Positions 1 to 64,000 of a stretch of DNA of 64,000 nt are shown here, in pieces. Source of the DNA: Halapricum salinum (GTDB taxonomy: Archaea; Halobacteriota; Halobacteria; Halobacteriales; Haloarculaceae); NCBI RefSeq assembly GCF_004799665.1, contig NZ_CP031310.1:2410887-2474886 (forward strand), in the 5' to 3' direction. The notes beneath the pieces were generated by a model. That model was given only the letters and a program-made list of their open reading frames with translations. It did not search any database and was not told where the DNA came from. Numbering within the stretch: the stretch's first letter is position 1; each line of letters begins with the position of its first letter. Position numbers and translations under genes: made by a program.

Positions 1-522
1 CACGGCGTTGCCCGCGTCGGCGTACGATTCCAGAAACGACAGTAGCGACTCGGTCGTCACGTCGTCGAGGTCGGTCAGTGGTTCGTCCAGCAGCAGGTAC
101 TCCGGTTCGTTCAGCAGGCCGAGCGCCAGGTCGAGTTGCTTGCTGTATCCCCCCGAGAGGTCGCCGGCCTGGCGTTCGAGCACCTTCGGGAGGTTGAACA
201 CGCGGACGACCCGCCTGACCCACTCCAGGTCGGGATTGCCGGCCAGTCCACGAAAGACCTCGATGTTCTCGCCGACCGTGAGCGAGGGGTAGAAGGCCGG
301 TTCCTGAAAGCTCGTTCCGAGTTGCCCACTCGGCGGTCGCGCGACCTCGCCGCTGGTCGGACTCGTCAGCCCGAGGAAAACGCGAAAGAGCGTCGACTTC
401 CCGGAGCCGTTCGGGCCGGCCAGACAGTGCAGTTCGCCGGGGTCGACCGACAGCGAGACGTCGTCCAGCGCGAGGACGGTCCCGTAGTCTTTACTCACGC
501 GCTCGACAGCGAGGTCCGACAT
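1..522 (-). CDS. ABC transporter ATP-binding protein (partial, C-terminus outside window)
   Basis: Cytoplasmic ATPase of an ABC-2 type exporter; it hydrolyses ATP to drive the permease encoded just upstream in the same operon. Reading from the ATG at 522, 174 codons are present before the window edge. Walker A (GPNGSGKST) lies near residues 34-42, the Q-loop follows at SFQEP, the ABC signature LSGGYSKQ is near residue 117 and Walker B (YLLLDEP) near 138. The D-loop LTDLDD is the last motif seen. The start follows the permease stop by two bases (TGACCATG), so the genes are co-transcribed. The substrate cannot be told from this subunit. Only the C-terminal helical part is missing, because of the window boundary and not a mutation. 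Confidence 0.93.
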   Translation of the reverse strand, partial: MSDLAVERVSKDYGTVLALDDVSLSVDPGELHCLAGPNGSGKSTLFRVFLGLTSPTSGEVARPPSGQLGTSFQEPAFYPSLTVGENIEVFRGLAGNPDLEWVRRVVRVFNLPKVLERQAGDLSGGYSKQLDLALGLLNEPEYLLLDEPLTDLDDVTTESLLSFLESYADAGNAV

Positions 523-524
523 GG

Positions 525-1592
525 TCAGTCACCCCTCCGGTAGGCGACGATGCCGAGTTTCAGCGCGCCCAGTGCGGCCAGCGCTGTGCCCCCGATGATG
601 AGCAGGAAGTCCGAGTAGACCGACAGCGGGACGTCCCGAAGCATCTCCCCGCGGGTGACGATCGTCGCGTAGTGCAGCGGGACCGAGCGGACGATCGACC
701 GCCGCAGCGGCGAGAAGAACCCTGCGGGGTAGATGATCCCGCCAAACGAGAGCAATCCGAACATGACGATCACGCAAATAAACCGGCCGGCCGTCCCGAA
801 GCGCGTCAGGAGCATGATCGTCATGGCGACGGCAGTCATCGCGACGAACGACAACAGAAGGATGGCCACGAGGCCGATCGACGCCGGCGTGATCGCATAG
901 CCCAGCGCCCTCGTCACGAGCCCGAAGACGGCGATGGGGACCAGCATGAGTGCGGTGAAGTAGACGAGTTTCGCGGTGACGAGCGCCTCCAGAGAGGACT
1001 CGGTACGGACGCGCTCGATGGCGCGTGATTCCGCGGCGAGGTTGTAGGGAACGTAGGTAAAGGCGAACAGCATCAGCGTCCCGATCAGCAAGATCGGGAT
1101 GAGATACTCCGCCAGGGTGTGGCTGTCGCCGACGACGCGGTGCTGGACCGAGACGTCCCCGATCGGAACCGAACCCAACCGGTAGTTGAGGACGTTCACC
1201 ATCGCCCGGGAGGGCTCTTCGAACAGGACCATACTCCCGTCGACGGAAAGCTGTATCTCGGTCGCTTTCGATCCATTGGCCAGTCCCGGCGGGACCGTGA
1301 TCATGGCGTAGACCTCCTCGCGGTGGAGTCCACGAGTCGCTGCCGCCTCGGAGTCGTAGCGTCGGGGCGCTCCGAAACTCGACACCGCCGTCTCGACGAC
1401 GGTGAGGCTGGCGTCGTCGACACTCTCGTCGCCGGCGACGACTGCCACGGGGGCGTCCTGCGGGATCACCGTCTGAAAGGCGACGCTCGCGTAGCCGAAT
1501 GTCGCCGGCAACACGAGCACTAACACCAGCAGGGCAGCGGCGTTGTGCTTGCTCCAGCGAACCTCCTTGCCCAGCAGCGCACGCAGACTCAC
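525..1592 (-). CDS. ABC-2 type transporter permease
   Basis: Membrane subunit of 355 residues, starting at a GTG that overlaps the stop of the upstream gene (GTGA). One transmembrane helix at about residues 19-38 is followed by an extracellular domain of roughly 130 residues and then a block of five or six helices from about residue 165 to 350, the usual ABC-2 permease plan. The ATPase gene follows by two bases. Together they should export a lipid-like, drug or polymer substrate; the substrate is unknown. The large external domain between TM1 and TM2 recalls the YhgE/NatB type of ABC-2 permease. The function call rests on topology and the partner ATPase. Confidence 0.88.
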   Translation of the reverse strand: MSLRALLGKEVRWSKHNAAALLVLVLVLPATFGYASVAFQTVIPQDAPVAVVAGDESVDDASLTVVETAVSSFGAPRRYDSEAAATRGLHREEVYAMITVPPGLANGSKATEIQLSVDGSMVLFEEPSRAMVNVLNYRLGSVPIGDVSVQHRVVGDSHTLAEYLIPILLIGTLMLFAFTYVPYNLAAESRAIERVRTESSLEALVTAKLVYFTALMLVPIAVFGLVTRALGYAITPASIGLVAILLLSFVAMTAVAMTIMLLTRFGTAGRFICVIVMFGLLSFGGIIYPAGFFSPLRRSIVRSVPLHYATIVTRGEMLRDVPLSVYSDFLLIIGGTALAALGALKLGIVAYRRGD

Positions 1593-3586
1593 GGTTGTTC
1601 ACCTGCAGGTGCCGGGTCACCGGGCAAAAGCGTTGTCAGTCCGGTCGCTGATTGGGCCTGCTCTCCCCCGGCGAGCCGGTCGACGAGCGCGAGCAACGTC
1701 TCGGGATCGGTCCGTGCCGTCACCGTGACGACGCGCCCGTCCTGGCTCACCGTCGCCGATTCGAGCAACTGGCGAACCTGCTCGTCGTCGATCGCACCGC
1801 CACCGAGGGTCAACACCGCCCCGAGGACGTCTGCGGCCTCGTCGGCCCGCGACTCGGTGCGGAAGTGCAGGTCGATCCGGCCGACGACTCGGTCGTCGAC
1901 GGACTCGTAGCTCGCGCCGAGCACGTCGACGTCCCCGACGACTTCCGAGAACGGGCCAGCAGCGTCGGTCGCTGCCTCGGGCACCACCGAGGCGGCCCGG
2001 AGGTAGCTCGCCCGATTGCGTATCGCCACTGCCAGCGGGCCGGACAGCGCCTCCTGATCGCCCCGGGAGACTGCGATCACGTCCTGTACGGCCTCGTCTG
2101 TCCCGATCACCTGCCTGTTGGCCCTCACCGAGGCGATCCACACCGACTGTGTGTTTTCGGTCGCGATCAGCACCTGCTGACCGCGGTAGGATTCTTCGCG
2201 ATAGGTGGCGTTCGCGGCGTCGAGCGCTGCTCGTGCGTCGGCGTGGCTCCACCTCGCCTGGAGGATCGCTGCCGCCTCGGTCTCGTTGCGCTCGACGCCC
2301 TGCGCGAAGACGGTCGCCGAGCGAACCGACGTCAGGTTCTCGACCGAGACGGTTTCGAGTCCGCGGAAGAGCCGGTCGACCGTGGTCTCGTTCGCGGGAT
2401 CGCCGACAGTCAGCAGCCGTTCGAACAGTGCCTGTGCCGTCGGGTCGGCGACCAACCCGGCGTCGGCGTACCCGACGGCGTCGACGTCGTCCGGGACGAG
2501 TTCCAGAGACGGCTCGCCGACCGGTGTGCCGGTGAGCAGATTGAGCAGGCCGGTGTCGATGACCGCCCGGTAGCCGCCGAGGAAGCTCTCGACTGGCCCG
2601 GATATCGAGATGGTGACGCCGTCTGAAGTCCGATCGACGCGTGCACCTGCCAGTAGCGCGCGCGTCTCCGCGGGGACGTGCGACCGGGTCGCTTCGATTC
2701 CGTCTCGGAGCATCGGCGCGACGGCTGTCGCGTTCGCGGCATCGGCGGTCCCGACCGTGAGCGAGACGGTCGCGTCTCCACCGTCGGGATAGTAGCTTCC
2801 GCCGACCGTCTCGATGCCCCGAATCGATCGTGCGACGTCCGCGGGGACGATCGGCTCGCCCGGAACTCCCTCGGGCATAGCGGCGACGAACCGGACGGGG
2901 CCACGATCGAGGTCGTCGAAGCGCGACTGGAGCGTGTCGTTCAGGCCCCTGTCACGGCCGGTGTGGGCGTCGATGGCGTCTCTGACGGCCGGTTCGGTCC
3001 CGACGACGAACCGATCGCGTTCGAGTTGTGCGACTGCGGGGAGCGTGGCGCTACTCGACGGTTGGACGAAGACGGCCGTCCCGTGGTGGTCGCGTCGCTC
3101 GTAGGCGTCGCGGCCACCCCCGAACCCCGACATGATATCGCTCCGGCTCCAGGTCGTCTTCAGGACGAGCCCCTGGTAGGGGCCGACGCGTCCGGTCTGG
3201 TCGTAGCTGCCGAACGCTGTCACCGAGCGGAGCCGGAACGGTTCCAGTGAGGTATCGCCGAGACTTCGGAAGGCTTCGCTGAGCGAGGCCGGGCCGGTGT
3301 AGCCCGGCAGCGATTCGTTGGAGACGGTGAGGAATCCATCGACGACGTTCCGGGAAGTGTCACTGGAGAACGTCCAGGCGTCGGTGTAGACGACGACGTC
3401 CGCTTCGCTGGGGACCGAATCGAGCGCCGGACCGCCCGAGGCGACGAACGGTAACGGTCCCCCAAAAACGGTGTACAGCGTGACGAGCCCGAGGACGATC
3501 ACGACGCCGACGGCGGCTTTCGCGCCGCGGCTGCTCGCGCGCTCGTCGGACTGGAACCCGTCTCCTCGCGGGCGATCACCGTTCAC
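1589..3586 (-). CDS. Large membrane-anchored surface protein with internal duplication, ABC operon
   Basis: Protein of 665 residues, GTG start, first gene of the operon that continues into the ABC permease (4-bp overlap) and ATPase. A cytoplasmic N-terminus with basic residues precedes one transmembrane segment (about residues 24-48, GVVIVLGLVTLYTVF); the remainder is predicted to be outside the cell. The exterior carries two related halves, roughly residues 60-260 and 365-560. Both open with a short hydrophobic strand ending Y-[TA]-D-A, then carry W-S-[RH]-[SA]-D, an A-Y/T-Y block, and R-x-V-[VI]-G-T-[ED]-x-A-V-[RQ]-D-[AV]-I. I do not recognise a named family with confidence (it resembles DUF3352-like exported proteins). 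It may be an accessory or substrate-capturing component of the transporter. Confidence 0.8.
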   Translation of the reverse strand: MNGDRPRGDGFQSDERASSRGAKAAVGVVIVLGLVTLYTVFGGPLPFVASGGPALDSVPSEADVVVYTDAWTFSSDTSRNVVDGFLTVSNESLPGYTGPASLSEAFRSLGDTSLEPFRLRSVTAFGSYDQTGRVGPYQGLVLKTTWSRSDIMSGFGGGRDAYERRDHHGTAVFVQPSSSATLPAVAQLERDRFVVGTEPAVRDAIDAHTGRDRGLNDTLQSRFDDLDRGPVRFVAAMPEGVPGEPIVPADVARSIRGIETVGGSYYPDGGDATVSLTVGTADAANATAVAPMLRDGIEATRSHVPAETRALLAGARVDRTSDGVTISISGPVESFLGGYRAVIDTGLLNLLTGTPVGEPSLELVPDDVDAVGYADAGLVADPTAQALFERLLTVGDPANETTVDRLFRGLETVSVENLTSVRSATVFAQGVERNETEAAAILQARWSHADARAALDAANATYREESYRGQQVLIATENTQSVWIASVRANRQVIGTDEAVQDVIAVSRGDQEALSGPLAVAIRNRASYLRAASVVPEAATDAAGPFSEVVGDVDVLGASYESVDDRVVGRIDLHFRTESRADEAADVLGAVLTLGGGAIDDEQVRQLLESATVSQDGRVVTVTARTDPETLLALVDRLAGGEQAQSATGLTTLLPGDPAPAGEQP

Positions 3587-3740
3587 GGACGCTCACTCGC
3601 GGTCCCCCACGACCCGCTGGCCGACTTCGCCGGCGGACGTCGACCTCCTTCGACATAGACGTACCATACGCCATGGGAGTGATATAGCTTTTCGACCGAC
3701 GGAGGACAATCCTTTTGGCTCGACCGCCGTAGCTACTGGT

Positions 3741-4040
3741 ATGGACTGGCCACACGATCCTGACGGCGAGGAAGGAAGCGAGGGCCGACGCAAGTACGGC
3801 CACGCCGTCCTCGCGAAGAAGATCGACGAGGGGGAGGACTTCCCGCTGACCGCCGAGGAGTACGTCGAGAACTACGGCGACCATCCGGTGCGGATCGACT
3901 ACGAGACGGTCGTCAGCGTCGAGGAGATCTTCGAGTACGTCGACCAGGACGAGTACGAGGACTTCCCGGACTTCCACAAGGCGATGGGTCGCGCACTGCG
4001 TGACGCGGGCTACTGGCCGTACGAACTCGAACACGCATAA
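3741..4040 (+). CDS. DUF5785 family small acidic protein
   Basis: A 99-residue soluble, very acidic protein with no membrane segment. The ATG at 3741 begins MDWPHDPDGEEGSEGRRKYG. The upstream in-frame extension is rich in Arg and Thr, unlike a haloarchaeal protein, and was discarded. The body holds a FPLTAEEYVENYGDHPVRIDY segment and a C-terminal helix ending WPYELEHA. It matches the short conserved haloarchaeal family I know as DUF5785, whose function is not known. It stands alone, divergent from the ABC operon. A TATA-like AT-rich stretch precedes it at about 3685-3715. Confidence 0.88.
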   Translation: MDWPHDPDGEEGSEGRRKYGHAVLAKKIDEGEDFPLTAEEYVENYGDHPVRIDYETVVSVEEIFEYVDQDEYEDFPDFHKAMGRALRDAGYWPYELEHA

Positions 4041-4255
4041 GACCGCCTCTCGGCGGTTGCTGTGGCATATTGTGGGTGAGAGAGCACTGTCAGAGGCATG
4101 CTCTCTCTCCACGTCGAATGGTATCGTCCCCGAAATTAAAAACCTGTGTCACTTTTGGTAAACTTGCAACGTGTGTCTCTGGACTCCTCGTACAGTGGCG
4201 TAGACACAGCATATCGACACACCAATACACGCGCGGATTCTACGCCGGGCCAACA

Positions 4256-5017
4256 GTGACGAACACGCAGCTTACCCACGTCCAGATCGACAACTACGGT
4301 CCGTGGACGGTCACGCCTGAACCACGTCGGGAAGTCGATCTCCAGACGCTGCAGTCGCGGCTGTACGCCGATCTCTCACAGCTGTTCGGCAACCGCGGCG
4401 GGTACGTCTTCTTCACCCGCTTCGACAACATGATCGCGGTGTCGAACGGCCTCACCATCGAGGATCACGCCATGATCCAGGAGTCGGTGGGCAACCGCTA
4501 TCCGGTGACGATGAGCCTCTCCGTCGCGACCGGAACCACGCCCGCGGCCGCGCTCGAAACCGCGACCGAGCAACTGCAGGAAGCCGGTAGCGCACAGGAC
4601 AAATCCCGGCGGGAAGTGCTGGAGGGCCGGCACATCGACACGGAGTTCCGGACCGACGAGGACGTTCAAATTGCGCACTTCGACGTTGTCGACGCCACGG
4701 GCAAGTACACCGACAAACTCAGCGAGTTCGACACGTTCATCCAGATCGAACAGGGCTACGCCGCCCTGATGAAGTACATGCGCGAGGCCCACGAGGGACT
4801 CTCGTTTTTCGTCGGCGGCGACAACGTCATCGCGGTCTGTCCCGACATGGACGCCGCGGACTATCAGGACGTCGTCGAGCACGTCCACGACGACGTCGGC
4901 GTCGAACTGCAGGTCGGCGTCGGCCGCGGTTCGCTGGCCGAAGAGGCCGGGATGGCCGCGAAACATGCCCTCGAATCGAGTCGAGCGAACGGGACCGACG
5001 TGGAAGTCGACTTCTGA
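4256..5017 (+). CDS. gch3: GTP cyclohydrolase III
   Basis: Archaeal GTP cyclohydrolase III of 253 residues converts GTP to the formylamino-pyrimidine nucleotide FAPy, the first step of archaeal riboflavin and coenzyme F420 synthesis. The start is a GTG giving MTNTQLTHVQIDNYGPW, the characteristic opening of the family; 62 in-frame codons further upstream are not conserved-looking. Two related ferredoxin-like halves are visible, each with a GGDN-like nucleotide loop: TRFDNMIAV at about residues 45-53 and FVGGDNVIAVCP at about 184-195. Length fits the family. No other riboflavin or F420 gene lies near it. Confidence 0.93.
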   Translation: MTNTQLTHVQIDNYGPWTVTPEPRREVDLQTLQSRLYADLSQLFGNRGGYVFFTRFDNMIAVSNGLTIEDHAMIQESVGNRYPVTMSLSVATGTTPAAALETATEQLQEAGSAQDKSRREVLEGRHIDTEFRTDEDVQIAHFDVVDATGKYTDKLSEFDTFIQIEQGYAALMKYMREAHEGLSFFVGGDNVIAVCPDMDAADYQDVVEHVHDDVGVELQVGVGRGSLAEEAGMAAKHALESSRANGTDVEVDF

Positions 5018-5119
5018 AACGCCGGGCTCGTTTCGGCTGCAGAATGTGAACAATTCGCATGGCGAGACAATAAGCCTACTGCAGGTACCTTTTAGACGCC
5101 ACCTGAAGAAATAGCGGGT

Positions 5120-5680
5120 ATGAACGGCGACGTCACAGTCCGCGAGGCGATGACCCGTGACTACGTCGGGGTGAGCGAATCCGATAGCGTCGTCGAGACG
5201 GCGGCGCTGTTGCTCGACGAGGATCTCGCGGGGGCAATCGTCCTCCGTGGCCAGGACCCCATCGGGATGGTGACCGCGCGCGACGTCCTCTCGTGGCTCG
5301 TCCACGACGGCGACGACGAGGGAACGGTCGGCGAGTGCATGACAGAGAACGTGCCGACGATCGCACCCGAGAAGTCGATCGAGGCGGCCGTCGACGAACT
5401 GTTCGCGCGCTCGGCGACGCAGTTGCTCGTCGTCGACGCCACGGGCGAGCCGGTCGGTGTCCTCACCCAGCGCGACGTCGTCGCGGCGACGACGCTCTCC
5501 CCGGGCGAGGAAGCGACCGATCGCGAAGTGGACTCGGCTCGCATGGAGCGCATGGAGGCCGACGGCGAGGGCGGCGGTGGATTCTCCGAGCAGGGGATCT
5601 GCGAGCGCTGCGGCGCGCTCGCGTCGGATCTGACCTCGTTCAACGGTCAGTTGCTCTGTGCGGATTGTCGGGACGTGTGA
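5120..5680 (+). CDS. CBS-pair protein with C-terminal zinc ribbon
   Basis: Soluble regulator-like protein of 186 residues. Two CBS motifs occupy about residues 5-60 and 70-125 (VREAMTRDYVGVSESDSVVE and VGECMTENVPTIAPEKSIEA), a pair that normally binds adenine nucleotides. A flexible acidic/Gly segment leads to a C-terminal zinc ribbon with CERCG near residue 158 and CADC near 180. The combination suggests an energy-state sensor that uses the ribbon for a protein or nucleic-acid contact; this is inference. The GNAT gene follows 30 bp downstream on the same strand, so the two may be co-transcribed. Confidence 0.88.
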   Translation: MNGDVTVREAMTRDYVGVSESDSVVETAALLLDEDLAGAIVLRGQDPIGMVTARDVLSWLVHDGDDEGTVGECMTENVPTIAPEKSIEAAVDELFARSATQLLVVDATGEPVGVLTQRDVVAATTLSPGEEATDREVDSARMERMEADGEGGGGFSEQGICERCGALASDLTSFNGQLLCADCRDV

Positions 5681-5710
5681 GCCGGCAGTGGGCAATTGGG
5701 GGATGACAGC

Positions 5711-6193
5711 ATGAGCGAGGACTGGGCCGCCATCGAAGCGCCGACGATGACCGATCTCGACACGCTCGTGGACCGATGGGTCGATCTCGCGGCCGGCCAG
5801 CGCCAACACGGGTCGCACCTCGAAGCCGACGGAAACCGGGATCGGATTCGAGAGACCTTGGCCCGTCAGATCGCACTTTCGGAGGTTCGGGTCGCTCGAC
5901 AGGACGGCCGGATCGTCGGGTTCGTCTCCTACACGATCGAGGGCAGCACGTTCGCGCGCTCGACGACGAAGGGGTTGATCCAGAACATCTACGTCGTGCC
6001 CGAACTCCGGGGACTCGGGATCGGTTCGCAGTTGCTCGACGTCGCCGAGGACGCGCTCGTGGCGGAGGGGGCGGACGTCGTCGCGTTGGAGGTGATGGCC
6101 GCGAACGAGGCTGCGCGGCGGTTTTATATGCGTCACGGGTACGACGCCCATCGGGTGACCCTGGAGAAGCCGGTCGAAAGCGATACGCCTTAA
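5711..6193 (+). CDS. GNAT family N-acetyltransferase
   Basis: Acetyl-CoA dependent N-acetyltransferase of 160 residues. Motif A, which binds the CoA pyrophosphate, is seen as VVPELRGLGIGSQLL at about residues 96-110, after the beta strands GRIVGFVSYTI and IQNIYV. The family C-terminus ANEAARRFYMRHGY is present at about 136-149. The ATG at 5711 is preceded by a GGGGGAT Shine-Dalgarno-like run nine bases upstream; an in-frame TTG lies at 5696. The acceptor substrate cannot be told from the sequence. It probably shares a transcript with the preceding CBS gene. Confidence 0.88.
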   Translation: MSEDWAAIEAPTMTDLDTLVDRWVDLAAGQRQHGSHLEADGNRDRIRETLARQIALSEVRVARQDGRIVGFVSYTIEGSTFARSTTKGLIQNIYVVPELRGLGIGSQLLDVAEDALVAEGADVVALEVMAANEAARRFYMRHGYDAHRVTLEKPVESDTP

Positions 6194-6219
6194 AGCACGT
6201 CCCTGCTATCCCCATCTGC

Positions 6220-6293
6220 GCCAGGGGAGCTTGGGTGGTCCAAGCACCCGACTTGTAATCGGGAGTTCGTGGGTTCAAATCCCACCCCTGGCT
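6220..6293 (+). tRNA. tRNA-Thr (anticodon UGU)
   Basis: Complete 74-nt cloverleaf. The acceptor stem GCCAGGG (6220-6226) pairs with CCCTGGC (6286-6292), followed by a discriminator T. The anticodon arm is CCCGA / TCGGG around the loop CTTGTAA with anticodon TGT at 6254-6256. The T-arm GTGGG-TTCAAAT-CCCAC is intact. No intron and no encoded CCA, as is normal in archaea. It reads ACA and, by wobble, ACG codons. Confidence 0.97.
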
Positions 6294-6531
6294 TCGCGCG
6301 GTCGAGCGAAGCGAGGCCGCGGTAGTGCCGAGCGGAGAGCGAACGCGAACCGCGAGGCTTGCTGCTGCGAACAATCCGTGAGCAGCGCAAGCAGTCTGGG
6401 ATTTGAACGAGAGACGACGCAGCCTACGAGCCTCGCGAGCAGGATCGTCTTCGCGTTGTTCAAACCCCCAACCTCTGGTCGCGTCGGCCAGGCACCGAAC
6501 ACCTATAGGAGCCGCCGGCATACCACTCAAT

Positions 6532-7530
6532 GTGGCGACTCCGTTGCGATTTCGCGTGTCGACCGAACACTGGACCGAAGGGCGCGTCCGCGCAGAAATC
6601 TACCGGGCGCTGGACGCGAACCTCGGGGCGACGATGGCTAGCCCGTGGTACAAACCGCCTGCGGGCTACCAGGCCAAGCGGTTCGAGATGGACAACGGCG
6701 ACGTGGCGCTGTTTTGCTGGAACGACGACGCCTACTGGATGGGCAACACCGAGACGCCCAAGACCTTGTGGGGGACCAACAAGGTCACCTTCGACGAAGC
6801 GCCCGATCCCGTTTCGGAGTGGGCCCAGCGGGAGTTGCTGGCCCAGCTCTACGAGGAAGACCCGTGGCTCGAAGAGACGCCCAAACTGGCGTGGTTTTTC
6901 CTCCCTGTCTTCCTCTCGAAAGACGGCCGGGAGACCACGCGGGAGTTCTTCCGCGAACACGCCGCCGGCTTCCCGGACGCGAGTCGCGAGACTGCGCTCG
7001 AATTCTACGACGACTTTCTGGAGACGGGCGTCCTCGACGAGTACCGCTACGTGATGGCCTCGAAACTCGGCACTTCCGAGTACCTCAATCTGAGTCGGAT
7101 GTCCGCGACGATGAGCGAGTTCACCGTGGCGAAGCTCCTGTCCGAACAAGGGTACGACGTCACTCCCGAGATCGAGATCTCGACCGGGCACTCGATCGAC
7201 TTCCGGGTCGACCGCGCCGACGCCGAGACGGCGCTGGTCGAGGTCACACGGCCCGTGCCGCCGGGCGACCGCGCGGCCAACTCGGCGGTCACGGCGATCC
7301 GCCAGACAGCCGCCAACAAGACCTCCGGACAGTTAGAGGAACACGGCGGCGGCGTCACGCTGTTCGTGGACTGCTCGTCGTTCACGGATCAGCAGTGGAA
7401 CGAGATCAAAACTGCGACGCCGGACGTGGGCCACCGCCCGGCCGTCATCTTCCGGGTGCGACCCGACGGCTGGCTCGACGGCTACACGAAGGGATCAGTT
7501 CCGGTCGAGCTACCTGACGAGATCGATTGA
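6532..7530 (+). CDS. DUF5784 family protein
   Basis: Soluble protein of 332 residues from the GTG at 6532 (MATPLRFRVSTEHWTEGRV). The N-terminal half contains LDANLGATMASPWYKPPAGY and the MDNGDVALFCWNDDAYWMGN block that I associate with the haloarchaeal family DUF5784. The C-terminal half has an alternating pattern around VTPEIEISTGHSIDFRVD followed by TALVEVTRP, reminiscent of a PD-(D/E)XK nuclease core (Asp then E-V-T); this nuclease reading is only a suggestion. Function unknown. The gene sits directly behind tRNA-Thr. Confidence 0.85.
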   Translation: MATPLRFRVSTEHWTEGRVRAEIYRALDANLGATMASPWYKPPAGYQAKRFEMDNGDVALFCWNDDAYWMGNTETPKTLWGTNKVTFDEAPDPVSEWAQRELLAQLYEEDPWLEETPKLAWFFLPVFLSKDGRETTREFFREHAAGFPDASRETALEFYDDFLETGVLDEYRYVMASKLGTSEYLNLSRMSATMSEFTVAKLLSEQGYDVTPEIEISTGHSIDFRVDRADAETALVEVTRPVPPGDRAANSAVTAIRQTAANKTSGQLEEHGGGVTLFVDCSSFTDQQWNEIKTATPDVGHRPAVIFRVRPDGWLDGYTKGSVPVELPDEID

Positions 7531-7534
7531 TGCC

Positions 7535-7663
7535 ATGACTCACGATACACCTGGTGAGGACGAGAGTGAGCGCCGCTGGTGTGCGCACTGTCAGCTGGCG
7601 GTCGAGCCAGCCGAGGGCGACACCGGGCCGGAGTGCCCGGCCTGCGGTCGAGCACTGTCGTGA
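7535..7663 (+). CDS. Short zinc-ribbon protein
   Basis: A 42-residue protein whose ATG at 7535 starts five bases after the DUF5784 stop, so it is likely translated from the same message. It carries two CxxC knuckles, CAHC near residue 16 and CPAC near residue 34, separated by an acidic loop, enough for one zinc site. Single-ribbon proteins like this are frequent in haloarchaea and usually have unknown roles. Coding is supported by the acidic composition and the paired Cys knuckles. Confidence 0.7.
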   Translation: MTHDTPGEDESERRWCAHCQLAVEPAEGDTGPECPACGRALS

Positions 7664-7684
7664 GCTGCGCGTTCGGCGCGGCGC

Positions 7685-8305
7685 TCAGCAGACGTCTTTG
7701 GGGTTGACGCCCATGCCTTCGAGCGTCTCGACGTACTCCTCGTAGGCGACCTCGATGCTCTCGATTGCCGCTTGTTCGGCGGACTCCCAGTCGCTGTCGT
7801 CCTCGCACTGGCCGGCGAGCAGGTCCGCGGCCTGTTCGATCTGGGCGTCGACGTCGTCGGCGAACCCGCGGAAGAGCCGGGAAGTCTGGGGGTCGGCCTG
7901 CCCGACGAAGAAGCCGGTCCGCTGATCGGCCTTCTTCTTGGTCACGAGCGAGCGCCCGACGAACCCGCCGAGTCGCTCGATCGTCCCCTCCAACTGTGTG
8001 AGCGAGTCGTACAGCGTCGAGGCCTCGAGAATCTCGGCGTCGGTCTCGCTTTCGAGTTTCGCTGCGTGCTCGCGGGCGAGCGCGGCGGCGTCCTCGAAGG
8101 CGCCTCCGAGCGGTCCCTCCGTATCGTCGGCCCACGTCTCGAAGGTCTCGGCCGCGGCGCGCTCGTCGGCGATAGCGGCAGCGATCACGGCGTCGGGTTC
8201 CATCTCGCCGGCGGTGTCGGCGTAGAGCGATTTCGAGGAGCCGAGTCGCGAGAGCGGCGTCTGGGTTTCGTCACGAACTGTGTCGAGGAAGTCCTCGGGA
8301 GTCAT
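7685..8305 (-). CDS. Ferritin-like (rubrerythrin-type) helical protein
   Basis: Soluble all-helical protein of 206 residues. Helices carry Glu/His pairs at positions fitting a ferritin-like fold: IADERAAAETFETWA near residue 45 and ALAREHAAKLE (an ExxH-type element) near 76. Further Asp/Glu-rich helices follow (FADDVDAQIEQAADLLAGQ, then a last helix ending YVETLEGMGVNPKDVC). No rubredoxin domain is present. Similar haloarchaeal proteins are sometimes labelled rubrerythrin-like or transcription antitermination protein; I cannot confirm either role. It is transcribed in the same direction as the acetyltransferase upstream but separated by 44 bp. Confidence 0.75.
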   Translation of the reverse strand: MTPEDFLDTVRDETQTPLSRLGSSKSLYADTAGEMEPDAVIAAAIADERAAAETFETWADDTEGPLGGAFEDAAALAREHAAKLESETDAEILEASTLYDSLTQLEGTIERLGGFVGRSLVTKKKADQRTGFFVGQADPQTSRLFRGFADDVDAQIEQAADLLAGQCEDDSDWESAEQAAIESIEVAYEEYVETLEGMGVNPKDVC

Positions 8306-8349
8306 GGGCGTCGATTCGCCGAGGAGCGATTTGTATGTACCGAAGCACC

Positions 8350-8940
8350 CTATTCGAGGTCTCGAATCACTTCCGCGGGGTTGCCCCCGACGACCACGTT
8401 GTCCGGGACGTCGTCGACGACGACCGAGCCGGCGGCCACGACGACGTCGTCGCCGATCGTGACGCCCGGGTTGATCACCGCACGGCCGCCGATCCAGACC
8501 CGGTCGCCGACCTCGACCGACTCGCCCCACTCCGGCCCGTCGGCCCGGGTTTCGGCGTCGATCGGGTGGGCCGCCGTGTAGACGTGGACGCCCGGCCCGA
8601 GCAGGCACTGGTCGCCGAAGCGAATCTCGCTGACGTCCAGAAACACGCAGCCGAAGTTGGCGTAGAAGTGCTCGCCGACGTGGATATTCCACCCGTAATC
8701 ACAGTACAGGGGTGGTTCGATCCAGGCCGTTTCACCGCCAGAACCCAGCAGTTCTTCGAGGAGGAGTCGCCGCCGGTCTTCCTCGTGGGGCCCGGTGTCG
8801 TTGTAGAGGCCCGTCAGTTGACGGGCGGCGTCGCGGGCGGCGGTCAGTTCGGGATCGAGTGGATCGTAGTTTTTGCCGGCGATCATCTTCTCTTTCTCGG
8901 TGGCTGGCTCCGTCTCGCGCTCGGTATCGTCCTCGCTCAT
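8350..8940 (-). CDS. maa: Maltose/galactoside O-acetyltransferase family protein
   Basis: Left-handed beta-helix acetyltransferase of 196 residues that transfers acetyl from acetyl-CoA to a sugar hydroxyl. The N-terminal helical Mac domain is recognisable by EKEKMIAGKNYDPLDPEL near residues 15-32. Hexapeptide repeats run from about residue 95 to 190, with the catalytic His region TAAHPIDAETR near 122 and the closing VVVGGNPAEVIRDLE. The start codon overlaps the stop of the upstream FAD oxidoreductase (ATGA), so the two are translationally coupled. The real acceptor in this organism is unknown. Confidence 0.92.
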   Translation of the reverse strand: MSEDDTERETEPATEKEKMIAGKNYDPLDPELTAARDAARQLTGLYNDTGPHEEDRRRLLLEELLGSGGETAWIEPPLYCDYGWNIHVGEHFYANFGCVFLDVSEIRFGDQCLLGPGVHVYTAAHPIDAETRADGPEWGESVEVGDRVWIGGRAVINPGVTIGDDVVVAAGSVVVDDVPDNVVVGGNPAEVIRDLE

Positions 8941-10211
8941 GGGAGATACTCCCGGGCCGTCTCGGCCGCCCGCTGGCCACTCTCCAGAGCGCCCTGGATC
9001 GAACACCACCGCGTGTAATCGCCAGCCAGCACGACGGGTTCGTCGGGCGCGTCGGGATCGGGCAGGTCTTCGAGAAAGCCCGGCGGCTGGGCGAACTGCG
9101 CGAACTCGATTCGGTCTGTGTGCCGGAGTTCGAGTCCGCCGACGTCTCGCTCTGGATACCACGACGCGAGGGCGTCTCGAACCTCGGCGGCCAGTTCCTC
9201 GTCGCTCTGTTCCTGTGCTCCGAGGAAGGTCGCGCTCAACAGTTGTGTGCCTTCGGGTGCGTACTCGGGCGCGACCGTCGACAGTGGCGCGATCTGGTTC
9301 GGTCGGTCGTTCTCGGCGTTCAGCAGGAGTTTCGTGCCCGTATCGAGTTTCGAGTAGGTGTCGAGCGTGAAATACTGCGTGACACAGCCCTTCGCGTCGG
9401 TGGGGATCGAGTCGACGCCGGTCAGTTCCCGGGCGCGTTTGGGGTCGGTCGCGACCACGACCGCGTCGGTCTCGACCGTCTCGCTGGCGGTCGTCCCGCC
9501 CTCGACCGTCACCTCGCTGTCCGCGACCGCGGTGACCTCGTGGCCGGTCTCGATCGTCGCGCCAGCGTTCTCGGCCCGGGATCGGAGTTGTTCGGGAATC
9601 GCGCCCATTCCCTCGGCCGGGACGGCCGTGCGTCCTGCTTCGAGCATCTTGAACGTGTACTCGAACACCCGGGAGTCCGTCGACAGTGAGCGATCGAGCG
9701 TGATCCCGCCGTAGAAGGGCGCGGCGAAACGTTCGACGAAGGCTCTCGAGAAGCCGCGGTCCGCGAGGTACTGCTGGATCGTCGTCGCCTCGCGTCCGGG
9801 ATCGAGGATGTCTTCGGCGGGTGTCTGGGCGAGTTCACGCTGGAGGCGAAACAGCCCGAGTTTGTCGCCCAGTCTGACCTCGCGGTTGAACAGCGTCTCG
9901 ACGGCGTCGCCCGGGCTGTCGAACGGATCGGCGAGCACCGATCGCTGGCCGTCCCGTGCGATGGTCGCGCCCGCGGTGAAGTATCGTAATCCCAGGTCGT
10001 CGAGATCGAGTTCGCGCCGGACGGCGGGATAGGCCGTAAAGAGCACCTGGAACCCGCGGTCGAACGTGAATCCCTCGTCGTGGACTGTTCGGACGCGCCC
10101 GCCGACGGTGTCGTTGCGCTCGAACAGCGTCACGTCGTATCCGTCCTCGGCGAGGTGGCGTGCGGCGACCAGTCCCGCGAGGCCACCGCCCGCGACAGCA
10201 ACGTCAGTCAT
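8937..10211 (-). CDS. FAD-dependent oxidoreductase, amine oxidase/phytoene desaturase type
   Basis: Flavoprotein of 424 residues. The FAD-binding Rossmann motif AVAGGGLAGLVAARHLAEDG is at residues 5-24, followed by FERNDTVGGRVRT, the second dinucleotide signature of the amine oxidase / protoporphyrinogen oxidase superfamily. The C-terminal FAD contact is VVLAGDYTRWCSIQGALESG near residues 390-410. The length suits a NAD(P)/FAD-dependent oxidoreductase acting on carotenoid precursors, porphyrins or amines, but no adjacent pathway gene identifies the substrate. It is the first gene of a two-gene unit with the sugar acetyltransferase. Confidence 0.88.
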   Translation of the reverse strand: MTDVAVAGGGLAGLVAARHLAEDGYDVTLFERNDTVGGRVRTVHDEGFTFDRGFQVLFTAYPAVRRELDLDDLGLRYFTAGATIARDGQRSVLADPFDSPGDAVETLFNREVRLGDKLGLFRLQRELAQTPAEDILDPGREATTIQQYLADRGFSRAFVERFAAPFYGGITLDRSLSTDSRVFEYTFKMLEAGRTAVPAEGMGAIPEQLRSRAENAGATIETGHEVTAVADSEVTVEGGTTASETVETDAVVVATDPKRARELTGVDSIPTDAKGCVTQYFTLDTYSKLDTGTKLLLNAENDRPNQIAPLSTVAPEYAPEGTQLLSATFLGAQEQSDEELAAEVRDALASWYPERDVGGLELRHTDRIEFAQFAQPPGFLEDLPDPDAPDEPVVLAGDYTRWCSIQGALESGQRAAETAREYLP

Positions 10212-10322
10212 GGCCGGACCTGCGGGTGGCGGGCACAAAACGACTGCGTCCGTCGGATCGAAATTCGACTTCGACCGGTTGCGGTGGACAGCGCTTTGAC
10301 CCTGGGGAACCCAGGCCGGCAC

Positions 10323-11513
10323 ATGGAGACGACGGCGGCCCTCACTGGATTGCGGTGTACGGACTGCGGCGAGGACTTCGATCCCGAGGCTGCGACGCAT
10401 CAGTGCCCCGACTGCGGAGGGATTCTCGATCCGACCTACGACCTCGACGCGGTCGCGACCGACCGCGAGACACTCGAATCGCGATCGTTCTCGGGGATCG
10501 CTCGCTACGCCGACTTGCTGCCCTTCCCGGCCGAGACGCTCGTGACGATGGACGAGGGGGCGACGCCGCTCGTCTCTGCGCCCGACTTTGCCGAGCGACT
10601 GGGTGTCGACCAGGTCTTGCTCAAAGACGAGGGGCGCAATCCGACGGGCTCGTTCAAGGACCGCGGGGCGGCTCTCGCTGTGACGGCCGCGAGCGAGCAC
10701 GGCGCGGAGACGGTCGCGCTCCCCTCTGCGGGCAACGCCGGGCAGGCAGCCAGTGCTTACGCTGCCCGGGCGGGCCTCGACGCGGAGGTGTTTGTTCCCT
10801 CGCGGGCCGTCTTCGATACCAAGGCGATGATCAACGTCCACGGCGGCGAGATGACCGTCGTCGGTGGCCGCCTCGACGACGCCGTGGCCGCGTTTCGGGA
10901 CGCTATTACCGAGGAAGACTGGTATTCGGTTGCGACCTTCGAGACACCGTATCGCCACGAGGGCAAGAAGACGATGTTCTACGAGATCGCCGAGCAGTGC
11001 GAGTGGGAGAGTCCCGACCACGTCGTCTACCCGACCGGCGGTGGCGTCGGTCTCGTCGGCATGGCCAAGGCCGCCCGCGAGTTGCAAGAACTGGGCTGGA
11101 TCGACGACGGTCCAGCCTTTCACGCCGCCCAGGCCACGGGCTGTGCGCCGATCGTCGAGGCCTTCGAGGCCGGCCGCGCCGAGCACGAGCCCGTCGAACA
11201 CCCGGACACCATCTGCGGCGGGATCGAGGTCGCTGATCCAGGCGCGAGCCGACTCGTCCTCGACGCCGTCCGGGAGAGCGGCGGGACCGCGGTGGCGACG
11301 CCCGACGACGAGATCCTGGGCGCGGCGGTCGATATCGCCCAGACTGCCGGGATCGAGATGGGTGCGACCTGCGGAGCCGCGGCGAGCGGCGCGCTCGAAC
11401 TCGCTGATAGCGGTGCGTTCGACGGCGACGAGACGGTGGTGCTCGTCAATACGGCCACCGGAAACAAGGAGTCGGATATCCTTCGGAGCCACCTGATGAG
11501 TCAGGGGATCTGA
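10323..11513 (+). CDS. thrC: Threonine synthase
   Basis: PLP enzyme of 396 residues that converts O-phosphohomoserine to threonine. The N-terminus holds an archaeal zinc ribbon with Cys12, Cys15, Cys28 and Cys31. The PLP lysine is Lys112 in NPTGSFKDRG, followed by the phosphate-anchoring SAGNAGQAASAYAARAG region and the TGGGVGLVGM loop near residue 240. The alpha-face motif TATGNKESDI closes the enzyme. The stop codon abuts the stop of the convergent methyltransferase with no gap, so the two share a termination zone. The ATG at 10323 is close to an upstream AT-rich stretch, consistent with a short leader. Confidence 0.95.
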   Translation: METTAALTGLRCTDCGEDFDPEAATHQCPDCGGILDPTYDLDAVATDRETLESRSFSGIARYADLLPFPAETLVTMDEGATPLVSAPDFAERLGVDQVLLKDEGRNPTGSFKDRGAALAVTAASEHGAETVALPSAGNAGQAASAYAARAGLDAEVFVPSRAVFDTKAMINVHGGEMTVVGGRLDDAVAAFRDAITEEDWYSVATFETPYRHEGKKTMFYEIAEQCEWESPDHVVYPTGGGVGLVGMAKAARELQELGWIDDGPAFHAAQATGCAPIVEAFEAGRAEHEPVEHPDTICGGIEVADPGASRLVLDAVRESGGTAVATPDDEILGAAVDIAQTAGIEMGATCGAAASGALELADSGAFDGDETVVLVNTATGNKESDILRSHLMSQGI

Positions 11514-12140
11514 CTACGATTTCTCGAGGTAGATTGCGTGAGTAAGTGTGTCAGCGGCCCCGACAGCCTCGCCGTAGTCCTCGACTGAATCGTCGAACAG
11601 GGTCGCGATCTCGTCTCGGGTCCAGATGTTCTCGCCGGCCGCCACAAGTTCGAAGAACGCCTGGGTGTGTTCGTCCTGTTCGGCGACCCACTCCCCCAGG
11701 GCTTCGCTCGGGTAGTCGGCCACGAGGTAGCCCCCGAGTTCGACGTGCTCGTAGAGGGTGGCGAAGGCGGCGTCGACGTCCCGGACGAAGTACGTCGTCG
11801 CCATGCAGTAGACGAGGTCGAACTGCCGTTCGAGGTCGAGGGCGGGGAGTGCGCCGACGACGAACTCGACGTTTTCGAGTCCCTGCTCGCTTGCCCGTTC
11901 GCGTCCGTCTTCGATCACTCGGTCGGCGACGTCGACGCAGGTGAATTCGGTATTGGGGAAGCGCTCGGCCAGCTCGAGTTCCAGAACTGCGGGGCCGCAG
12001 CCGACCGAGAGCACTGTCTCGGGGATACCGATCTGTTCGCAGAACGTCGCGAGGTACTCGATCATGGTCTCGCCCTCGCGGTAGATGCAGTGGTCGTAGT
12101 CGCGTTCTTCGTAGAATCGTCGCCACCGGTCGCTGACCAT
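11514..12140 (-). CDS. Class I SAM-dependent methyltransferase
   Basis: Soluble methyltransferase of 208 residues. Motif I, VLSVGCGPAVLELELAERF, lies at about residues 43-61 and binds S-adenosylmethionine; the acidic end of the second strand is FTCVDVADRV. Motif IV is FDLVYCMATTYF. The N-terminus MVSDRWRRFYEERDYDHCIY is a cap region seen in small-molecule methyltransferases. The substrate is unknown. It converges on thrC with abutting stop codons. Upstream lies the folded non-coding element of 12.3-12.5 kb. Confidence 0.88.
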   Translation of the reverse strand: MVSDRWRRFYEERDYDHCIYREGETMIEYLATFCEQIGIPETVLSVGCGPAVLELELAERFPNTEFTCVDVADRVIEDGRERASEQGLENVEFVVGALPALDLERQFDLVYCMATTYFVRDVDAAFATLYEHVELGGYLVADYPSEALGEWVAEQDEHTQAFFELVAAGENIWTRDEIATLFDDSVEDYGEAVGAADTLTHAIYLEKS

Positions 12141-12632
12141 AGGTGGACATCTTGGGTCGGAACGATAGTGGTTTTCCCGATGTGGCTGGACAGGGCGGAC
12201 GCTTGGACTCTCTTCTGACCCAGGTAGTGGCGCGCACTGGCTCGAGCTTGTGTCGAGCCGACCCTGTGCGGGGGATGAGGAGCGCAGCGAAGCGAGCACC
12301 GCAATCGGTTGGGGAGGGTGTGGTTACGGGATGGGAATGAAAGGGGCGACAGGGTCGGCGAGCGAGACGACGCAAGCAGGGAGGGACCGGAGGTCCCTCT
12401 GGCCGTGCGGGCGACTCACGGGTCGCCCGCACGACACTGGACTGAGCGGAGCGAAGGAAGCGCGCAGCGAGTCGCAGCCGTCGACCCTGTCGGGGCTTTC
12501 TGGGTCATAGTCACGGTGTTGTCCCAGAAAGCCCCCGTCCTCTCGACTCGGGGGGCTCGCCAGCGCACGCCAAGATATTCTATCCGGAACCGAAAACAGC
12601 AGCCACGGACCAATCGCGAACCCCGACGAATC
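12141..12632. other. 492-bp gene-free interval with a folded element
   Basis: No credible protein gene. Open frames here are Arg/Ser/Ala-rich and unlike the acidic proteins around them. The left part contains the purine-rich run GAGCGCAGCGAAGCGAGC (about 12279-12297), a type of sequence also seen downstream of the tRNA and in the gap at 26.2 kb. The centre (12347-12535) is a nest of perfect stems described separately. The right part (12540-12632) leads to the YchF stop without an obvious signal. The flanking genes both point leftwards. Confidence 0.7.
12347..12535. repeat. Nested stem-loop element (candidate structured RNA or mobile relic)
   Basis: Four perfect inverted repeats lie within 190 bp. 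The outer stem CGACAGGGTCG (12347-12357) pairs with CGACCCTGTCG (12482-12492). Inside are two hairpins, AGGGACC/GGTCCCT (12382-12388 with 12392-12398) and GTGCGGGCGAC/GTCGCCCGCAC (12405-12415 with 12422-12432). Immediately after the outer stem comes GGGGCTTTCTGGG (12492-12504) pairing with CCCAGAAAGCCCC (12523-12535). This is far more pairing than expected by chance. It does not show the conserved blocks I know for archaeal RNase P RNA or SRP RNA. Strand is not determinable. Confidence 0.55.
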
Positions 12633-13820
12633 CTAGTTCGTCGTGGTGATCTCGATGACGTCCCGGTGGTCCAGTTCCCGATCAGCCCCGACCTGCCGAC
12701 CCGAGCGGATATCGTGGGCGTGCAAGAACCCGTCCCCGATATCGGAGTGCAGGAAGTACGCGAAGTCTTCGGCGGTCGACCCGTCCGGCAGGACGAAACA
12801 GTCCTGCAGGAAGGTGCCGTCGTCCTGGGGCTGTTCGGCACCCGGGAACACCGCGATAGCGTCCAGCACGTCGAACAGCGCCGTCTCCAGTGCCGTCTGC
12901 ACGCCGGTCCCGCCGTAGGCACCGACGAATTGGCGAATCTCCTCCAGCCCTGCCTCTTTCTCGTCGGGCAGGTCGGCGACGATCTCGAAGTCGTCGTCGC
13001 CGGGCACGTACTCCAGCGCGCCCTGTTCGTCGCCGTGTTTGAGCGCCTTCTCGGCGTGGGCCGAAACGGGCACGAACGTCAGGTGGTCGTACTCGGGGTC
13101 GGTCGTGATCTCGCTCCAGTTGTCCTGGGCTGCGGGGGTGTCCATCTTGTTCGCAGCGATGACCATCGGCTTGGTTTCCATGCGGATCTCCCGGGCCAGG
13201 TCCTCGCGATCGTCCTCGTCCCAGGTGTCGGGGTCGAGTTCGAGATCCAGTCGCAGGACGAGCCGTTTGATCTCCTCTTCGATGATGCCGAAGGCGCTCA
13301 TCTGCTCTGCCAGATCGGCCTCGATATCGCGCTCCTCGCCGTGATAGCCCGAGTGATAGCGCTCGATGCCCTTCTCCAGGATGTCGAGATACCACATGTC
13401 CAGCTCGTTCTCCAGGAAGTCGATGTCCTCGCGGGGGTCGTGCTCGTCGGTCGGCTCGCCTTCCAGATCCGTCTGCCCGGAGAAGTCGACGACGTGGACG
13501 AGCACGTCCGTCTCGTTGAGGTCCGAGAGGAACTGGTTGCCCAGCCCACGCCCCTCGTGAGCCCCTGGCACCAGTCCTGCCACGTCGACGAGTTTGACAG
13601 GGACGAAACGGGTCCCCTCGCGGCAGACGCCGTGATTGGGGGTGCAGGAGTGTTCGAACTCCGGGGCGGCACAGTCGACGCGGACGTAGGCTTCCCCGAC
13701 TGTGGGGTCGATGGTGGTGAAGGGGTAGGCCCCCTCGGGAACGTCGTTCATCGTCGCGGCGTTGAACAGCGTCGACTTGCCCACCGAGGGCTTGCCGACG
13801 AGACCGATCCGGTAACTCAT
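12633..13820 (-). CDS. ychF: YchF/OLA1-type translation-associated GTPase/ATPase
   Basis: Obg-superfamily P-loop NTPase of 395 residues. The P-loop GKPSVGKST is at residues 9-17, switch I includes the PFTTIDPT element, G3 is VDVAGLVPGAHEGRGLG, and NKMD supplies the base-recognition motif near residue 235. A coiled insertion (about 125-200) and a C-terminal TGS domain (about 325-395, ending VIEITTTN) complete the archaeal form. YchF proteins bind ribosomes and stress-response partners. It is a monocistronic gene on the minus strand, divergent from the toxin-antitoxin operon across a 139-bp promoter gap. Confidence 0.95.
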   Translation of the reverse strand: MSYRIGLVGKPSVGKSTLFNAATMNDVPEGAYPFTTIDPTVGEAYVRVDCAAPEFEHSCTPNHGVCREGTRFVPVKLVDVAGLVPGAHEGRGLGNQFLSDLNETDVLVHVVDFSGQTDLEGEPTDEHDPREDIDFLENELDMWYLDILEKGIERYHSGYHGEERDIEADLAEQMSAFGIIEEEIKRLVLRLDLELDPDTWDEDDREDLAREIRMETKPMVIAANKMDTPAAQDNWSEITTDPEYDHLTFVPVSAHAEKALKHGDEQGALEYVPGDDDFEIVADLPDEKEAGLEEIRQFVGAYGGTGVQTALETALFDVLDAIAVFPGAEQPQDDGTFLQDCFVLPDGSTAEDFAYFLHSDIGDGFLHAHDIRSGRQVGADRELDHRDVIEITTTN

Positions 13821-13914
13821 TGCTCTCGTTTGGACAATCGCGGGCTAAAGCGTTGCTGACCGACCCCTGCATGGCGTGAGAGTGACACACGCAGTGCCTG
13901 TCGCAGCGACTGGC

Positions 13915-13959
13915 GATATAAATTAGTACGAATAGTACATACGATACAATTGATACAGC
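13915..13959 (+). promoter_or_regulatory. TATA box and 9-bp-phased repeats of the toxin-antitoxin operon
   Basis: A TATA element GATATAAATTA spans 13915-13925. It is followed by four pentamers at an exact 9-bp pitch: AGTAC at 13925 and 13934, then GATAC at 13943 and 13952, filling the gap to the ATG at 13960. The repeats cover the expected transcription start, where a bound repressor would block initiation. The natural candidate is the winged-helix protein encoded directly downstream (autoregulation). The binding is inferred. Confidence 0.6.
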
Positions 13960-14322
13960 ATGCCGATCAGCGCAGAACGATTCGAAGACATCCCTGAAGA
14001 CGAAGATGGACGGTCACCCGGAACGAACGCCCACGAGATCCTGTCCTTCCTCGAAGCGAACCCGGAACAGGCGTTCACGCGGAGCGAAATAGCCAGTGAA
14101 ACGTCCGTCACCGAGGGATCAGTCGGCCCGACGCTCGTCCGGCTTCGAGAGCGTGGCCGAGTTGACCACCGCGGCCGCTACTGGCGGATCAGTGATCACG
14201 TCAGGAGTATCGAGGCGGCGTCGAACCACGCCGGCCAGGTCGCCGCGAGTCACGAAGACGAGTCGATGGCCTACGACGAGTGGCACGAATATGCGGTGGA
14301 CCCGCGTGACGAACGTGAGTGA
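13960..14322 (+). CDS. Winged-helix DNA-binding protein, probable antitoxin
   Basis: Soluble protein of 120 residues. A winged helix covers about residues 20-80: AHEILSFLEANPEQAFTRSE, then the recognition helix region TEGSVGPTLVRLRERGRV and a wing DHRGRYWRI. The acidic C-terminal tail (MAYDEWHEYAVDPRDERE) has the look of a toxin-neutralising segment. Its stop codon lies inside the start region of the PemK/MazF-like gene, so the two are coupled. It probably both represses the operon through the phased repeats upstream and neutralises the toxin. Such wHTH-PemK pairs are less familiar than MazE-MazF. Confidence 0.8.
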   Translation: MPISAERFEDIPEDEDGRSPGTNAHEILSFLEANPEQAFTRSEIASETSVTEGSVGPTLVRLRERGRVDHRGRYWRISDHVRSIEAASNHAGQVAASHEDESMAYDEWHEYAVDPRDERE

Positions 14323-14650
14323 GCCGTACCGTCGCGGTGACGTCTTCTGGGCCCCCGACCCATTTCGTGAGGGGACGAATCCTCGCCTCTGGCTCGTCCT
14401 GGCTGGTGAATTGCTACCGTTCCCAGATCAGGAGTACATCTGCGTGGCTCTGACGACGAGTGATCTCCCAGGGAACGACGAGATTGGGAGTGCGTGGCTC
14501 TCGGGCAAGCACCCCGACAAGACATCCTACTGCTCACCGTGGGTACTCGCGACGATCAAAGACCGCACAGTAGTCGATCCCCAGGGTACTGTTGCCCCGG
14601 ATTTCGCCGACAGAATGGCCGCCAAAGCGATCGAATACCTCGAATCGTGA
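14315..14650 (+). CDS. PemK/MazF-like toxin, probable mRNA endoribonuclease
   Basis: Protein of 111 residues with the SH3-like barrel features of the PemK/MazF family: the opening EPYRRGDVFWAPDPF, a central strand PRLWLVLAG, then YICVALTTSDL and the closing region WVLATIKDRTVVDPQGTV. Family members cleave mRNA at short sequences. The GTG at 14315 overlaps the antitoxin stop by eight bases; a second in-frame GTG at 14306 would add three residues. Position after a DNA-binding partner, the overlap, and the small size support a type II toxin-antitoxin module. The stop lies 21 bp from the convergent Nif3-like gene. Confidence 0.8.
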   Translation: MSEPYRRGDVFWAPDPFREGTNPRLWLVLAGELLPFPDQEYICVALTTSDLPGNDEIGSAWLSGKHPDKTSYCSPWVLATIKDRTVVDPQGTVAPDFADRMAAKAIEYLES

Positions 14651-14671
14651 TCGTTGATCTCCGAGACTCGA

Positions 14672-15439
14672 TCACAGCCCGGTCGGCTCGTGGATAAACG
14701 TCGTCTTCAGGCCCCACCCTTCGAGCAGGTCCTGCAGCGACTTTACGCCGAAGGTCTCGGTCGCGTAGTGGCCGGCCAGAAAGACGTGAATGCCGTGTTC
14801 TTTCGCGAGGTGGTAGGCCTTCTGCTTGCCTTCGCCGGTGACGAACGCGTCCGCGCCGCTCTCGGCGGCCTCCTCCAGCCAATCGACGCCGCTGCCGGTG
14901 ACGATGGCGATGTCTTCGATCTTGTTCGGTCCGAAGTCGAGCACCTGTACGCCTTCGCCGCCATGAGGGAGTTCGCCCGCAAGGAGGTTGTGCAGCGCGT
15001 CGACGCTGTAGGCGTCGGGGGCGTGCCCGCGTTGGCCGACGTGGACGGGGCCGAGTTCGCCGAAGGGCTCGGTGTTCTGGAGTTCGAGCAGTTCGGCGAG
15101 GCCCGCGGCGTTGCCCAGCCGCTGGTGACCATCGAGGGGGAGGTGCGAGACGTACAGCGCCATCCCGTCGTCGATCAGCGGTGCGAGTCGACGGTAGGCC
15201 GTCCCGGTCACGCGATCGATCCCGCCCCAGGAGATCCCGTGATGGGCCACCAACAGGTCGGCCTGAGCGCTCTCGGCCTGCTCGATCGTCGAGACGGCCG
15301 TGTCGACGGCGACGGCGACACGAGCGATATCCCGGTCGGCGGGCCCGACCTGCAGTCCGTTGGCACTGGCGTCGACGTCGGCGTACTCGTCGGTCCGGAG
15401 GCGCTCGTCCAGCCGTTCGGCGATCTCACCACAGCGCAT
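14672..15439 (-). CDS. Nif3-like dinuclear metal centre protein
   Basis: Protein of 255 residues from the Nif3/GTP cyclohydrolase I type 2 family, which forms toroidal hexamers with a two-metal site. Metal ligands are recognisable in DLLVAHHGISWGG (His pair near residue 65) and in the C-terminal HVFLAGHYATETFGV (His near 225, Glu near 229). The substrate-side VSHLPLDGHQRLGNAAGLAE element is also typical. The biochemical role is still debated in the family. It is transcribed away from the small membrane protein at 15499 but on the same strand. Confidence 0.9.
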   Translation of the reverse strand: MRCGEIAERLDERLRTDEYADVDASANGLQVGPADRDIARVAVAVDTAVSTIEQAESAQADLLVAHHGISWGGIDRVTGTAYRRLAPLIDDGMALYVSHLPLDGHQRLGNAAGLAELLELQNTEPFGELGPVHVGQRGHAPDAYSVDALHNLLAGELPHGGEGVQVLDFGPNKIEDIAIVTGSGVDWLEEAAESGADAFVTGEGKQKAYHLAKEHGIHVFLAGHYATETFGVKSLQDLLEGWGLKTTFIHEPTGL

Positions 15440-15498
15440 TGGACTACTCTTTCGAGTCGACCAGTGTAGTGGTTGTGGTCCGGGTGTCACGGCCACTA

Positions 15499-15720
15499 TC
15501 ACGATTCGCCGGTTCCATCGCCGAAAATAATGCCCAGGTCGAGCACGTAGTCCAGTCCGACGGCCCAGAACGCGACGAAAAACACGACGCTGACACCGCC
15601 GGCAGCGTACTGTGGCGGTACGCCGACCAGCGAAAGTATCGGCGCCGTGACGGTCAACATGACCACCCACACGAGGAACAGAACGGGCGCCAGCAGTCTG
15701 TATCGGCGGATTCCACGCAA
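15499..15720 (-). CDS. Small two-helix membrane protein
   Basis: Protein of about 73 residues. A basic N-terminus (RGIRRYRLLAP) precedes two hydrophobic helices at about residues 11-30 and 38-62, with a short acidic tail GDGTGES. No family is recognised. The start shown is a TTG; no ATG or GTG is available upstream in frame before the stop region, so the true start is uncertain. It lies between the Nif3-like gene and the zinc-finger/HTH gene, all on the minus strand. Hydrophobic helices with positive-inside residues support coding. Confidence 0.6.
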   Translation of the reverse strand: MRGIRRYRLLAPVLFLVWVVMLTVTAPILSLVGVPPQYAAGGVSVVFFVAFWAVGLDYVLDLGIIFGDGTGES

Positions 15721-15762
15721 CGCACGGACGATGTCTCTTATGTATTGAATACCGAACAGGTT

Positions 15763-16515
15763 CTACGCCCGGACGAGCCGATCACCGCGGTCCTCGACGA
15801 CACCACGCTCGATCAGCGCCTCCAGGATCGCGTGAGTCGTGTCCCGGTCGATCCCGTAGGCGCTCCGGGCCACGACGGTGATCTCCTCGATCTCGACGGG
15901 GAACTCCCGGTTCTGCAATAGTTTGACCACCTTGTTGTGCTCCGCGCGCGTGTACCCCTGCTCTCCGACGGTCTGTTCCTGCTCCTGAGACGGCTGATGA
16001 TCCTGGCTGGTCTCCTCTTCGGTTCGAGCGCCTCCGTCGTCTCTCTCCGCCGTGGTCGACTCGTCTTCGTCGTCGATATCCCGCTCGTCGGCGTCGGAGG
16101 CGCTTTCTTGGGGACCGTCGCCTGCTCCCGTCTCCTCGTCGTTCGAGGATAGATCGCTCGCAGCCGTCGAACTCGCGTAGGTTCGCTCGTTCTCGTCGCC
16201 GACCCGCTCGACGCTGGTCGCGGTCATCTCCTCGCCGTTGTCGGCCTGTTCGAGCGACTCGTCCAGGTCGACCAGTTCCGAGTCGTCTCCTAAATCTGCC
16301 ACTCCGCCTGCCTCGACGTCTGGCGTCTCGCCATTCAGCGCGGCTTCTAACACCTGCTCGACCACGGCTGTCAGTTTCCGCCGACAGGTCGGACACAGGA
16401 CGATCCGCTGGTCCGTCTCGACGTCGGGATGGCGGTCGTGATCGACGAGGGGATACTCTTCGAGTGCGGCGTCGACCGCGTCGCCGCAGAAATAACACGA
16501 CGAGAGTCGGTCCAT
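15763..16515 (-). CDS. Zinc-knuckle protein with acidic linker and C-terminal winged helix
   Basis: Soluble protein of 250 residues in three parts. The N-terminus has two Cys pairs, CYFC near residue 7 and CPTC near residue 41, forming a zinc site. A long disordered segment (about 65-180) is dominated by Asp, Glu, Ser and Thr. The C-terminus (about 185-250) is a winged helix around NKVVKLLQNREFPVEIEE and THAILEALIERGVVEDRGD. The layout suggests a transcription or replication accessory factor. I do not know a named function. Confidence 0.78.
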   Translation of the reverse strand: MDRLSSCYFCGDAVDAALEEYPLVDHDRHPDVETDQRIVLCPTCRRKLTAVVEQVLEAALNGETPDVEAGGVADLGDDSELVDLDESLEQADNGEEMTATSVERVGDENERTYASSTAASDLSSNDEETGAGDGPQESASDADERDIDDEDESTTAERDDGGARTEEETSQDHQPSQEQEQTVGEQGYTRAEHNKVVKLLQNREFPVEIEEITVVARSAYGIDRDTTHAILEALIERGVVEDRGDRLVRA

Positions 16516-16574
16516 ACGACGTGTATCGGCCTCCCGTGGCAAAAGTAATATGTTCGAAATATGGCAGCTGTACG

Positions 16575-17405
16575 TCAGCGGTCGTCGCCATCAGCCACGG
16601 CGTCCGCGTGCGCGAAGACGAACTCCCGGAGGAGTTTCGATCCGAGGACTGCGGCTTGGCCGTCGTCCCGATCGTTGACTTCGACGATGTCACACCCCAC
16701 TGCCTTGGGTGCGACCGCCCGGACCACTCGCTGCATCTCTCGGGGGGCGAGTCCGAACGGTTCGAGCGTCCCGGTCCCGGGTGCGTAGCCCGGATCCGCG
16801 GCGTCGATGTCGACGCTCAGGTATACCTCCCGATCGCCGACGTCCGGTTCCCACTCTTCGACCGCGTCCGGCGGGACGACCGTTACGTCCTCACGCTCGG
16901 CGCGCTCCCACTCGGCTTCGCTCCCGGCACGGCCGCCCAGGATCACGACTTCCTCGGCGACGTCGAGGGCGTGTCTGCTCACCGTTGCGTGGCTGTAGGG
17001 GTCGCCGCCGAACGACTCACGGAGGTCGAGGTGGGCGTCCAGACAGACCACGACGTCGGGTTCGAGCGCCCGGACCGCCGCGACCGTCACGGTGTGTTCG
17101 CCACCCAGGACGAGTGGCGTCGCTCCGTCGTCTCGCACGTCGGCGACCGTCCCCGAGAGAAAGGTCAGGTACTCCTCGACGTCACCACCCGGCCGGACGT
17201 CGCCGTGATCGTGGACGGCGAGATCGGTAAAACGGCTCTCGGTGTAGTGGTCATAGTCCTCGAAGGAGTCCGCGACAGCGCGCATCCGTCGCGGCCCGAA
17301 GCGCGTCCCCGGTTGGTAAGTCGTCGACCGATCCAGCGGCGCGCCGACGAGGACGTACTCGGCAACGTCACGGTCGGCGTTCGCGCCCGGGAATCCTGCA
17401 ACCAC
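16575..17405 (-). CDS. speB: Agmatinase-family ureohydrolase, probably acting in eIF5A modification
   Basis: Binuclear manganese ureohydrolase of 276 residues. The metal ligands are visible as GGEHT, DAHLDLRE and SVDIDAADPGYAPG, all in the expected order. The GTG start at 17405 lies two bases after the eIF5A stop, so eIF5A and this enzyme are one operon. In Haloferax, eIF5A is thought to be modified by deoxyhypusine synthase attaching agmatine, with an agmatinase-like enzyme then removing the guanidino group; this gene pairing fits that scheme (family knowledge). Free agmatine hydrolysis to putrescine is the alternative. Confidence 0.9.
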   Translation of the reverse strand: MVAGFPGANADRDVAEYVLVGAPLDRSTTYQPGTRFGPRRMRAVADSFEDYDHYTESRFTDLAVHDHGDVRPGGDVEEYLTFLSGTVADVRDDGATPLVLGGEHTVTVAAVRALEPDVVVCLDAHLDLRESFGGDPYSHATVSRHALDVAEEVVILGGRAGSEAEWERAEREDVTVVPPDAVEEWEPDVGDREVYLSVDIDAADPGYAPGTGTLEPFGLAPREMQRVVRAVAPKAVGCDIVEVNDRDDGQAAVLGSKLLREFVFAHADAVADGDDR

Positions 17406-17407
17406 AG

Positions 17408-17782
17408 TCAGACGATCTTGCGCTGACCCTCGTACTCGAGGAACTCGATCTCGTCGTCGGGGCTGACGTCCGCGTCGTCGGGCGTGACCATCACGAAGGT
17501 CTCGTAGGTTTCGAGGTCCATGACCTGCAGTTCGTCGCCGTCGACGTTGACGACCTGGCCCTGCTTGCGCTCGATGATCGGGACCCACACCTTCGCGTCC
17601 ACGGGCTGGCTGAGCGAGCGCTTCTTGCCGTCGAAGACGCCCTTGCCTTCGATCCGAGCTTTCGCGCTGCCGTGTTTGCCGGGCTTGGCCGTGCTGTAGG
17701 CAGTGATCTTACACGGCGTGTCGTCCATCATCACGTAGCTTCCTTCGTCGAGTTCGCGAACCTCAGTCTGCTCTTTCGCCAT
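17408..17782 (-). CDS. eif5a: Translation initiation/elongation factor aIF5A
   Basis: Archaeal IF5A of 124 residues, which relieves ribosome stalling at difficult peptide bonds such as polyproline. The N-terminal SH3-like domain carries the modification loop [13 protein letters not shown] with the hypusine-site lysine at Lys36. The C-terminal OB-fold domain starts near residue 70 ([20 protein letters not shown]). All conserved loop residues are intact, so post-translational modification is expected. The downstream ureohydrolase, two bases away, is a good candidate for part of that modification. Confidence 0.96.
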
Positions 17783-17849
17783 GTCGCGTCGTTGCCTCCC
17801 GGCCAGTATAAACGGTTTGGAACGCTACCGCGCGTGAAATCGATCGTAC

Positions 17850-18251
17850 TTACTGCCCGAGCTGCCGTTCGGCCGCCTGAACCGTCGCGGCCGTCTTCCC
17901 CTCGTAGCCCGCCTTTCGTGACCGTCGCTGGAAGGCGTTCTGCACGACGGCGCTGGTATCGTCACCGACGACTCGGACTACGTCACCGACGTCCATCGTT
18001 TTGAGTTGTTGCTGGGCGTCCTGAATCGGTTTGGCCGCCTCGGGTGAAGGTGGTCGGAACGTCGAGATGTCGTTGATGATCGCGAAGCCCGAGTCCAGCT
18101 CTCCGGCCGCAGCGAGCGTCTCGTCGGCTGCGACCTTCATTTGCTGTTCTTCCAGCGCGCCACTAAACGACAAGTACAGCGTGTTGGTCCGCTCGTCCGC
18201 CCGAATCTCGTAGGAACCGTCGCCGTCGAACGTGGTCTCTTCGATTGCCAT
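17850..18251 (-). CDS. SpoIIAA-like (STAS-related) domain protein
   Basis: Small acidic soluble protein of 133 residues. The pattern of strands and helices, DGSYEIRADERTNTLYLSFS, then EEQQMKVAADETLAAAGEL and SGFAIINDISTFRP, matches the SpoIIAA-like fold, a lipid- or protein-binding relative of STAS domains. No phosphorylatable STAS serine motif is evident. In-frame starts at 18275 (ATG) and 18287 (GTG) would add 8 or 12 residues; none has a good ribosome-binding site, so the choice is uncertain. It follows the large exporter gene on the same strand. Confidence 0.72.
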   Translation of the reverse strand: MAIEETTFDGDGSYEIRADERTNTLYLSFSGALEEQQMKVAADETLAAAGELDSGFAIINDISTFRPPSPEAAKPIQDAQQQLKTMDVGDVVRVVGDDTSAVVQNAFQRRSRKAGYEGKTAATVQAAERQLGQ

Positions 18252-18314
18252 ATCCCACTGTTCGTCCACGTGCATATGCCAGTGCACCCAAACGAGTTAG
18301 GAAACGGCTGAAAT

Positions 18315-21173
18315 TCAGTCGTCGGTCGGGACTTCGGTCGTCTGGCTGGCCGTCGATTCGACGTCGAGTTTCTCACTCGGGCCGACGAAGCGCGTCCAGA
18401 CGATGAGCAGGCTCGGCAGGACGAGCACGCTGGCGAGGAACGCGTAGATGATCGTCAGGCCGGTGATGATCCCGAACTGCTGGAGCGCCGGTAGCAGCGC
18501 GAACGCCAGCGTCCCGAAGCCGCCGACGGTCGTCGCGGCACTTCCCAGCAGCGCGCCACCCGTACCGGTCACGGAGCGGTCGAGCGCCTCCCAGGCCGAC
18601 TCGTGGCGGTCCAGCTCCTGGTTGTAGCGTTCCGAGATGTGGATACTGTAGGCGACGCCCAGCCCGACGGTGAGGCTGGTGATCATCCCCGTCAGGACGT
18701 TGAACGGGATCCCGACGAGGTACATCGTTCCCAGGATCCAGGCGACGCTCAACACCACAGGCAAGAGCGTGACGAATCCGAGCGTCGCGCTGCCGTCAGT
18801 CACCCGATAGACGATCATCAGGAACGCGATGATCGCGACGAGGGTGATCAGCAGGCTCTCGATGACGGTGTCGAGCAACTGGTCCTGGACGATCTCGAAG
18901 AGGATCGTCTGGCCCGTCGCGACCGCTCGCAACTCGCTCCCGTCTTCGATCGACGTGGCGACGGCTCGCATCTCGGACGTCGTTTCCGACCCACTGGCAG
19001 TCCCCTTGATCCCGACGTTGATCCGTGCGGCCTCGTATGCGCCGCTTTCGGTCCGGTAGAGAACGTTGCCAGCACTCTGCGGGTTGACCTCGAACAGCGC
19101 GTCGTAGACGCGCGTGAGGTTCTCCTCGGGGATCCCGTCGCCGTCGGTGTCGGCTGCGGTGACGACCTCCCTGAACTCGCTATTCCCGTTCGTGCCAGCC
19201 AGCGTCTCGTTGATGACCGTCAGCGGCGTCTGGACCGAGGCCTGTCCGCCCGAGAGCTTCAGGGTCACGTTCGAGGTCGCCGCTTCGGTCTGTGCCGCTT
19301 TGATCCGATCGAGCGATCCGTCTGCGGCCACGTCCCCTCGTATCAGGATGTCCGCCTGTGAGTCCTCGCGCTGGAATCGCTCGTTGACGAACTCCAGGTT
19401 CTGTTTGGTCCGGTAGTCGCCCGGCGCGAACGGTTCGGGGAGGTCTTTCAGCCAGTCGGGCGGATCGTCGGCCAGGAAGTCCTCGTTCGAGAAGGACGTA
19501 TCGACCTGCGTGGCCCCGTACGCGCCCAGTGCGCTGACGACGAGCGCGATCGCGATCACGACGTAGGCCGACCGCTTGGCCCCGATCGACCCGATCTTCA
19601 GGCCGTCGCTCAGTCGCCCCCCGCCGGTCCCGATGGCGCGTTTCTTCCGGTCGAATCCTCGATTCTCGAGGAAGCCGTCGATCTCGATCTTCAGCGCGGG
19701 CGTCAGCACACCGAAGATCAGGAAGGCGGCCAGGATCCCGAACGAGGAGACGACGCCGAAGTCCTGGATCGGCGGCAGCGGGCTGATGAGATTCGACATG
19801 AAGCCGATGACCGTCGTCGCGGTTACCAGCGCTAGCGCGATGCCGACGCCGGAGAGCGCGACCTTCATCGACCCGCGGAGGTCGCCGTTGCCCATCTCGA
19901 AGCGCTCCTCGCGGTGGCGCATGAAGATGTGGATCGCGTAGTCGATCGACAGCCCGATCAGGAGGACGGGCACGGCGATGAAGATCTGGTTGAAGTCGAT
20001 CCCCAGCCAGCCCATGAAGCCGAACGTCCAGATCAACACCGCGAAGATTCCGACGACGCCCAGGATGATGTCCAGCAGGTCACGGTAGCCGACCGCCAGC
20101 GCGATCAGCACGAATAACAGCGCCAGCGGGCCGACGATCGTCATGCTGTCGGTCATCGACTGGTTGATCTCGTCGGTGATGATCCCGCTGCCGAAGATGA
20201 CCATCGAGAGTTCGCCCTCGGTATCGTCGGCGACCTCCTGCATCGCTAGCTGGGCGTCGGTGATCTCCTGGGTCGCCGTACCACCGCCGACTGCCGGCGA
20301 ATCGGTCTGCTGGGTCACCAGGATGACCGTCGCGTCGGCTGTGTTCGACCCCGGCTCGTAGTAGCCACCGGTCGGCATGAATCCGAGCGCCTGGTCGGCC
20401 CTCGGATTCTGTTCAGGATCGAGTGTTCGACCGATGAGTCCGTCGATCTGCGTGGCGTTCAGTCGCTCCAGTGCCTGTATCTGCCGATCGAGGGATACCT
20501 CGCCGCTGCCACTCCCGCTCCTGAGTGCTTGCCACTCCTCGGCCAGCATCTCGTCTGCCGCGTCCGCGGCGATCTGGGCTCGCTCCTGTTGGCTCGTCGC
20601 GTTGCGGAACGCCTGGACTGCGGCTTCGAACTGCCCGTAGTCAGTGTCGCCCAGCCTGATCGGCGTACTCGAATTCAACTGATCGAAGACAGCTCTGGTC
20701 GGTGTCTCCGTGTCTGTGGCGGCCGTCTGAATCCCCCGCTGGATCGCACTGTCCGTTCGGGTCAGTGTCCGGTTGGTCTGCTCGAATATCGCACGCTGAG
20801 CCAGCACGTTCGGAACGCCGACCGTCGGTGGTTGCTCCGCGGACTCGTTGATCAGTGATCCACTCACTCTGGAGTCGGCGCGCAGGCGCTGTTGGTATTC
20901 CAGCATCTCGATCAGCGACGACTTCGAGAGGACGTTGTCGCCTCTGACGATGACCTGTACCGATGTCGCGTTCTCCGAGCCAGTCGTGAAGTTGCCATCG
21001 ATGTAGTTCGACGCCTTCAATTCCGGCGTATCTGACTGGAACTGCCCAAGAGAGGACTCCTGTTCGACTGCCCCCGCCCCCGCGCCGATCGCGAGCGTCA
21101 GGAGGACCATCACGGCGATCGCGATCCGCGTGTGGCTCGTCACTGCGCCGACGACTCGATCGACCGCGCTCAC
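18315..21173 (-). CDS. RND superfamily (MMPL type) exporter
   Basis: Membrane transporter of 952 residues with a GTG start. It has the RND plan of two repeated halves: TM1 at about residues 15-35, an external domain to about 345, then a bundle of helices (PLALLFVLIALAVGY to about 505); the second half has a TM near 545, an external domain to about 770, and a final five-helix bundle to about 930. The GLSIDYAIHIFMRHREER and GLGVAYSIHISERYNQE elements are the paired TM4-type motifs. Proton-driven export of lipids or hydrophobic compounds is likely. An imperfect TTGACT palindrome lies upstream (21361-21380). Confidence 0.92.
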   Translation of the reverse strand: MSAVDRVVGAVTSHTRIAIAVMVLLTLAIGAGAGAVEQESSLGQFQSDTPELKASNYIDGNFTTGSENATSVQVIVRGDNVLSKSSLIEMLEYQQRLRADSRVSGSLINESAEQPPTVGVPNVLAQRAIFEQTNRTLTRTDSAIQRGIQTAATDTETPTRAVFDQLNSSTPIRLGDTDYGQFEAAVQAFRNATSQQERAQIAADAADEMLAEEWQALRSGSGSGEVSLDRQIQALERLNATQIDGLIGRTLDPEQNPRADQALGFMPTGGYYEPGSNTADATVILVTQQTDSPAVGGGTATQEITDAQLAMQEVADDTEGELSMVIFGSGIITDEINQSMTDSMTIVGPLALLFVLIALAVGYRDLLDIILGVVGIFAVLIWTFGFMGWLGIDFNQIFIAVPVLLIGLSIDYAIHIFMRHREERFEMGNGDLRGSMKVALSGVGIALALVTATTVIGFMSNLISPLPPIQDFGVVSSFGILAAFLIFGVLTPALKIEIDGFLENRGFDRKKRAIGTGGGRLSDGLKIGSIGAKRSAYVVIAIALVVSALGAYGATQVDTSFSNEDFLADDPPDWLKDLPEPFAPGDYRTKQNLEFVNERFQREDSQADILIRGDVAADGSLDRIKAAQTEAATSNVTLKLSGGQASVQTPLTVINETLAGTNGNSEFREVVTAADTDGDGIPEENLTRVYDALFEVNPQSAGNVLYRTESGAYEAARINVGIKGTASGSETTSEMRAVATSIEDGSELRAVATGQTILFEIVQDQLLDTVIESLLITLVAIIAFLMIVYRVTDGSATLGFVTLLPVVLSVAWILGTMYLVGIPFNVLTGMITSLTVGLGVAYSIHISERYNQELDRHESAWEALDRSVTGTGGALLGSAATTVGGFGTLAFALLPALQQFGIITGLTIIYAFLASVLVLPSLLIVWTRFVGPSEKLDVESTASQTTEVPTDD

Positions 21174-21514
21174 CGTCTCACCTCGCGTTCTAACGTTGTT
21201 GTTACTCGCATACTAACTATCTTGGAATGTGACGGAGACAGTTATATGTCTGGCGGTCTCGGTCGACACGATATCGAAAGGAACGGAAGGAGAGACCGAG
21301 TGCCTCTGACATATCCGTTACCGCTGTCATACGACCGGTGGGGAAAGCCCCGCCAGCGTATTGACTAACCAGTCAGTCAATATAATTCTTTTGGGGTGTC
21401 GTCTGTAACAACTACCGTTGTCGTGTGTCGTTCCGGATTGGCCCGTCCCTCGTGGGTTATCGGTGGCGATAATTCGTAGCAAATAGTTTAGTGATACTCT
21501 TCGAGCATACTCGT
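21174..21514. other. 341-bp divergent intergenic region
   Basis: Gene-free gap between the minus-strand exporter and a plus-strand orphan gene. It is noticeably AT-richer than the surroundings, particularly 21361-21395 and 21470-21495. It contains the TTGACT palindrome at 21361-21380 and AT-rich TATA-like stretches on both strands. The long leader (about 190 bp) in front of the exporter GTG holds no convincing small gene. A plus-strand open frame at 21132-21368 has no typical haloarchaeal composition. Confidence 0.6.
21361..21380. promoter_or_regulatory. Imperfect palindromic operator, TetR-like
   Basis: TTGACTAACCAGTCAGTCAA is symmetric at 16 of 20 positions, with perfect TTGACT/AGTCAA ends. 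It abuts the AT-rich stretch TATAATTCTTTT, which can serve as a TATA region in the minus direction toward the exporter gene or in the plus direction toward the orphan gene. MMPL exporters are often controlled by TetR-family repressors that bind sites of this kind; no such regulator gene lies in the window, so the assignment is inference. Confidence 0.5.
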
Positions 21515-21835
21515 ATGAACGACGATCCTGTTGACGAGATCCGCCGGAACGCAGTTCGAATTCTCGAAGAGATGTGCGTCGATGGTGCGAGCGATTCGTT
21601 TCACTGGTCGATTTCGTTTCATCATCCGCACACAGGTCACGGTGACGGGCCGTTCAGTGGCCTTCGAGTTGGGCTGAAGAGTGGACTTCTATCGAGCACG
21701 TATCACGTTGATCAACTCCACGTACGAAGTGTCCAAGGCCACGAATACTCGGTAGAACACCAGCATACAGAGACGTTTGACTCACTCGAAGCAGCGATTC
21801 AGAATCTTAACTATCGGGCAGAACGCATGCATTAG
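21515..21835 (+). CDS. Orphan hypothetical protein of lower GC content
   Basis: Soluble 106-residue protein starting at the ATG at 21515 (MNDDPVDEIRRNAVRILEEM). It is rich in His (HHPHTGHGDG and VEHQHTETF), has no membrane segment, and I recognise no family. Base composition is close to half GC, clearly below the neighbouring genes, and codons ending in A or T are common. That points to recent acquisition or relaxed selection. The distance to neighbours (divergent from the exporter, convergent on the ferredoxin) means it stands alone. Confidence 0.6.
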   Translation: MNDDPVDEIRRNAVRILEEMCVDGASDSFHWSISFHHPHTGHGDGPFSGLRVGLKSGLLSSTYHVDQLHVRSVQGHEYSVEHQHTETFDSLEAAIQNLNYRAERMH

Positions 21836-21956
21836 CGCGGAAGGAGACCCGCTCACTGCCAAAACCTCTGCCAACTTAATCCGGAACCACACACTCTGTC
21901 CTCTGAGCGTCGTGCCCGCGAAAACAGATCTCGGACTGCCGCGTATACTCGTCGTG

Positions 21957-22535
21957 TCAGGGCTGCTCGCCGGTCTCCAGCGTGAAGTCCGTCGTCGGGT
22001 AGGCCGTACACGTCAGGCAGTAGCCTTTCTCCATCTCGTCGTCGGAGAGGGTCTCGTTGTTGCTGTGTTGGATGAAATCACTCGCAGGGCCGCCATCGAT
22101 GTGGCCCGCACAGGAGAGACATTGCCCCTGTCTGCAGGCGTAGGGCATGTCGTAGCCCTCGTCTTCGCCGGCTTCCAGTAGCGTCTCGTTGTTCGCGACT
22201 TCGATCGTCTCGCCTTCCTTGGCGAACTCGATCTCGAAGTACTCGACCTCGTCCTCGCTGATCGCGTCGGGGTCGAAGCCCGCCTCTTCTTCCTCGCCCT
22301 CTGCGAGTTCGCCCTCGGACTCACCCGTCGCGATCGCGCCGGCCGGTGCACCGCCGCCGATACCGCGGTTGTACGGCTCGGGAAAGTCCGTCTCCGGGAC
22401 GGACGCGGCCCGTTTTTCGAGCACGTCCTGGGAGATGTCCTCGGTCGCCTCCCAGCCCGTGCCCTTCGCGAAGTGGAGCACGACCGCACCGAGGGTCATC
22501 GCGAGCCCGAGCGCGACACCCAGTGTCTGAACCAT
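21957..22535 (-). CDS. fdx: Membrane-anchored 2Fe-2S ferredoxin
   Basis: Plant-type ferredoxin of 192 residues with an N-terminal transmembrane helix (about residues 4-22). A long Gly/Glu-rich linker leads to the ferredoxin domain from about residue 95. Cluster ligands are Cys134, Cys139 and Cys142 in the CRQGQCLSC loop, with Cys173 (or Cys176) in GYCLTC as fourth ligand. The halophilic ferredoxin acidic character is present. The membrane tether suggests electron delivery to or from a membrane redox enzyme. It converges on the orphan gene and stands apart from 6-phosphogluconate dehydrogenase. Confidence 0.9.
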   Translation of the reverse strand: MVQTLGVALGLAMTLGAVVLHFAKGTGWEATEDISQDVLEKRAASVPETDFPEPYNRGIGGGAPAGAIATGESEGELAEGEEEEAGFDPDAISEDEVEYFEIEFAKEGETIEVANNETLLEAGEDEGYDMPYACRQGQCLSCAGHIDGGPASDFIQHSNNETLSDDEMEKGYCLTCTAYPTTDFTLETGEQP

Positions 22536-22605
22536 GTGGCCGGCTACGGAACAGGGGTTTAACTAACTGTTGTTTCCACAGCAGGGTCGCGGTCCCGCGG
22601 TCGTC

Positions 22606-23514
22606 TCAATCCTGGCGCGCGACCTCGTGCCGACCGAACCCGTACCGCAGCCGATTGGCCAGCCGCCGGGCAAATCGCCCCTCACCATCACCGCTCGCCC
22701 GGGAGTCGAAGCGCTCGGCCAGCGCCTGGTAGATCAGCGGTACCGGCACTTCCTGTTCGAGCGCCTCCTGGACGGTCCAGGTCCCGGTCGAACCACCGGC
22801 CACGTGGTCGGCGACGTCGCCGAGGTCGTTGCCCTCCTCGCGGAACGCCTCCTCGCAGAGTTCGAGCAGCCACGAGCGGATCACCGCACCGTTGTTCCAC
22901 GTGCGCGCGACCGCCTCCAGGTCCAGATCGTACCGGCCGTTCGCGAGCAACTCGAAGCCCTCGCCGTAGGCCTGCATCAGTGCGTATTCGACGCCGTTGT
23001 GGACCATCTTCACGTAGTGGCCCGACCCGACCGGTCCCATCCGGTCGTGGCCCGCCGGCCCGGTCGCGACCGCGTCGAACGCCGGCACCAACCCTTCGTA
23101 GGCCCACTCCGGGCCGCCGACCATCATCGAAAAGCCCGCCTCGGCGCTGGCAGGCCCGCCACTGGTCCCGCAGTCGAGATACGCCGCGTCGATCGACTCC
23201 GCGCGCCGGATCGAGTGCTCGAAGTAGGAGTTGCCGCCGTCGATCACGATGTCCTCCTCGTCGAGGTGCGGGTCGAGTTCGTCCAGCGCGGCGTCGACCG
23301 GGTCGCCCGAGGGCACGACCAGCCAGATGCGCTTGGGAGCCGACAGCTGCTGTGCCAGATCCGGGATCGATTCCGCGGGCGTGATACCATCTTCGGCCGC
23401 CGCGGCGACTGTGTCGGGGTCGACGTCGTAGCCGACGACCTCGTGACCGCCCTCGCGCAGTCGGTCGGCGACGATTCGCCCCATCCGTCCGAGTCCGAGT
23501 ACACCGATTTCCAT
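22606..23514 (-). CDS. gnd: 6-Phosphogluconate dehydrogenase, decarboxylating (short form)
   Basis: Enzyme of 302 residues that oxidises and decarboxylates 6-phosphogluconate to ribulose 5-phosphate. The dinucleotide motif GVLGLGRMGRIVADRL opens the protein; IDGGNSYFEHSIRRAE and CGTSGGPASAEAGFSMMVGG are substrate-binding signatures; the catalytic lysine is Lys169 in GSGHYVKMVHNGVEYA. The length is that of the short YqeC/GndA-like class, which is what haloarchaea use for pentose supply. A TATA-like ATTTTTAAGG (minus strand, 23588-23579) is about 65 bp before the ATG. Confidence 0.93.
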   Translation of the reverse strand: MEIGVLGLGRMGRIVADRLREGGHEVVGYDVDPDTVAAAAEDGITPAESIPDLAQQLSAPKRIWLVVPSGDPVDAALDELDPHLDEEDIVIDGGNSYFEHSIRRAESIDAAYLDCGTSGGPASAEAGFSMMVGGPEWAYEGLVPAFDAVATGPAGHDRMGPVGSGHYVKMVHNGVEYALMQAYGEGFELLANGRYDLDLEAVARTWNNGAVIRSWLLELCEEAFREEGNDLGDVADHVAGGSTGTWTVQEALEQEVPVPLIYQALAERFDSRASGDGEGRFARRLANRLRYGFGRHEVARQD

Positions 23515-23835
23515 GCCTGGACCTCGCCTGCCCCCGATAGTAGGGTTTGTGATTCGCTACGCACGAGTAACTCCTGCCCTTAAAAATCATTAACAATAAT
23601 GAGGATACGCCGACTCAGCGGGTCGTTTTCCCGACTGAGAATACGGTTTGGGTCTTTTCACCCTCAGAAAAACGCCAGAGGGCGGCAGTTTCAGCAGAAC
23701 GATGGCAAATCTTTATGTACGACCCCGATACAGGATGTGCCAGGCACGCCGAGCGGGCACAGTCGGGCAAGCCGACGTGGATCGGTCGTTCGATCCACCG
23801 GAGCGCGCTGGCGTGTGCAAGAACACAAACCAACC
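23515..23835. other. 321-bp divergent region upstream of gnd and the pilin gene
   Basis: Gene-free gap between two divergent genes. It is AT-rich around 23579-23602, where the minus-strand TATA of gnd probably sits. On the plus strand, a CTTTATG element at 23711-23717 may be the pilin TATA box, giving a leader of about 90 nt. The in-frame extension of the pilin gene through this gap to 23599 is basic and unlike the protein, so it was not counted as coding. Confidence 0.55.
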
Positions 23836-24285
23836 ATGAAACTGAAACAGTTCTTTACAGACGACGACGCAGTCAGTCCGGTCATCGGCGTAATTCTGAT
23901 GGTCGCGATCACGGTCATTCTCGCGGCCGTCATCGCGTCGTTCGTCCTCGGACTCGGGCAGAGTACAGGTAACACCGCACCGTCGATCACGTTCAGTGAG
24001 GATTATGACTCGGATACGCCGTCGCTCACAATCTCGGTGACTAACGTCGGCGACACCGTTGAGGCAGGCGATGTTTACCTGCGTGGCACCGGTGATGGCG
24101 CTACGCTGGATCAGAGCTTGAATAACTACGACGGCAGCACGAATGCCGAGAGCGAACTGACGGCTGGAATGAACTTCGTAGTCGACAGCCCAGGTCCGGG
24201 CTCCGCATATGACATCGACGTCATCTACGACCCTGGCGACGGTGACTCCTCGACGCTGACGACGTTCACCGGCCCCGACGCGTAA
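23836..24285 (+). CDS. Archaeal type IV pilin (PilA-like, DUF1628)
   Basis: Secreted pilin subunit of 149 residues. A short basic-acidic leader (MKLKQFFTDDDA) is followed by the family hallmark VSPVIGVILMVAITVILAAV, the hydrophobic helix that packs in the pilus core after cleavage by prepilin peptidase. The mature part (about residues 40-149) is Asp, Ser, Thr and Gly-rich and beta-structured, as in haloarchaeal adhesion pilins. The ATG at 23836 is the one directly before the leader. No secretion ATPase or platform gene is in the window, which is usual for stand-alone pilin genes. Confidence 0.93.
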   Translation: MKLKQFFTDDDAVSPVIGVILMVAITVILAAVIASFVLGLGQSTGNTAPSITFSEDYDSDTPSLTISVTNVGDTVEAGDVYLRGTGDGATLDQSLNNYDGSTNAESELTAGMNFVVDSPGPGSAYDIDVIYDPGDGDSSTLTTFTGPDA

Positions 24286-24431
24286 TCGACCCACCACTTT
24301 TCCGTTTTATTCGACCCGGTAGCCGCAGCACTCTCGGCCCCCGCAGAACAAACCCGGAACACGCTGTCGACCGTTGACACGCGACGGAATGATAGGCCTT
24401 TTAGGCGGCCTGGGCGTCCGTGTAGACGATA

Positions 24432-25709
<1,278 letters not shown>

Positions 25710-25712
25710 AAC

Positions 25713-25744
25713 GTTTTTCGTCCTCTGGCGGCACAGCCGCCAGA
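25713..25744 (+). terminator. Probable icd terminator
   Basis: Four bases after the icd stop comes a GTTTTTCG run (25713-25720), followed by the perfect hairpin TCTGGCGGC-ACA-GCCGCCAGA (25724-25744). Archaeal termination depends mainly on T-runs, so the T5 tract is the likely signal and the hairpin may stabilise the 3' end. Confidence 0.55.
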
Positions 25745-25810
25745 ACCTCGAGAAGCTCTCGTCACGTGGACCCCTTTCTCTTGCTGGCTAGGAGTTGACG
25801 CAGCAGCCCC

Positions 25811-25893
25811 CAAGCAGGGAAAGCCCTCGCCTCGCTGGCTAGGAATCGGAGACTGCAACGTCAACAAGCAGGGAAAGCCCTCGCCTCGCTGGC
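25811..25893. repeat. Two perfect 29-bp direct repeats
   Basis: Identical 29-bp copies at 25811-25839 and 25865-25893 contain the core GGGAAAGCCCTCGCCTCG and are separated by 25 bp. A partial relative, GCTGGCTAGGA, occurs at 25783-25793 and 25834-25844, giving an overall 51-54-bp periodicity. The GAAAGCCC core recurs inverted at 26316-26322 (GGGCTTTC) and in the stem at 12523-12535. Only two units exist, so this is not a CRISPR array. Confidence 0.75.
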
Positions 25894-25970
25894 GGCCGCT
25901 GAGCGACATATCCTCACTGCGTTCGGATAGTGGTCGCTCACCGACGCTCTTTCAGCGCCAGCGAGTCTCG

Positions 25971-26209
25971 CCCTTTCAATCCACCAGGGACAACAGCAGC
26001 ACCGCACAGCAGGCCTGCCCTTCCCCGGGTCGCGCGCTGAAACGCGCTTCCCGGCCACGGCGGGGCGGTCAGGAAGCGTGTTCCGGCGTCCTGCGGAGCG
26101 AAGCGACGCAGGGCTCGCGAGAGCTTGCTCTCGCGGCGCCAACGCGCCGGAACTGGGGAGGTGTGGGGCCACAATATTGCGGTTGCAGCCCCCTGGAGGA
26201 TTGAAAGGG
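25971..26209. repeat. 239-bp segment bounded by 19-bp inverted repeats
   Basis: CCCTTTCAATCCACCAGGG (25971-25989) is matched by CCCTGGAGGATTGAAAGGG (26191-26209), complementary at 18 of 19 positions. The enclosed 200 bp is GC-rich and non-coding. The arrangement could be a MITE-like non-autonomous element or a long-range RNA stem. No target-site duplication is obvious at the edges. Confidence 0.5.
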
Positions 26210-26391
26210 CGAACCACGCTCGCGTCGAACGAAATGAGTGGAGTCGCTGTGGAGCCCCTATTCGAGTGAGCGAAGCGAACGAGAATATGCTCCACAGCGA
26301 CCGCGACCGTGGTGAGGGCTTTCGAGGAAGCGTTGTTTCCAGTAGCTGTAATTGCTAGCGAGCAAGATGAGGGGCCGTCGGTTCCTGTGAT

Positions 26392-27606
26392 CTAAAATCG
26401 CGTGACGTGCTCGACTTCGCTCGGATCGACAGCCGCGAACGCCTCGCGTGCGACCGAGCGCCGGTGGACCTCGTCGGCGCCGTCGACGATTCGGAACGCG
26501 CGAACTGCCTGATAGAAGTCCGCCAGCGGGAGGTCTTTGCCGATGCCGTTTGCCCCGCAGGCCTGGACGGCGAAGTCGATCACGTCCTGGGCGGTGTTGG
26601 CGGCGTACACCTTCGCCATCGCCACTTCGGTTCTGGCCTGTTCGCCCCGGGCGAGTTTCTCGGCGGCGTGGCGAACCATCGACCGGGCGGCGTGTAACTC
26701 GATCTCTGCGTCGGCGACCTCGAATCGGAGGGCTTGCTTCTCGTCGAGCGACTCACCGAAGGCCTCGCGCTCGCTCGTGTACGCCGTCGCGATGTCGAGC
26801 GCGCGTTCGGCCATCCCCGAGAAGCGCATGCAGTGGGTGAGCCGGGCCGGGCCGAGGCGCTGCTGGGCGATGGCGAAGCCCGCTCCCGGTGCGCCGAGGA
26901 GATTTTCGGCGGGGACGCGAACGCCGTCGAAGCGGATCTCGGCGTGGTTTTCGGGGACGAGGTCCTGGCCCATGTGCGGGATGTCGCGGACGATCTCGAC
27001 GCCGTCGGTGTCGGCGGGCACCAGCAGGATCGAACTCCCTTCGTAGGGATGAGCGTCCAGATCAGTGCGGGCCATCACCAGATAGAGGTCGGCGTCGACG
27101 CCGCCCGTGGTCCACCACTTGTGGCCGTCGAGCACCCAGTCGTCGCCGTCTCTCTCGGCCGTGGTCTGCAACATCTTCGGGTCCGACCCCGCACCCTGCA
27201 TCGGTTCGGTCATGGCGAACCCTGAGTCGATCTCACCCGCCACGAGCGGTTCGAGCCACCGTTCTTTCTGCTCGTCCGTCCCCACCAGTTCCAGGGTATG
27301 CATGTTCCCTTCGTCGGGTGCGGCCACGCGCATCACTGTCGGCCCGAGCAGGCTGCGCCCAGCCGCCTCGAACAGGGGGAGCACGTCACGCAAATCCTCG
27401 CCCATCCCGCCGTATTCCTCGGGAATCTGGGGGCAGTAGACCCCGTAGTCGCGGGCGGTCTGCTGGAGGTCGTCGATGACCGACTCCGATACCGGCCCCT
27501 CGCCGAGGTGATCGCGCTCGACCGGGATCACCTGTTCGTCGACGAACTGTCGCGCCCGCTCACCGAGTTCCTGGGCTCGATCCGAATCCGCATAGGAGAC
27601 CACCAT
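26392..27606 (-). CDS. acd: Acyl-CoA dehydrogenase
   Basis: FAD enzyme of 404 residues that introduces the trans-2 double bond in acyl-CoA. The N-terminal helical domain, the middle beta domain with FAMTEPMQGAGSDPKMLQT and WVLDGHKWWTTGGVDADLY, and the C-terminal helices with QRLGPARLTHCMRFSGMAERA are all present. The closing FRIVDGADEVHRRSVAREAF is typical of the ACAD10/ACAD11-type branch. The ATG at 27606 was chosen because the upstream extension is not acidic. The divergent phosphotransferase gene 160 bp away is the usual ACAD10/11 partner. Confidence 0.93.
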   Translation of the reverse strand: MVVSYADSDRAQELGERARQFVDEQVIPVERDHLGEGPVSESVIDDLQQTARDYGVYCPQIPEEYGGMGEDLRDVLPLFEAAGRSLLGPTVMRVAAPDEGNMHTLELVGTDEQKERWLEPLVAGEIDSGFAMTEPMQGAGSDPKMLQTTAERDGDDWVLDGHKWWTTGGVDADLYLVMARTDLDAHPYEGSSILLVPADTDGVEIVRDIPHMGQDLVPENHAEIRFDGVRVPAENLLGAPGAGFAIAQQRLGPARLTHCMRFSGMAERALDIATAYTSEREAFGESLDEKQALRFEVADAEIELHAARSMVRHAAEKLARGEQARTEVAMAKVYAANTAQDVIDFAVQACGANGIGKDLPLADFYQAVRAFRIVDGADEVHRRSVAREAFAAVDPSEVEHVTRF

Positions 27607-27767
27607 AGCCGGGATTCGGCTGGCGACATTGTAAATCGTGGGCCCGACCAGAGATGCCGATCCATCTGTGAACCACTCACAGCGCCAATCGTTTTGTCCG
27701 TGGCGTCGGTAGCGAGTGCTATCCATGCTCGACAGTACACAGACGGCCAAGATCCGGGGTGAGCAGC

Positions 27768-28829
27768 GTGCCCGACGATAGCTACCTCGACCGGATCGTC
27801 GACGAAGACGCGCTAGCGACCTACCTCGAATCCGAACTCGGGCCGGCCGACACCTACGCTGTCGAGCGCCACGAACAGGGTCACTCCAACGAGACGCTGT
27901 TCGTGACCTGGGGCGACGCCGAACTCGTGATTCGACGCCCGCCGCCCGGCGAGACCGCCGCGACCGCCCACGACGTCCTCCGGGAGTACCGGGTCATCGA
28001 CGCCCTGCAGGAGACTCCTGTGCGGGTCCCGCCGACGGTCGCCGCTTGCGAGGATCACGACGTCATCGGCAGCGATTTCTACATCATGGAGCGCCTCGAC
28101 GGTGACGTCATCCGCGAGCGCGAGCCCGGACGATTCGCCACCCCCACCCACCGCCAGCGCGTCGGCCAGGAGCTCGTCGACGGCCTCGCCGAGATCCACC
28201 AGGTGGACATCGAAGCTGTGGGTCTCGACGATTTCGGCCATCCGGAGGGGTTCACCCAGCGCCAGGTGAAACGCTGGAGCGAACAGCTCACCTGGGCCTT
28301 CGCCCGCACGTCCGAGGAACGCGAAATTCCGGTGCTCTACGAGGTGATGGAATGGCTCCAGAACAACGCCCCCGAATCACACCCACACACGCTGGTCCAC
28401 GGCGACTACAAACTCGACAACGTCATGTTCGGTCCGGGGACGCCTCCCGAGATCGTCGGCGTGTTCGACTGGGAGCTCAGCGCGCTCGGGGATCCCCTGA
28501 CCGATCTGGGGTGGCTGCTCTCCTTCTGGTGGGACGAGAAGGATCCCGAACCTCCCACGGATCTCGTCTCGACGTTCGTCAGCCACGCGGACTACCCCAC
28601 CCGGCAAGAGCTGGTCGAGCGTTACGAGTCCCAGACCGGAATCGAGTACGAACACGACCGTTTCTACCGGACGCTCGCGGTCTACAAGCTCGCCGGCCTC
28701 GGCGAGATGTTCTTCCGGCGCTATCTGGAGGGCAACAGCGACGACCCCCTCTACGAGAAGATGGACGATGGCGTGCCTGCGCTGGCCGCCCGCGCCAAGC
28801 GGATCATCGACGGTGAGGAACCGCTCTGA
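27768..28829 (+). CDS. Phosphotransferase family protein (ACAD10/11-like kinase domain)
   Basis: Aminoglycoside-phosphotransferase-fold kinase of 353 residues. The ATP loop region is ERHEQGHSNETLFVTWGDAE, the catalytic loop is LVHGDYKLDNVMF near residue 212 and the metal-binding element is VFDWELSALGDPLTDLGWLL. In mammals the homologous domain is fused to an acyl-CoA dehydrogenase (ACAD10/11) and phosphorylates 4-hydroxyacyl-CoA; here the two activities are divergent neighbours. The GTG at 27768 has GGGGTGA five bases upstream; an alternative GTG is at 27759. Function as a 4-hydroxyacid kinase is inferred. Confidence 0.9.
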   Translation: MPDDSYLDRIVDEDALATYLESELGPADTYAVERHEQGHSNETLFVTWGDAELVIRRPPPGETAATAHDVLREYRVIDALQETPVRVPPTVAACEDHDVIGSDFYIMERLDGDVIREREPGRFATPTHRQRVGQELVDGLAEIHQVDIEAVGLDDFGHPEGFTQRQVKRWSEQLTWAFARTSEEREIPVLYEVMEWLQNNAPESHPHTLVHGDYKLDNVMFGPGTPPEIVGVFDWELSALGDPLTDLGWLLSFWWDEKDPEPPTDLVSTFVSHADYPTRQELVERYESQTGIEYEHDRFYRTLAVYKLAGLGEMFFRRYLEGNSDDPLYEKMDDGVPALAARAKRIIDGEEPL

Positions 28830-28848
28830 CAGACGGGGCAGGTGTCAA

Positions 28849-29325
28849 TTAGGCTTCCGCAGCGACGTACAGCACCGCCAGCGAGTGGAGTGCCGGGTGC
28901 GGCGTCGCACACGGCCTGGCCTCGCGGACGAGATCTAATGCCGCTTCGAGCGCCAACCCCTCCTCGACGGCGAGTAACGTCCCGAGTATCGAGCTGCTCC
29001 GGGAGACGCCGGCCGTACAGTGGACGAGCAGCGATCCCTCGGCTCGGTAGCACGATCGAGCGTCGTCGACGGCGGCCGCGAACGTCTCCCAGTCGGTCTC
29101 CGGGCCGTCGGCCATGGGGTGGTGGTGGGTCGTTCGCGGATACTCGCGGAAGGTCGCCGACACCACGTGATCGAACGCCTGGTCGGAGCGTTCCGGGTCG
29201 GCGGCCTGCCAGTTGCCCAGGTAGAGGTCGCGTTCACCGATCCGACGGACGACTGGCTTGTCCTCGCCGAACCAGAACGGCAGGCCCGTCGACCGTCGCT
29301 CTCCCCCGGCGCTGTCCTCGTCCAT
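28849..29325 (-). CDS. Dual-specificity/tyrosine protein phosphatase
   Basis: Cysteine-based phosphatase of 158 residues. The P-loop is VHCTAGVSRSSS with catalytic Cys103 and Arg109 (HCX5R), preceded by a possible general-acid region around HHHPMADGPETDWE. The N-terminal GERDLYLGNWQAA is the dual-specificity phosphatase opening strand and the final helices end LAVLYVAAEA. It should dephosphorylate proteins or small phosphoesters in the cytoplasm. It converges on the phosphotransferase gene, with 19 bp between the stops. Confidence 0.92.
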   Translation of the reverse strand: MDEDSAGGERRSTGLPFWFGEDKPVVRRIGERDLYLGNWQAADPERSDQAFDHVVSATFREYPRTTHHHPMADGPETDWETFAAAVDDARSCYRAEGSLLVHCTAGVSRSSSILGTLLAVEEGLALEAALDLVREARPCATPHPALHSLAVLYVAAEA

Positions 29326-29395
29326 ACAATCTCTCCGGCCCTGGGCGTTGTATAGCCTTCCGGTAAACTAGTGTCACTCAGTGCCCGCGTCGGTC

Positions 29396-29593
29396 GGCTC
29401 CCCTTCGCCCGTGAAGGCACCCGAGGAATGGACATGGCGACCCTCCGGGAGAACACCGAGGACGTCTACGCCGGCCTCGAGTGGGAAGAAGACACCGACG
29501 CGGTCGAGCAGGTCCGTGAGTTCGTCGAGGACGAGATGGGCTTCGACGACGCCGCGCACGAGGGCCCGATCGGTCTCGGCAGGCCGATTCCCA
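29396..29593 (+). pseudogene. Decayed internal fragment of a second isocitrate dehydrogenase gene
   Basis: This stretch aligns with icd 24839-25038 (about codons 136-202) at roughly four bases in five. It keeps RENTEDVYAGLEWEEDTDAV and EQVREFVEDEMGFDDA in one frame. One base is missing relative to icd at about 29425 (GAGGAATGG against GAGGAGATGG), so the first 10 codons are in another frame. Both ends of the enzyme are absent: similarity stops before the catalytic lysine and begins after the substrate loop. It lies 4.6 kb downstream of the intact icd in the same direction. Confidence 0.85.
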
Positions 29594-29602
29594 AGCAGGT
29601 GA

Positions 29603-30331
29603 TCAGGCGTTCTCGACGCGGTCGATCGCGTCGTCGAATCGCTCGATCGGCTGGGCTCCGACGAGCCTGCCGCCCGTCTCCGCTGCCGGGTCGTAGACGA
29701 TGAACGTCGGGGTCGCCCTGACTCTGATCGATCGGGCGAATTCCACGTCTGCGCTGACCTGCGATTCGAGCGTCGACCGTCGGTCCGCGAGACACTGCGA
29801 GAGACGGTCAGCGTCGACGCCAGAGACCGATCGCGTGTACGCGAGGAGTCGATCCGCCGACGCCCAGCCCGAGTTCTTCCGGCCCTGCTTCTCGAAGATC
29901 CTCGTGTGCCAGTTCCAGTAGGTCCCGGGGTCGTCGTCACGGACCTGTCGCCACGCGCACTTCGACGCCACTGCGGCTGTCAGCGAGTCCGCTCCGAAGT
30001 ACGGCACTGCCACGAAGACGATCCGGACTCGACCCGAACTGACGTACTCTCGGACGAGGTCGGGCAGCGTCTCGCGCTCGAATCGCTCGCAGAACGGACA
30101 CTGGAAGTCCGTCCAGTAGTAGATCGTAATCGGTGCGTCGGCTGCGCCCATGATCGGTTTCCCCGCCAGATCGAGTCCGATCGCCGACTCCTCGTCACTC
30201 GCGTGAAATCTGGGTGACAGTCCGTGGGCGGTACTTCCGTCTGATTGCCCGAAATAGTAGATCGCACCGCCGCCGACCGCGACGGCCGAACCGGCGAGAA
30301 ACGCACGCCGAGAGGGGGAATCGAAAGCCAT
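29603..30331 (-). CDS. Tat-exported DsbA-like thioredoxin-fold protein
   Basis: Exported thiol oxidoreductase of 242 residues. The leader has the Tat pattern SRRAFLAG at residues 7-14 and a hydrophobic stretch to about 27. The DsbA-type domain begins near residue 55; the redox pair is Cys78-Pro-Phe-Cys81 in TDFQCPFCERFE and the cis-proline loop is RATPTFIVYD near residue 207. A third Cys (SKCAWRQ) is in the helical insertion. It should form or reshuffle disulfides outside the cell. The divergent membrane genes at 30431 also carry Cys pairs and may recycle it. Confidence 0.9.
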   Translation of the reverse strand: MAFDSPSRRAFLAGSAVAVGGGAIYYFGQSDGSTAHGLSPRFHASDEESAIGLDLAGKPIMGAADAPITIYYWTDFQCPFCERFERETLPDLVREYVSSGRVRIVFVAVPYFGADSLTAAVASKCAWRQVRDDDPGTYWNWHTRIFEKQGRKNSGWASADRLLAYTRSVSGVDADRLSQCLADRRSTLESQVSADVEFARSIRVRATPTFIVYDPAAETGGRLVGAQPIERFDDAIDRVENA

Positions 30332-30430
30332 ACTCGTCGTTTCCGCTCGGCCCCGTAAACGGGTTCGACGGTTTGCTGGCTCAGCAAAGAGGAGTCGGAG
30401 CTTTCAGTCCCCGCCCCGTGCTTCCACCAG

Positions 30431-30976
30431 ATGGACGCGCGAAACCGATTCAGTACCTCTCTGCGAAACCTCGGTGCAGCGGTCGCCTATCCGTTCGAGA
30501 CGTGGCGCGGCACGGTCGGCGTGACGATCACGGCTTCACTGACGTACGTCCTCCTGATCCTGAGTACGATGCCCGAGTTCTCCATGCAGATGCTCGGCGA
30601 CGGACTGCACTGGATCGATTTCGTCGTCGTCTCGCTCACGGAAACAGTGTACCGGAGCGACGGCCTGGTGGGACTGGCGATCATCGCCGCGTATGCTACG
30701 TTCACTGGTGTCGCTGTCGTCAACACTGCTGCTCGACTCCGGACGGTCGGCCGTTCGAGTCTGACCGATCTCTCCGGCGTGCTGCCGGCCTTTCTCGCGT
30801 CGGGCTGTGCCAGCTGTGGCGCCGGTCTGCTGGGCACGCTGGGCTTCGTCGGCGGCGTCGCGGTCCTCCCCTATGACGGGATGCTCGTCCGCGTCGGTGG
30901 TCTCGCCTTGCTGGCGTTCTTCCTGGGGCGGGCCGGCCGCCCGGATCGGTGTCTCGCCGGGGAGGTGGTCGAATGA
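30431..30976 (+). CDS. Membrane protein with CASC motif, redox or metal cassette
   Basis: Protein of 181 residues with about four transmembrane helices (about 28-46, 82-105, 123-145, 150-168). The Cys pair SGCASCGAGLL near residues 127-137 sits at the start of the third helix. I do not recognise the family. It overlaps the next gene by the ATGA type, and the second protein has a similar Cys pair (CPIC), so they probably work together. The divergent DsbA-like gene makes thiol-disulfide exchange across the membrane a reasonable idea, metal transport another. Confidence 0.78.
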   Translation: MDARNRFSTSLRNLGAAVAYPFETWRGTVGVTITASLTYVLLILSTMPEFSMQMLGDGLHWIDFVVVSLTETVYRSDGLVGLAIIAAYATFTGVAVVNTAARLRTVGRSSLTDLSGVLPAFLASGCASCGAGLLGTLGFVGGVAVLPYDGMLVRVGGLALLAFFLGRAGRPDRCLAGEVVE

Positions 30977-31446
30977 TCGGTGCGGGGTTCGTCCGGACGA
31001 TCGGATCGAGCCGCCGAGCGATCGCGTGGGGGACGGCCACCGCGATCGGCGTGTTCTCGCTGTTCGGCGTCGTCACCGGGCTGATCCCGAACCCGCTGTA
31101 CGTTCGGATGGTCCCCAGAACGGCCGTCGATTACCTGTTTCTCGTCTCGACGGCGCTGCTCGCGGGCGTCTATGCCGCCCAGCGCGTGGCGACGACGGTT
31201 CCCGGCGGCGACCGGACCTCGCCCTCGAAGAACGAAGACCGCGTGATGATGGGTGGACTGGTCGGCGGATTTCTCGCGGTCGGCTGTCCGATCTGTAACG
31301 TCTTCCTCCTCGCGCTGTTTAGCTCGTCAGCACTGATGACCTACTTCGATCCGCTGCGACCGCTTCTCGGTGTCTTCTCGGTCGCACTGCTGGCCGGCCT
31401 CATTCACCTTCGCCACCGACGGACGTGTTCGGTGTGCGAGCCGTGA
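30973..31446 (+). CDS. Membrane protein with CPIC motif, partner of the CASC protein
   Basis: Protein of 157 residues with four hydrophobic helices (about 17-38, 48-70, 92-115, 122-145). The Cys pair VGCPICNVFLL near residues 103-113 lies at the membrane entry of the third helix, in the same place as the CASC pair of the upstream protein. A C-terminal RRTCSVCEP adds another CxxC. The ATG at 30973 overlaps the preceding stop and is preceded by GGAGGTGG (30961-30968), a strong ribosome-binding site, so translation is coupled. Family unknown to me. Confidence 0.78.
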   Translation: MIGAGFVRTIGSSRRAIAWGTATAIGVFSLFGVVTGLIPNPLYVRMVPRTAVDYLFLVSTALLAGVYAAQRVATTVPGGDRTSPSKNEDRVMMGGLVGGFLAVGCPICNVFLLALFSSSALMTYFDPLRPLLGVFSVALLAGLIHLRHRRTCSVCEP

Positions 31447-31523
31447 CTCTCGTTCGGTCCTCGACAGGTGAAGGGGTTCGGGAAACCGTGGCCTATTTCT
31501 TCATACGTAGTCTTGAAACGGCT

Positions 31524-31883
31524 ATGCGAGACGAAAGAGCGTCCGACTTGCCGGACCTCTTTCAGGTACTGGCAGACGAGTACGCTCGGCGGATTCTGAT
31601 GGCGGCCGATCGACAACCGATGACGGCCAAGGCGCTCAGTGACGCCTGTGACGCGTCGCTGGCGACAGTGTACCGTCGGGCGTCGACGCTGAAGGCACAC
31701 GACCTCTTGGAGGAACGCGAATCGATCGGGCCGGATGGAGCCCATCGACGTGAGTTCGAGACGACGCTCGAGGAGATCCACGTCGATCTCACCGACGGTG
31801 AGTTGGATCTCTCGCTACAGACGCGGGACGAACTCGCGGACAACTTCACGGCCCTGTGGGACGGGATGCGGGGTGAGCAGTGA
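31524..31883 (+). CDS. ArsR-type winged-helix regulator
   Basis: Transcription regulator of 119 residues. The winged helix covers about residues 8-75: LFQVLADEYARRILMAADRQ, recognition helix ATVYRRASTLKAHDLLEE, and wing ESIGPDGAHRREFETTL. No metal-binding Cys pair is present, so it is probably not a classical metal sensor. It overlaps the DUF7521 membrane gene by four bases, a pairing I know from other haloarchaea. The in-frame extension upstream of the ATG at 31524 overlaps the previous gene and was rejected. Confidence 0.85.
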   Translation: MRDERASDLPDLFQVLADEYARRILMAADRQPMTAKALSDACDASLATVYRRASTLKAHDLLEERESIGPDGAHRREFETTLEEIHVDLTDGELDLSLQTRDELADNFTALWDGMRGEQ

Positions 31884-32146
31884 TCGAGACGCCGTTCATT
31901 CTCGCGAAGCTCGTCACGCTCGGACTCTCCCTGGCCGTCTCGTACCTCGCATACCACGGCTACCGGCGTAACGAGAGCCAGCCGATGCTCTACGTCGCCG
32001 TGGGATTCGTATTCATCGGCGCGGGCGCGATCTGTGAGGGTCTCATCCACCTCGTGTTTGGAACCTCGCTCGTCTCGGCCGGGCTCATCCAGGCCGCGAT
32101 CGTCTCGAGTGGCATGGTGTTCGTCCTGGTCTCGCTAACGAAGTGA
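31880..32146 (+). CDS. DUF7521-type small membrane protein
   Basis: Protein of 88 residues with three hydrophobic helices (about 5-27, 36-60, 65-86). The GTG start overlaps the stop of the ArsR-type gene (GTGA). Small three-helix proteins of this kind regularly follow winged-helix regulators in haloarchaea, where they are called DUF7521; the role is unknown. The conserved-looking RRNESQPMLYVAVGF turn lies between helices one and two. A membrane signal passed to the regulator is a plausible but untested idea. Confidence 0.78.
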   Translation: MIETPFILAKLVTLGLSLAVSYLAYHGYRRNESQPMLYVAVGFVFIGAGAICEGLIHLVFGTSLVSAGLIQAAIVSSGMVFVLVSLTK

Positions 32147-32164
32147 TCTCCGAGACGCCGACCG

Positions 32165-32386
32165 CTAGTCGCAGGACTCGCAGTCTCTACGACGACCGAT
32201 CACGACAGCGGCGAGCGCGAGCGCCAGTGCCGTCGCACTCATTTCGACGAGCCCGCCACCGAGCGTGCCCGTCGTCGCTCCGCCCGCGCCGCCGACCATC
32301 GCCGCCGTCCCGGGGCCGATACAGCAGAGGCTCGCGACACCGGCGACCGCCAGGATCGACCGTCGATTCGCCGTCTCCTCGTCCAT
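32165..32386 (-). CDS. Small membrane protein with CC motif
   Basis: Protein of 73 residues with two hydrophobic stretches. The first holds SLCCIGPGTAAMVGGAG, similar in look to the TM1 Cys pair of MerT-like mercury transporters (CCLGP), and the C-terminus is RRRDCESCD, another Cys pair. It converges on the DUF7521 gene, 18 bp from its stop. The Cys-rich character links it by content to the CASC and CPIC proteins nearby. A metal-handling or redox role is inference only. Confidence 0.68.
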   Translation of the reverse strand: MDEETANRRSILAVAGVASLCCIGPGTAAMVGGAGGATTGTLGGGLVEMSATALALALAAVVIGRRRDCESCD

Positions 32387-32468
32387 CGGGTCCGACGACG
32401 GACGGGTTCCGGATAGCTCTTTCCACGACGCGGTCAGTCTTTTTGTTTCCCGCCCGCGAACCCGACCT

Positions 32469-33473
<1,005 letters not shown>

Positions 33474-33483
33474 AGTCGTACGA

Positions 33484-33645
33484 TTATTTCCGACCGCGAC
33501 TCTCTTGCATCCCTTCCTGGAAGCCGGTGACTGTCCGGCGCAGCATGAGATAGAGGGCGAAGACGAACCCGAGCATGATCGCGACGATGCCGACGAGGAC
33601 GGGGTCGACCTCGACGCCAAGGAGTTCGACGAGGACTGTGTACAT
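33484..33645 (-). CDS. Very small single-helix membrane protein
   Basis: Protein of 53 residues. It starts MYTVLVELLGVEVDPVLVGI, has one hydrophobic helix at about residues 17-36 and a basic tail (RRTVTGFQEGMQESRGRK). The positive tail predicts a cytoplasmic C-terminus. I recall short conserved haloarchaeal membrane proteins of this kind without known function. The gene converges on threonine aldolase (10 bp gap) and diverges from the membrane-anchored regulator. Coding is supported by the clean helix and by in-frame start and stop. Confidence 0.72.
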   Translation of the reverse strand: MYTVLVELLGVEVDPVLVGIVAIMLGFVFALYLMLRRTVTGFQEGMQESRGRK

Positions 33646-33736
33646 AGATGTCGGTATCCAGCCCCAGAAAAAAGACCTTTCGGGCCGCCGTCGCGACGGA
33701 CAAGATTCTTACACCGGCATGGTGTAGCCTCTCACG

Positions 33737-34621
33737 ATGTCGCTGCTGCCCTCCGAACCGGATACGTCGGCTGCCGACTCCGACGCCGAGCCGCGGGTGA
33801 TCGGCGTCGACAGCGACGACGCCGACGACGTAATCTCCGCGCTCTCCTCCGAGACCGCCCGAAAGCTCCTGGCCGAACTTCACGAAGAGCCGGCTCCGCC
33901 CTCGAAGCTTGCCGACCGCGTCGACACGTCCCTCCAGAACGCACAGTACCACCTCGAAAAGCTCCAGAGCGCCGGCGCGGTGTCGGTCGTCGACACCGCC
34001 TACTCGGCGAAAGGCCGCGAGATGGACGTCTACGCACCCGCGGACGAACCGCTGGTCATCTTCGCCGGCGACGAGGACAAGAGCAGCGGTCTGAAGGCCG
34101 CACTCTCGCGATTCCTCGGCGGGTTCGGCGCGCTCGCGGTCGGTAGTCTCGCGATCCAACAGCTCTACGGCAGCAGTGGTGGCCAAGCCACTGACCCCGC
34201 AGCGACTGGCGGTGCGGACGCACCTGCCGGTGGTCCTCCCGCCGCCGGGACCGCGACGCCGACCGGTGCGCGTGAGACGGCAGCCCCACAGACGACTCCT
34301 GGTGCCACGGAGACGCACCAGCTCACCGATTCTGTCGTCACGTTCTCCGAACAAAACGTCACTGTCGTGAACGAGAGCGGGTACGAGTTCGTCTTCGAGG
34401 ACAACGTCACCTCGATCACGACCGGAAACGGGACAGAGTACCAGATCGGAGACAACGTCACGGCCTTTGCCGACGAGATCGTCATCCAGACCGGAGGCAA
34501 CGCGTCCCAGGCAGCCGACACCGCCGCGGCCACCGGACTCGAACCCGGCCTGGCCTTCTTCCTCGGTGGGCTGGTCGTCCTCTCACTGTGGCTGGGCGTC
34601 TGGTACGCCAGGAATCGCTAG
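33737..34621 (+). CDS. Winged-helix regulator with surface domain (membrane-anchored ArsR type)
   Basis: Protein of 294 residues. An N-terminal ArsR-like winged helix (about 30-110) contains ISALSSETARKLLAELHEEP and SLQNAQYHLEKLQSAGAVSV. A transmembrane segment follows at about 120-140, then a Thr/Pro/Ala-rich stalk, a small beta-rich domain (DSVVTFSEQNVTVVNESGYE to about 255), and a last transmembrane helix at about 270-290. The arrangement places the DNA-binding part inside and the stalk region outside, so it may couple an envelope signal to transcription. This design recurs in haloarchaea; targets are unknown. Confidence 0.85.
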   Translation: MSLLPSEPDTSAADSDAEPRVIGVDSDDADDVISALSSETARKLLAELHEEPAPPSKLADRVDTSLQNAQYHLEKLQSAGAVSVVDTAYSAKGREMDVYAPADEPLVIFAGDEDKSSGLKAALSRFLGGFGALAVGSLAIQQLYGSSGGQATDPAATGGADAPAGGPPAAGTATPTGARETAAPQTTPGATETHQLTDSVVTFSEQNVTVVNESGYEFVFEDNVTSITTGNGTEYQIGDNVTAFADEIVIQTGGNASQAADTAAATGLEPGLAFFLGGLVVLSLWLGVWYARNR

Positions 34622-34641
34622 CTCAAAGCGCTGTTTGAGCT
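34620..34641 (+). terminator. Hairpin at the 3' end of the regulator gene
   Basis: AGCTCAAA-GCGCTG-TTTGAGCT is a perfect 8-bp stem that begins within the regulator stop codon region. It has no strong T-run behind it, so it may act as a 3' stabiliser more than a classical terminator. Confidence 0.4.
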
Positions 34642-34758
34642 TCCGCCACGACCTTTATGATGGCCTCGGTAGGACAGGATGCGCTGACCCGTTTCGGCCC
34701 TCCCACCCGACACGGCCTGCCCGCTGTGATCGTGAGTGCTGTAGCGACGGCCCGCTGT

Positions 34759-34780
34759 GATCGCACGCCACCGTGCGATC
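34759..34780. repeat. Perfect 9-bp hairpin downstream of metallophosphoesterase
   Basis: GATCGCACG (34759-34767) and CGTGCGATC (34772-34780) pair around a CCAC loop. It lies 33 bp after the stop of the minus-strand phosphoesterase. The preceding CCCGCTGTGATCG (34751-34763) has a matching copy at about 34720-34732, so the gap also holds a 13-bp direct repeat. Confidence 0.5.
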
Positions 34781-34813
34781 GAGTCGGAACGGACCTACAG
34801 CAGTGACGATAGA

Positions 34814-35341
34814 TCACGTCTGGATCGTCTCTTCGGCCACGAGGGACCCGTCGCGCGCCCGAAGCTCGATCATCGCCCCGTGCTCCCCCTGTGTCACTTC
34901 TGCGTGCGTGGGCGCGGTTCCTCGCGGGTCAGCGTGACTTCCCGGATTGACCACCAGACAGTGGTCCGTCCGCTCTATCATCGGCCTGTGCGTGTGTCCG
35001 ACGACGACCACGTCGGCGTCTTCCTGGCGTGCGAGTAAGCCGAGGCCAGTCGCTGTGTGCTCGTGGCCGTGGACGACGACCAGTCGCACCCCCTCGTGGT
35101 CGACGACGAGCGTCGACGGCAGTCGTTCTGCCAGCGTTGGCTCGTCGCTGTTCCCGTGGACGGCAGACAGCGGTGCACCGCCGTGATCAGCACCCGATTG
35201 CTCGGCAAACACCTCGTAGACAGCTGCGGTCGTGAAGTCGCCGGTGTGGACGACGTGGTCGGCCTCGCGGACGGCCTGGTGCGCTCGGCCGGCGAGTCGA
35301 TGGTCGGTCTGGCCGTGGGTATCCCCGAGACAGACGAGCAT
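34814..35341 (-). CDS. YfcE-family metallophosphoesterase
   Basis: Binuclear metal phosphodiesterase of 175 residues. The ligand motifs are in order: GDTHG near residue 6, HTGDF near 32, HGNSDE near 62, VVHGHEH near 90 and VGHTHRP near 114. This compact set matches the YfcE/MJ0936 family, which hydrolyses artificial phosphodiesters in vitro with unknown natural substrate. The ATG at 35341 gives the family start MLVCLGDTHG. The promoter is shared with the divergent CDF transporter, 64 bp away. Confidence 0.92.
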   Translation of the reverse strand: MLVCLGDTHGQTDHRLAGRAHQAVREADHVVHTGDFTTAAVYEVFAEQSGADHGGAPLSAVHGNSDEPTLAERLPSTLVVDHEGVRLVVVHGHEHTATGLGLLARQEDADVVVVGHTHRPMIERTDHCLVVNPGSHADPRGTAPTHAEVTQGEHGAMIELRARDGSLVAEETIQT

Positions 35342-35405
35342 ATCCGGGGGTCGGCCGCGAATCGTATCAATACTTCTATACCGGTCCCTTGAGCAGGATG
35401 GCCTG

Positions 35406-36359
35406 ATGGCCGGAAACAGCAAGGGAGTCGTGATCGCCGCGCTGATCGCCAACGGCGCGATCGCGATCATGAAGTTCGTGGGGTTTCTGTTGACCGGGAG
35501 CGCCGCCATGCTCTCGGAGACGTATCACTCGATCTCCGACACGGGCAATCAGGTGTTCCTGCTGATCGGAATCCGTTACAGTAGCCAGGACGCCGATCGA
35601 CGGCACCCGTTCGGCTACGGGAAAGCCCAGTTCTTCTATAGCTTTCTCGTCTCGGTCCTCCTGTTCGGGATCGCCGGCTGGGAGTCGGCCAAACACGGTT
35701 ACGAGAAACTGGTCCACGGGGGTCACGGCGGCGGCGTCGAGTCGGTGACGCTGCTCGGCCAGACCTTCCCGCCGATCTACGTCAACTACACCGTCCTGCT
35801 CGGCGCCATCGTCTTCGAGCTCTGGGCGCTGTACAAGGCCAACCAGGAACTCACGCGACAGATCGAGACCCACGGCTGGAGCGGCTACCGCGAGGCCTTC
35901 CGCAAGACCAGCGACGTCACGACGTTGACGGCCTTTACCGAGGACACGATCGCCCTCGCCGGGGCCGGGATCGCGCTCTTCGGCGTCTATCTCACCGAGG
36001 TCACGCACAACCCGGTCTTCGACGCCGCCGCCGCGCTGTTGATCGGGCTCATGCTCATGGGCTTCGCGCTCGCGCTGGCCTGGGAGAACAAACGTCTGAT
36101 CCTCGGCGAGAGCCTTCCACAGGACGACGAACGAAAGCTCTACGACATCATCGAGAACGCCGAGGGCGTCGCCGAAATCGTCGACTTCCGGACGGTCTTC
36201 TTCGGGCCCGGCCGTCTGGTGGTGACTGCCGACGTAGCGTTCGAACCCGGGATCGCGACCGCCGAGATGGACGACCGCATCACCGCCATCGAAGACGAGC
36301 TGATGGCAGCCGAGACGTTCGTCAAGAAAGTCTACATCGAACCCGAGGACGGGAGCTAA
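35406..36359 (+). CDS. Cation diffusion facilitator transporter (ZnT9-like branch)
   Basis: Membrane transporter of 317 residues with six helices between about residues 8 and 230 and a cytoplasmic C-terminal domain. The TM2 metal-site motif is His41-Asp45 in SETYHSISDTGN, and TM5 has FTEDTIALAGAG, the Glu-Asp variant typical of the SLC30A9-like branch. The C-terminal ferredoxin-like domain ends FVKKVYIEPEDGS. Zinc or manganese export in exchange for protons is usual in the family. The stop overlaps that of the convergent DUF7519 gene. Confidence 0.9.
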   Translation: MAGNSKGVVIAALIANGAIAIMKFVGFLLTGSAAMLSETYHSISDTGNQVFLLIGIRYSSQDADRRHPFGYGKAQFFYSFLVSVLLFGIAGWESAKHGYEKLVHGGHGGGVESVTLLGQTFPPIYVNYTVLLGAIVFELWALYKANQELTRQIETHGWSGYREAFRKTSDVTTLTAFTEDTIALAGAGIALFGVYLTEVTHNPVFDAAAALLIGLMLMGFALALAWENKRLILGESLPQDDERKLYDIIENAEGVAEIVDFRTVFFGPGRLVVTADVAFEPGIATAEMDDRITAIEDELMAAETFVKKVYIEPEDGS

Positions 36360-37867
36360 TCAGTCGCTTCGTCTTCTGACGCCGCCACCAGGACGAAGGT
36401 GGCGGCGACCAGCGAGAGCGCGATCGCGAGCGTCGCTCGTTCTGCCCCGACCGAGAGCGGCCCGACCACGTACCCGACGCCGCTCGCGACCACGACGCCG
36501 ACGGCAGCGACGCCGACTGCGGCCGTCACGTGGACCGTCTCGACGCCGTCGCTGACGCCGTCACTCCCGATGACCGTCCCGAGATAGCTCGCCTGCTCGC
36601 CGAACTCCCAGACGAGTACGGCCGCGGCCACGCCGACGAACACGACCAGCGCTGACAGTCCCGCTTCGGCCGCGACGACCGAGCCGGTCAGTACCAGCGC
36701 CGAACCGACCAGAAAGCCGGCGGAACGATCCGACGAGAGGCCTGTGAGGGTGGCGACGTAGGTGGCCAGACTGAGGACGATCGGCAGACACAGCGCGACC
36801 ACCGCCATCCAGAGCAGGATGATCGCACCCGGGCCGTAGAACAGTCCGAGTTGCTCGGCCGTCGGTGAGAACACCACGTCGGTGAGCACGTCCGGGACGG
36901 CGAGCGAAACTGTACCGATCACGCCGAGCACGAGCAGGCTGCCGGCAGCGTCGGTCGCCAGCGCCGGCGGGTCGATCCACGCTCGCGTCGTCAGAATCTC
37001 GTGGACGAACGCCCCGCCGAGGACCAGCGCAGACAGCACGACGACCACCAGTAGCGGCACGTGCAACACTCCCGAGGTGAAGACGGAGACGACCGTGTGC
37101 CCGACCGGACCGGCCGCCAGCAGGGTGCGCTCGAGGAACGACCCACCGACGACCACCAGCCCGAGCTGGACAACGACCAGCAGGCGATTATCGTGGATCC
37201 ACGAACTGACAGCGTCGAGTGACTCTTCGATCGGCTCGTCGCCGACGGTGACCGTCGCGACGCGCCCGTCTCTGTCAGTCCCGACCCGTTCGTCGAGTTC
37301 GCGCAACGCCGCTGGCAGGGCGATCACCACCCCGTACAGCACCCCTTCCAGGAGTACGATCGCGGCGGTAAGCCCACTGGCCGGGATCGACGTGAGCACT
37401 CGCGTTCCGCCGGCCGCCAGCGCGAGGACGGCGCCGCTCTGTATCGCTCCCAGGACGATCGCCCCGAGCGCGAACACGTCCCGGGTTCGCCAGCAGACGC
37501 TGAACATCGAGGCGGCGTGCTCGCCGTCGATCGCGTCCGTACCTGCCAACCCGACGAAGACGGCTCCCGTCAGCGGTAGATAGAGGACTACGAACGCGCG
37601 TGGATCGAGCCACGTCACCGGCGCGAGCAGGACGAACAGGCTCGCGACGAACCACACTGCCGTCGCGGCGCGGTCGTTTCGCGCGACCGCCGTCCGGTCG
37701 CGCGCGAGTCGCCCGGCCGCCCAGCTGAGACCGACCGCACCGCCCAGGCCGACGACTGCTGCCAGCGGCTCGCCGAGCGCGATTCCGTGGACGAGCACGA
37801 CGACCGCCGCGAGCACGCCGGCGAGTCTACTGGACAGCCACGTCGGTTTCCGATCGAGCTCCGTCAT
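36356..37867 (-). CDS. DUF7519-type polytopic membrane protein
   Basis: Protein of 503 residues with roughly 12 to 14 transmembrane helices spread over nearly the whole length. No enzyme motif is visible. It is the last gene of a three-gene operon and overlaps the DUF58 gene by ATGA. In other haloarchaea a membrane protein called DUF7519 follows DUF58 proteins and a MoxR ATPase, and the group is thought to help assemble or regulate cell-surface complexes. The family label comes from position and topology. Confidence 0.75.
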   Translation of the reverse strand: MTELDRKPTWLSSRLAGVLAAVVVLVHGIALGEPLAAVVGLGGAVGLSWAAGRLARDRTAVARNDRAATAVWFVASLFVLLAPVTWLDPRAFVVLYLPLTGAVFVGLAGTDAIDGEHAASMFSVCWRTRDVFALGAIVLGAIQSGAVLALAAGGTRVLTSIPASGLTAAIVLLEGVLYGVVIALPAALRELDERVGTDRDGRVATVTVGDEPIEESLDAVSSWIHDNRLLVVVQLGLVVVGGSFLERTLLAAGPVGHTVVSVFTSGVLHVPLLVVVVLSALVLGGAFVHEILTTRAWIDPPALATDAAGSLLVLGVIGTVSLAVPDVLTDVVFSPTAEQLGLFYGPGAIILLWMAVVALCLPIVLSLATYVATLTGLSSDRSAGFLVGSALVLTGSVVAAEAGLSALVVFVGVAAAVLVWEFGEQASYLGTVIGSDGVSDGVETVHVTAAVGVAAVGVVVASGVGYVVGPLSVGAERATLAIALSLVAATFVLVAASEDEATD

Positions 37868-39963
37868 CGTGACCACCTGTGTTCGGCTCGTTCGAGGGCG
37901 ACCGACAGTGGCGTGTCGATCTCCCAGTCGATCACGCGACACTGTCGGCGGCGTAACTCGCGGATCTGCTCGTGGCGTTCGATCCGTGTCGCCGTCCCGC
38001 CAGGCGACTCTTTGGTCGTGACGTTCGGACTCAGAACGGTCACGTCGACACCGTCGGCTTGCAGTCGTCGGAGGAATTGCCGCGGCGCATCGTCGAGCAG
38101 GGGCGAGACGAACACGACCTGCGCACGACCGGGGAGTCGATCCCTGAGCCAGTCGATCGGGATGCCGCCACTGCCGTCGCCCATCGGAATCCCGCTGCCC
38201 CTGTGCACTGTCGCGCTCTGGCTCTGGGACTGCTCCTCGGACCGAGCCCACCCGAACCGCTTGGTAGAGAAGAACGTCTTCTCGACGTCTTCGAGCGAGG
38301 ACGACGACCCACTGTCTGACTCCGCAGACTGCGGCGACTGGTAGAAAAACTCCCGGAGACGTCGTCGCTGGTCGCGGCCACGACCCGGACGCTCGTAGCG
38401 CCGCCGATTCAACAGCGCCCCACCGACGGTGTTCGTCTCGTCGAGCAGTGCGTTCGCGATTCGGACCGCCGCGTGCCGGCCGAGCGTGACGGCGTCGGGC
38501 GTGAATTCGTCTCTGGCTTGCCTGGAGACCCGTCGGTCGTCGAGGACGACGACGACCGTTCCCGCTCGGGTCTCCCTGAACTCGACCGTCCGTGGGTCGC
38601 CGGTCTGGGCCCAGTAGTTCCAGTCGATCCGGTTGAGCGGATCGTTCGACTGGTACTCCCGTGTGGCGTAAAACTCCAGGCCGGCCCCGCTGGCGTCGGT
38701 CTCGATGCGCCCCTGGAACGGCGTCGTCTGTGCGGTCGTCGGCATCGTCTCGACGGTGTCCCGACAGCGGACCGTCGTCTCCAGATCGGTCTCGACCGAG
38801 CGCTCGACTTCGCCGCTGACGTTGCGCGCCCACAGCGACACCGACTCGAAGGTGTGCTCGCCACGGAGCGCTTCGAACGTATAGGTCGCGCTCGCCGACT
38901 CCCCGGGCTTGAGGCTGACGCACAGCCGCGGCGAGCCGGCCACGACCCGCAGCGAGTCCGGGACGCCGTCGATCGCCCGCAACTCTGCGATCGGACGCTC
39001 GCCGACGTTCGTGACCGTCAGCGACACCCGAACTGGCTCACCCGGGACGGGCGACTCGTCGGCGACGGTCCGCTCGACGTCGACGGCCAGATCCGGTGGC
39101 CGCGTCAGCGAACCGTAGACCGCGAGTGCCGCCGGCACGATCGCCGCGAGTACGAGCGTGACGTTCGTCAGGACGAACCCCAGCCCAGCGAGCAGCATGG
39201 CGACGACTGCGCCCGCTTCCCAGTGGCTATCGGCGCTCGTCTCGGCGTCACCGGTCGTGACCGTCGTTTCGACGTGTCTGGACTGGTCGGTCAACGGGGG
39301 CTGTCCGCCCTCGACGCCGCCACGAACGGATTCTTCCTCCAGCGCCGCGGCATCCTCGGCTCGCGGCGGGTGTGCCTGCGGGATAGCTGCGATCCGTTCG
39401 ATCTCGTCGATCGTCGCCTCGACCTGCCGCTGCAGCCCGCGACCGCTGGCCCAGTCGCGCACTCGCATCGACAGCGGCCGTTCGTGCGTTCCAAGGTACG
39501 ACCGGGCGCGGACGTTGTCGCTCCACGTCCCCTCAACGACCTGTACGCGAGCGGCCGTCCGAGAGATGTCCTCGGCGTCCGCGACTGCTTCGATCGCCGC
39601 GGCCTGGAGATCCGACTGGAGTTGATCGAACGCGTACTCGTACACGGGGGGTGAATCGATCTCCCGGTCGATCAGCCGCTCGTATCGGTCGTCGATGTTC
39701 CCGCCAGCGAGGCGACCCTCGTGAGCGCTCGCCTCCTCGGGCGGCTGGTCGAACGGCGGCTCGTCGGCGTGTCTTACGACCGTCCGGAGCCCGTAGCGAA
39801 GCCCCACTACCGAGAGCACGACTGCGAGCATCCCGAGCAGGACTGACTCAGAGAGGACGTCACCGTAGTGCTCGACGAACCCTGGCGGACTCGGGACCAC
39901 GACGACCGCGACGGCGGCGGCGAACGTCGCCACCGCCGCCCCACCGAGCAGACGCCGCCTCAT
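37864..39963 (-). CDS. DUF58 protein with N-terminal DUF7269-like part
   Basis: Protein of 699 residues. Residues 1-60 hold two transmembrane helices, followed to about 230 by a cytoplasmic helical region (IDDRYERLIDREIDSPPVYE) that resembles DUF7269. A second pair of helices at about 250-285 begins the classical DUF58 part: beta-rich repeats, then the DUF58 signature YATREYQSNDPLNRIDWNYW near 425 and a von Willebrand-A-like end with VVVVLDDRRVS and QVVFVSPLLDD. In many genomes the two parts are separate genes; here one open frame spans both. The stop overlaps the DUF7519 start. Confidence 0.85.
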   Translation of the reverse strand: MRRRLLGGAAVATFAAAVAVVVVPSPPGFVEHYGDVLSESVLLGMLAVVLSVVGLRYGLRTVVRHADEPPFDQPPEEASAHEGRLAGGNIDDRYERLIDREIDSPPVYEYAFDQLQSDLQAAAIEAVADAEDISRTAARVQVVEGTWSDNVRARSYLGTHERPLSMRVRDWASGRGLQRQVEATIDEIERIAAIPQAHPPRAEDAAALEEESVRGGVEGGQPPLTDQSRHVETTVTTGDAETSADSHWEAGAVVAMLLAGLGFVLTNVTLVLAAIVPAALAVYGSLTRPPDLAVDVERTVADESPVPGEPVRVSLTVTNVGERPIAELRAIDGVPDSLRVVAGSPRLCVSLKPGESASATYTFEALRGEHTFESVSLWARNVSGEVERSVETDLETTVRCRDTVETMPTTAQTTPFQGRIETDASGAGLEFYATREYQSNDPLNRIDWNYWAQTGDPRTVEFRETRAGTVVVVLDDRRVSRQARDEFTPDAVTLGRHAAVRIANALLDETNTVGGALLNRRRYERPGRGRDQRRRLREFFYQSPQSAESDSGSSSSLEDVEKTFFSTKRFGWARSEEQSQSQSATVHRGSGIPMGDGSGGIPIDWLRDRLPGRAQVVFVSPLLDDAPRQFLRRLQADGVDVTVLSPNVTTKESPGGTATRIERHEQIRELRRRQCRVIDWEIDTPLSVALERAEHRWSR

Positions 39964-41000
39964 TCGTTCTCACCCCAGTGTGGCCGCAGTTGCTCGATCG
40001 CTTCTCGTGCCGCTCGCAGTCGTGCGTCGGTCTCGCCGCGCTCACCGTACCGGACTTCCTGAAACGTCTCGGTCAGCGCCTCGACCGGCTCGGCCGGCCA
40101 ACCCTGTTCGATCGCTCTGTCTCGTAGCTCCGTGGGCGTCCGCGCGTAGAGTCTCCGGACTGGGAGCTCGTCGGTGAACAGATCCCACGCCTCGCGAACC
40201 GACGGCGGCTCCTCGTCGTCCTCGGCCGGCTCGGTCGGCGTCTCGGGTTCGACCGCCGACGCCGTTCGGGCGTCGGTGCTCGCCCCGCTCGTTGTCGTTG
40301 TCGTACGGGTTGCACTCCCGCTCGCGAGCGCCGACAGCGAGCCGAACAGCGAGCCGAAGCCCACCGAGAAGCCCCGGCCGACTGACGCCGGCATGGCGAG
40401 CAGTGCCCCGAGGCCACGCCCCGCCGTTCCGACCACGTCGGCGAGTCCACCGAGCCCCGTCGTGACCGCACCAGCGGTGTCGCCGAGCCCGCGCGCGAAC
40501 TGTGCGAGCGAGCCCGACAGGCCGATCAGCGCCACCATCGTCGCCTGCGGAAGCGCCTGAATCCGAGCGCCGAACGGTAGTTTCGCGGCCGCCGCCGGGC
40601 CGGCGAGCAGTGTGACTACTCCGACACCGCCTGCGTACACTGTCGACAGGAAGACAGCGACGATGAGGAAGGCGATCAGTGGTCCGAAGATCACCGCGAG
40701 ACCTTCGTCGTCTCCCTGTTGATCGTCCTCGTTCACGTTCGGAGACGGCGTCTCGGTCGGGGTGGGCGTCGGGGTCGTCGTGTCCGTCGGCGTCGGGGTG
40801 GGCGTCGGCGTCGTCGTGTCCGTCGGCGTCTCCGGATCGGTCGATCCTGTGTCGGGGATGTCCGGCGCGTCGGGAGCGTCTGCTTCGGCCTCGACACCCG
40901 GAAACGACCCGAGGCCGGCGGCCGGCATCAGCGACGCTGCCAGCAGGAGGGCACCCAACGAGAGCGTGAGGAGGGCGGCTCTGCGGGGATCGTATCCCAT
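39960..41000 (-). CDS. DUF4129 domain membrane protein, first gene of the DUF58 operon
   Basis: Protein of 346 residues. A signal-like hydrophobic N-terminus (about 8-28) is followed by a low-complexity stalk of Thr-Pro repeats (TPTPTPTDTTTPTPTPTET, about 60-80), a transmembrane segment near 105-130 and a helical Ser/Thr linker. The C-terminal DUF4129 domain (about 255-346) contains REAWDLFTDELPVR and TPTELRDRAIEQGWP and ends RLRAAREAIEQLRPHWGENE. DUF4129 domains occur with transglutaminase-like and DUF58 proteins. The operon lacks a MoxR ATPase in this window. Start overlaps nothing upstream; promoter faces the HtpX-like gene. Confidence 0.85.
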   Translation of the reverse strand: MGYDPRRAALLTLSLGALLLAASLMPAAGLGSFPGVEAEADAPDAPDIPDTGSTDPETPTDTTTPTPTPTPTDTTTPTPTPTETPSPNVNEDDQQGDDEGLAVIFGPLIAFLIVAVFLSTVYAGGVGVVTLLAGPAAAAKLPFGARIQALPQATMVALIGLSGSLAQFARGLGDTAGAVTTGLGGLADVVGTAGRGLGALLAMPASVGRGFSVGFGSLFGSLSALASGSATRTTTTTSGASTDARTASAVEPETPTEPAEDDEEPPSVREAWDLFTDELPVRRLYARTPTELRDRAIEQGWPAEPVEALTETFQEVRYGERGETDARLRAAREAIEQLRPHWGENE

Positions 41001-41114
41001 GTTCGGTGCACCCTCGCGTCCCGGTAATATACTTTGCTGTTCGTCAGCCGAATATTCATTTGACCAGACTGGTCCGCAATTGTTTTGAGGGGATGTAGAG
41101 AAAAGAGAGCCGAC

Positions 41115-42142
41115 GTGTCCCCGCAACGATCGACCCGACTCCGGCGACGGCTCGCGGCGACCCTCGTAGCGGTCGTGCTGGCCGATCTGGTGTTCGTCGG
41201 CGCGTTGCTCGGGGCGATTGCCCCCCTCGTCGAGACCCTTCGCACCGCCCTCGCACCGGCGATTCCAGCCACGCTCTGGTGGCTCGTGCTCGTGTCGGTC
41301 GCACTGCTCGCGCTCGTGGCCGTCCAGCTCCGGACCGCCCGGACGATGACGCTCTCGCGGACCGACGTCCGCCGGCTTTCGGAGTCCGAAGCGCCGGCAC
41401 TGTTCGAGCGCGTCCGCCGGCTCGCGACGCTCGCGGACTGCCAGCCGCCCGCGATCGGGCTGGTCGACTCGGACGTCCCGAACTGCTTTTCGGTCGGCGG
41501 ACGCGACCCGATGCTCGTCGTCAGCTCCGGCCTCCGCGACCAACTGAACGACGACGAACTCGACGCCGTGCTGGCCCACGAACTCGCCCACCTCCGCAAC
41601 CGTGACGCGACAGTGATGACCCTCGCGACGTTCCTGCCGACGCTGGCGACCGACCGACCCGTCGCCGGCCTCCCGCGGTGGCTGCGGGCGAACCTCTTCG
41701 GCGGCGCGATCCTGTTCGCGTTCGTCGTCGCGCTGGGCTGGACGCAGTCGGCTTCACCGACTGCAATCGGGCTCGTCGCCGCCCTCTCGCTCGTCCTCGG
41801 CGGCATCGCCCTCGGTGTCCTCGCGACGCCGGTGGTCTATCTGAGCCATCGTCTCTCCCAGGACCGCGAGTTCGTCGCCGACCGGGCCGGCGCGACACTC
41901 TCCGGAAAGCCCGAAGCGCTCGCGAGTGCCCTCGAAAAACTCGACGATAGCGTCGGATCGACCCCTCAGCAGGACCTTCGGTCGCTCGACGGCGTCGTCG
42001 ATGAACTGTGTCTCCTGCCTCACGGGTTCGTCCGCGACGCTGCGGAGGGCGACGGCGGCCGATTCACGATCCGCCTGCGGTCGCATCCGCCCACGAGCGA
42101 GCGGATCGACCGTCTTCGTGAGTTCGCCGCCGAGATCGAGTC

Positions 42143-42146
<4 letters not shown>
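41115..42146 (+). CDS. htpX: M48 family membrane metalloprotease (HtpX-like)
   Basis: Integral-membrane zinc protease of 343 residues. Two N-terminal helices (about 13-40 and 52-72) precede the catalytic domain. The zinc motif is HELAH with His155, Glu156 and His159; the third ligand is the Glu in LSQDREFVADRAGA near residue 255. Two more helices (about 190-235) interrupt the domain. It probably degrades misfolded membrane proteins. The GTG at 41115 was chosen; a TTG at 41085 would add ten residues. It faces the DUF4129 operon from a shared AT-containing gap. Confidence 0.9.
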
Positions 42147-43303
<1,157 letters not shown>

Positions 43304-43392
43304 CGCCCGGAGTATCGAGGCTCAGGCGCATAACTGTGCCGCCGCGTTGCCGCCATCCCGGCCCATTTAGGGCTGCCCACCGCACGGTCTCT

Positions 43393-43932
43393 GTGGACAC
43401 GCTCGAAGTCAGCACCGTCGTCTACTGCTCGAAAGCCGAGGTCTACGAGTTCCTGCTGGACTTTCCCCGCTATACGCGCCTGTCGAAACACCTTCGGGAG
43501 GTCACCCAGGACGGCGACGGCTCGCCCGGAACCGAGTACGACCTCACCTTCGCGTGGTGGAAACTCTCGTATACGGCCCACTCGCGAGTTACCGACGTCG
43601 ACCCGCCGGATCGGATCGACTGGGAACTGACGCAAGATCTCGACGCACACGGGAGCTGGCTGCTCGAAGACGACCCCGACGCCGACGGTCTCGACGACGG
43701 CGATCACGAGGTCGCCACGCGCGTCCGGCTCCTCGTCGAGTTCGACCCCCACTCGGCCAAACCAGGGGCGATCGACCTCCCGCGATTCGTCTCACTGAGC
43801 TGGGTCATCGAGAAGGTGCGGCCACTGATCCAGGACGAGGCAGAGCGGGTCGTCCGCCGGCTGGTCGCCGATCTGGAAGGCGAGTCGCGGTCGGTCGAGT
43901 TAGAGATTCACACGAAACCGGAGTCCGTCTGA
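43393..43932 (+). CDS. SRPBCC (START/polyketide cyclase-like) protein
   Basis: Soluble protein of 179 residues with the helix-grip fold pattern: strand-helix EVSTVVYCSKAEVYEFLLDF near residue 4, then the LSKHLREVTQDGDGSPGTEY and AHSRVTDVDPPDRIDWELTQ strands, and a long C-terminal helix (WVIEKVRPLIQDEAERVVRRL). Family members bind hydrophobic ligands such as quinone or polyketide intermediates (for example the Coq10 subgroup). The GTG at 43393 is the start that gives a proper first strand. It converges on the halocyanin gene and diverges from trpB. Confidence 0.85.
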   Translation: MDTLEVSTVVYCSKAEVYEFLLDFPRYTRLSKHLREVTQDGDGSPGTEYDLTFAWWKLSYTAHSRVTDVDPPDRIDWELTQDLDAHGSWLLEDDPDADGLDDGDHEVATRVRLLVEFDPHSAKPGAIDLPRFVSLSWVIEKVRPLIQDEAERVVRRLVADLEGESRSVELEIHTKPESV

Positions 43933-43956
43933 GAGACGTACCGCCTCGGACTCGGC

Positions 43957-44601
43957 TCAGGCGTCGACTTCGTCGTAGTCGCCGCCGTATTTCATGAAGA
44001 AGTACGCCAGCCCGAGCGTCGAGACCATCGCGAACCCGGAGGCGATCCCGAGCATCTTCGCGTTCTCCGGGAGGGTCGGGCCGCCACCGCCGCCACCGCC
44101 GACGGCTTCGGTTGGGACGTCGCCGCCGACGGCGATCGCGCCTTTCATGCCCTGGCCCTCGTGCGGGCCACAGTAGTAGGTGTAGATGCCGCCGGTCGTG
44201 GGCGTGACAGTGTGGGTGCTGCCCGGATCGATGACGTCGAACTCGCCGCCGGACGTCCCCGAGAGGCTGGAGCCGTCGGGCTGACTGTTGAACTTCACGT
44301 TGTGGCCCGACTCCTCGAACTCCCAGGTGATCGTCGTCTCGGGTTCGATCCAGATGAACGTCGGCTGGAAGTAGTTGCTATAGACGCCAACACTGACCTC
44401 GCTCTGTCCGCGGAGGTCCTCGTAGCCGTTGTCGGCGGCGTCGCTGACGTACGCTGGCCACTGTGGCTGGACGTTGCCACCGCCGCCACCGCCGCCGTCC
44501 TCGGCGGCCGCGGCCGTTCCGGTCGCTCCTGTCACTGTCGCCGTGCCGGCCGCCGCGCGCAAGAAGTCCCGGCGTGACGAATCGACGTTCCGTTCGCTCA
44601 T
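43957..44601 (-). CDS. hcy: Halocyanin (type 1 copper protein) with C-terminal membrane anchor
   Basis: Exported blue copper electron carrier of 214 residues. The Tat leader is SSRRDFLRAAAG at residues 8-19. A Gly-rich spacer (residues 36-42) precedes the cupredoxin domain. Copper ligands are His100 (SGHNVKF), Cys144, His147 and Met152 in YYCGPHEGQGMKG. A second Gly-run (168-174) leads to a C-terminal transmembrane helix (about 183-203) with a cytoplasmic acidic tail. It likely shuttles electrons on the outer face of the membrane. The C-terminal anchor replaces the lipobox used by many halocyanins. Confidence 0.93.
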   Translation of the reverse strand: MSERNVDSSRRDFLRAAAGTATVTGATGTAAAAEDGGGGGGGNVQPQWPAYVSDAADNGYEDLRGQSEVSVGVYSNYFQPTFIWIEPETTITWEFEESGHNVKFNSQPDGSSLSGTSGGEFDVIDPGSTHTVTPTTGGIYTYYCGPHEGQGMKGAIAVGGDVPTEAVGGGGGGGPTLPENAKMLGIASGFAMVSTLGLAYFFMKYGGDYDEVDA

Positions 44602-44677
44602 GCCCGTCGCTTTGGAGTGGTGGGTAGTGAATATGTTGGTTCGAGTCGCGTCACGCTCGGGAGTCTCGCCATCACCT

Positions 44678-45742
44678 TCAGACGTCGCGCTCGATGACGA
44701 ACCGGGTGAAATCGGCGAGTTGGTCGGCCGGTTCGGGTTCGAGATCGACCGCCGCGAGACTCTCGCGGGCCTCGCGAGCCAGTCGCTCTGCGCGCTCGCG
44801 TGCGAAGTCGATACTCCCAGTGCCCTGCAAGATCTCGATCGCCTCCATGATCTCTGCCTCGGTGTTGTCTGCGGCCCAGAGGATCTCTTCGAGGCGTTCG
44901 ACCTCGTTCTCGGGAGCGTTCTCGACTGCGTGGATGACCATCAGCGTCTTCTTGCCCTCGCGGATGTCGTTGCCGAACTCCTTGCCGAAGTCGCCCGCCT
45001 GATCGAGCGTGTGCTCGACGTCGAGGATGTCGTCGCCGATCTGGAAGGCCACGCTCATGCGTTCGGCGTAGTCGGCAACCAGCCGCTCGGTCTCGGCGGA
45101 TTGGCTGGTCAGAATCGCCGGCAGGCGGGCGACGATCCGGCCGATACAGCCCGTCTTGCACGCGCACATCTCGAAGTAGGCTTGCTCTGAGACCCGCACT
45201 TCCTGCTCGTTGTGCCAGCAGATGTCCATCCCCTGACCGAGATGGGTCCGGTTGAGCTCGTGCATCAGCATCTCGTAGGCCTGCAACCGCGTGTCGGCGT
45301 CGAAACCGCCGGGGTTGTGCGTGATGATCTTCAGCGGCAGGAAGTACATCGCGTTGCCGGCGTTCAGCGCGATGTCGGTCCCGTATTCGAGGTGTAGCGC
45401 CGGGCCGCCGCGTCGCATCGACGCCCCGTCTTCGACGTCGTCGACGATGATCGTCCCGTTGTGGAGGATCTCGGGAATCGCGGCGTACTGGAGATACTCT
45501 TCGGGATCCTCGCCGAATGCCTCGAACAGTTTCACCGCGACGATCGCGCGCCAGCGCTTGCCGCCGCGGTCGAGCAACTCCCAGATCGGATCCGCCAGCG
45601 CTCGCTGGATCGCCTGTGGGTCGTATCGATACGACGGCGCACCGAAAAACGACGCGAGGTAGTCCTCGTCGATCTCCCGCGGGAGCACCGTCTCGATCGT
45701 CTCGTCGATGACTGGCTGCCACGCCTCCAGAACGTCCCGCAT
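44678..45742 (-). CDS. idsA: Polyprenyl diphosphate synthase (GGPP/FPP synthase type)
   Basis: Prenyltransferase of 354 residues that condenses IPP with allylic diphosphates for lipids, quinones or carotenoids. The first Asp-rich motif is VDDVEDGASMRRGG starting at Asp101, the second is IGDDILDVEHTLDQ near residue 235. GKRWRAIVAVKLFEA contributes the IPP-binding Arg and Lys. The residue pattern before the first motif (ILHNGTIIVDD) is of the archaeal type. The product length cannot be decided by eye. Gene stands alone; its promoter faces the amylase gene. Confidence 0.9.
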   Translation of the reverse strand: MRDVLEAWQPVIDETIETVLPREIDEDYLASFFGAPSYRYDPQAIQRALADPIWELLDRGGKRWRAIVAVKLFEAFGEDPEEYLQYAAIPEILHNGTIIVDDVEDGASMRRGGPALHLEYGTDIALNAGNAMYFLPLKIITHNPGGFDADTRLQAYEMLMHELNRTHLGQGMDICWHNEQEVRVSEQAYFEMCACKTGCIGRIVARLPAILTSQSAETERLVADYAERMSVAFQIGDDILDVEHTLDQAGDFGKEFGNDIREGKKTLMVIHAVENAPENEVERLEEILWAADNTEAEIMEAIEILQGTGSIDFARERAERLAREARESLAAVDLEPEPADQLADFTRFVIERDV

Positions 45743-45819
45743 ACCTCGTCTCTCCTCCCGGTATGCCTAAAAGCCTCCCGCATCGTCCTCTTTCGCCACC
45801 GAGTACTGTCACCCAATTG

Positions 45820-45934
45820 ACCGTGGTTTGGGAGCCCTCCCACGGTTGTCGCAGTTATTTTCAGTGTAGTTGCGGATAGATGATGAAAGATATAAATCCC
45901 CCTGGGTACGTAAGGTTTTCACATACCGTGGGAG
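45820..45934. promoter_or_regulatory. Amylase promoter with inverted 10-mers around the TATA box
   Basis: The TATA box TATAAAT is at 45891-45897, about 110 bp before the amylase ATG. CTCCCACGGT (45837-45846) upstream is exactly complementary to ACCGTGGGAG (45925-45934) downstream. A third, degenerate element ACCGTGG-TTT-GGGAG (45820-45834) forms a hairpin with the first. This arrangement suggests operator sites on both sides of the start, for a sugar- or metabolite-responsive repressor. The regulator is unknown. Confidence 0.55.
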
Positions 45935-46005
45935 ACAGACACGGGACGCCGTCGCGTGGTGGCTGGGCGATCGAGACGGCATGTGCTGGACGCGACTGAT
46001 TGACC

Positions 46006-47307
46006 ATGAGCAGAGATCTCTTCGACACGGCAGTGTCAGACGACGTGATCGACGGGAATCGTGCAGGAACTGAGACGGTGGCCGGTCCGACTGGAGCGAC
46101 CCTCGCGGCGTCGGGCGAGACGAACGGTGGCGAACCAGTCGCACTGCAGTACTTCGATTACGACGATACGGTCGGCCCCGACGGCGATCACTGGGAACGG
46201 ATCACCCGCGAGACGGAGTTGATCGCGCGTTCGGGCTACGACGCGGTCTGGGTCCAACCCCCGATGGAGCCGAACACGCCCGACAGCAACGGCTACAACC
46301 CCCGGGACCACCTGACGTGGGACTCGCCGCTGGGCAGCGAGGCCGAGTTCGAGCGGATGGTCGACGCGCTGGGCAACGCCCGCCACGGCGAGGTCGGCGT
46401 CTACATCGACGCCATCGTCAACCACACGGCGACCGACGACCCCGGTGGTGGGACCTACGCCCATCTGGACGACCCCGAGTACTACCACCACCCCCACGAT
46501 GGTGGCCGGACGAAGATGCAGTTGTTCGATCTCTGGGATCTCGATCAAACCCACGAGATGGTGAGTCGGCACCTCCGGGCGTACGTCGAGAAGATCGCCC
46601 AGATGGGCTGTGCGGGCGTGCGCTGGGACGCCGCCAAGCACGTCCCGATGTGGTTCTTCGACGAGTACCTCAACGAGTGGGTCGACCAGCACGACCTCTT
46701 CCGCGTGGGCGAGGTCTTCGACGGCGACGTCGACTTCCTGGAAGCGTACGTCGACACGGGGATGAACTGCTTCGACTATCCCCTCTTCTTTACCATGCAC
46801 GACGCCCTTCGGGAGGGCGGCGATATGCGCTGGCTGCAAGGCGTCATCGAGCACGGTGACTGCCTGCTCGGCCGGGACTCCTATCACGCCTCGACGTTCG
46901 TCGCGAATCACGACGAGGGGCCGCCGCAGTTGCAGCGGCTGGCCTACGCGTTCATCCTCACGGCCCCGGGCTATCCGATCGTCTACAGCAACCACGCCAA
47001 CGAGGAAGGCGTCGATTACGCCGCGCCGTGGCTACAGAACCTCGTCTGGATCAAGCGCACGCTGGCGAGCGGCGAGTACTACATTCGCCACGCCGACCGG
47101 GATCTGTTCGTCCACGAGCGCCACGGGAACCTCCTGACCGGGATCAACAAGGCCGACGCACCACGGACCGAATGGGTCTACACTGGCTTCGAGGACGAGA
47201 CGCTCGTCGACTACACGGGCCAGCTCGACGACATCACGACGGCCGAAGACGGCTGGGTCGAACTCACGGTCCCGAAGAACGGCTGGGTCTGCTACGCGCC
47301 GGAGTAG
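46006..47307 (+). CDS. amyA: Cytoplasmic alpha-amylase (GH13)
   Basis: Glycoside hydrolase of 433 residues acting on alpha-1,4 glucans. The four GH13 regions are clear: DAIVNHTA near residue 135, GVRWDAAKH with nucleophile Asp208, RVGEVFDG with acid/base Glu236, and ANHDEG with Asp303. The ATG at 46006 follows two GTG/TTG alternatives that were not preferred. No Sec or Tat leader is seen, so the enzyme is intracellular, in contrast to secreted haloarchaeal amylases. A shortened C-terminal beta domain ends VPKNGWVCYAPE. It is monocistronic. Confidence 0.92.
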   Translation: MSRDLFDTAVSDDVIDGNRAGTETVAGPTGATLAASGETNGGEPVALQYFDYDDTVGPDGDHWERITRETELIARSGYDAVWVQPPMEPNTPDSNGYNPRDHLTWDSPLGSEAEFERMVDALGNARHGEVGVYIDAIVNHTATDDPGGGTYAHLDDPEYYHHPHDGGRTKMQLFDLWDLDQTHEMVSRHLRAYVEKIAQMGCAGVRWDAAKHVPMWFFDEYLNEWVDQHDLFRVGEVFDGDVDFLEAYVDTGMNCFDYPLFFTMHDALREGGDMRWLQGVIEHGDCLLGRDSYHASTFVANHDEGPPQLQRLAYAFILTAPGYPIVYSNHANEEGVDYAAPWLQNLVWIKRTLASGEYYIRHADRDLFVHERHGNLLTGINKADAPRTEWVYTGFEDETLVDYTGQLDDITTAEDGWVELTVPKNGWVCYAPE

Positions 47308-47317
47308 TCGATCGGTA

Positions 47318-48160
47318 CTATTCGACCGTTTCGTCGACGATTGCTTCCAGTTCGCTCTGCAGGTGACCGTTCGAGGCGATCACTTCGATCGAGTCGTCTT
47401 CGACCCGAGCAGGCCGCTTGCGGACCCTCCCGCCGGCTTCCTCGACGAGCAGGGTCCCGGCGGCGACGTCCCACTCCTGTAGCGAGAGCACGACGTAGCC
47501 GTCGGCGTGACCCGACGCGACCTGACAGAGATTGAGGGCCGCGCTCCCGACCCGGCGGAACTTCGAGTCGCGGTCGAGCAACGCGCTGGCGACGTCCCAG
47601 TCGATCTGTCGCCGGTCGGCGTGGCGCTCGCTGAGCCGCCCGAAGACGAACGCGCCAGGCAGTTCGTCCTGTTCCGTCACCGACAGCGACAGTCCGTCGA
47701 GATCTTCGACACCGCCGATTCCTGCCACGCCGTCGTGGACGAATGCCCCCTCCCCACGGACGCCGTACCACAGACGATCGAGTGCGGCCGGCGGCGAGAC
47801 GACGACACCCACTTGCGAAGCGCCGTCGACCGCCAGCGCGATCGAGACGCAGTAGTAGGGAAACCCGGTTGCGAAGTTGGCCGTCCCGTCGATCGGGTCG
47901 ACGATCCATTCACGGCCCTCGCGCGCGAGCGTCTCGCCAGTGCCTTCCTCGCCGACGATGGTGTCGTCGGGGAACCGTTCGCCCAGAACGTCCAGGATCG
48001 CGTCCTGACTGGCGTGGTCGGCCGCCGTCACCAGATCGTTGATGTTCTCCTTGGATTCGGTGCCGTCGGCGACCCGGTGGTCGCCGCGGTAGTCGGCCAT
48101 CGCCTCGATTCCAGCTGCCCCGGCCTCTATCGCGGCGTCGAGTTCGGCCTCGTAGTCCAT
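47318..48160 (-). CDS. suhB: Inositol monophosphatase family enzyme (IMPase/FBPase)
   Basis: Metal-dependent sugar phosphatase of 280 residues. The metal-site motifs are VGEEGTGE near residue 68 and WIVDPIDGTANFATGF near 85-100; the C-terminal signature QEWDVAAGTLLVEEAGG is near 225. Archaeal members hydrolyse inositol 1-phosphate and often fructose 1,6-bisphosphate, so it may serve gluconeogenesis. Stop codons of this gene and amylase face each other with an 10-bp gap. The ATG at 48160 (MDYEAELDAAIEAGA) starts the first helix. Confidence 0.9.
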   Translation of the reverse strand: MDYEAELDAAIEAGAAGIEAMADYRGDHRVADGTESKENINDLVTAADHASQDAILDVLGERFPDDTIVGEEGTGETLAREGREWIVDPIDGTANFATGFPYYCVSIALAVDGASQVGVVVSPPAALDRLWYGVRGEGAFVHDGVAGIGGVEDLDGLSLSVTEQDELPGAFVFGRLSERHADRRQIDWDVASALLDRDSKFRRVGSAALNLCQVASGHADGYVVLSLQEWDVAAGTLLVEEAGGRVRKRPARVEDDSIEVIASNGHLQSELEAIVDETVE

Positions 48161-48222
48161 GCAGGCGCCAGGTGCGCCGTGGGCGAAAGTCCACCGCTTC
48201 GGCTCCAGCGTGGACTGTCTAG

Positions 48223-48234
48223 CGAACGTGTTCG
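48223..48234. promoter_or_regulatory. NarO-like palindrome upstream of the DUF2249 gene
   Basis: CGAACGTGTTCG has perfect CGAAC/GTTCG arms around a two-base centre and lies 39 bp before the DUF2249 ATG. It is nearly identical to the CGAAC...GTTCG inverted repeat reported in Haloferax promoters controlled by the oxygen-responsive regulators NarO and DmsR (from memory of that literature). It is followed by an AAATCCTT stretch that may be part of the core promoter. Confidence 0.65.
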
Positions 48235-48273
48235 GGGAAATCCTTGGCCAGGAAGCGATCCTACGCCCGCTCG

Positions 48274-48543
48274 ATGAGCCAGCACGTCGACTACCCGGCA
48301 CTCGCGGCGACCGACGCACCGACGGACCGACCGGTCGAGACGCTCGACGTCCGGTCGCTCGGGCCGCCCCATCCGCTTCGACGGACCCTGGAAACGCTGG
48401 CGGAGTTGCCCGAGGAAACTGTTCTGGTCCAGCGTAACGACCGCGCTCCACAGCACCTCTACCCGAAACTCGACGACCGGGGCTACGCCTACGAGACCGT
48501 CGAGGGCGAAGAGGCGACGTCGACCGTGATCTGGGACCGATGA
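48274..48543 (+). CDS. DUF2249 family protein
   Basis: Small soluble protein of 89 residues. The signature is VETLDVRSLGPPHPLRRTLE near residues 23-42 (the usual form is LDVRxLxPPxPxxx), followed by LPEETVLVQRNDRAPQHLYP and the C-terminal strand TSTVIWDR. DUF2249 proteins are TusA-like in fold and in archaea are often found beside denitrification or other anaerobic-respiration genes. The gene overlaps the next one by four bases (ATGA) and has a NarO-like site in its promoter. Confidence 0.88.
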   Translation: MSQHVDYPALAATDAPTDRPVETLDVRSLGPPHPLRRTLETLAELPEETVLVQRNDRAPQHLYPKLDDRGYAYETVEGEEATSTVIWDR

Positions 48544-48866
48544 CGCCTGCGGAGGCCGTTCGGGCGCTGGCGGCGATCCACGACCACGGCGAGCAAATCC
48601 GCCAGCAGGAACTCGAAATCGCCCTGCAGAAAATCGACGACCTCGACGACGACCAGCGGGCCACCGTCGAAGCGCTCGCCGACCGAATGGTCGAGCAGGT
48701 TCTCGAAGCCCCGACCCGCTCGCTGCTGACCGCGGCCGTTGAGAACGACGAGGAGACTGTCGCGACGGCACTGTCGCTGTTCGTCGACGGCGAGTCGGTC
48801 GAACGAGAGGCGGACTGTTCGTCACCCGGTAAATCGATCCCCGAGTTCGCCCGCGCCCAGGATTGA
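48540..48866 (+). CDS. Stand-alone glutamyl-tRNA reductase dimerisation-domain protein
   Basis: Protein of 108 residues made of a long helix and a helical bundle. The segment EIALQKIDDLDDDQRATVEA and LADRMVEQVLEAPTRSLLTA looks like the C-terminal dimerisation region of HemA (glutamyl-tRNA reductase), but no catalytic or NADPH-binding part is present. It overlaps the DUF2249 gene. Free copies of this domain near respiratory genes are known to me from haloarchaea; it might bind HemA or modulate haem supply for haem-rich anaerobic enzymes. That role is inferred. Confidence 0.8.
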   Translation: MTPAEAVRALAAIHDHGEQIRQQELEIALQKIDDLDDDQRATVEALADRMVEQVLEAPTRSLLTAAVENDEETVATALSLFVDGESVEREADCSSPGKSIPEFARAQD

Positions 48867-48905
48867 CTTCCTGTGCACATCCCGAGCCGGCGGCAGACGG
48901 CCGGT

Positions 48906-48917
48906 CCAACATGTTGG
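48906..48917. promoter_or_regulatory. Second NarO-like palindrome, upstream of the 4-TM gene
   Basis: CCAACATGTTGG is a perfect 12-bp palindrome 37 bp before the ATG at 48955. It differs from the reported CGAACATGTTCG-type site only in the second base of each arm. It is followed by GTCAAAGG. Its distance to the start codon matches that of the first site (39 bp) upstream of the DUF2249 gene. Confidence 0.62.
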
Positions 48918-48954
48918 TCAAAGGCTGACTGTCACGGCGCTCGATCTCTCGGGT

Positions 48955-49413
48955 ATGGAAGTAGACGATAGCACTCCCGAGAGGGGTCCGACCGAGGAGC
49001 GAACGATAACGCCGGTCGTGTACGTGCTCGCTCTCGCTGCGACCACGCTGGGACTCACTCATCACATCGACCACGTCGTTCGAGGCAACCACGTCGGTTG
49101 GCCGCTGACGCCCGAAGTCAACCCGTTCACGTACAGTCTCGCGATCTATCCGCTGATCGCGATCAGTCTCTACCTGACAGTTACCGAGCGCGTCGAGGCG
49201 GGCTACTGGGCGCTCTTCTTCGCGTTCAGTGCGGGGATGCTCGCCTTCTTTCACGTCAGCCCGTGGGCCGTCGAACCGCCCCAGGACGTCATCGATCCCT
49301 ACGCGAATCCGCTGGTCGGCTACCTCGCGTTTGCCGTCCTGCTCGTGCTCATCGGGAGCGTGGTGTTCGGCTCGCTGTACATGGCTTCCCTGTGGTATCG
49401 GGAGGACGCATGA
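48955..49413 (+). CDS. Four-helix membrane protein with HHxxH motif
   Basis: Protein of 152 residues with helices at about 20-40, 60-80, 85-105 and 122-145. LGLTHHIDHVVRGNHVGWPL after the first helix contains a His cluster that could bind haem or metal. Family not recognised. It has its own NarO-like palindrome 37 bp upstream and lies between the DUF2249/HemA-dimer pair and the HTH-10 regulator, which suggests a part in anaerobic respiration or its control. The acidic N-terminus (MEVDDSTPERG) is cytoplasmic. Confidence 0.8.
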   Translation: MEVDDSTPERGPTEERTITPVVYVLALAATTLGLTHHIDHVVRGNHVGWPLTPEVNPFTYSLAIYPLIAISLYLTVTERVEAGYWALFFAFSAGMLAFFHVSPWAVEPPQDVIDPYANPLVGYLAFAVLLVLIGSVVFGSLYMASLWYREDA

Positions 49414-49518
49414 GTCGACATCCGTCTGTGTCGCCAGCCGACGAGCCACGACGCCTTTTTCGACCTGGAGGCCGAGATGACAGCACATGGCTCGCGCTCT
49501 CGACGCGGGGGACCGTCG

Positions 49519-50148
49519 GTGATCCGCGCTCGCTTTCGGATCGTCCTGCCTCCGGAGGTCTGGGTCGCCGAGGTCTCGACGACATACCCCGAGGCGACGT
49601 TTCGCCTGTTGACGGGCGTTCCGATAGACGACAGCGCGCTGGAACTGGGCGAGGTCCGCACCGACGATCCCGGCCCGATCGCCGACGACATCCGATCGCA
49701 CCCCGACGTCGACGCCTACGATCTCGTCTACGCCGACGAGCAGCGCTCGATCGCCCAGTACGAGGTCGACGAACAGGCGCTGTACGACTTTCTGCTGAAC
49801 TCCTCACTCCCGCCGGAGTTTCCCGTGATCGTCGAGGACGGCGAGATGACCTTCGACGTGACCGCCACTCGCGAACAGTTCGAGGCCTTCGGCGACGCGC
49901 TGGACGCGAGTGCCCGCTCCTACGAACTCCTGTCGGTCGTCCACACCGACAGCGACGAACGCCTGCTCACCGACCGCCAGCGCGAGTGTCTGACTCTCGC
50001 CCAGCGTCGCGGCTACTTCGCGGTCCCCCGGGAGTGTACGCTCGCCGAGGTGGCCGACGAACTCGACGTCGACAAGTCGACGGCCAGCGAGACGATCCGC
50101 CGCGGCACTGCCCGCGTGCTCGAACAGTTCCTGATCGACCGGGTTTGA
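49519..50148 (+). CDS. HTH-10 (bacterio-opsin activator-type) transcription regulator
   Basis: Regulator of 209 residues. The N-terminal domain (about 1-145) opens IRARFRIVLPPEVWVAEVST, the usual start of the family, and may sense a ligand. The C-terminal HTH-10 domain contains LLTDRQRECLTLAQRRGYFA and LAEVADELDVDKSTASETIR. NarO and DmsR, which control anaerobic respiration in Haloferax, belong to this same family, but they carry Cys residues near their N-terminus; none is seen here. An in-frame ATG at 49477 with GGAGG upstream would add 14 basic residues and is an alternative start. Confidence 0.85.
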   Translation: MIRARFRIVLPPEVWVAEVSTTYPEATFRLLTGVPIDDSALELGEVRTDDPGPIADDIRSHPDVDAYDLVYADEQRSIAQYEVDEQALYDFLLNSSLPPEFPVIVEDGEMTFDVTATREQFEAFGDALDASARSYELLSVVHTDSDERLLTDRQRECLTLAQRRGYFAVPRECTLAEVADELDVDKSTASETIRRGTARVLEQFLIDRV

Positions 50149-50164
50149 TCGGGAGTGTCGCCAG

Positions 50165-50365
50165 ATGAGTCAGCTGTGGCGACGCTCGACGCACCGACTG
50201 TTGCACCTCCTGCCTGCGGTCGCACTCGGCGTGTTCCTGTACTCGCCGCTCCGGACACTCTCCGAGGCGGTGCTCGTCGCACAGCTGCTCCTGTTCCCAT
50301 CGCTGGCGCTCTCGGGAGTCCTGTTGTGGAAGGGGCCGCGGATCCGCCAGTGGTTCGGGGAGTGA
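50165..50365 (+). CDS. Small two-helix membrane protein of the HTH-10 cluster
   Basis: Protein of 66 residues starting MSQLWRRSTHRLLHLLPAVA. Two hydrophobic helices (about 13-30 and 36-54) end in a charged tail KGPRIRQWFGE. The start is 16 bp after the regulator stop, so they are probably co-transcribed. No family recognised. Its position inside the NarO-site cluster is the only functional hint. It converges on cysteine synthase, four bases from the facing stop. Confidence 0.7.
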   Translation: MSQLWRRSTHRLLHLLPAVALGVFLYSPLRTLSEAVLVAQLLLFPSLALSGVLLWKGPRIRQWFGE

Positions 50366-50369
50366 CTCC

Positions 50370-51272
50370 TCAGAAGTCGTAGAGATCCGTCGAGAGATAG
50401 CGTTCGGCGGGATCACAGACGATCGTCGCGACGAGTTCGTCCGGGCGCTCGCGGGCGACCTGGGCGGCGACGTGGACGTTCGCCCCCGAGGAGACGCCGC
50501 CGGCGATCCCCTCCTCCTGAGCCAGTCGGCGCGCCATCGCGACCGAGTCCTCCTTCGAGACCGTCCGGACCTCGTCCAGCAGTTCCCGTTCCATGATCTC
50601 CGGGACGAACCCCGCGCCGATCCCCTGGATCTCGTGGCTGCCGGCCTCCTCGCCGGAGAGGACCGCCGAGTCTTCGGGTTCGACGGCGATCAGATCGACG
50701 TCGCACCCGGCTTCCCGGAAGTACGTACCCACGCCGGTGATCGTTCCACCTGTGCCGACCCCGGCGACGAAGACGTCCAGCTCGCCGTCGGTCGCCTCAT
50801 CCAGTTCCGGGCCGGTCGTCCGCCGATGTGCGCTGGGATTGTTCGGGTTCTGGAACTGCTGGGGGACGAAGGTATCCTCGTATTCGGCGGCGAGTTCGTC
50901 GGCGCGCTCTATCGCGCCGTTCATCCCGCCGTCGGCGTCGGTGAGTTCCAGTTCCGCGCCGAGCGCTCGGAGTAGCTGGCGACGCTCCTCGCTCATCGAC
51001 TCGGGCATCGTCAGGATCAGGTCGTGGCCGCGGGCCGCACAGACCGTCGCCAGCCCGATTCCCGTGTTGCCACTCGTGGGCTCGATCACGACCGTCTCGT
51101 CGGCGATCTCGCCGGCCTCGGCAGCCGCATCGAGCATCTCTCGCGCGATCCGGTCTTTGACCGAATAGGGATTGAACGACTCCAGTTTCACCAGGAGATT
51201 CGGCGCGATAGCGTCGACTCGCACCAGCGGTGTCTCTCCGATCAGTTCCGTCACGTCGGCTGCTACTCGCAT
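50370..51272 (-). CDS. cysK: Cysteine synthase A
   Basis: PLP enzyme of 300 residues that makes cysteine from O-acetylserine (or a related serine ester) and sulfide. The opening TELIGETPLVRVDAIAPNLL and KLESFNPYSVKDR contain the PLP lysine Lys39; EPTSGNTGIGLATVCAARGH is the substrate loop; AGVGTGGTITGVGTYFRE binds the PLP phosphate. The C-terminal GGVSSGANVHVA is also intact. The ATG at 51272 gives the family start. It stands alone; no cysE is in the window. Confidence 0.95.
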   Translation of the reverse strand: MRVAADVTELIGETPLVRVDAIAPNLLVKLESFNPYSVKDRIAREMLDAAAEAGEIADETVVIEPTSGNTGIGLATVCAARGHDLILTMPESMSEERRQLLRALGAELELTDADGGMNGAIERADELAAEYEDTFVPQQFQNPNNPSAHRRTTGPELDEATDGELDVFVAGVGTGGTITGVGTYFREAGCDVDLIAVEPEDSAVLSGEEAGSHEIQGIGAGFVPEIMERELLDEVRTVSKEDSVAMARRLAQEEGIAGGVSSGANVHVAAQVARERPDELVATIVCDPAERYLSTDLYDF

Positions 51273-51383
51273 CGTCTGTTCGTTCCGGGACTGTTCGGCT
51301 TGCCTTCTCTCCCTCAGTATCAGGGGTCGTTTTGTCGGATCGATCGAGCAGGCCCGCACGACAGCGGTCTGCTCAATCGGCGC

Positions 51384-52028
51384 TCACGCCGGCGACAACA
51401 GTTCGTCGAGTAGTTTCGACTGCGCTGCGGCGAGATGCTCAGTAAAGGTCGAGGGTTCGATCCCGAGTTCGGTCGCCACGTCGGTCGCGTTCGCGCCGCG
51501 GGGATAGGCGAAGTAGCCCATCTCGTAGGCCGTCTCGAGCACCTCTCGCTGGCGGTCGGTCAGCCGCGAGCGATCGACCGGGACGATGTCTTCGGTCCCC
51601 TCCGCATCGCCGTCGATCTGCAGGAGATACCGGATTCGGACTGTCCCGTAGTGCTCGCGGAGTTCGGTCACCAGATCTCGGAGGGCGGTGAGATCCGCCA
51701 GGTGCAGTTCGAGGACGAGCAAGCCTTCTTCGGCCCGGACCTCCGCGATCGGCGTGTTCCGACGCTCGACGTACTCACAGATACAGTCGCTGACGCGCTG
51801 ATCGAACTGATAGACCGTCGCCGAGTCGTACTCGAACAGCGGTTCCAGGTCGCCGTCGAACACGTCGGGGTCGTGCTCCCCGCTGACGGTGAACTGTTCG
51901 GTCGCCCCGCCCGCCCCGTCGTCGGCCCGCCGAACCGACGAGACCGAGCCCTCGACCCCCTCGGAGAACCCCGCGACGGGACAGGCCTCGGCGGCCGGGA
52001 GTTCCAGTTCCGCTCGCATCCCAGTCAT
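51384..52028 (-). CDS. HTH-10 (bacterio-opsin activator-type) transcription regulator
   Basis: Regulator of 214 residues. The N-terminal domain (about 1-150) contains CPVAGFSEGVEGSVSSVRRA and a central EYDSATVYQFDQRVSDCICE; the C-terminal HTH-10 part is RLTDRQREVLETAYEMGYFA with TDVATELGIEPSTFTEHLAA. Cys residues at about 16, 82 and 84 could be sensory. Its own promoter carries the TTCCCA-N5-TGGGAA palindrome 45 bp upstream of the ATG, the same element that precedes fixA. Autoregulation is a natural hypothesis. A second ATG lies three codons in. Confidence 0.87.
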   Translation of the reverse strand: MTGMRAELELPAAEACPVAGFSEGVEGSVSSVRRADDGAGGATEQFTVSGEHDPDVFDGDLEPLFEYDSATVYQFDQRVSDCICEYVERRNTPIAEVRAEEGLLVLELHLADLTALRDLVTELREHYGTVRIRYLLQIDGDAEGTEDIVPVDRSRLTDRQREVLETAYEMGYFAYPRGANATDVATELGIEPSTFTEHLAAAQSKLLDELLSPA

Positions 52029-52055
52029 TGTATCTCAGTATCGAGCGTCCCGGCC

Positions 52056-52089
52056 CATAACCGCCGCGCGCGTTCCCAGCGCGTGGGAA
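52056..52089 (-). promoter_or_regulatory. TTCCCA-N5-TGGGAA palindrome and TATA-like element, HTH-10 promoter
   Basis: The 17-bp element at 52073-52089 has perfect TTCCCA and TGGGAA arms around GCGCG. In the direction of the HTH-10 gene it is followed after 11 bp by GTTATG (52061-52056), a TATA-like element, and then by the ATG at 52028. The identical arms and spacing recur at 60379-60395 in front of fixA. Placement just upstream of TATA is where archaeal activators bind. Confidence 0.6.
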
Positions 52090-52176
52090 GCGGAGCATTT
52101 CGCCGGTTGTGTCGAGAGCGGCCTTCCGATCGCAGACGGAACGGATTTTTTGTCGGCCGCGGCCGAACGCTGCGGC

Positions 52177-52605
52177 ATGGACCTGACGCAGTTCGTCGAC
52201 GGGATCGTCCACGAGCCGACCCAGATCGAGGGCCGCGGACTCGATCTCACAGTCGCCGAAATCTACGAGATCGACGCCCCCGGTCGCGTCGACTTCGGTG
52301 GTGGCGAACTCGAGCCCGCCGACCTCGAACCGCACGATCGCACCCTCCGCAACCCCGAGGACGACTACGAGTGGTGGCACCTCGACGCGGGACAGTATCT
52401 GCTGGGATACAACGAGTCCCTCGCGCTGCCCGAGGACATGATCGCGACGATTCAGGTGCGCGAGGCCGTCCGCGATCGGGGTGGCTCTCACCCGACGCTG
52501 TCGCTCGCGGAACTCGGCCACGTCCCGCTGTCGGTCGGTGGCGCGGGTCTTCGCATCAAGGAGAACGCGCGCGTCTCGACGCTGACGGAGATACGGCGTC
52601 GCTGA
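52177..52605 (+). CDS. dCTP deaminase/dUTPase family protein
   Basis: Protein of 142 residues of the dCTP deaminase/dUTPase trimeric fold. Strands around [40 protein letters not shown] and [20 protein letters not shown] follow the family order. The typical deaminase serine-arginine (S-R) element and Gly-Phe tail are not clear, so substrate choice (dCTP or dUTP) is left open. It is a short version compared with the bacterial enzyme (about 190 residues). It stands between the palindrome promoter and the S6e operon, with its own start. Confidence 0.8.
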
Positions 52606-52651
52606 GGTCCTTCTTCCCCGGGGGCTGGCAGTGCCAGCGTGGTTCGACGGG

Positions 52652-52660
52652 CTTTTTAAG
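52652..52660 (+). promoter_or_regulatory. TATA box of the S6e gene
   Basis: CTTTTTAAG lies 22-30 bp before the S6e ATG at 52682, the distance expected for a leaderless or nearly leaderless transcript, the common type in haloarchaea. The upstream bases are CGACGGG, a weak BRE. Confidence 0.65.
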
Positions 52661-52681
52661 CGCGACTGGCAGATTACAGGC

Positions 52682-53071
52682 ATGGCAGATTTCACCGTCG
52701 CCGTTGCCGACCCCGACAGCGGCGTGACGTACCAGATCGACGTCGACGGACAGGACGCGAACCGATTCATGGGCCGAGAGATCGGCGACGAAGTCGACGG
52801 CGGTGCCGTCGGCCTCGACGGCTACACTCTGGAGATCACCGGCGGCTCCGACACCGCGGGCCGACCGCTCCGCGGTGACGTCCGCGGTCCCGACCTCAAG
52901 TCCGTTCTCCTCGAAGGCGGCGTCGGCTACGAGCCCTCGCGTGACGGCGAGCGCAAGCGCGTGACCGTCCGCGGTCGCGAGATCAGCGACGAGGTCCGCC
53001 AGATCAACGCCAGCGTCGTCGCTCGCGGCAGCACCGACGTCGACGAACTGCTCGGCGAGTCCGAGGACTAG
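52682..53071 (+). CDS. rps6e: Small-subunit ribosomal protein eS6
   Basis: Ribosomal protein of 129 residues, part of the archaeal/eukaryotic small subunit. The start [20 protein letters not shown] and the motif [20 protein letters not shown] followed by [15 protein letters not shown] are the family signature; the C-terminal acidic tail replaces the basic phosphorylated tail of eukaryotes. It is preceded by a TATA box at leaderless spacing and followed six bases later by the DUF7112 gene. Confidence 0.97.
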
Positions 53072-53077
53072 GGATCG

Positions 53078-53506
53078 ATGGCCGACCGAATCGCCAGCGA
53101 CACCGAGAGCGTCGCGACTCACCGGCTCACGATCGAGACGGTCGGCCGCACCTCCCGCCCGCGACTCGAACTCCCGGCCGAACTCGACCTCGAAGCGGGC
53201 GACGTCGTCCGCCTGACTCTCGACGGCGGGGAGTACCACGCCCGCGTCGAGTCGAATCTCGACGGCGCACTCGAACTCCGCGGCGCGTTCGACAACACCA
53301 GACTCGCCCGGAGCGACGACGGCGAAGACCGCCTCGCCGCGTGGGTCGACGACAGCGGCGTCGACCCCGGCCGGTCGGTGTTGCTCGACGTCCTGACCGA
53401 GGGCTATCACTACGGACTCCGCGAACCCGGCGAGCGCGTCGTCTACACCGCCCGGGATCCACCGGACGACTCGCTGTCGCGCATCGCCGACTCCCTCGAA
53501 GAGTAG
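53078..53506 (+). CDS. DUF7112-type small acidic protein
   Basis: Protein of 142 residues, no membrane segment. LELPAELDLEAGDVVRLTLD with GGEYHARVESNLDGALELRG reads as a small beta domain resembling AbrB/SpoVT-like strands. The C-terminal half has DPGRSVLLDVLTEGYHYGLR. It follows rps6e by six bases, so co-expression with the ribosome is likely. The family label DUF7112 is from memory of haloarchaeal annotation next to S6e; function unknown. Confidence 0.75.
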   Translation: MADRIASDTESVATHRLTIETVGRTSRPRLELPAELDLEAGDVVRLTLDGGEYHARVESNLDGALELRGAFDNTRLARSDDGEDRLAAWVDDSGVDPGRSVLLDVLTEGYHYGLREPGERVVYTARDPPDDSLSRIADSLEE

Positions 53507-53585
53507 CGCCGTCCCGATTTTCTCGACTGATAGTGGCGCGAAACGCTCAATATTCGCCCTGTCCAAGACGGGTGTAGAGCGGCGA

Positions 53586-54461
53586 ATGTCGGAATCCATC
53601 ATCGCGGACTTCGTCGGATCGTTCAACTCCGAACAGTCCGCGCGCGCCGAGCCCGTCAAAGGTCGGATCCTCCTCAGTCAGAAGCGACTGGTTCTGGCTT
53701 CGGACAAGGGCAAGACACAGATTCCGCTCTCGTCGATCTTCGACGTCGCCGTGGGGCAGGTCCCCGACGAACTCGGCGACTTCTTCAACGCGACCGTCAC
53801 GGTCGCGTTCGAGCGCAACGACAACCGATACATCGCGGCGATCGAGGCCGAAGACGGCACCATCGAGAAGTTCAACTCCGTGCTGTTCAAGGCGCTGCTC
53901 AACGGGACCGAATCGACGGTCAAACACCCCGCTCGGATCGGCGGCCGGGTCACGGGCGCGGAGTTCACGGCGGCCAAACTGTTCTTACAGCCTCGCGAGA
54001 TCGAGTTCCGGCGTGGGGAGAACTCCTTCCGGATCACACTCTCGACGGTCACCGGCTTCGAGCGCTTGACCCGGGAGATAGCCGGCTCGAATCGACCGGT
54101 CCTGGCGGTCAAACACAACCAGGGCGGGCAGTCGGTCCTCTCGCTGGCGGCGCTGCCGTCCGAACGGAAGATGAACGTCCTCGGGCGGTACCTCCGCCGT
54201 GAGTACCGTGAGGTCATGGAGGAGATTCGAGATATCGAACTCTCGAAGGCGGAAAAAGAGATGTTGGTCGCTATCTATTCGTCGGGTGATTTCGATGGGC
54301 TGCCACTGGCGTCGATTCTGGGCAAGGAGGGCAGCGAAGTCGAGATGTTGCGCAGTCAGATGGCGAGCAAAGGCCTCGTCGTCGACGGCGAGGATGGTCT
54401 CCAGTTGACTCCTGCGGGCCGCGTGGTCGTCAACAACCACATGGAAGACATCAACGCCTAG
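53586..54461 (+). CDS. cheF: Taxis protein CheF
   Basis: Archaeal-specific adapter of 291 residues linking phosphorylated CheY to the archaellum motor proteins. The sequence starts MSESIIADFVGSFNSEQSAR and contains KGRILLSQKRLVLASDKGKT, both typical of the CheF (formerly DUF439) family, and a C-terminal winged-helix part KAEKEMLVAIYSSGDFDGLP. No archaellum or Che genes are within the window; in other haloarchaea at least one CheF is in the che region and others are elsewhere. Stops of cheF and DUF3592 overlap by four bases. Confidence 0.9.
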   Translation: MSESIIADFVGSFNSEQSARAEPVKGRILLSQKRLVLASDKGKTQIPLSSIFDVAVGQVPDELGDFFNATVTVAFERNDNRYIAAIEAEDGTIEKFNSVLFKALLNGTESTVKHPARIGGRVTGAEFTAAKLFLQPREIEFRRGENSFRITLSTVTGFERLTREIAGSNRPVLAVKHNQGGQSVLSLAALPSERKMNVLGRYLRREYREVMEEIRDIELSKAEKEMLVAIYSSGDFDGLPLASILGKEGSEVEMLRSQMASKGLVVDGEDGLQLTPAGRVVVNNHMEDINA

Positions 54462-55078
54462 GCGAGCCGTCGCCGCCCCTTCTTGGCCAGCGAGACGAGA
54501 CTGGCGAGGACCATCAGTCCACCGACGCCCATCAGTCCGTAGTGGATCGCCTTTCGTTCCAATCGATCACCCTGCAGGTAGTCTGCCAGGTAGGCTGTTT
54601 CGGGGTCGTCCGGGTCGACGTCGGCCTCGACGGTGTTGCCTGCGGCCCACTGCTCGGTCGCAAGCAACTCCGCGCGTTCGCGCCTGTCGACAGTGTAGCT
54701 TTCAGCACCGGCTTTGACGTTCGAACTGGTGTAGGTTTGCCCGTCGACTGTGTACTCGTAGGTCACCCTGATCACGAACTGTCGGTCCGATCCACTACCA
54801 CGCTGCGTGTAGTCGGATTCGAGCACCGTCGCGTTCATTTTCACGGTCTCGTCTGCCCCGGGCATCTCCGACTGCAGGTGCAGGCCACCGTAGATCAACC
54901 CGCCGCCGATGAGCACGAACACGAGGATTCCCCACAGTGTCGTCTGACTGTCCTCGTCTCCCTTGTCGCCGTCTGACTCTCCTGACTCCGTAGTCCCCCA
55001 GTTGTCTCCGTTTGCCTCCTCGTCGTCCGCTGTCCCCCACCTATCGTCGTCTGCGCCGTCCTCGTTCTCGCGGGACAT
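54458..55078 (-). CDS. DUF3592 membrane protein
   Basis: Protein of 206 residues. The first 45 residues are acidic and disordered with WGT repeats (DRWGTADDEEANGDNWGTTE). Helix one is at about 48-68, helix two at about 178-198. Between them is a beta-rich external domain with VIRVTYEYTVDGQTYTSSNV and the DUF3592 closing element NTVEADVDPDDPETAYL. Function unknown; the family is widespread in bacteria and archaea. It converges on cheF and diverges from nothing close by. Confidence 0.88.
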   Translation of the reverse strand: MSRENEDGADDDRWGTADDEEANGDNWGTTESGESDGDKGDEDSQTTLWGILVFVLIGGGLIYGGLHLQSEMPGADETVKMNATVLESDYTQRGSGSDRQFVIRVTYEYTVDGQTYTSSNVKAGAESYTVDRRERAELLATEQWAAGNTVEADVDPDDPETAYLADYLQGDRLERKAIHYGLMGVGGLMVLASLVSLAKKGRRRLA

Positions 55079-55156
55079 ACAACTGTCTATCTGAATGATC
55101 TGTCTAAAAACCCAGGGACGGATCGCAGCGAACGCTGGACGAAACGCTGACCCACC

Positions 55157-55798
55157 TCACCCCTGCATCTCGACGAACCTCACGCCACCGTGATCTTCCT
55201 GATCGAGCGTCCCGTCCTCGCGTTTGACGGCCCGAACGAGCGTCTGATGACCGCGGCCCAGTGGCGCGAGCAGAATCCCCCCCGGACGGATCTGTTCGAT
55301 CACGTCCGCCGGGAACTCCGGCGCGGCACAGGTCAGATACGCCCGGTCGTAGGGGGCGTGTTCGGCCCACCCGTCGTGGCCGTCGCCGGCTCGGACAGAG
55401 ACCTCGTCGTAGCCCAGGTCGGCCAGCCGTCGGCGGGCCTCCCCGGCGAGGCTGTCGTGATACTCGACGCTGTAGACGTTCTCGGGGCCGACGAGTTCGG
55501 CCGTGACGGCGGCGTGATAGCCACACCCGGTCCCGATTTCGAGCACCCGTGTCCCGGGATCGAGTTCGAGCAACTCGGCCATGATCGCGACCATGTGCGG
55601 GGCGGAGATGGTCTGGCCCTCCCCGATCGGTAGTGGACGGTCGTCGTAGGCGTATTGCTGCTGATTGTCGGGGACGAACTCGTGTCGCGGGACGGCGGCC
55701 ATGGCGTCGAGGACGCGCTGGTCGTCGACGCGCGTTCGGAGCCCTTCCAGCAGGCGTTCGCGCCGGTCCTCGCGGCCGTCGTCGCGCCCGACCATCAT
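55157..55798 (-). CDS. pcm: Protein-L-isoaspartate O-methyltransferase
   Basis: Repair methyltransferase of 213 residues that methylates isoaspartyl sites in damaged proteins. VPRHEFVPDNQQQYAYDDRP and IGEGQTISAPHMVAIMAELL are family-specific; the SAM motif is VLEIGTGCGYHAAVTAELV near residue 84. The C-terminus GGILLAPLGRGHQTLVRAVK completes the fold. The start ATG shares one base with the stop of the zinc-finger gene (TGATG), so the two are coupled; two in-frame GTG codons lie just upstream. The pairing with the HVO_0476-like gene is conserved in haloarchaea. Confidence 0.94.
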   Translation of the reverse strand: MMVGRDDGREDRRERLLEGLRTRVDDQRVLDAMAAVPRHEFVPDNQQQYAYDDRPLPIGEGQTISAPHMVAIMAELLELDPGTRVLEIGTGCGYHAAVTAELVGPENVYSVEYHDSLAGEARRRLADLGYDEVSVRAGDGHDGWAEHAPYDRAYLTCAAPEFPADVIEQIRPGGILLAPLGRGHQTLVRAVKREDGTLDQEDHGGVRFVEMQG

Positions 55799-56445
55799 CA
55801 CCACGCCGACCAGGCGGTCGACGTCTCGTCTCTGAGCAGCAGTCGCTTGACGTCCTTCGCGAAGGCCATGTCGCCGTCGTGGTCGAGTTTCTCGTGGTTG
55901 TAGCCGTGGGCGTCGTCTCGCAGGTGGACCCCCTCGACGGTGAACTCCAGGTCGCCCAGTTCGTCGGTCTCGCCGACGACGAACTCGTAGTCGCCGGGGA
56001 CGTGGACGGTCTCGCTCCGGGTCCCCTCGCGGTCGCCGCCTTTCGGATGGAGGGTCGCGTTGACGCTGACGTTGCCGACGGCGCGGGTCCAGATCGTTCG
56101 GACGTCTTCGGCGGGGGCCTCTTCGACTCTGGCTTCGTCGAGTTCGAGGCTGGTGATCCGGACGGTCATGATCGCCTGCTCGGTGTCGAGCAGGAACTCC
56201 TCGCCGACGGCCAGCACTTCTTCGGCCGGCACGTCGGCGCTGGCCTTGAACGAGTCGCCGTCCTGGGAGACGACGACGTCACGCTGGATGGTCGTCTCCT
56301 CCGGGAGGGTGGTCTTGTGGACGTGATCGCACTCGGTACAGCGAACGGTGGCCTGGCCGCCGTCGCTCAGTAGCTCGTGGACTGTTTCGCGCTCGGGTGA
56401 ACAGGCCGGACAGGGAATGCCGACCCGCTCTGTAGACGCAGTCAT
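55798..56445 (-). CDS. HVO_0476-family zinc finger protein
   Basis: Soluble protein of 215 residues. The N-terminal zinc site uses CPAC near residue 12 and CTEC near 36. Beta-rich middle regions follow (TIQRDVVVSQDGDSFKASAD and AIMTVRITSLELDEARVEEA), then VETVHVPGDYEFVVGETDEL-like strands and a final helix MAFAKDVKRLLLRDE. The family is defined by Haloferax HVO_0476 and is regularly coupled to pcm. Function unknown; nucleic-acid or protein binding is plausible. Confidence 0.85.
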   Translation of the reverse strand: MTASTERVGIPCPACSPERETVHELLSDGGQATVRCTECDHVHKTTLPEETTIQRDVVVSQDGDSFKASADVPAEEVLAVGEEFLLDTEQAIMTVRITSLELDEARVEEAPAEDVRTIWTRAVGNVSVNATLHPKGGDREGTRSETVHVPGDYEFVVGETDELGDLEFTVEGVHLRDDAHGYNHEKLDHDGDMAFAKDVKRLLLRDETSTAWSAW

Positions 56446-56499
56446 ACCCCGAGATACTCGACCGGCGCATAAAAGCCGTGTGACCGGCGCTGTCCGAGG

Positions 56500-58434
56500 T
56501 TACTGCTCGGCGCCCGGCAGATAGATGGTTACCGTCGTGCCGTCGTCGACGTCGGCCGCGACGCGACCGCCGACGCTGGTGGTGACCCAACTGACCAGCG
56601 ACAGCCCCAGCCCGCTGCCGTGTTCCAGGGGTGTCTCGGACCCTCGGTTCAGAATTGCTTGTTCGTGCTCGGCCAGGCCGGGGCCGTCGTCGCCGACGGC
56701 GATGCGAACGTCGCCCGTCTCGTCGGTGTCGACCCGGACGCTGATCGCCGGATCGCTGCCGGCGTGTTCGAGTGCGTTCTCCAGCAACTCTGTGACGGCC
56801 AGGTCGAGCCGTGCAGGGACGAGTGCCCGCGCCGTCGAGGGTGTCTCGACCTGTACTGTCCCGGCTTCGAGACCCTCTCGACACGACTCGATGGCCGATT
56901 CGACGACTGGCACGACGTCTCGCTGTTCCGGAGCGGGCTGTTCGTTGACGGCCGTCTCGAGATCGTGGGCTGTCTCACTGAGTGCTGCCAGTTCCGTGGC
57001 TGCGGCCTGGATCGTCCCTGCAGCCTCGCTGGCCTGCCCCGACAGCGTCTCCGAGAGGTGACTCGCCTGGCCGAGGATGACGTTGGTCTTGTTCCGGAGG
57101 TTGTGCCGCAACACGCGATTGAGGACGCTGATGAGACGCTCGTGACGGGCGCGTTCGGTCACGTCACGCTGAAAGCCGACGAAGTGGGTCACGTCCCCGC
57201 GCTCGTCTTCGACTGGCGTGACCGTCACTTCGTTCCAGAACGGCGTCCCGTCGGCGCGGTAGTTCAGCAACTCGGTCGTGATCGGTTCCTGCTCGCTGAT
57301 CGCCGTCCGTAGCTCTTCGACGGCTTCGGGATCGGTGTTCGGGCCCTGGAGGAACTGACAGTTCTGCCCGAGTGCCGTCTCCGAATCGTACCCCGTGAGA
57401 TCGGTGAACGCGTCGTTGACGTAGACCAGCGGCAGCCCCTCCTCGGCCGCGGCGATCGAGACGCCGATCGATGCGGTGTCTATCGCCCGGTTCTTGACAC
57501 GCAGTTCCCGTTCGCGTTCCCGACGCTCACTGATGTCCCGGACGATGGCCTGGACGTACTCCTCGCCGTCGAGCGTGACCATTGTCGCGCTGATCTCGAC
57601 CGGAACGTGGCTCCCGTCGCGGTGCTCGATTTCGAACGGCGTTCCGTCGTCGAAGCGCGAGCGCGTCTCGACGCCGTCGAAGCCACCTTCGAACAGTTCG
57701 CGATATCGGTCGGTCGCTCCGGCGGGCTGGAGGTCTGTGGAGACACGCCCTTGGAGCGCCGATTCGTCGTAGCCTGTGAGCGAGGCCGCGGCCGCGTTTG
57801 TCTCGACGATCCGGCCGTCTTCGGTGTCTGTCAGCAAGATCGCGTCGGGCGCGGCAGCCAGCAGCGACTCGTACTTCTGTTCGCCCCGTTCGATCTCTCG
57901 GTCGCGTTCGTCGAGACGCCGTTCGTGACGCCTGGATTCGATCTCCCGACCGAGCAGTCGTGCCACGAGTTCGACGAAGGCCCGCTCGGCGGCGTCGAAC
58001 AACCGCTCACGCGGCGCTTCCGAGACGAAACAGACGGTCCCGTAGGTGTCGCCTTCGACGAAGATCGGTGTCCCGAGATAGCAGGCGATTCCCTGCTCGA
58101 TATACGCTGGGTCGTCCGCCCAGCCCTCGCTGATCGCGTCCGACACCGCGAGGGGCTCGTGTTGCTCGATCGTCTGCCGACAGAACGTCTTCGACTGGTC
58201 GATCTCCATCCCGACCGGGACCAGTTGCTCGCGGCCGACGCTGGCGACGATTTCGTGTGTCTCACCGCCGTCGACGATCCGCTCGACGTGTCCGTTCTCG
58301 ACGCCGAGGTACTCACGGCCGATCTCCAGGGCCCGATCGCGCTTTTCGGCCAGTGGGAGTGCCTCGTCGTCGAAGGCCTCGTACAGACGACGGCGGCGAC
58401 GGTCGGCGTCCGTGTTCCGATCTTGCTGGGACAT
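56500..58434 (-). CDS. GAF-PAS-LOV histidine kinase (probable blue-light sensor)
   Basis: Soluble kinase of 644 residues. A GAF domain (about 25-170) is followed by a PAS domain (about 188-305) and a second PAS (about 313-427) that has the LOV motif GQNCQFLQG with the flavin-reactive Cys359, then ELLNYRADGTPFWNEVTVTP and FVGFQRDVTER, all diagnostic for LOV. The kinase core begins with the H-box VLRHNLRNKTNVI (His444), and the ATPase has NALEHAG, DDGPGLAEHE and HGSGLGLSLV. A covalent flavin adduct formed in blue light should switch the kinase. The output partner is not in the window. Confidence 0.93.
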   Translation of the reverse strand: MSQQDRNTDADRRRRRLYEAFDDEALPLAEKRDRALEIGREYLGVENGHVERIVDGGETHEIVASVGREQLVPVGMEIDQSKTFCRQTIEQHEPLAVSDAISEGWADDPAYIEQGIACYLGTPIFVEGDTYGTVCFVSEAPRERLFDAAERAFVELVARLLGREIESRRHERRLDERDREIERGEQKYESLLAAAPDAILLTDTEDGRIVETNAAAASLTGYDESALQGRVSTDLQPAGATDRYRELFEGGFDGVETRSRFDDGTPFEIEHRDGSHVPVEISATMVTLDGEEYVQAIVRDISERRERERELRVKNRAIDTASIGVSIAAAEEGLPLVYVNDAFTDLTGYDSETALGQNCQFLQGPNTDPEAVEELRTAISEQEPITTELLNYRADGTPFWNEVTVTPVEDERGDVTHFVGFQRDVTERARHERLISVLNRVLRHNLRNKTNVILGQASHLSETLSGQASEAAGTIQAAATELAALSETAHDLETAVNEQPAPEQRDVVPVVESAIESCREGLEAGTVQVETPSTARALVPARLDLAVTELLENALEHAGSDPAISVRVDTDETGDVRIAVGDDGPGLAEHEQAILNRGSETPLEHGSGLGLSLVSWVTTSVGGRVAADVDDGTTVTIYLPGAEQ

Positions 58435-58558
58435 CGTGTGAGAAGTGATGCTGTGTTATTTCGTTCGGTCTCGCACCACTCATAAGGTGGGCCCAATTGA
58501 TTAGGGACGCCTGTACTCGTCCCGAACATACAGGGTCTGTCGGTCCATTGAGAGAGAC

Positions 58559-60232
58559 GTGTACGCCCAGTTGGTCGTCGCTGGATCGCTCGCTGCTGGG
58601 GTCGGGACGCTGTATCTGGTCGCCCGTCTCTGGCAGTACCGCGAACGTCCGGGGGCGCGTCTCTTTCTGGCGGCCCTGAGTATGCAGGCTATCTTCTGTT
58701 TCGTCTACGGGGCCGGGCTGCTGGTGTTCGATCCACTGCTTCGGCGGGTCATGGAAGCTGTCGTGTTGCTGGCACTGCCCTGGATGGCGGTGCTGTTTCT
58801 GGGCTTTGCCTTCGGGTACACCGGCCGTGGACACTTGCTCCGGAGCGTCTGGTACGGTATCCCGCTGGCGACCGCCGGGATATTCACGGTTGTCGTCGCC
58901 ACGACGTCGTATCACGGCTTGATCTGGCAGGACTTCGACATCGTCCGGATCGGAGACGCTGCTGGCGCACAGTACACCCACGAGCCGGCGCTGTTCGTGA
59001 TGACGGCGTTCGCCGTGCTCTGGGTCGTCCTCGGGACGGTCCTGCTGTTCGATACCGTCTTCAGCTACGGGCCGCTGTTCCGCGGGGAGGCCATCGCTGT
59101 CGGAGTCAGTCCGCTGTCGCCGGGTGTGGTGGCGCTGCTGTGGCTGTTCGAGGTCGGGCCACAGCCGGTCACCGCGATCAATCTCACGGCGGTCGCGTTC
59201 CTGCCACACGTCGCCCTGGACGGCTACGCGTTCGTCAAACGCGACATGTTCGAATTCCTCCCGGGAACGAGGCGTGCGGGCGAGCAGGCGGCGATCGAGG
59301 ATCTGGCCAATCCAGTTCTTATCGTCGATACCGACGGCCGGATCGTCACGCTGAACCCCGCGGCCGAATCGCTGATCGATCTGGACGAGGAGGCCGCACT
59401 CACGCGCCAGCTGGGCGACGTGCTCGACGCCACAGTCGATCCGGCGGCTGACGAGCAACGGATCGCTCTCAGAAGTGACGGCAAGCGCCGGGAGTACCTG
59501 GTCGTCCCCGCGGAGTTGACAGATACTGCCGGCGGACAGGTCGGATATACGCTGCTCTTTCAGGACGTCACCGAGGCCATCGAGCGCGAGCAGCGACTGA
59601 CGGTGATGAACCGCATTCTTCGACACAACCTCCGCAACGACCTGAACGTCGTTCACGGCTTTCTGGAGGCGGGTCGCGAACGCGTCGACGACACCGAGAC
59701 CAGCCAGATGCTGCGGCGGGCCTCCCGCAAGACCGACGAACTGGTTTCGACCGGTGAGAAGGTCCGGGACATCGAGTCGACGATCGGCGACGCCGGGACG
59801 CGATCGTCGTTTGACCTCGGCTCACAACTTCGGGCGATCGCTGACGACGCCGAACGCGATTCCGGTGGTGTGGTCGAGCGCACAGTCCCCGACGCTGTCG
59901 AGGTCCGGGCCGATCGTGACGTGTTCGAACTGGTCGTCGCCAACCTGCTGGAGAACGCGCTCGTCCACGCCGCCGAAGATGGGGAACCGATTGCGCTGTC
60001 GGCGACAGCCAGCGAAGACGCGGTGACGATCACCGTCGCCGACGACGGACCGGGGATCCCCGAGAACGAACTGGAGACCATCGAACGAGGCACCGAAACC
60101 GACCTCGTCCACGGCAGTGGCCTGGGGCTGTGGATCGTCACCTGGGGTGTCCGCCACCTCGGCGGTGACGTCGCGTTCGACAGCGACGACGACGGGACGA
60201 CGGTGCGGGTGACGATCCCCCGGGAAGCGTAG
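58559..60232 (+). CDS. 7TM-PAS histidine kinase
   Basis: Membrane kinase of 557 residues. Seven hydrophobic helices (about 3-225) form the 7TM sensor of the HisKN/7TMR type. A PAS domain follows (about 235-345, ANPVLIVDTDGRIVTLNPAA), then an H-box RILRHNLRNDLNVVHG (His near 362) and an ATPase domain with LLENALVHAA, DDGPGIPENE and HGSGLGLWIV. The GTG at 58559 is preceded by GAGAGAG. It is divergent from the LOV kinase over 124 bp, so the two may be co-regulated. Cognate response regulator unknown. Confidence 0.92.
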   Translation: MYAQLVVAGSLAAGVGTLYLVARLWQYRERPGARLFLAALSMQAIFCFVYGAGLLVFDPLLRRVMEAVVLLALPWMAVLFLGFAFGYTGRGHLLRSVWYGIPLATAGIFTVVVATTSYHGLIWQDFDIVRIGDAAGAQYTHEPALFVMTAFAVLWVVLGTVLLFDTVFSYGPLFRGEAIAVGVSPLSPGVVALLWLFEVGPQPVTAINLTAVAFLPHVALDGYAFVKRDMFEFLPGTRRAGEQAAIEDLANPVLIVDTDGRIVTLNPAAESLIDLDEEAALTRQLGDVLDATVDPAADEQRIALRSDGKRREYLVVPAELTDTAGGQVGYTLLFQDVTEAIEREQRLTVMNRILRHNLRNDLNVVHGFLEAGRERVDDTETSQMLRRASRKTDELVSTGEKVRDIESTIGDAGTRSSFDLGSQLRAIADDAERDSGGVVERTVPDAVEVRADRDVFELVVANLLENALVHAAEDGEPIALSATASEDAVTITVADDGPGIPENELETIERGTETDLVHGSGLGLWIVTWGVRHLGGDVAFDSDDDGTTVRVTIPREA

Positions 60233-60264
60233 CCGTCGTCCTTCGAGGTGGTCGAGTAGTCGAT

Positions 60265-60282
60265 ACCCCCGCTATTGGGGGT
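60265..60282 (+). terminator. Hairpin after the 7TM kinase gene
   Basis: ACCCCC-GCTATT-GGGGGT is a perfect 6-bp GC-rich stem 33 bp after the kinase stop. There is no T-run, so it may be an attenuating or 3'-end stabilising structure. Confidence 0.35.
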
Positions 60283-60378
60283 CGCTCGGGCACTGCCGGA
60301 CAGGCTCGGTCGGGGCCGGCAGACGCGGTCCGAGAGGCCGGAAGCGCCCCAACTGTCGACGAATCGATCGCCGGGGCG

Positions 60379-60419
60379 TTCCCAGCCGCTGGGAAATCGG
60401 CGTTCGTTTACTATTGATA
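60379..60419 (+). promoter_or_regulatory. TTCCCA-N5-TGGGAA palindrome and TATA element, fix operon
   Basis: The palindrome spans 60379-60395 with perfect arms around GCCGC. Eleven bases later comes TTTACTATTGATAG (60406-60419), the likely TATA region, and the fixA ATG follows at 60476. The arms, 5-bp spacer and distance to TATA are the same as at the HTH-10 gene 8.3 kb away (52073-52089), which suggests one regulator for both. Confidence 0.62.
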
Positions 60420-60452
60420 GGTCCCTTCTCCCAGTGAGGAGCATCTCGAACA

Positions 60453-60466
60453 CCCATACATATGGG
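60453..60466 (+). promoter_or_regulatory. Palindrome in the fixA leader
   Basis: CCCATA-CA-TATGGG lies 9 bp before the fixA ATG, within the expected untranslated leader. It might be an operator overlapping the ribosome-binding region, or simply a leader hairpin. Confidence 0.4.
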
Positions 60467-60475
60467 GGCCACACT

Positions 60476-61255
60476 ATGCCAGACGAATGGAACATAGTCG
60501 TTTGCGTCAAGCAGGTACCCGACGCGGACGACGTCTCGATAGATCCCGAGACTGGACGGTTGAATCGATCCGACGCCGCGGCCGTGTTGAACGCGCCCGA
60601 CTACAACGCGGTCGAGGCGGCACTGGAGCTACGCGAAGCTGTCGGCGGCACCGTGACGGCCCTGTCGATGGGGCCGCCGACCGCCGAGGCCGTGCTGCGG
60701 GTCGCCGTCGGGATGGGTGCCGACGATGGCGTCCTGCTCTCGGATCCTGCCTTCGGTGGCAGTGACACGTGGCCGACGAGCCTCGCGCTCGCCCGCGCGG
60801 CCGACGAACTGGACGCCGACGTCGTCATCGCCGGCGAGGAGTCGACCGACTCCTCGACGGGACAGGTCCCGCCGGGGATCGCGGCCCACAACGGCTGGGC
60901 GCAACTGACCTACGTCGAGGGTCTCGAACCCGCGCCTGGGGAGGATCGACTGATCGCAAAGCGTGACGTCGAGGGCGGCTACGAGCGCGTCGCGGCTGAC
61001 CTTCCCGTGGTCGTCGCGATGGGATTCGGCGAGAACAAGCCCCGACCCGCGGGCCTGCACCGCAAGATCTACGCCGAGACCGACTTCGAACCCGAGACCT
61101 GGACCGCCGAGGATCTGGGCGTCGAAGACGAGGTCGGCCTCTCGGTATCGCCGACGCAGGTCGGCGGCATGGACACGGCCGACCCAGTGCCGCGAGAGCA
61201 GGAGGTCGTCGAGGAGACCGACGAGCTGGCCGAACAGATCGCGGAGGTGCTGTAG
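60476..61255 (+). CDS. fixA: Electron transfer flavoprotein beta subunit (FixA)
   Basis: Subunit of 259 residues. The family motif VVCVKQVPDADDVSID starts near residue 8, followed by LNAPDYNAVEAALELREAVG and the nucleotide-binding VVIAGEESTDSSTGQVPPGI. The C-terminus carries the AELAEQ-like helix DELAEQIAEVL. In the bifurcating FixABCX complex FixA and FixB hold FAD that splits electrons from NADH. FixB follows immediately (TAG then ATG without spacer). Confidence 0.95.
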   Translation: MPDEWNIVVCVKQVPDADDVSIDPETGRLNRSDAAAVLNAPDYNAVEAALELREAVGGTVTALSMGPPTAEAVLRVAVGMGADDGVLLSDPAFGGSDTWPTSLALARAADELDADVVIAGEESTDSSTGQVPPGIAAHNGWAQLTYVEGLEPAPGEDRLIAKRDVEGGYERVAADLPVVVAMGFGENKPRPAGLHRKIYAETDFEPETWTAEDLGVEDEVGLSVSPTQVGGMDTADPVPREQEVVEETDELAEQIAEVL

Positions 61256-62281
61256 ATGCCCGGTGGAGACAGCGGCGTCGACGTCGAGCAATACGACGAC
61301 GTCTGGGTCTTCGTCGAACAGCACGACGGCGAGGTCGCAGGCGTCGCCTGGGAACTGCTCACCAAGGGGCGAGACCTGGCCGACCAGCGCGAGGAAGACC
61401 TCGTCGCCCTCGTGATGGGCGAGGATCTCGACGAGACGTCGATCCCCGAGGAGTGTATCGCCCGCGGCGCCGACCGCGTGCTCGTCGCCGACGACCCGGT
61501 GTTCGAGCCCTACAGATCCGATCCCTACGGCGAGCAATTTCGGTATCTAGTCGAGGAGCGCAAGCCCGCCATCGCGCTGATCGGCGGGACCCACACCGGT
61601 CGCGACTTCGCCGGTCGCGTCGCCGTGCCGAACCACGCCGGACTGACCGCCGACTGCACCGAACTGGAGATGGAAAACGGCCGCTACGAGATGCGCCGGC
61701 CCGCCTTCGGTGGCGACGCGCTGGCGACGATCATCTGCCCGGACCACCGCCCGCAGATGTCGACCGTCCGACCGGGCGTGTTCCCGACCGCCGAACCCGA
61801 CGACGACCGAGAGGGCGAGGTGATAGAGGTTGAGGTCGTCGTCCAAGAGGAGGGGACGATGACCGAGGTGCTCGAACGCGAGGTCGGCGACGTCGCCGAC
61901 ATCACCGACGCCGAGGTCGTCGTGGCCGGCGGGATTGGCGTCGAGGGCGACTTCGAGCCGCTGTGGGACCTCGCGGAGGTGCTCGGCGGCACCGTGGCAG
62001 GGACTCGCGACGCCGTCGAAGAGGGCTGGATCGAACCCGCGCGGCAGGTCGGCCAGACCGGCAAGACCGTCCGGCCGGATCTGTACATCGCGGCCGGGAT
62101 CTCGGGTGCGATCCAGCACCTGGAGGGCATGGACGACAGCGAGACGGTGATCGCGATCAACACCGACCCCAACGCCCCGATCTTCGACAACGCCGACTAC
62201 GGGATCGTCGCCGATCTCCACGAGGTGATCCCCGAACTGATCGCGTACTTCAGTGAGGACAGACAGGAGGTGCCAGCATGA
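61256..62281 (+). CDS. fixB: Electron transfer flavoprotein alpha subunit (FixB)
   Basis: Subunit of 341 residues. The N-terminal domain (VWVFVEQHDGEVAGVAWELL) is ETF-like; the C-terminal FAD domain has VVVAGGIGVEGDFEPLWDLA, then ARQVGQTGKTVRPDLYIAAG and SGAIQHLEG, NTDPNAPIFDNADYGIVADL. Those are the standard FAD-binding motifs of EtfA. The start abuts the fixA stop, and the end overlaps the fixC start by four bases (ATGA). Together with FixA it accepts electrons from NADH. Confidence 0.95.
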   Translation: MPGGDSGVDVEQYDDVWVFVEQHDGEVAGVAWELLTKGRDLADQREEDLVALVMGEDLDETSIPEECIARGADRVLVADDPVFEPYRSDPYGEQFRYLVEERKPAIALIGGTHTGRDFAGRVAVPNHAGLTADCTELEMENGRYEMRRPAFGGDALATIICPDHRPQMSTVRPGVFPTAEPDDDREGEVIEVEVVVQEEGTMTEVLEREVGDVADITDAEVVVAGGIGVEGDFEPLWDLAEVLGGTVAGTRDAVEEGWIEPARQVGQTGKTVRPDLYIAAGISGAIQHLEGMDDSETVIAINTDPNAPIFDNADYGIVADLHEVIPELIAYFSEDRQEVPA

Positions 62282-63633
62282 GCGAGAGCGAGATGCAGCG
62301 GACGGGCACCGAGGCGCCGAACTACGACGACCGCTACGACGCCATCGTCGTCGGCGCGGGCCTGGCCGGCTCGTCGGCCGCGCTGACGCTCGCCCGGCAG
62401 GGCTACGATCCGCTCGTCATCGAGCGCGGCCCCTCGCCCGGGACCAAGAACGTCTTCGGTGGCGTCCTCTACACCCCGCGGATCCGCGAACTGACCGACT
62501 TCGAGGACGCGCCGAAGGAACGCTACGTCGCAAAGAAGACCTACAGCATGCTCAGCGAGGAGGGCGACGAGACCTCGATGTCCATCGCCCCGTCCTCCTG
62601 GCGCGAGGAACCGCACAACGACTCGTGGATGGTCCTGCGGCGGGACTTCGACGAGTGGTTCGCCGAGCAGGCCGTCGAGGAGGGTGCCACTCTCGTCACG
62701 GAGACGACGGTGACGGACCTCATCGAAGAAAATGAGGAGGTCGTCGGCGTCCGGACCGACCGCCCGGACGGTGAGATCCGCGCGCCGATCGTCGTGCTCG
62801 CGGAGGGCGCGAACTCCCTCGTGAGTGAAGGCGCGGGTCTCAAACAGCAGGACAGCCGCGACAACGTCGCCGTCTCGGTCAAGGAGGTCCGCAAGTACGA
62901 CCGCGATACGATCGAAGATCGCTTCCACCTCGACGGGCAGGCCGGACTCGCCGCGCACTACTTCGGCGACGGCGCGGTGGGCGACGCAGTCGGCGGCGGC
63001 TTCCTCTACACGAACAAGCGCACCGTCTCGATCGGCGTCGTCTACTCTATCGAGGACGCCGCCCACTCCGACAAGACGCCGGACGAAGTTCTGGAGGAGT
63101 TCAAACAGCACCCCGCGGTCGCGCCGCTCGTTCGGGGCGGCCGGATGCTCGAATACTCCGCTCACGCCATCCCGGAGGGCGGGCCGGACTCGATGCCTGA
63201 ACTCGTCCACGACGGCGCGGTCATCGTCGGCGACGCCGCCGGGCTCGTCCTCAACAGCGGGATCCACCTCGAAGGGACGAACATGGCCGTCGAGAGCGGC
63301 TATCACGCCGGGCAGGCTATCTCCGACGCGCTCGAGAACGGCCGGACCGACGCGGCCGCGCTGGCGAGCTACGAGACCGAACTTCGGAATTCCTACGTCG
63401 TCCAGAACCTCGATCACTACGGCTGGTTCATGGACACCGCGGCCGCCGAGCAGGAATTCCTGTTCGACGACCTCCCCCGCGCGCTCGGGCAGGCGGGCGA
63501 GGAGTACTTCAAGATGGACGACACCCCCAAGGAGGAGCACGTCTCCGAGGCGAAACAGCGAATCCTGACCGCGACCGGCGGCTGGTTCGGCGCGGCCAAG
63601 AAGGCCTGGAAGTTCCGCAAGATGCTGTCATAA
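62278..63633 (+). CDS. fixC: ETF:quinone oxidoreductase-type flavoprotein (FixC)
   Basis: Flavoprotein of 451 residues. The dinucleotide motif VVGAGLAGSSAALTLARQGY is near residue 25 and GTKNVFGGVLYTPRIRELTD follows. The C-terminal half includes GDAAGLVLNSGIHLEGTNMA, the FAD contact typical of ETF-QO/FixC. FixC passes the low-energy electrons to quinone and works beside FixX. It overlaps fixB by ATGA and ends three bases before fixX. Confidence 0.95.
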   Translation: MSESEMQRTGTEAPNYDDRYDAIVVGAGLAGSSAALTLARQGYDPLVIERGPSPGTKNVFGGVLYTPRIRELTDFEDAPKERYVAKKTYSMLSEEGDETSMSIAPSSWREEPHNDSWMVLRRDFDEWFAEQAVEEGATLVTETTVTDLIEENEEVVGVRTDRPDGEIRAPIVVLAEGANSLVSEGAGLKQQDSRDNVAVSVKEVRKYDRDTIEDRFHLDGQAGLAAHYFGDGAVGDAVGGGFLYTNKRTVSIGVVYSIEDAAHSDKTPDEVLEEFKQHPAVAPLVRGGRMLEYSAHAIPEGGPDSMPELVHDGAVIVGDAAGLVLNSGIHLEGTNMAVESGYHAGQAISDALENGRTDAAALASYETELRNSYVVQNLDHYGWFMDTAAAEQEFLFDDLPRALGQAGEEYFKMDDTPKEEHVSEAKQRILTATGGWFGAAKKAWKFRKMLS

Positions 63634-63635
63634 CC

Positions 63636-63968
63636 ATGAGCAAAGCACAAACCACTCCCAAAGTTCCGGACACGCCCGACGTCGAGAACGCATCGATCGA
63701 AGACCGCCTGTACACGGTCAAGTACAAGGACAGCGGCGAGAGCCACCTCGGGATCACCATTCCGGGGATCTGCGACGAGAAGTGTACGACCTACGAGTGT
63801 ACGAACGTCTGCCCCGCCGACGTCTGGCGGGCCGAGGAGGGCGGCGTCCCGACCATCGCCTACGAGAACTGCCTCGAATGTGGGAGCTGTCGGTTCGCCT
63901 GCCCGCACGGCAACGTCGAGTGGGAGTATCCCGAGACTGGAAATGGGGTCTCCTACAAGTACGGGTAG
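63636..63968 (+). CDS. fixX: Ferredoxin-like protein FixX
   Basis: Ferredoxin-like protein of 110 residues. The Cys motif NCLECGSCRFACPHGNVEWE near residues 78-97 provides a 4Fe-4S cluster, with ECTNVCPADVW upstream holding the remaining conserved Cys residues. It is the last gene of fixABCX and is complete in the window. The complex links oxidation of NADH to reduction of quinone and of a ferredoxin or similar acceptor (family knowledge). Only 32 bp remain after the stop. Confidence 0.94.
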   Translation: MSKAQTTPKVPDTPDVENASIEDRLYTVKYKDSGESHLGITIPGICDEKCTTYECTNVCPADVWRAEEGGVPTIAYENCLECGSCRFACPHGNVEWEYPETGNGVSYKYG

Positions 63969-64000
63969 CGCGAGATTCGGAGCGACCGCAGGGAGTGAGA

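Follow-up and report, generated by a model that had tools for sequence, protein, structure and literature searches.

HTH_10 regulators in haloarchaea and the HTH_10 protein of this locus

The closest described systems to the locus analyzed here are those of NarO and DmsR, which act in denitrification and DMSO respiration in Haloferax and Halobacterium, and NarO is characterized by a Cys-rich motif. It has been reported that NarO, DmsR, and Bat are activators and that NarO and DmsR are devoid of PAS and GAF domains (PMC11218638). NarO is the sole transcriptional regulator of haloarchaeal denitrification described to date, and the protein that binds its motif was still undisclosed in 2024 (PMC11218638). 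The Bat/bop UAS system of Halobacterium salinarum likewise combines an HTH_10 domain with an activator sequence associated with TATA (PMC2253796 and PMC11218638).

In the window, that is, the whole stretch of 64,000 nucleotides of Halapricum salinum DNA that was analyzed, we characterized an HTH_10 regulator gene (referred to here as HTH-10), the fixABCX operon, and the promoter elements of both (Table 1). The 214-residue HTH-10 protein is classified, by its predicted domain architecture, as a DmsR_N-HTH_10 regulator. DmsR_N (PF24277) was detected above the cut-off with an E value of 5.3e-38, and the C-terminal HTH_10 domain (PF04967) with an E value of 7.9e-22; these two were the only domains found by Pfam, PAS and GAF domains being absent. 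Cys16 and Cys82 were invariant among 28 homologues, and Cys84 was at least 90% conserved. In the AlphaFold model (pLDDT 83.9), the sensor part is alpha/beta and the C-terminal domain is helical; the HTH domain resembles sigma region 4 folds. Foldseek gave a single match at E < 0.001, Ta1207 of Thermoplasma, which says little on function. A second HTH_10 protein, of 223 residues and without DmsR_N, is encoded at 49477-50148, about 1.9 kb from the HTH-10 gene.

Table 1. Positions of the HTH-10 gene, the fix operon, and their promoter elements in the window
Feature	Position	Strand	Remarks
TATA-like element GTTATGGG of the HTH-10 promoter	52054-52061	-	11 bp (52072-52062) between operator and element
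HTH-10 gene operator	52073-52089	-	TTCCCA-CGCGC-TGGGAA on the minus strand; 44 bp to ATG (52028)
HTH-10 regulator, 214 aa	51384-52028	-	DmsR_N (1-137) and HTH_10 (156-207); Cys16, Cys82, and Cys84
fix operon operator	60379-60395	+	TTCCCA-GCCGC-TGGGAA; 80 bp to the fixA ATG (60476)
TATA-like element TTTACTAT of the fix promoter	60407-60414	+	11 bp (60396-60406) between operator and element
fixA, ETF beta-type electron transfer flavoprotein	60476-61255	+	Pfam ETF, E = 3e-38; NCBIfam EtfB/FixA-type matches under curated cut-offs
fixB, ETF alpha-type	61256-62281	+	NCBIfam ETF-alpha matches
fixC, FixC-type FAD oxidoreductase	62278-63633	+	NCBIfam FixC-type match, E = 7e-87
fixX, FixX-like ferredoxin	63636-63968	+	NCBIfam FixX, E = 2e-9

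By Pfam naming, HTH-10 has the same DmsR_N and HTH_10 architecture as NarO and DmsR, and the locus resembles those systems also in the lack of PAS and GAF domains, in a palindrome near TATA, and in anaerobic-metabolism targets. The operator, however, is TTYYCA-N5-TGRRAA here, whereas the motif published for Haloferax is CGAA-N4-TTCG or CGAAYATDKTYG (PMC10062603, PMC11218638, and PMC5746218), and the putative regulon here differs from theirs in including fixABCX, feoAB, and hydrogenase-type genes. Bat is distinguished by its PAS and GAF sensor domains, of which HTH-10 has none.

CGAA-N4-TTCG was absent from the fix and HTH-10 promoters, so that a NarO-type operator at these promoters was rejected. 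The motif matched the window twice, at 41689 and 48223, whereas chance would yield about 2.4 matches in the window. The match at 48223-48234 (CGAACGTGTTCG) precedes a DUF2249 gene (ATG at 48275) by 40 bp; it has been reported that DUF2249 genes of Haloferax mediterranei bear this motif (PMC11218638).

Paired operators at the HTH-10 and fix promoters

The palindromes upstream of HTH-10 and fixA both have perfect TTCCCA and TGGGAA arms and a 5-bp spacer. The preliminary description had presented them as identical 17-mers. Its coordinates, its perfect arms, and its spacer length were reproduced, but not the spacer letters, which read GCGCG at HTH-10 and GCCGC at fix on the plus strand; identity thus holds for the arms only. 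The other regularity it had pointed out, a distance of 11 bp from each site to a TATA-like element, was confirmed at both promoters. A recent promoter duplication was ruled out, since the flanks differ outside the palindrome and TATA.

The four fix genes lie in the order fixA, fixB, fixC, and fixX in one gene run and constitute a FixABCX gene set. It has been proposed that FixABCX is electron bifurcating in anaerobic haloarchaea (PMC6176080). On the other side of the HTH-10 operator, a divergent gene (52179-52605) encodes a product of 142 residues with no Pfam match, which is dCTP-deaminase-like by eye. Regulation of the gene at 52179 by the same site was unsupported here, as no AT-rich element was present at +12 on that side. 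In the relative G003 (locus L125), an AT-rich element does lie on the divergent-gene side of the shared operator as well.

We counted the operator genome-wide by pattern searches, with the reversed pattern as a control. The scan for the 17-mer suggested in the preliminary description returned only two perfect copies of TTCCCA-N5-TGGGAA in the 3,452,056-bp genome (3.45 Mb), namely, the two promoter sites, and none of the reversed pattern. When one mismatch was allowed, 13 places were found (control, 5), among which five copies (L003, L004, L009, L010, and L012) were attributed to chance by their position or their lack of a TATA-like element. When up to two mismatches were allowed and an AT run was required at a fixed 11 bp downstream, the counts were 20 and 4.

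The degenerate form TTYYCA-N5-TGRRAA, derived from homologous promoters, occurred at 8 sites in the same genome (control, 0). For seven of these, a plausible start codon is no more than about 100 bp away; the eighth, at 2870249, lies 49 bp before a 64-residue ORF that precedes the MCH gene. Six congeneric genomes contained 46 such sites, at 5 to 9 per genome, and none of the reversed form. Together with AT letters at +13 and +14, the degenerate operator was present in 81 of 96 genomes of the family, control matches being sporadic. The abundance of the operator is well beyond chance. A single-sequence scan of genome contigs yielded two Halovenus loci only.

That the two sites are palindromes coinciding by chance is scarcely conceivable. 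When the window was considered by itself, the match count at up to two mismatches was reached in 5 of 100 shuffles, but the perfect palindrome is unique to the two promoters in the genome, the operator is conserved at both of them in multiple genera (see below), and the reversed-pattern controls gave zero matches; a chance palindrome was excluded on these grounds.

Conservation of the operator and the protein that probably reads it

Footprinting was carried out on 160-bp upstream stretches of 14 fixA homologues and 30 HTH-10 homologues. With no more than one mismatch, the operator was found upstream of fixA in 11 of the 14 (and, in addition, in genome G003) and upstream of the HTH-10 gene in 24 of the 30, compared with about 0.25% of shuffled promoters. 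In the fixA homologues, positions +12 to +15 past the operator are 100% A/T; in the HTH-10 homologues the A/T peak spans +13 to +16, with A/T at +14 to +16 in at least 96%. The letters between operator and TATA vary among homologous promoters, implying that the conservation is not a mere lack of divergence. Besides, fixA and the HTH-10 gene are unlinked in relatives (in G001, for example, they lie at 408 kb and 2222 kb), and hence the shared operator is no by-product of linkage. The HTH-10 gene keeps the operator in genera g2, g7, g13, and g20, for which no fixA match was obtained in the genomes searched. Distant fixA homologues (G090 and G094) and distant HTH-10 homologues of other families often lack the site. 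As judged from these sequence comparisons, the paired sites represent a genuine control site that evolution has conserved.

We consider that both sites serve a single regulator as upstream activating operators and that this regulator is most likely the DmsR_N-HTH_10 protein of the window, with a probability of roughly 0.7. That HTH-10 controls itself and fixABCX, as proposed in the preliminary description, is the best-supported reading of the sequence data, in that the operator tracks both unlinked promoters across genera. The proposal was nevertheless too narrow in scope: the operator marks a larger gene set, including other HTH-10 regulators, and the fix promoter would be one of about 8 to 10 targets. 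The closer the best match to HTH-10 in a genome, the more sites that genome tended to have (Spearman rho = 0.64, n = 55, phylogeny uncorrected), the mean being 6.2 in genomes with a close match, 1.75 in those with a distant match, and 1.1 in those with none.

A conceivable but unlikely alternative is that another regulator, either a DmsR-type paralogue or a Bat-like HTH_10 protein, reads the operator and that HTH-10 is just one of its targets in a cascade. Two further DmsR-type paralogues in the same genome (1444760-1445416 in clade 3 and 1641253-1641891 in clade 2) carry comparable operators in or close to their promoters, so that cross-binding is possible, and an HTH-10 gene in L164 likewise has a similar site. 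Bat-like HTH_10 proteins without DmsR_N are also encoded in these genomes. Against this, both paralogues are missing from several genomes in which the operators of fixA and HTH-10 are retained. Among 12 genomes tested, orthologues of the clade-3 paralogue were found only in G000 (the genome of the window), G001, G004, and G005, and were missing from G002, G045, and the genomes of genus g9, where the fixA operator persists; the clade-2 paralogue was confined to G000 and G066, and the fixA operator was kept elsewhere. HTH-10 is thus the sole full-length DmsR-type paralogue common to every tested genome that keeps the fixA operator. Furthermore, positions 3 and 4 of the half-site are CC, TT, or CT, and never TC, in the fixA sites and the HTH-10 self-sites, whereas the clade-3 self-sites always have TC. 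Finally, the self-site travels with clade 1, to which HTH-10 belongs, over many genera.

Putative target genes and proposed mode of action

About 6 to 8 promoters in the genome carry the operator beyond those of HTH-10 and fixABCX. They include the promoters of feoA/feoB, a chemotaxis transducer, an SDR, a DUF7521 membrane protein, an HTH-10 paralogue, and the small ORF before MCH, as well as, at one mismatch, those of DoxX, a DUF7560 zinc-finger/PNPOx/HTH-10 cluster, and a TIGR04053 radical SAM gene. In relatives, the operator was found at a [2Fe-2S] thioredoxin-like gene next to a sulfhydrogenase-beta/AsrA-like 4Fe-4S gene, at genes for RibD_C, ferredoxin, PaaB-like, halocyanin, multicopper oxidase, hemerythrin, and CoxG proteins, and at radical SAM genes related to AhbC/NirJ. 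DoxX, DUF7521, and the [2Fe-2S]/4Fe-4S pair recur as putative targets in more than one genus. It has been reported that the Ahb heme pathway is required only for anaerobic growth in Haloferax (PMC5746218). Taken by predicted gene function, the mix of targets looks like a regulon for low-oxygen, anaerobic, or redox adaptation.

A stretch of 11 bp separates the end of the operator from the TATA-like element, both at the fix and HTH-10 promoters and at most of the other targets; an activator in contact with the TBP/TFB-promoter complex would be expected at just this place. The operator, this position, and their conservation are features of the DNA itself; from them we infer binding by HTH-10, activation, and a redox signal. 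An HTH-10 homodimer would bind the palindrome directly upstream of BRE/TATA through its sigma-region-4-like HTH_10 domains and, once bound, would help to recruit TBP/TFB. The N-terminal domain, which contains Cys16, Cys82, and Cys84, might sense oxygen or redox state, possibly via a metal or Fe-S center, and the dimer would bind when this domain is reduced or oxygen is low. Under low oxygen, HTH-10 would then activate its own gene and electron transfer genes (fixABCX, hydrogenase-type subunits, and Fe-S proteins) together with genes for ferrous iron uptake, radical-SAM heme synthesis, and taxis.

The position by itself would also be compatible with repression, in which a dimer by BRE/TATA blocks TBP/TFB and HTH-10 represses both its own gene and fix, and autoregulators are often negative. 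We regard this as improbable, because the site stops 11 bp short of the TATA-like element at most targets and does not overlap it, and because NarO, DmsR, and Bat, its known relatives, have been reported to act as activators (PMC11218638).

A broader picture may also be drawn, to which we would give slightly less than even odds. The operator would define a low-oxygen regulon shared across the haloarchaeal lineage, as an archaeal counterpart of FNR; in it, a Cys-containing DmsR-type activator would link fixABCX directly to oxygen or redox state. The HTH-10 paralogues would have their own variants of a single operator code (TTYYCA versus TTTCCA half-sites), regulator and operator having diverged together.

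The DmsR_N-HTH_10 type of regulator is known, and the operator and regulon, which we did not find described, are apparently new: a DNA-pattern search of the literature (titles and abstract openings) did not recognize the operator, and a literature search found no earlier report linking fixABCX to such a regulator. The present analysis may thus provide a second, distinct haloarchaeal operator, linked to one particular regulator gene and to a brief list of targets, and a candidate regulator for fixABCX. The half-site with 11 bp to TATA might serve as a sequence rule for reading HTH_10 regulons in other haloarchaea.

Variant sites were also observed in relatives. HTH-10 promoters of genus g13 (L091 and L097) contain a second near-match, with two mismatches, within 160 bp. 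The self-operators of genus g12 (L099, L106, and L108) are shifted to TTCCCR-N5-TGAGAG, with few or zero canonical sites, which suggests that operator and regulator changed together in this genus. In genus g2 (L180, L184, and L191), a conserved TTTCCAGAATCTGGAAA variant lies upstream of halocyanin genes and possibly belongs to a different regulator.
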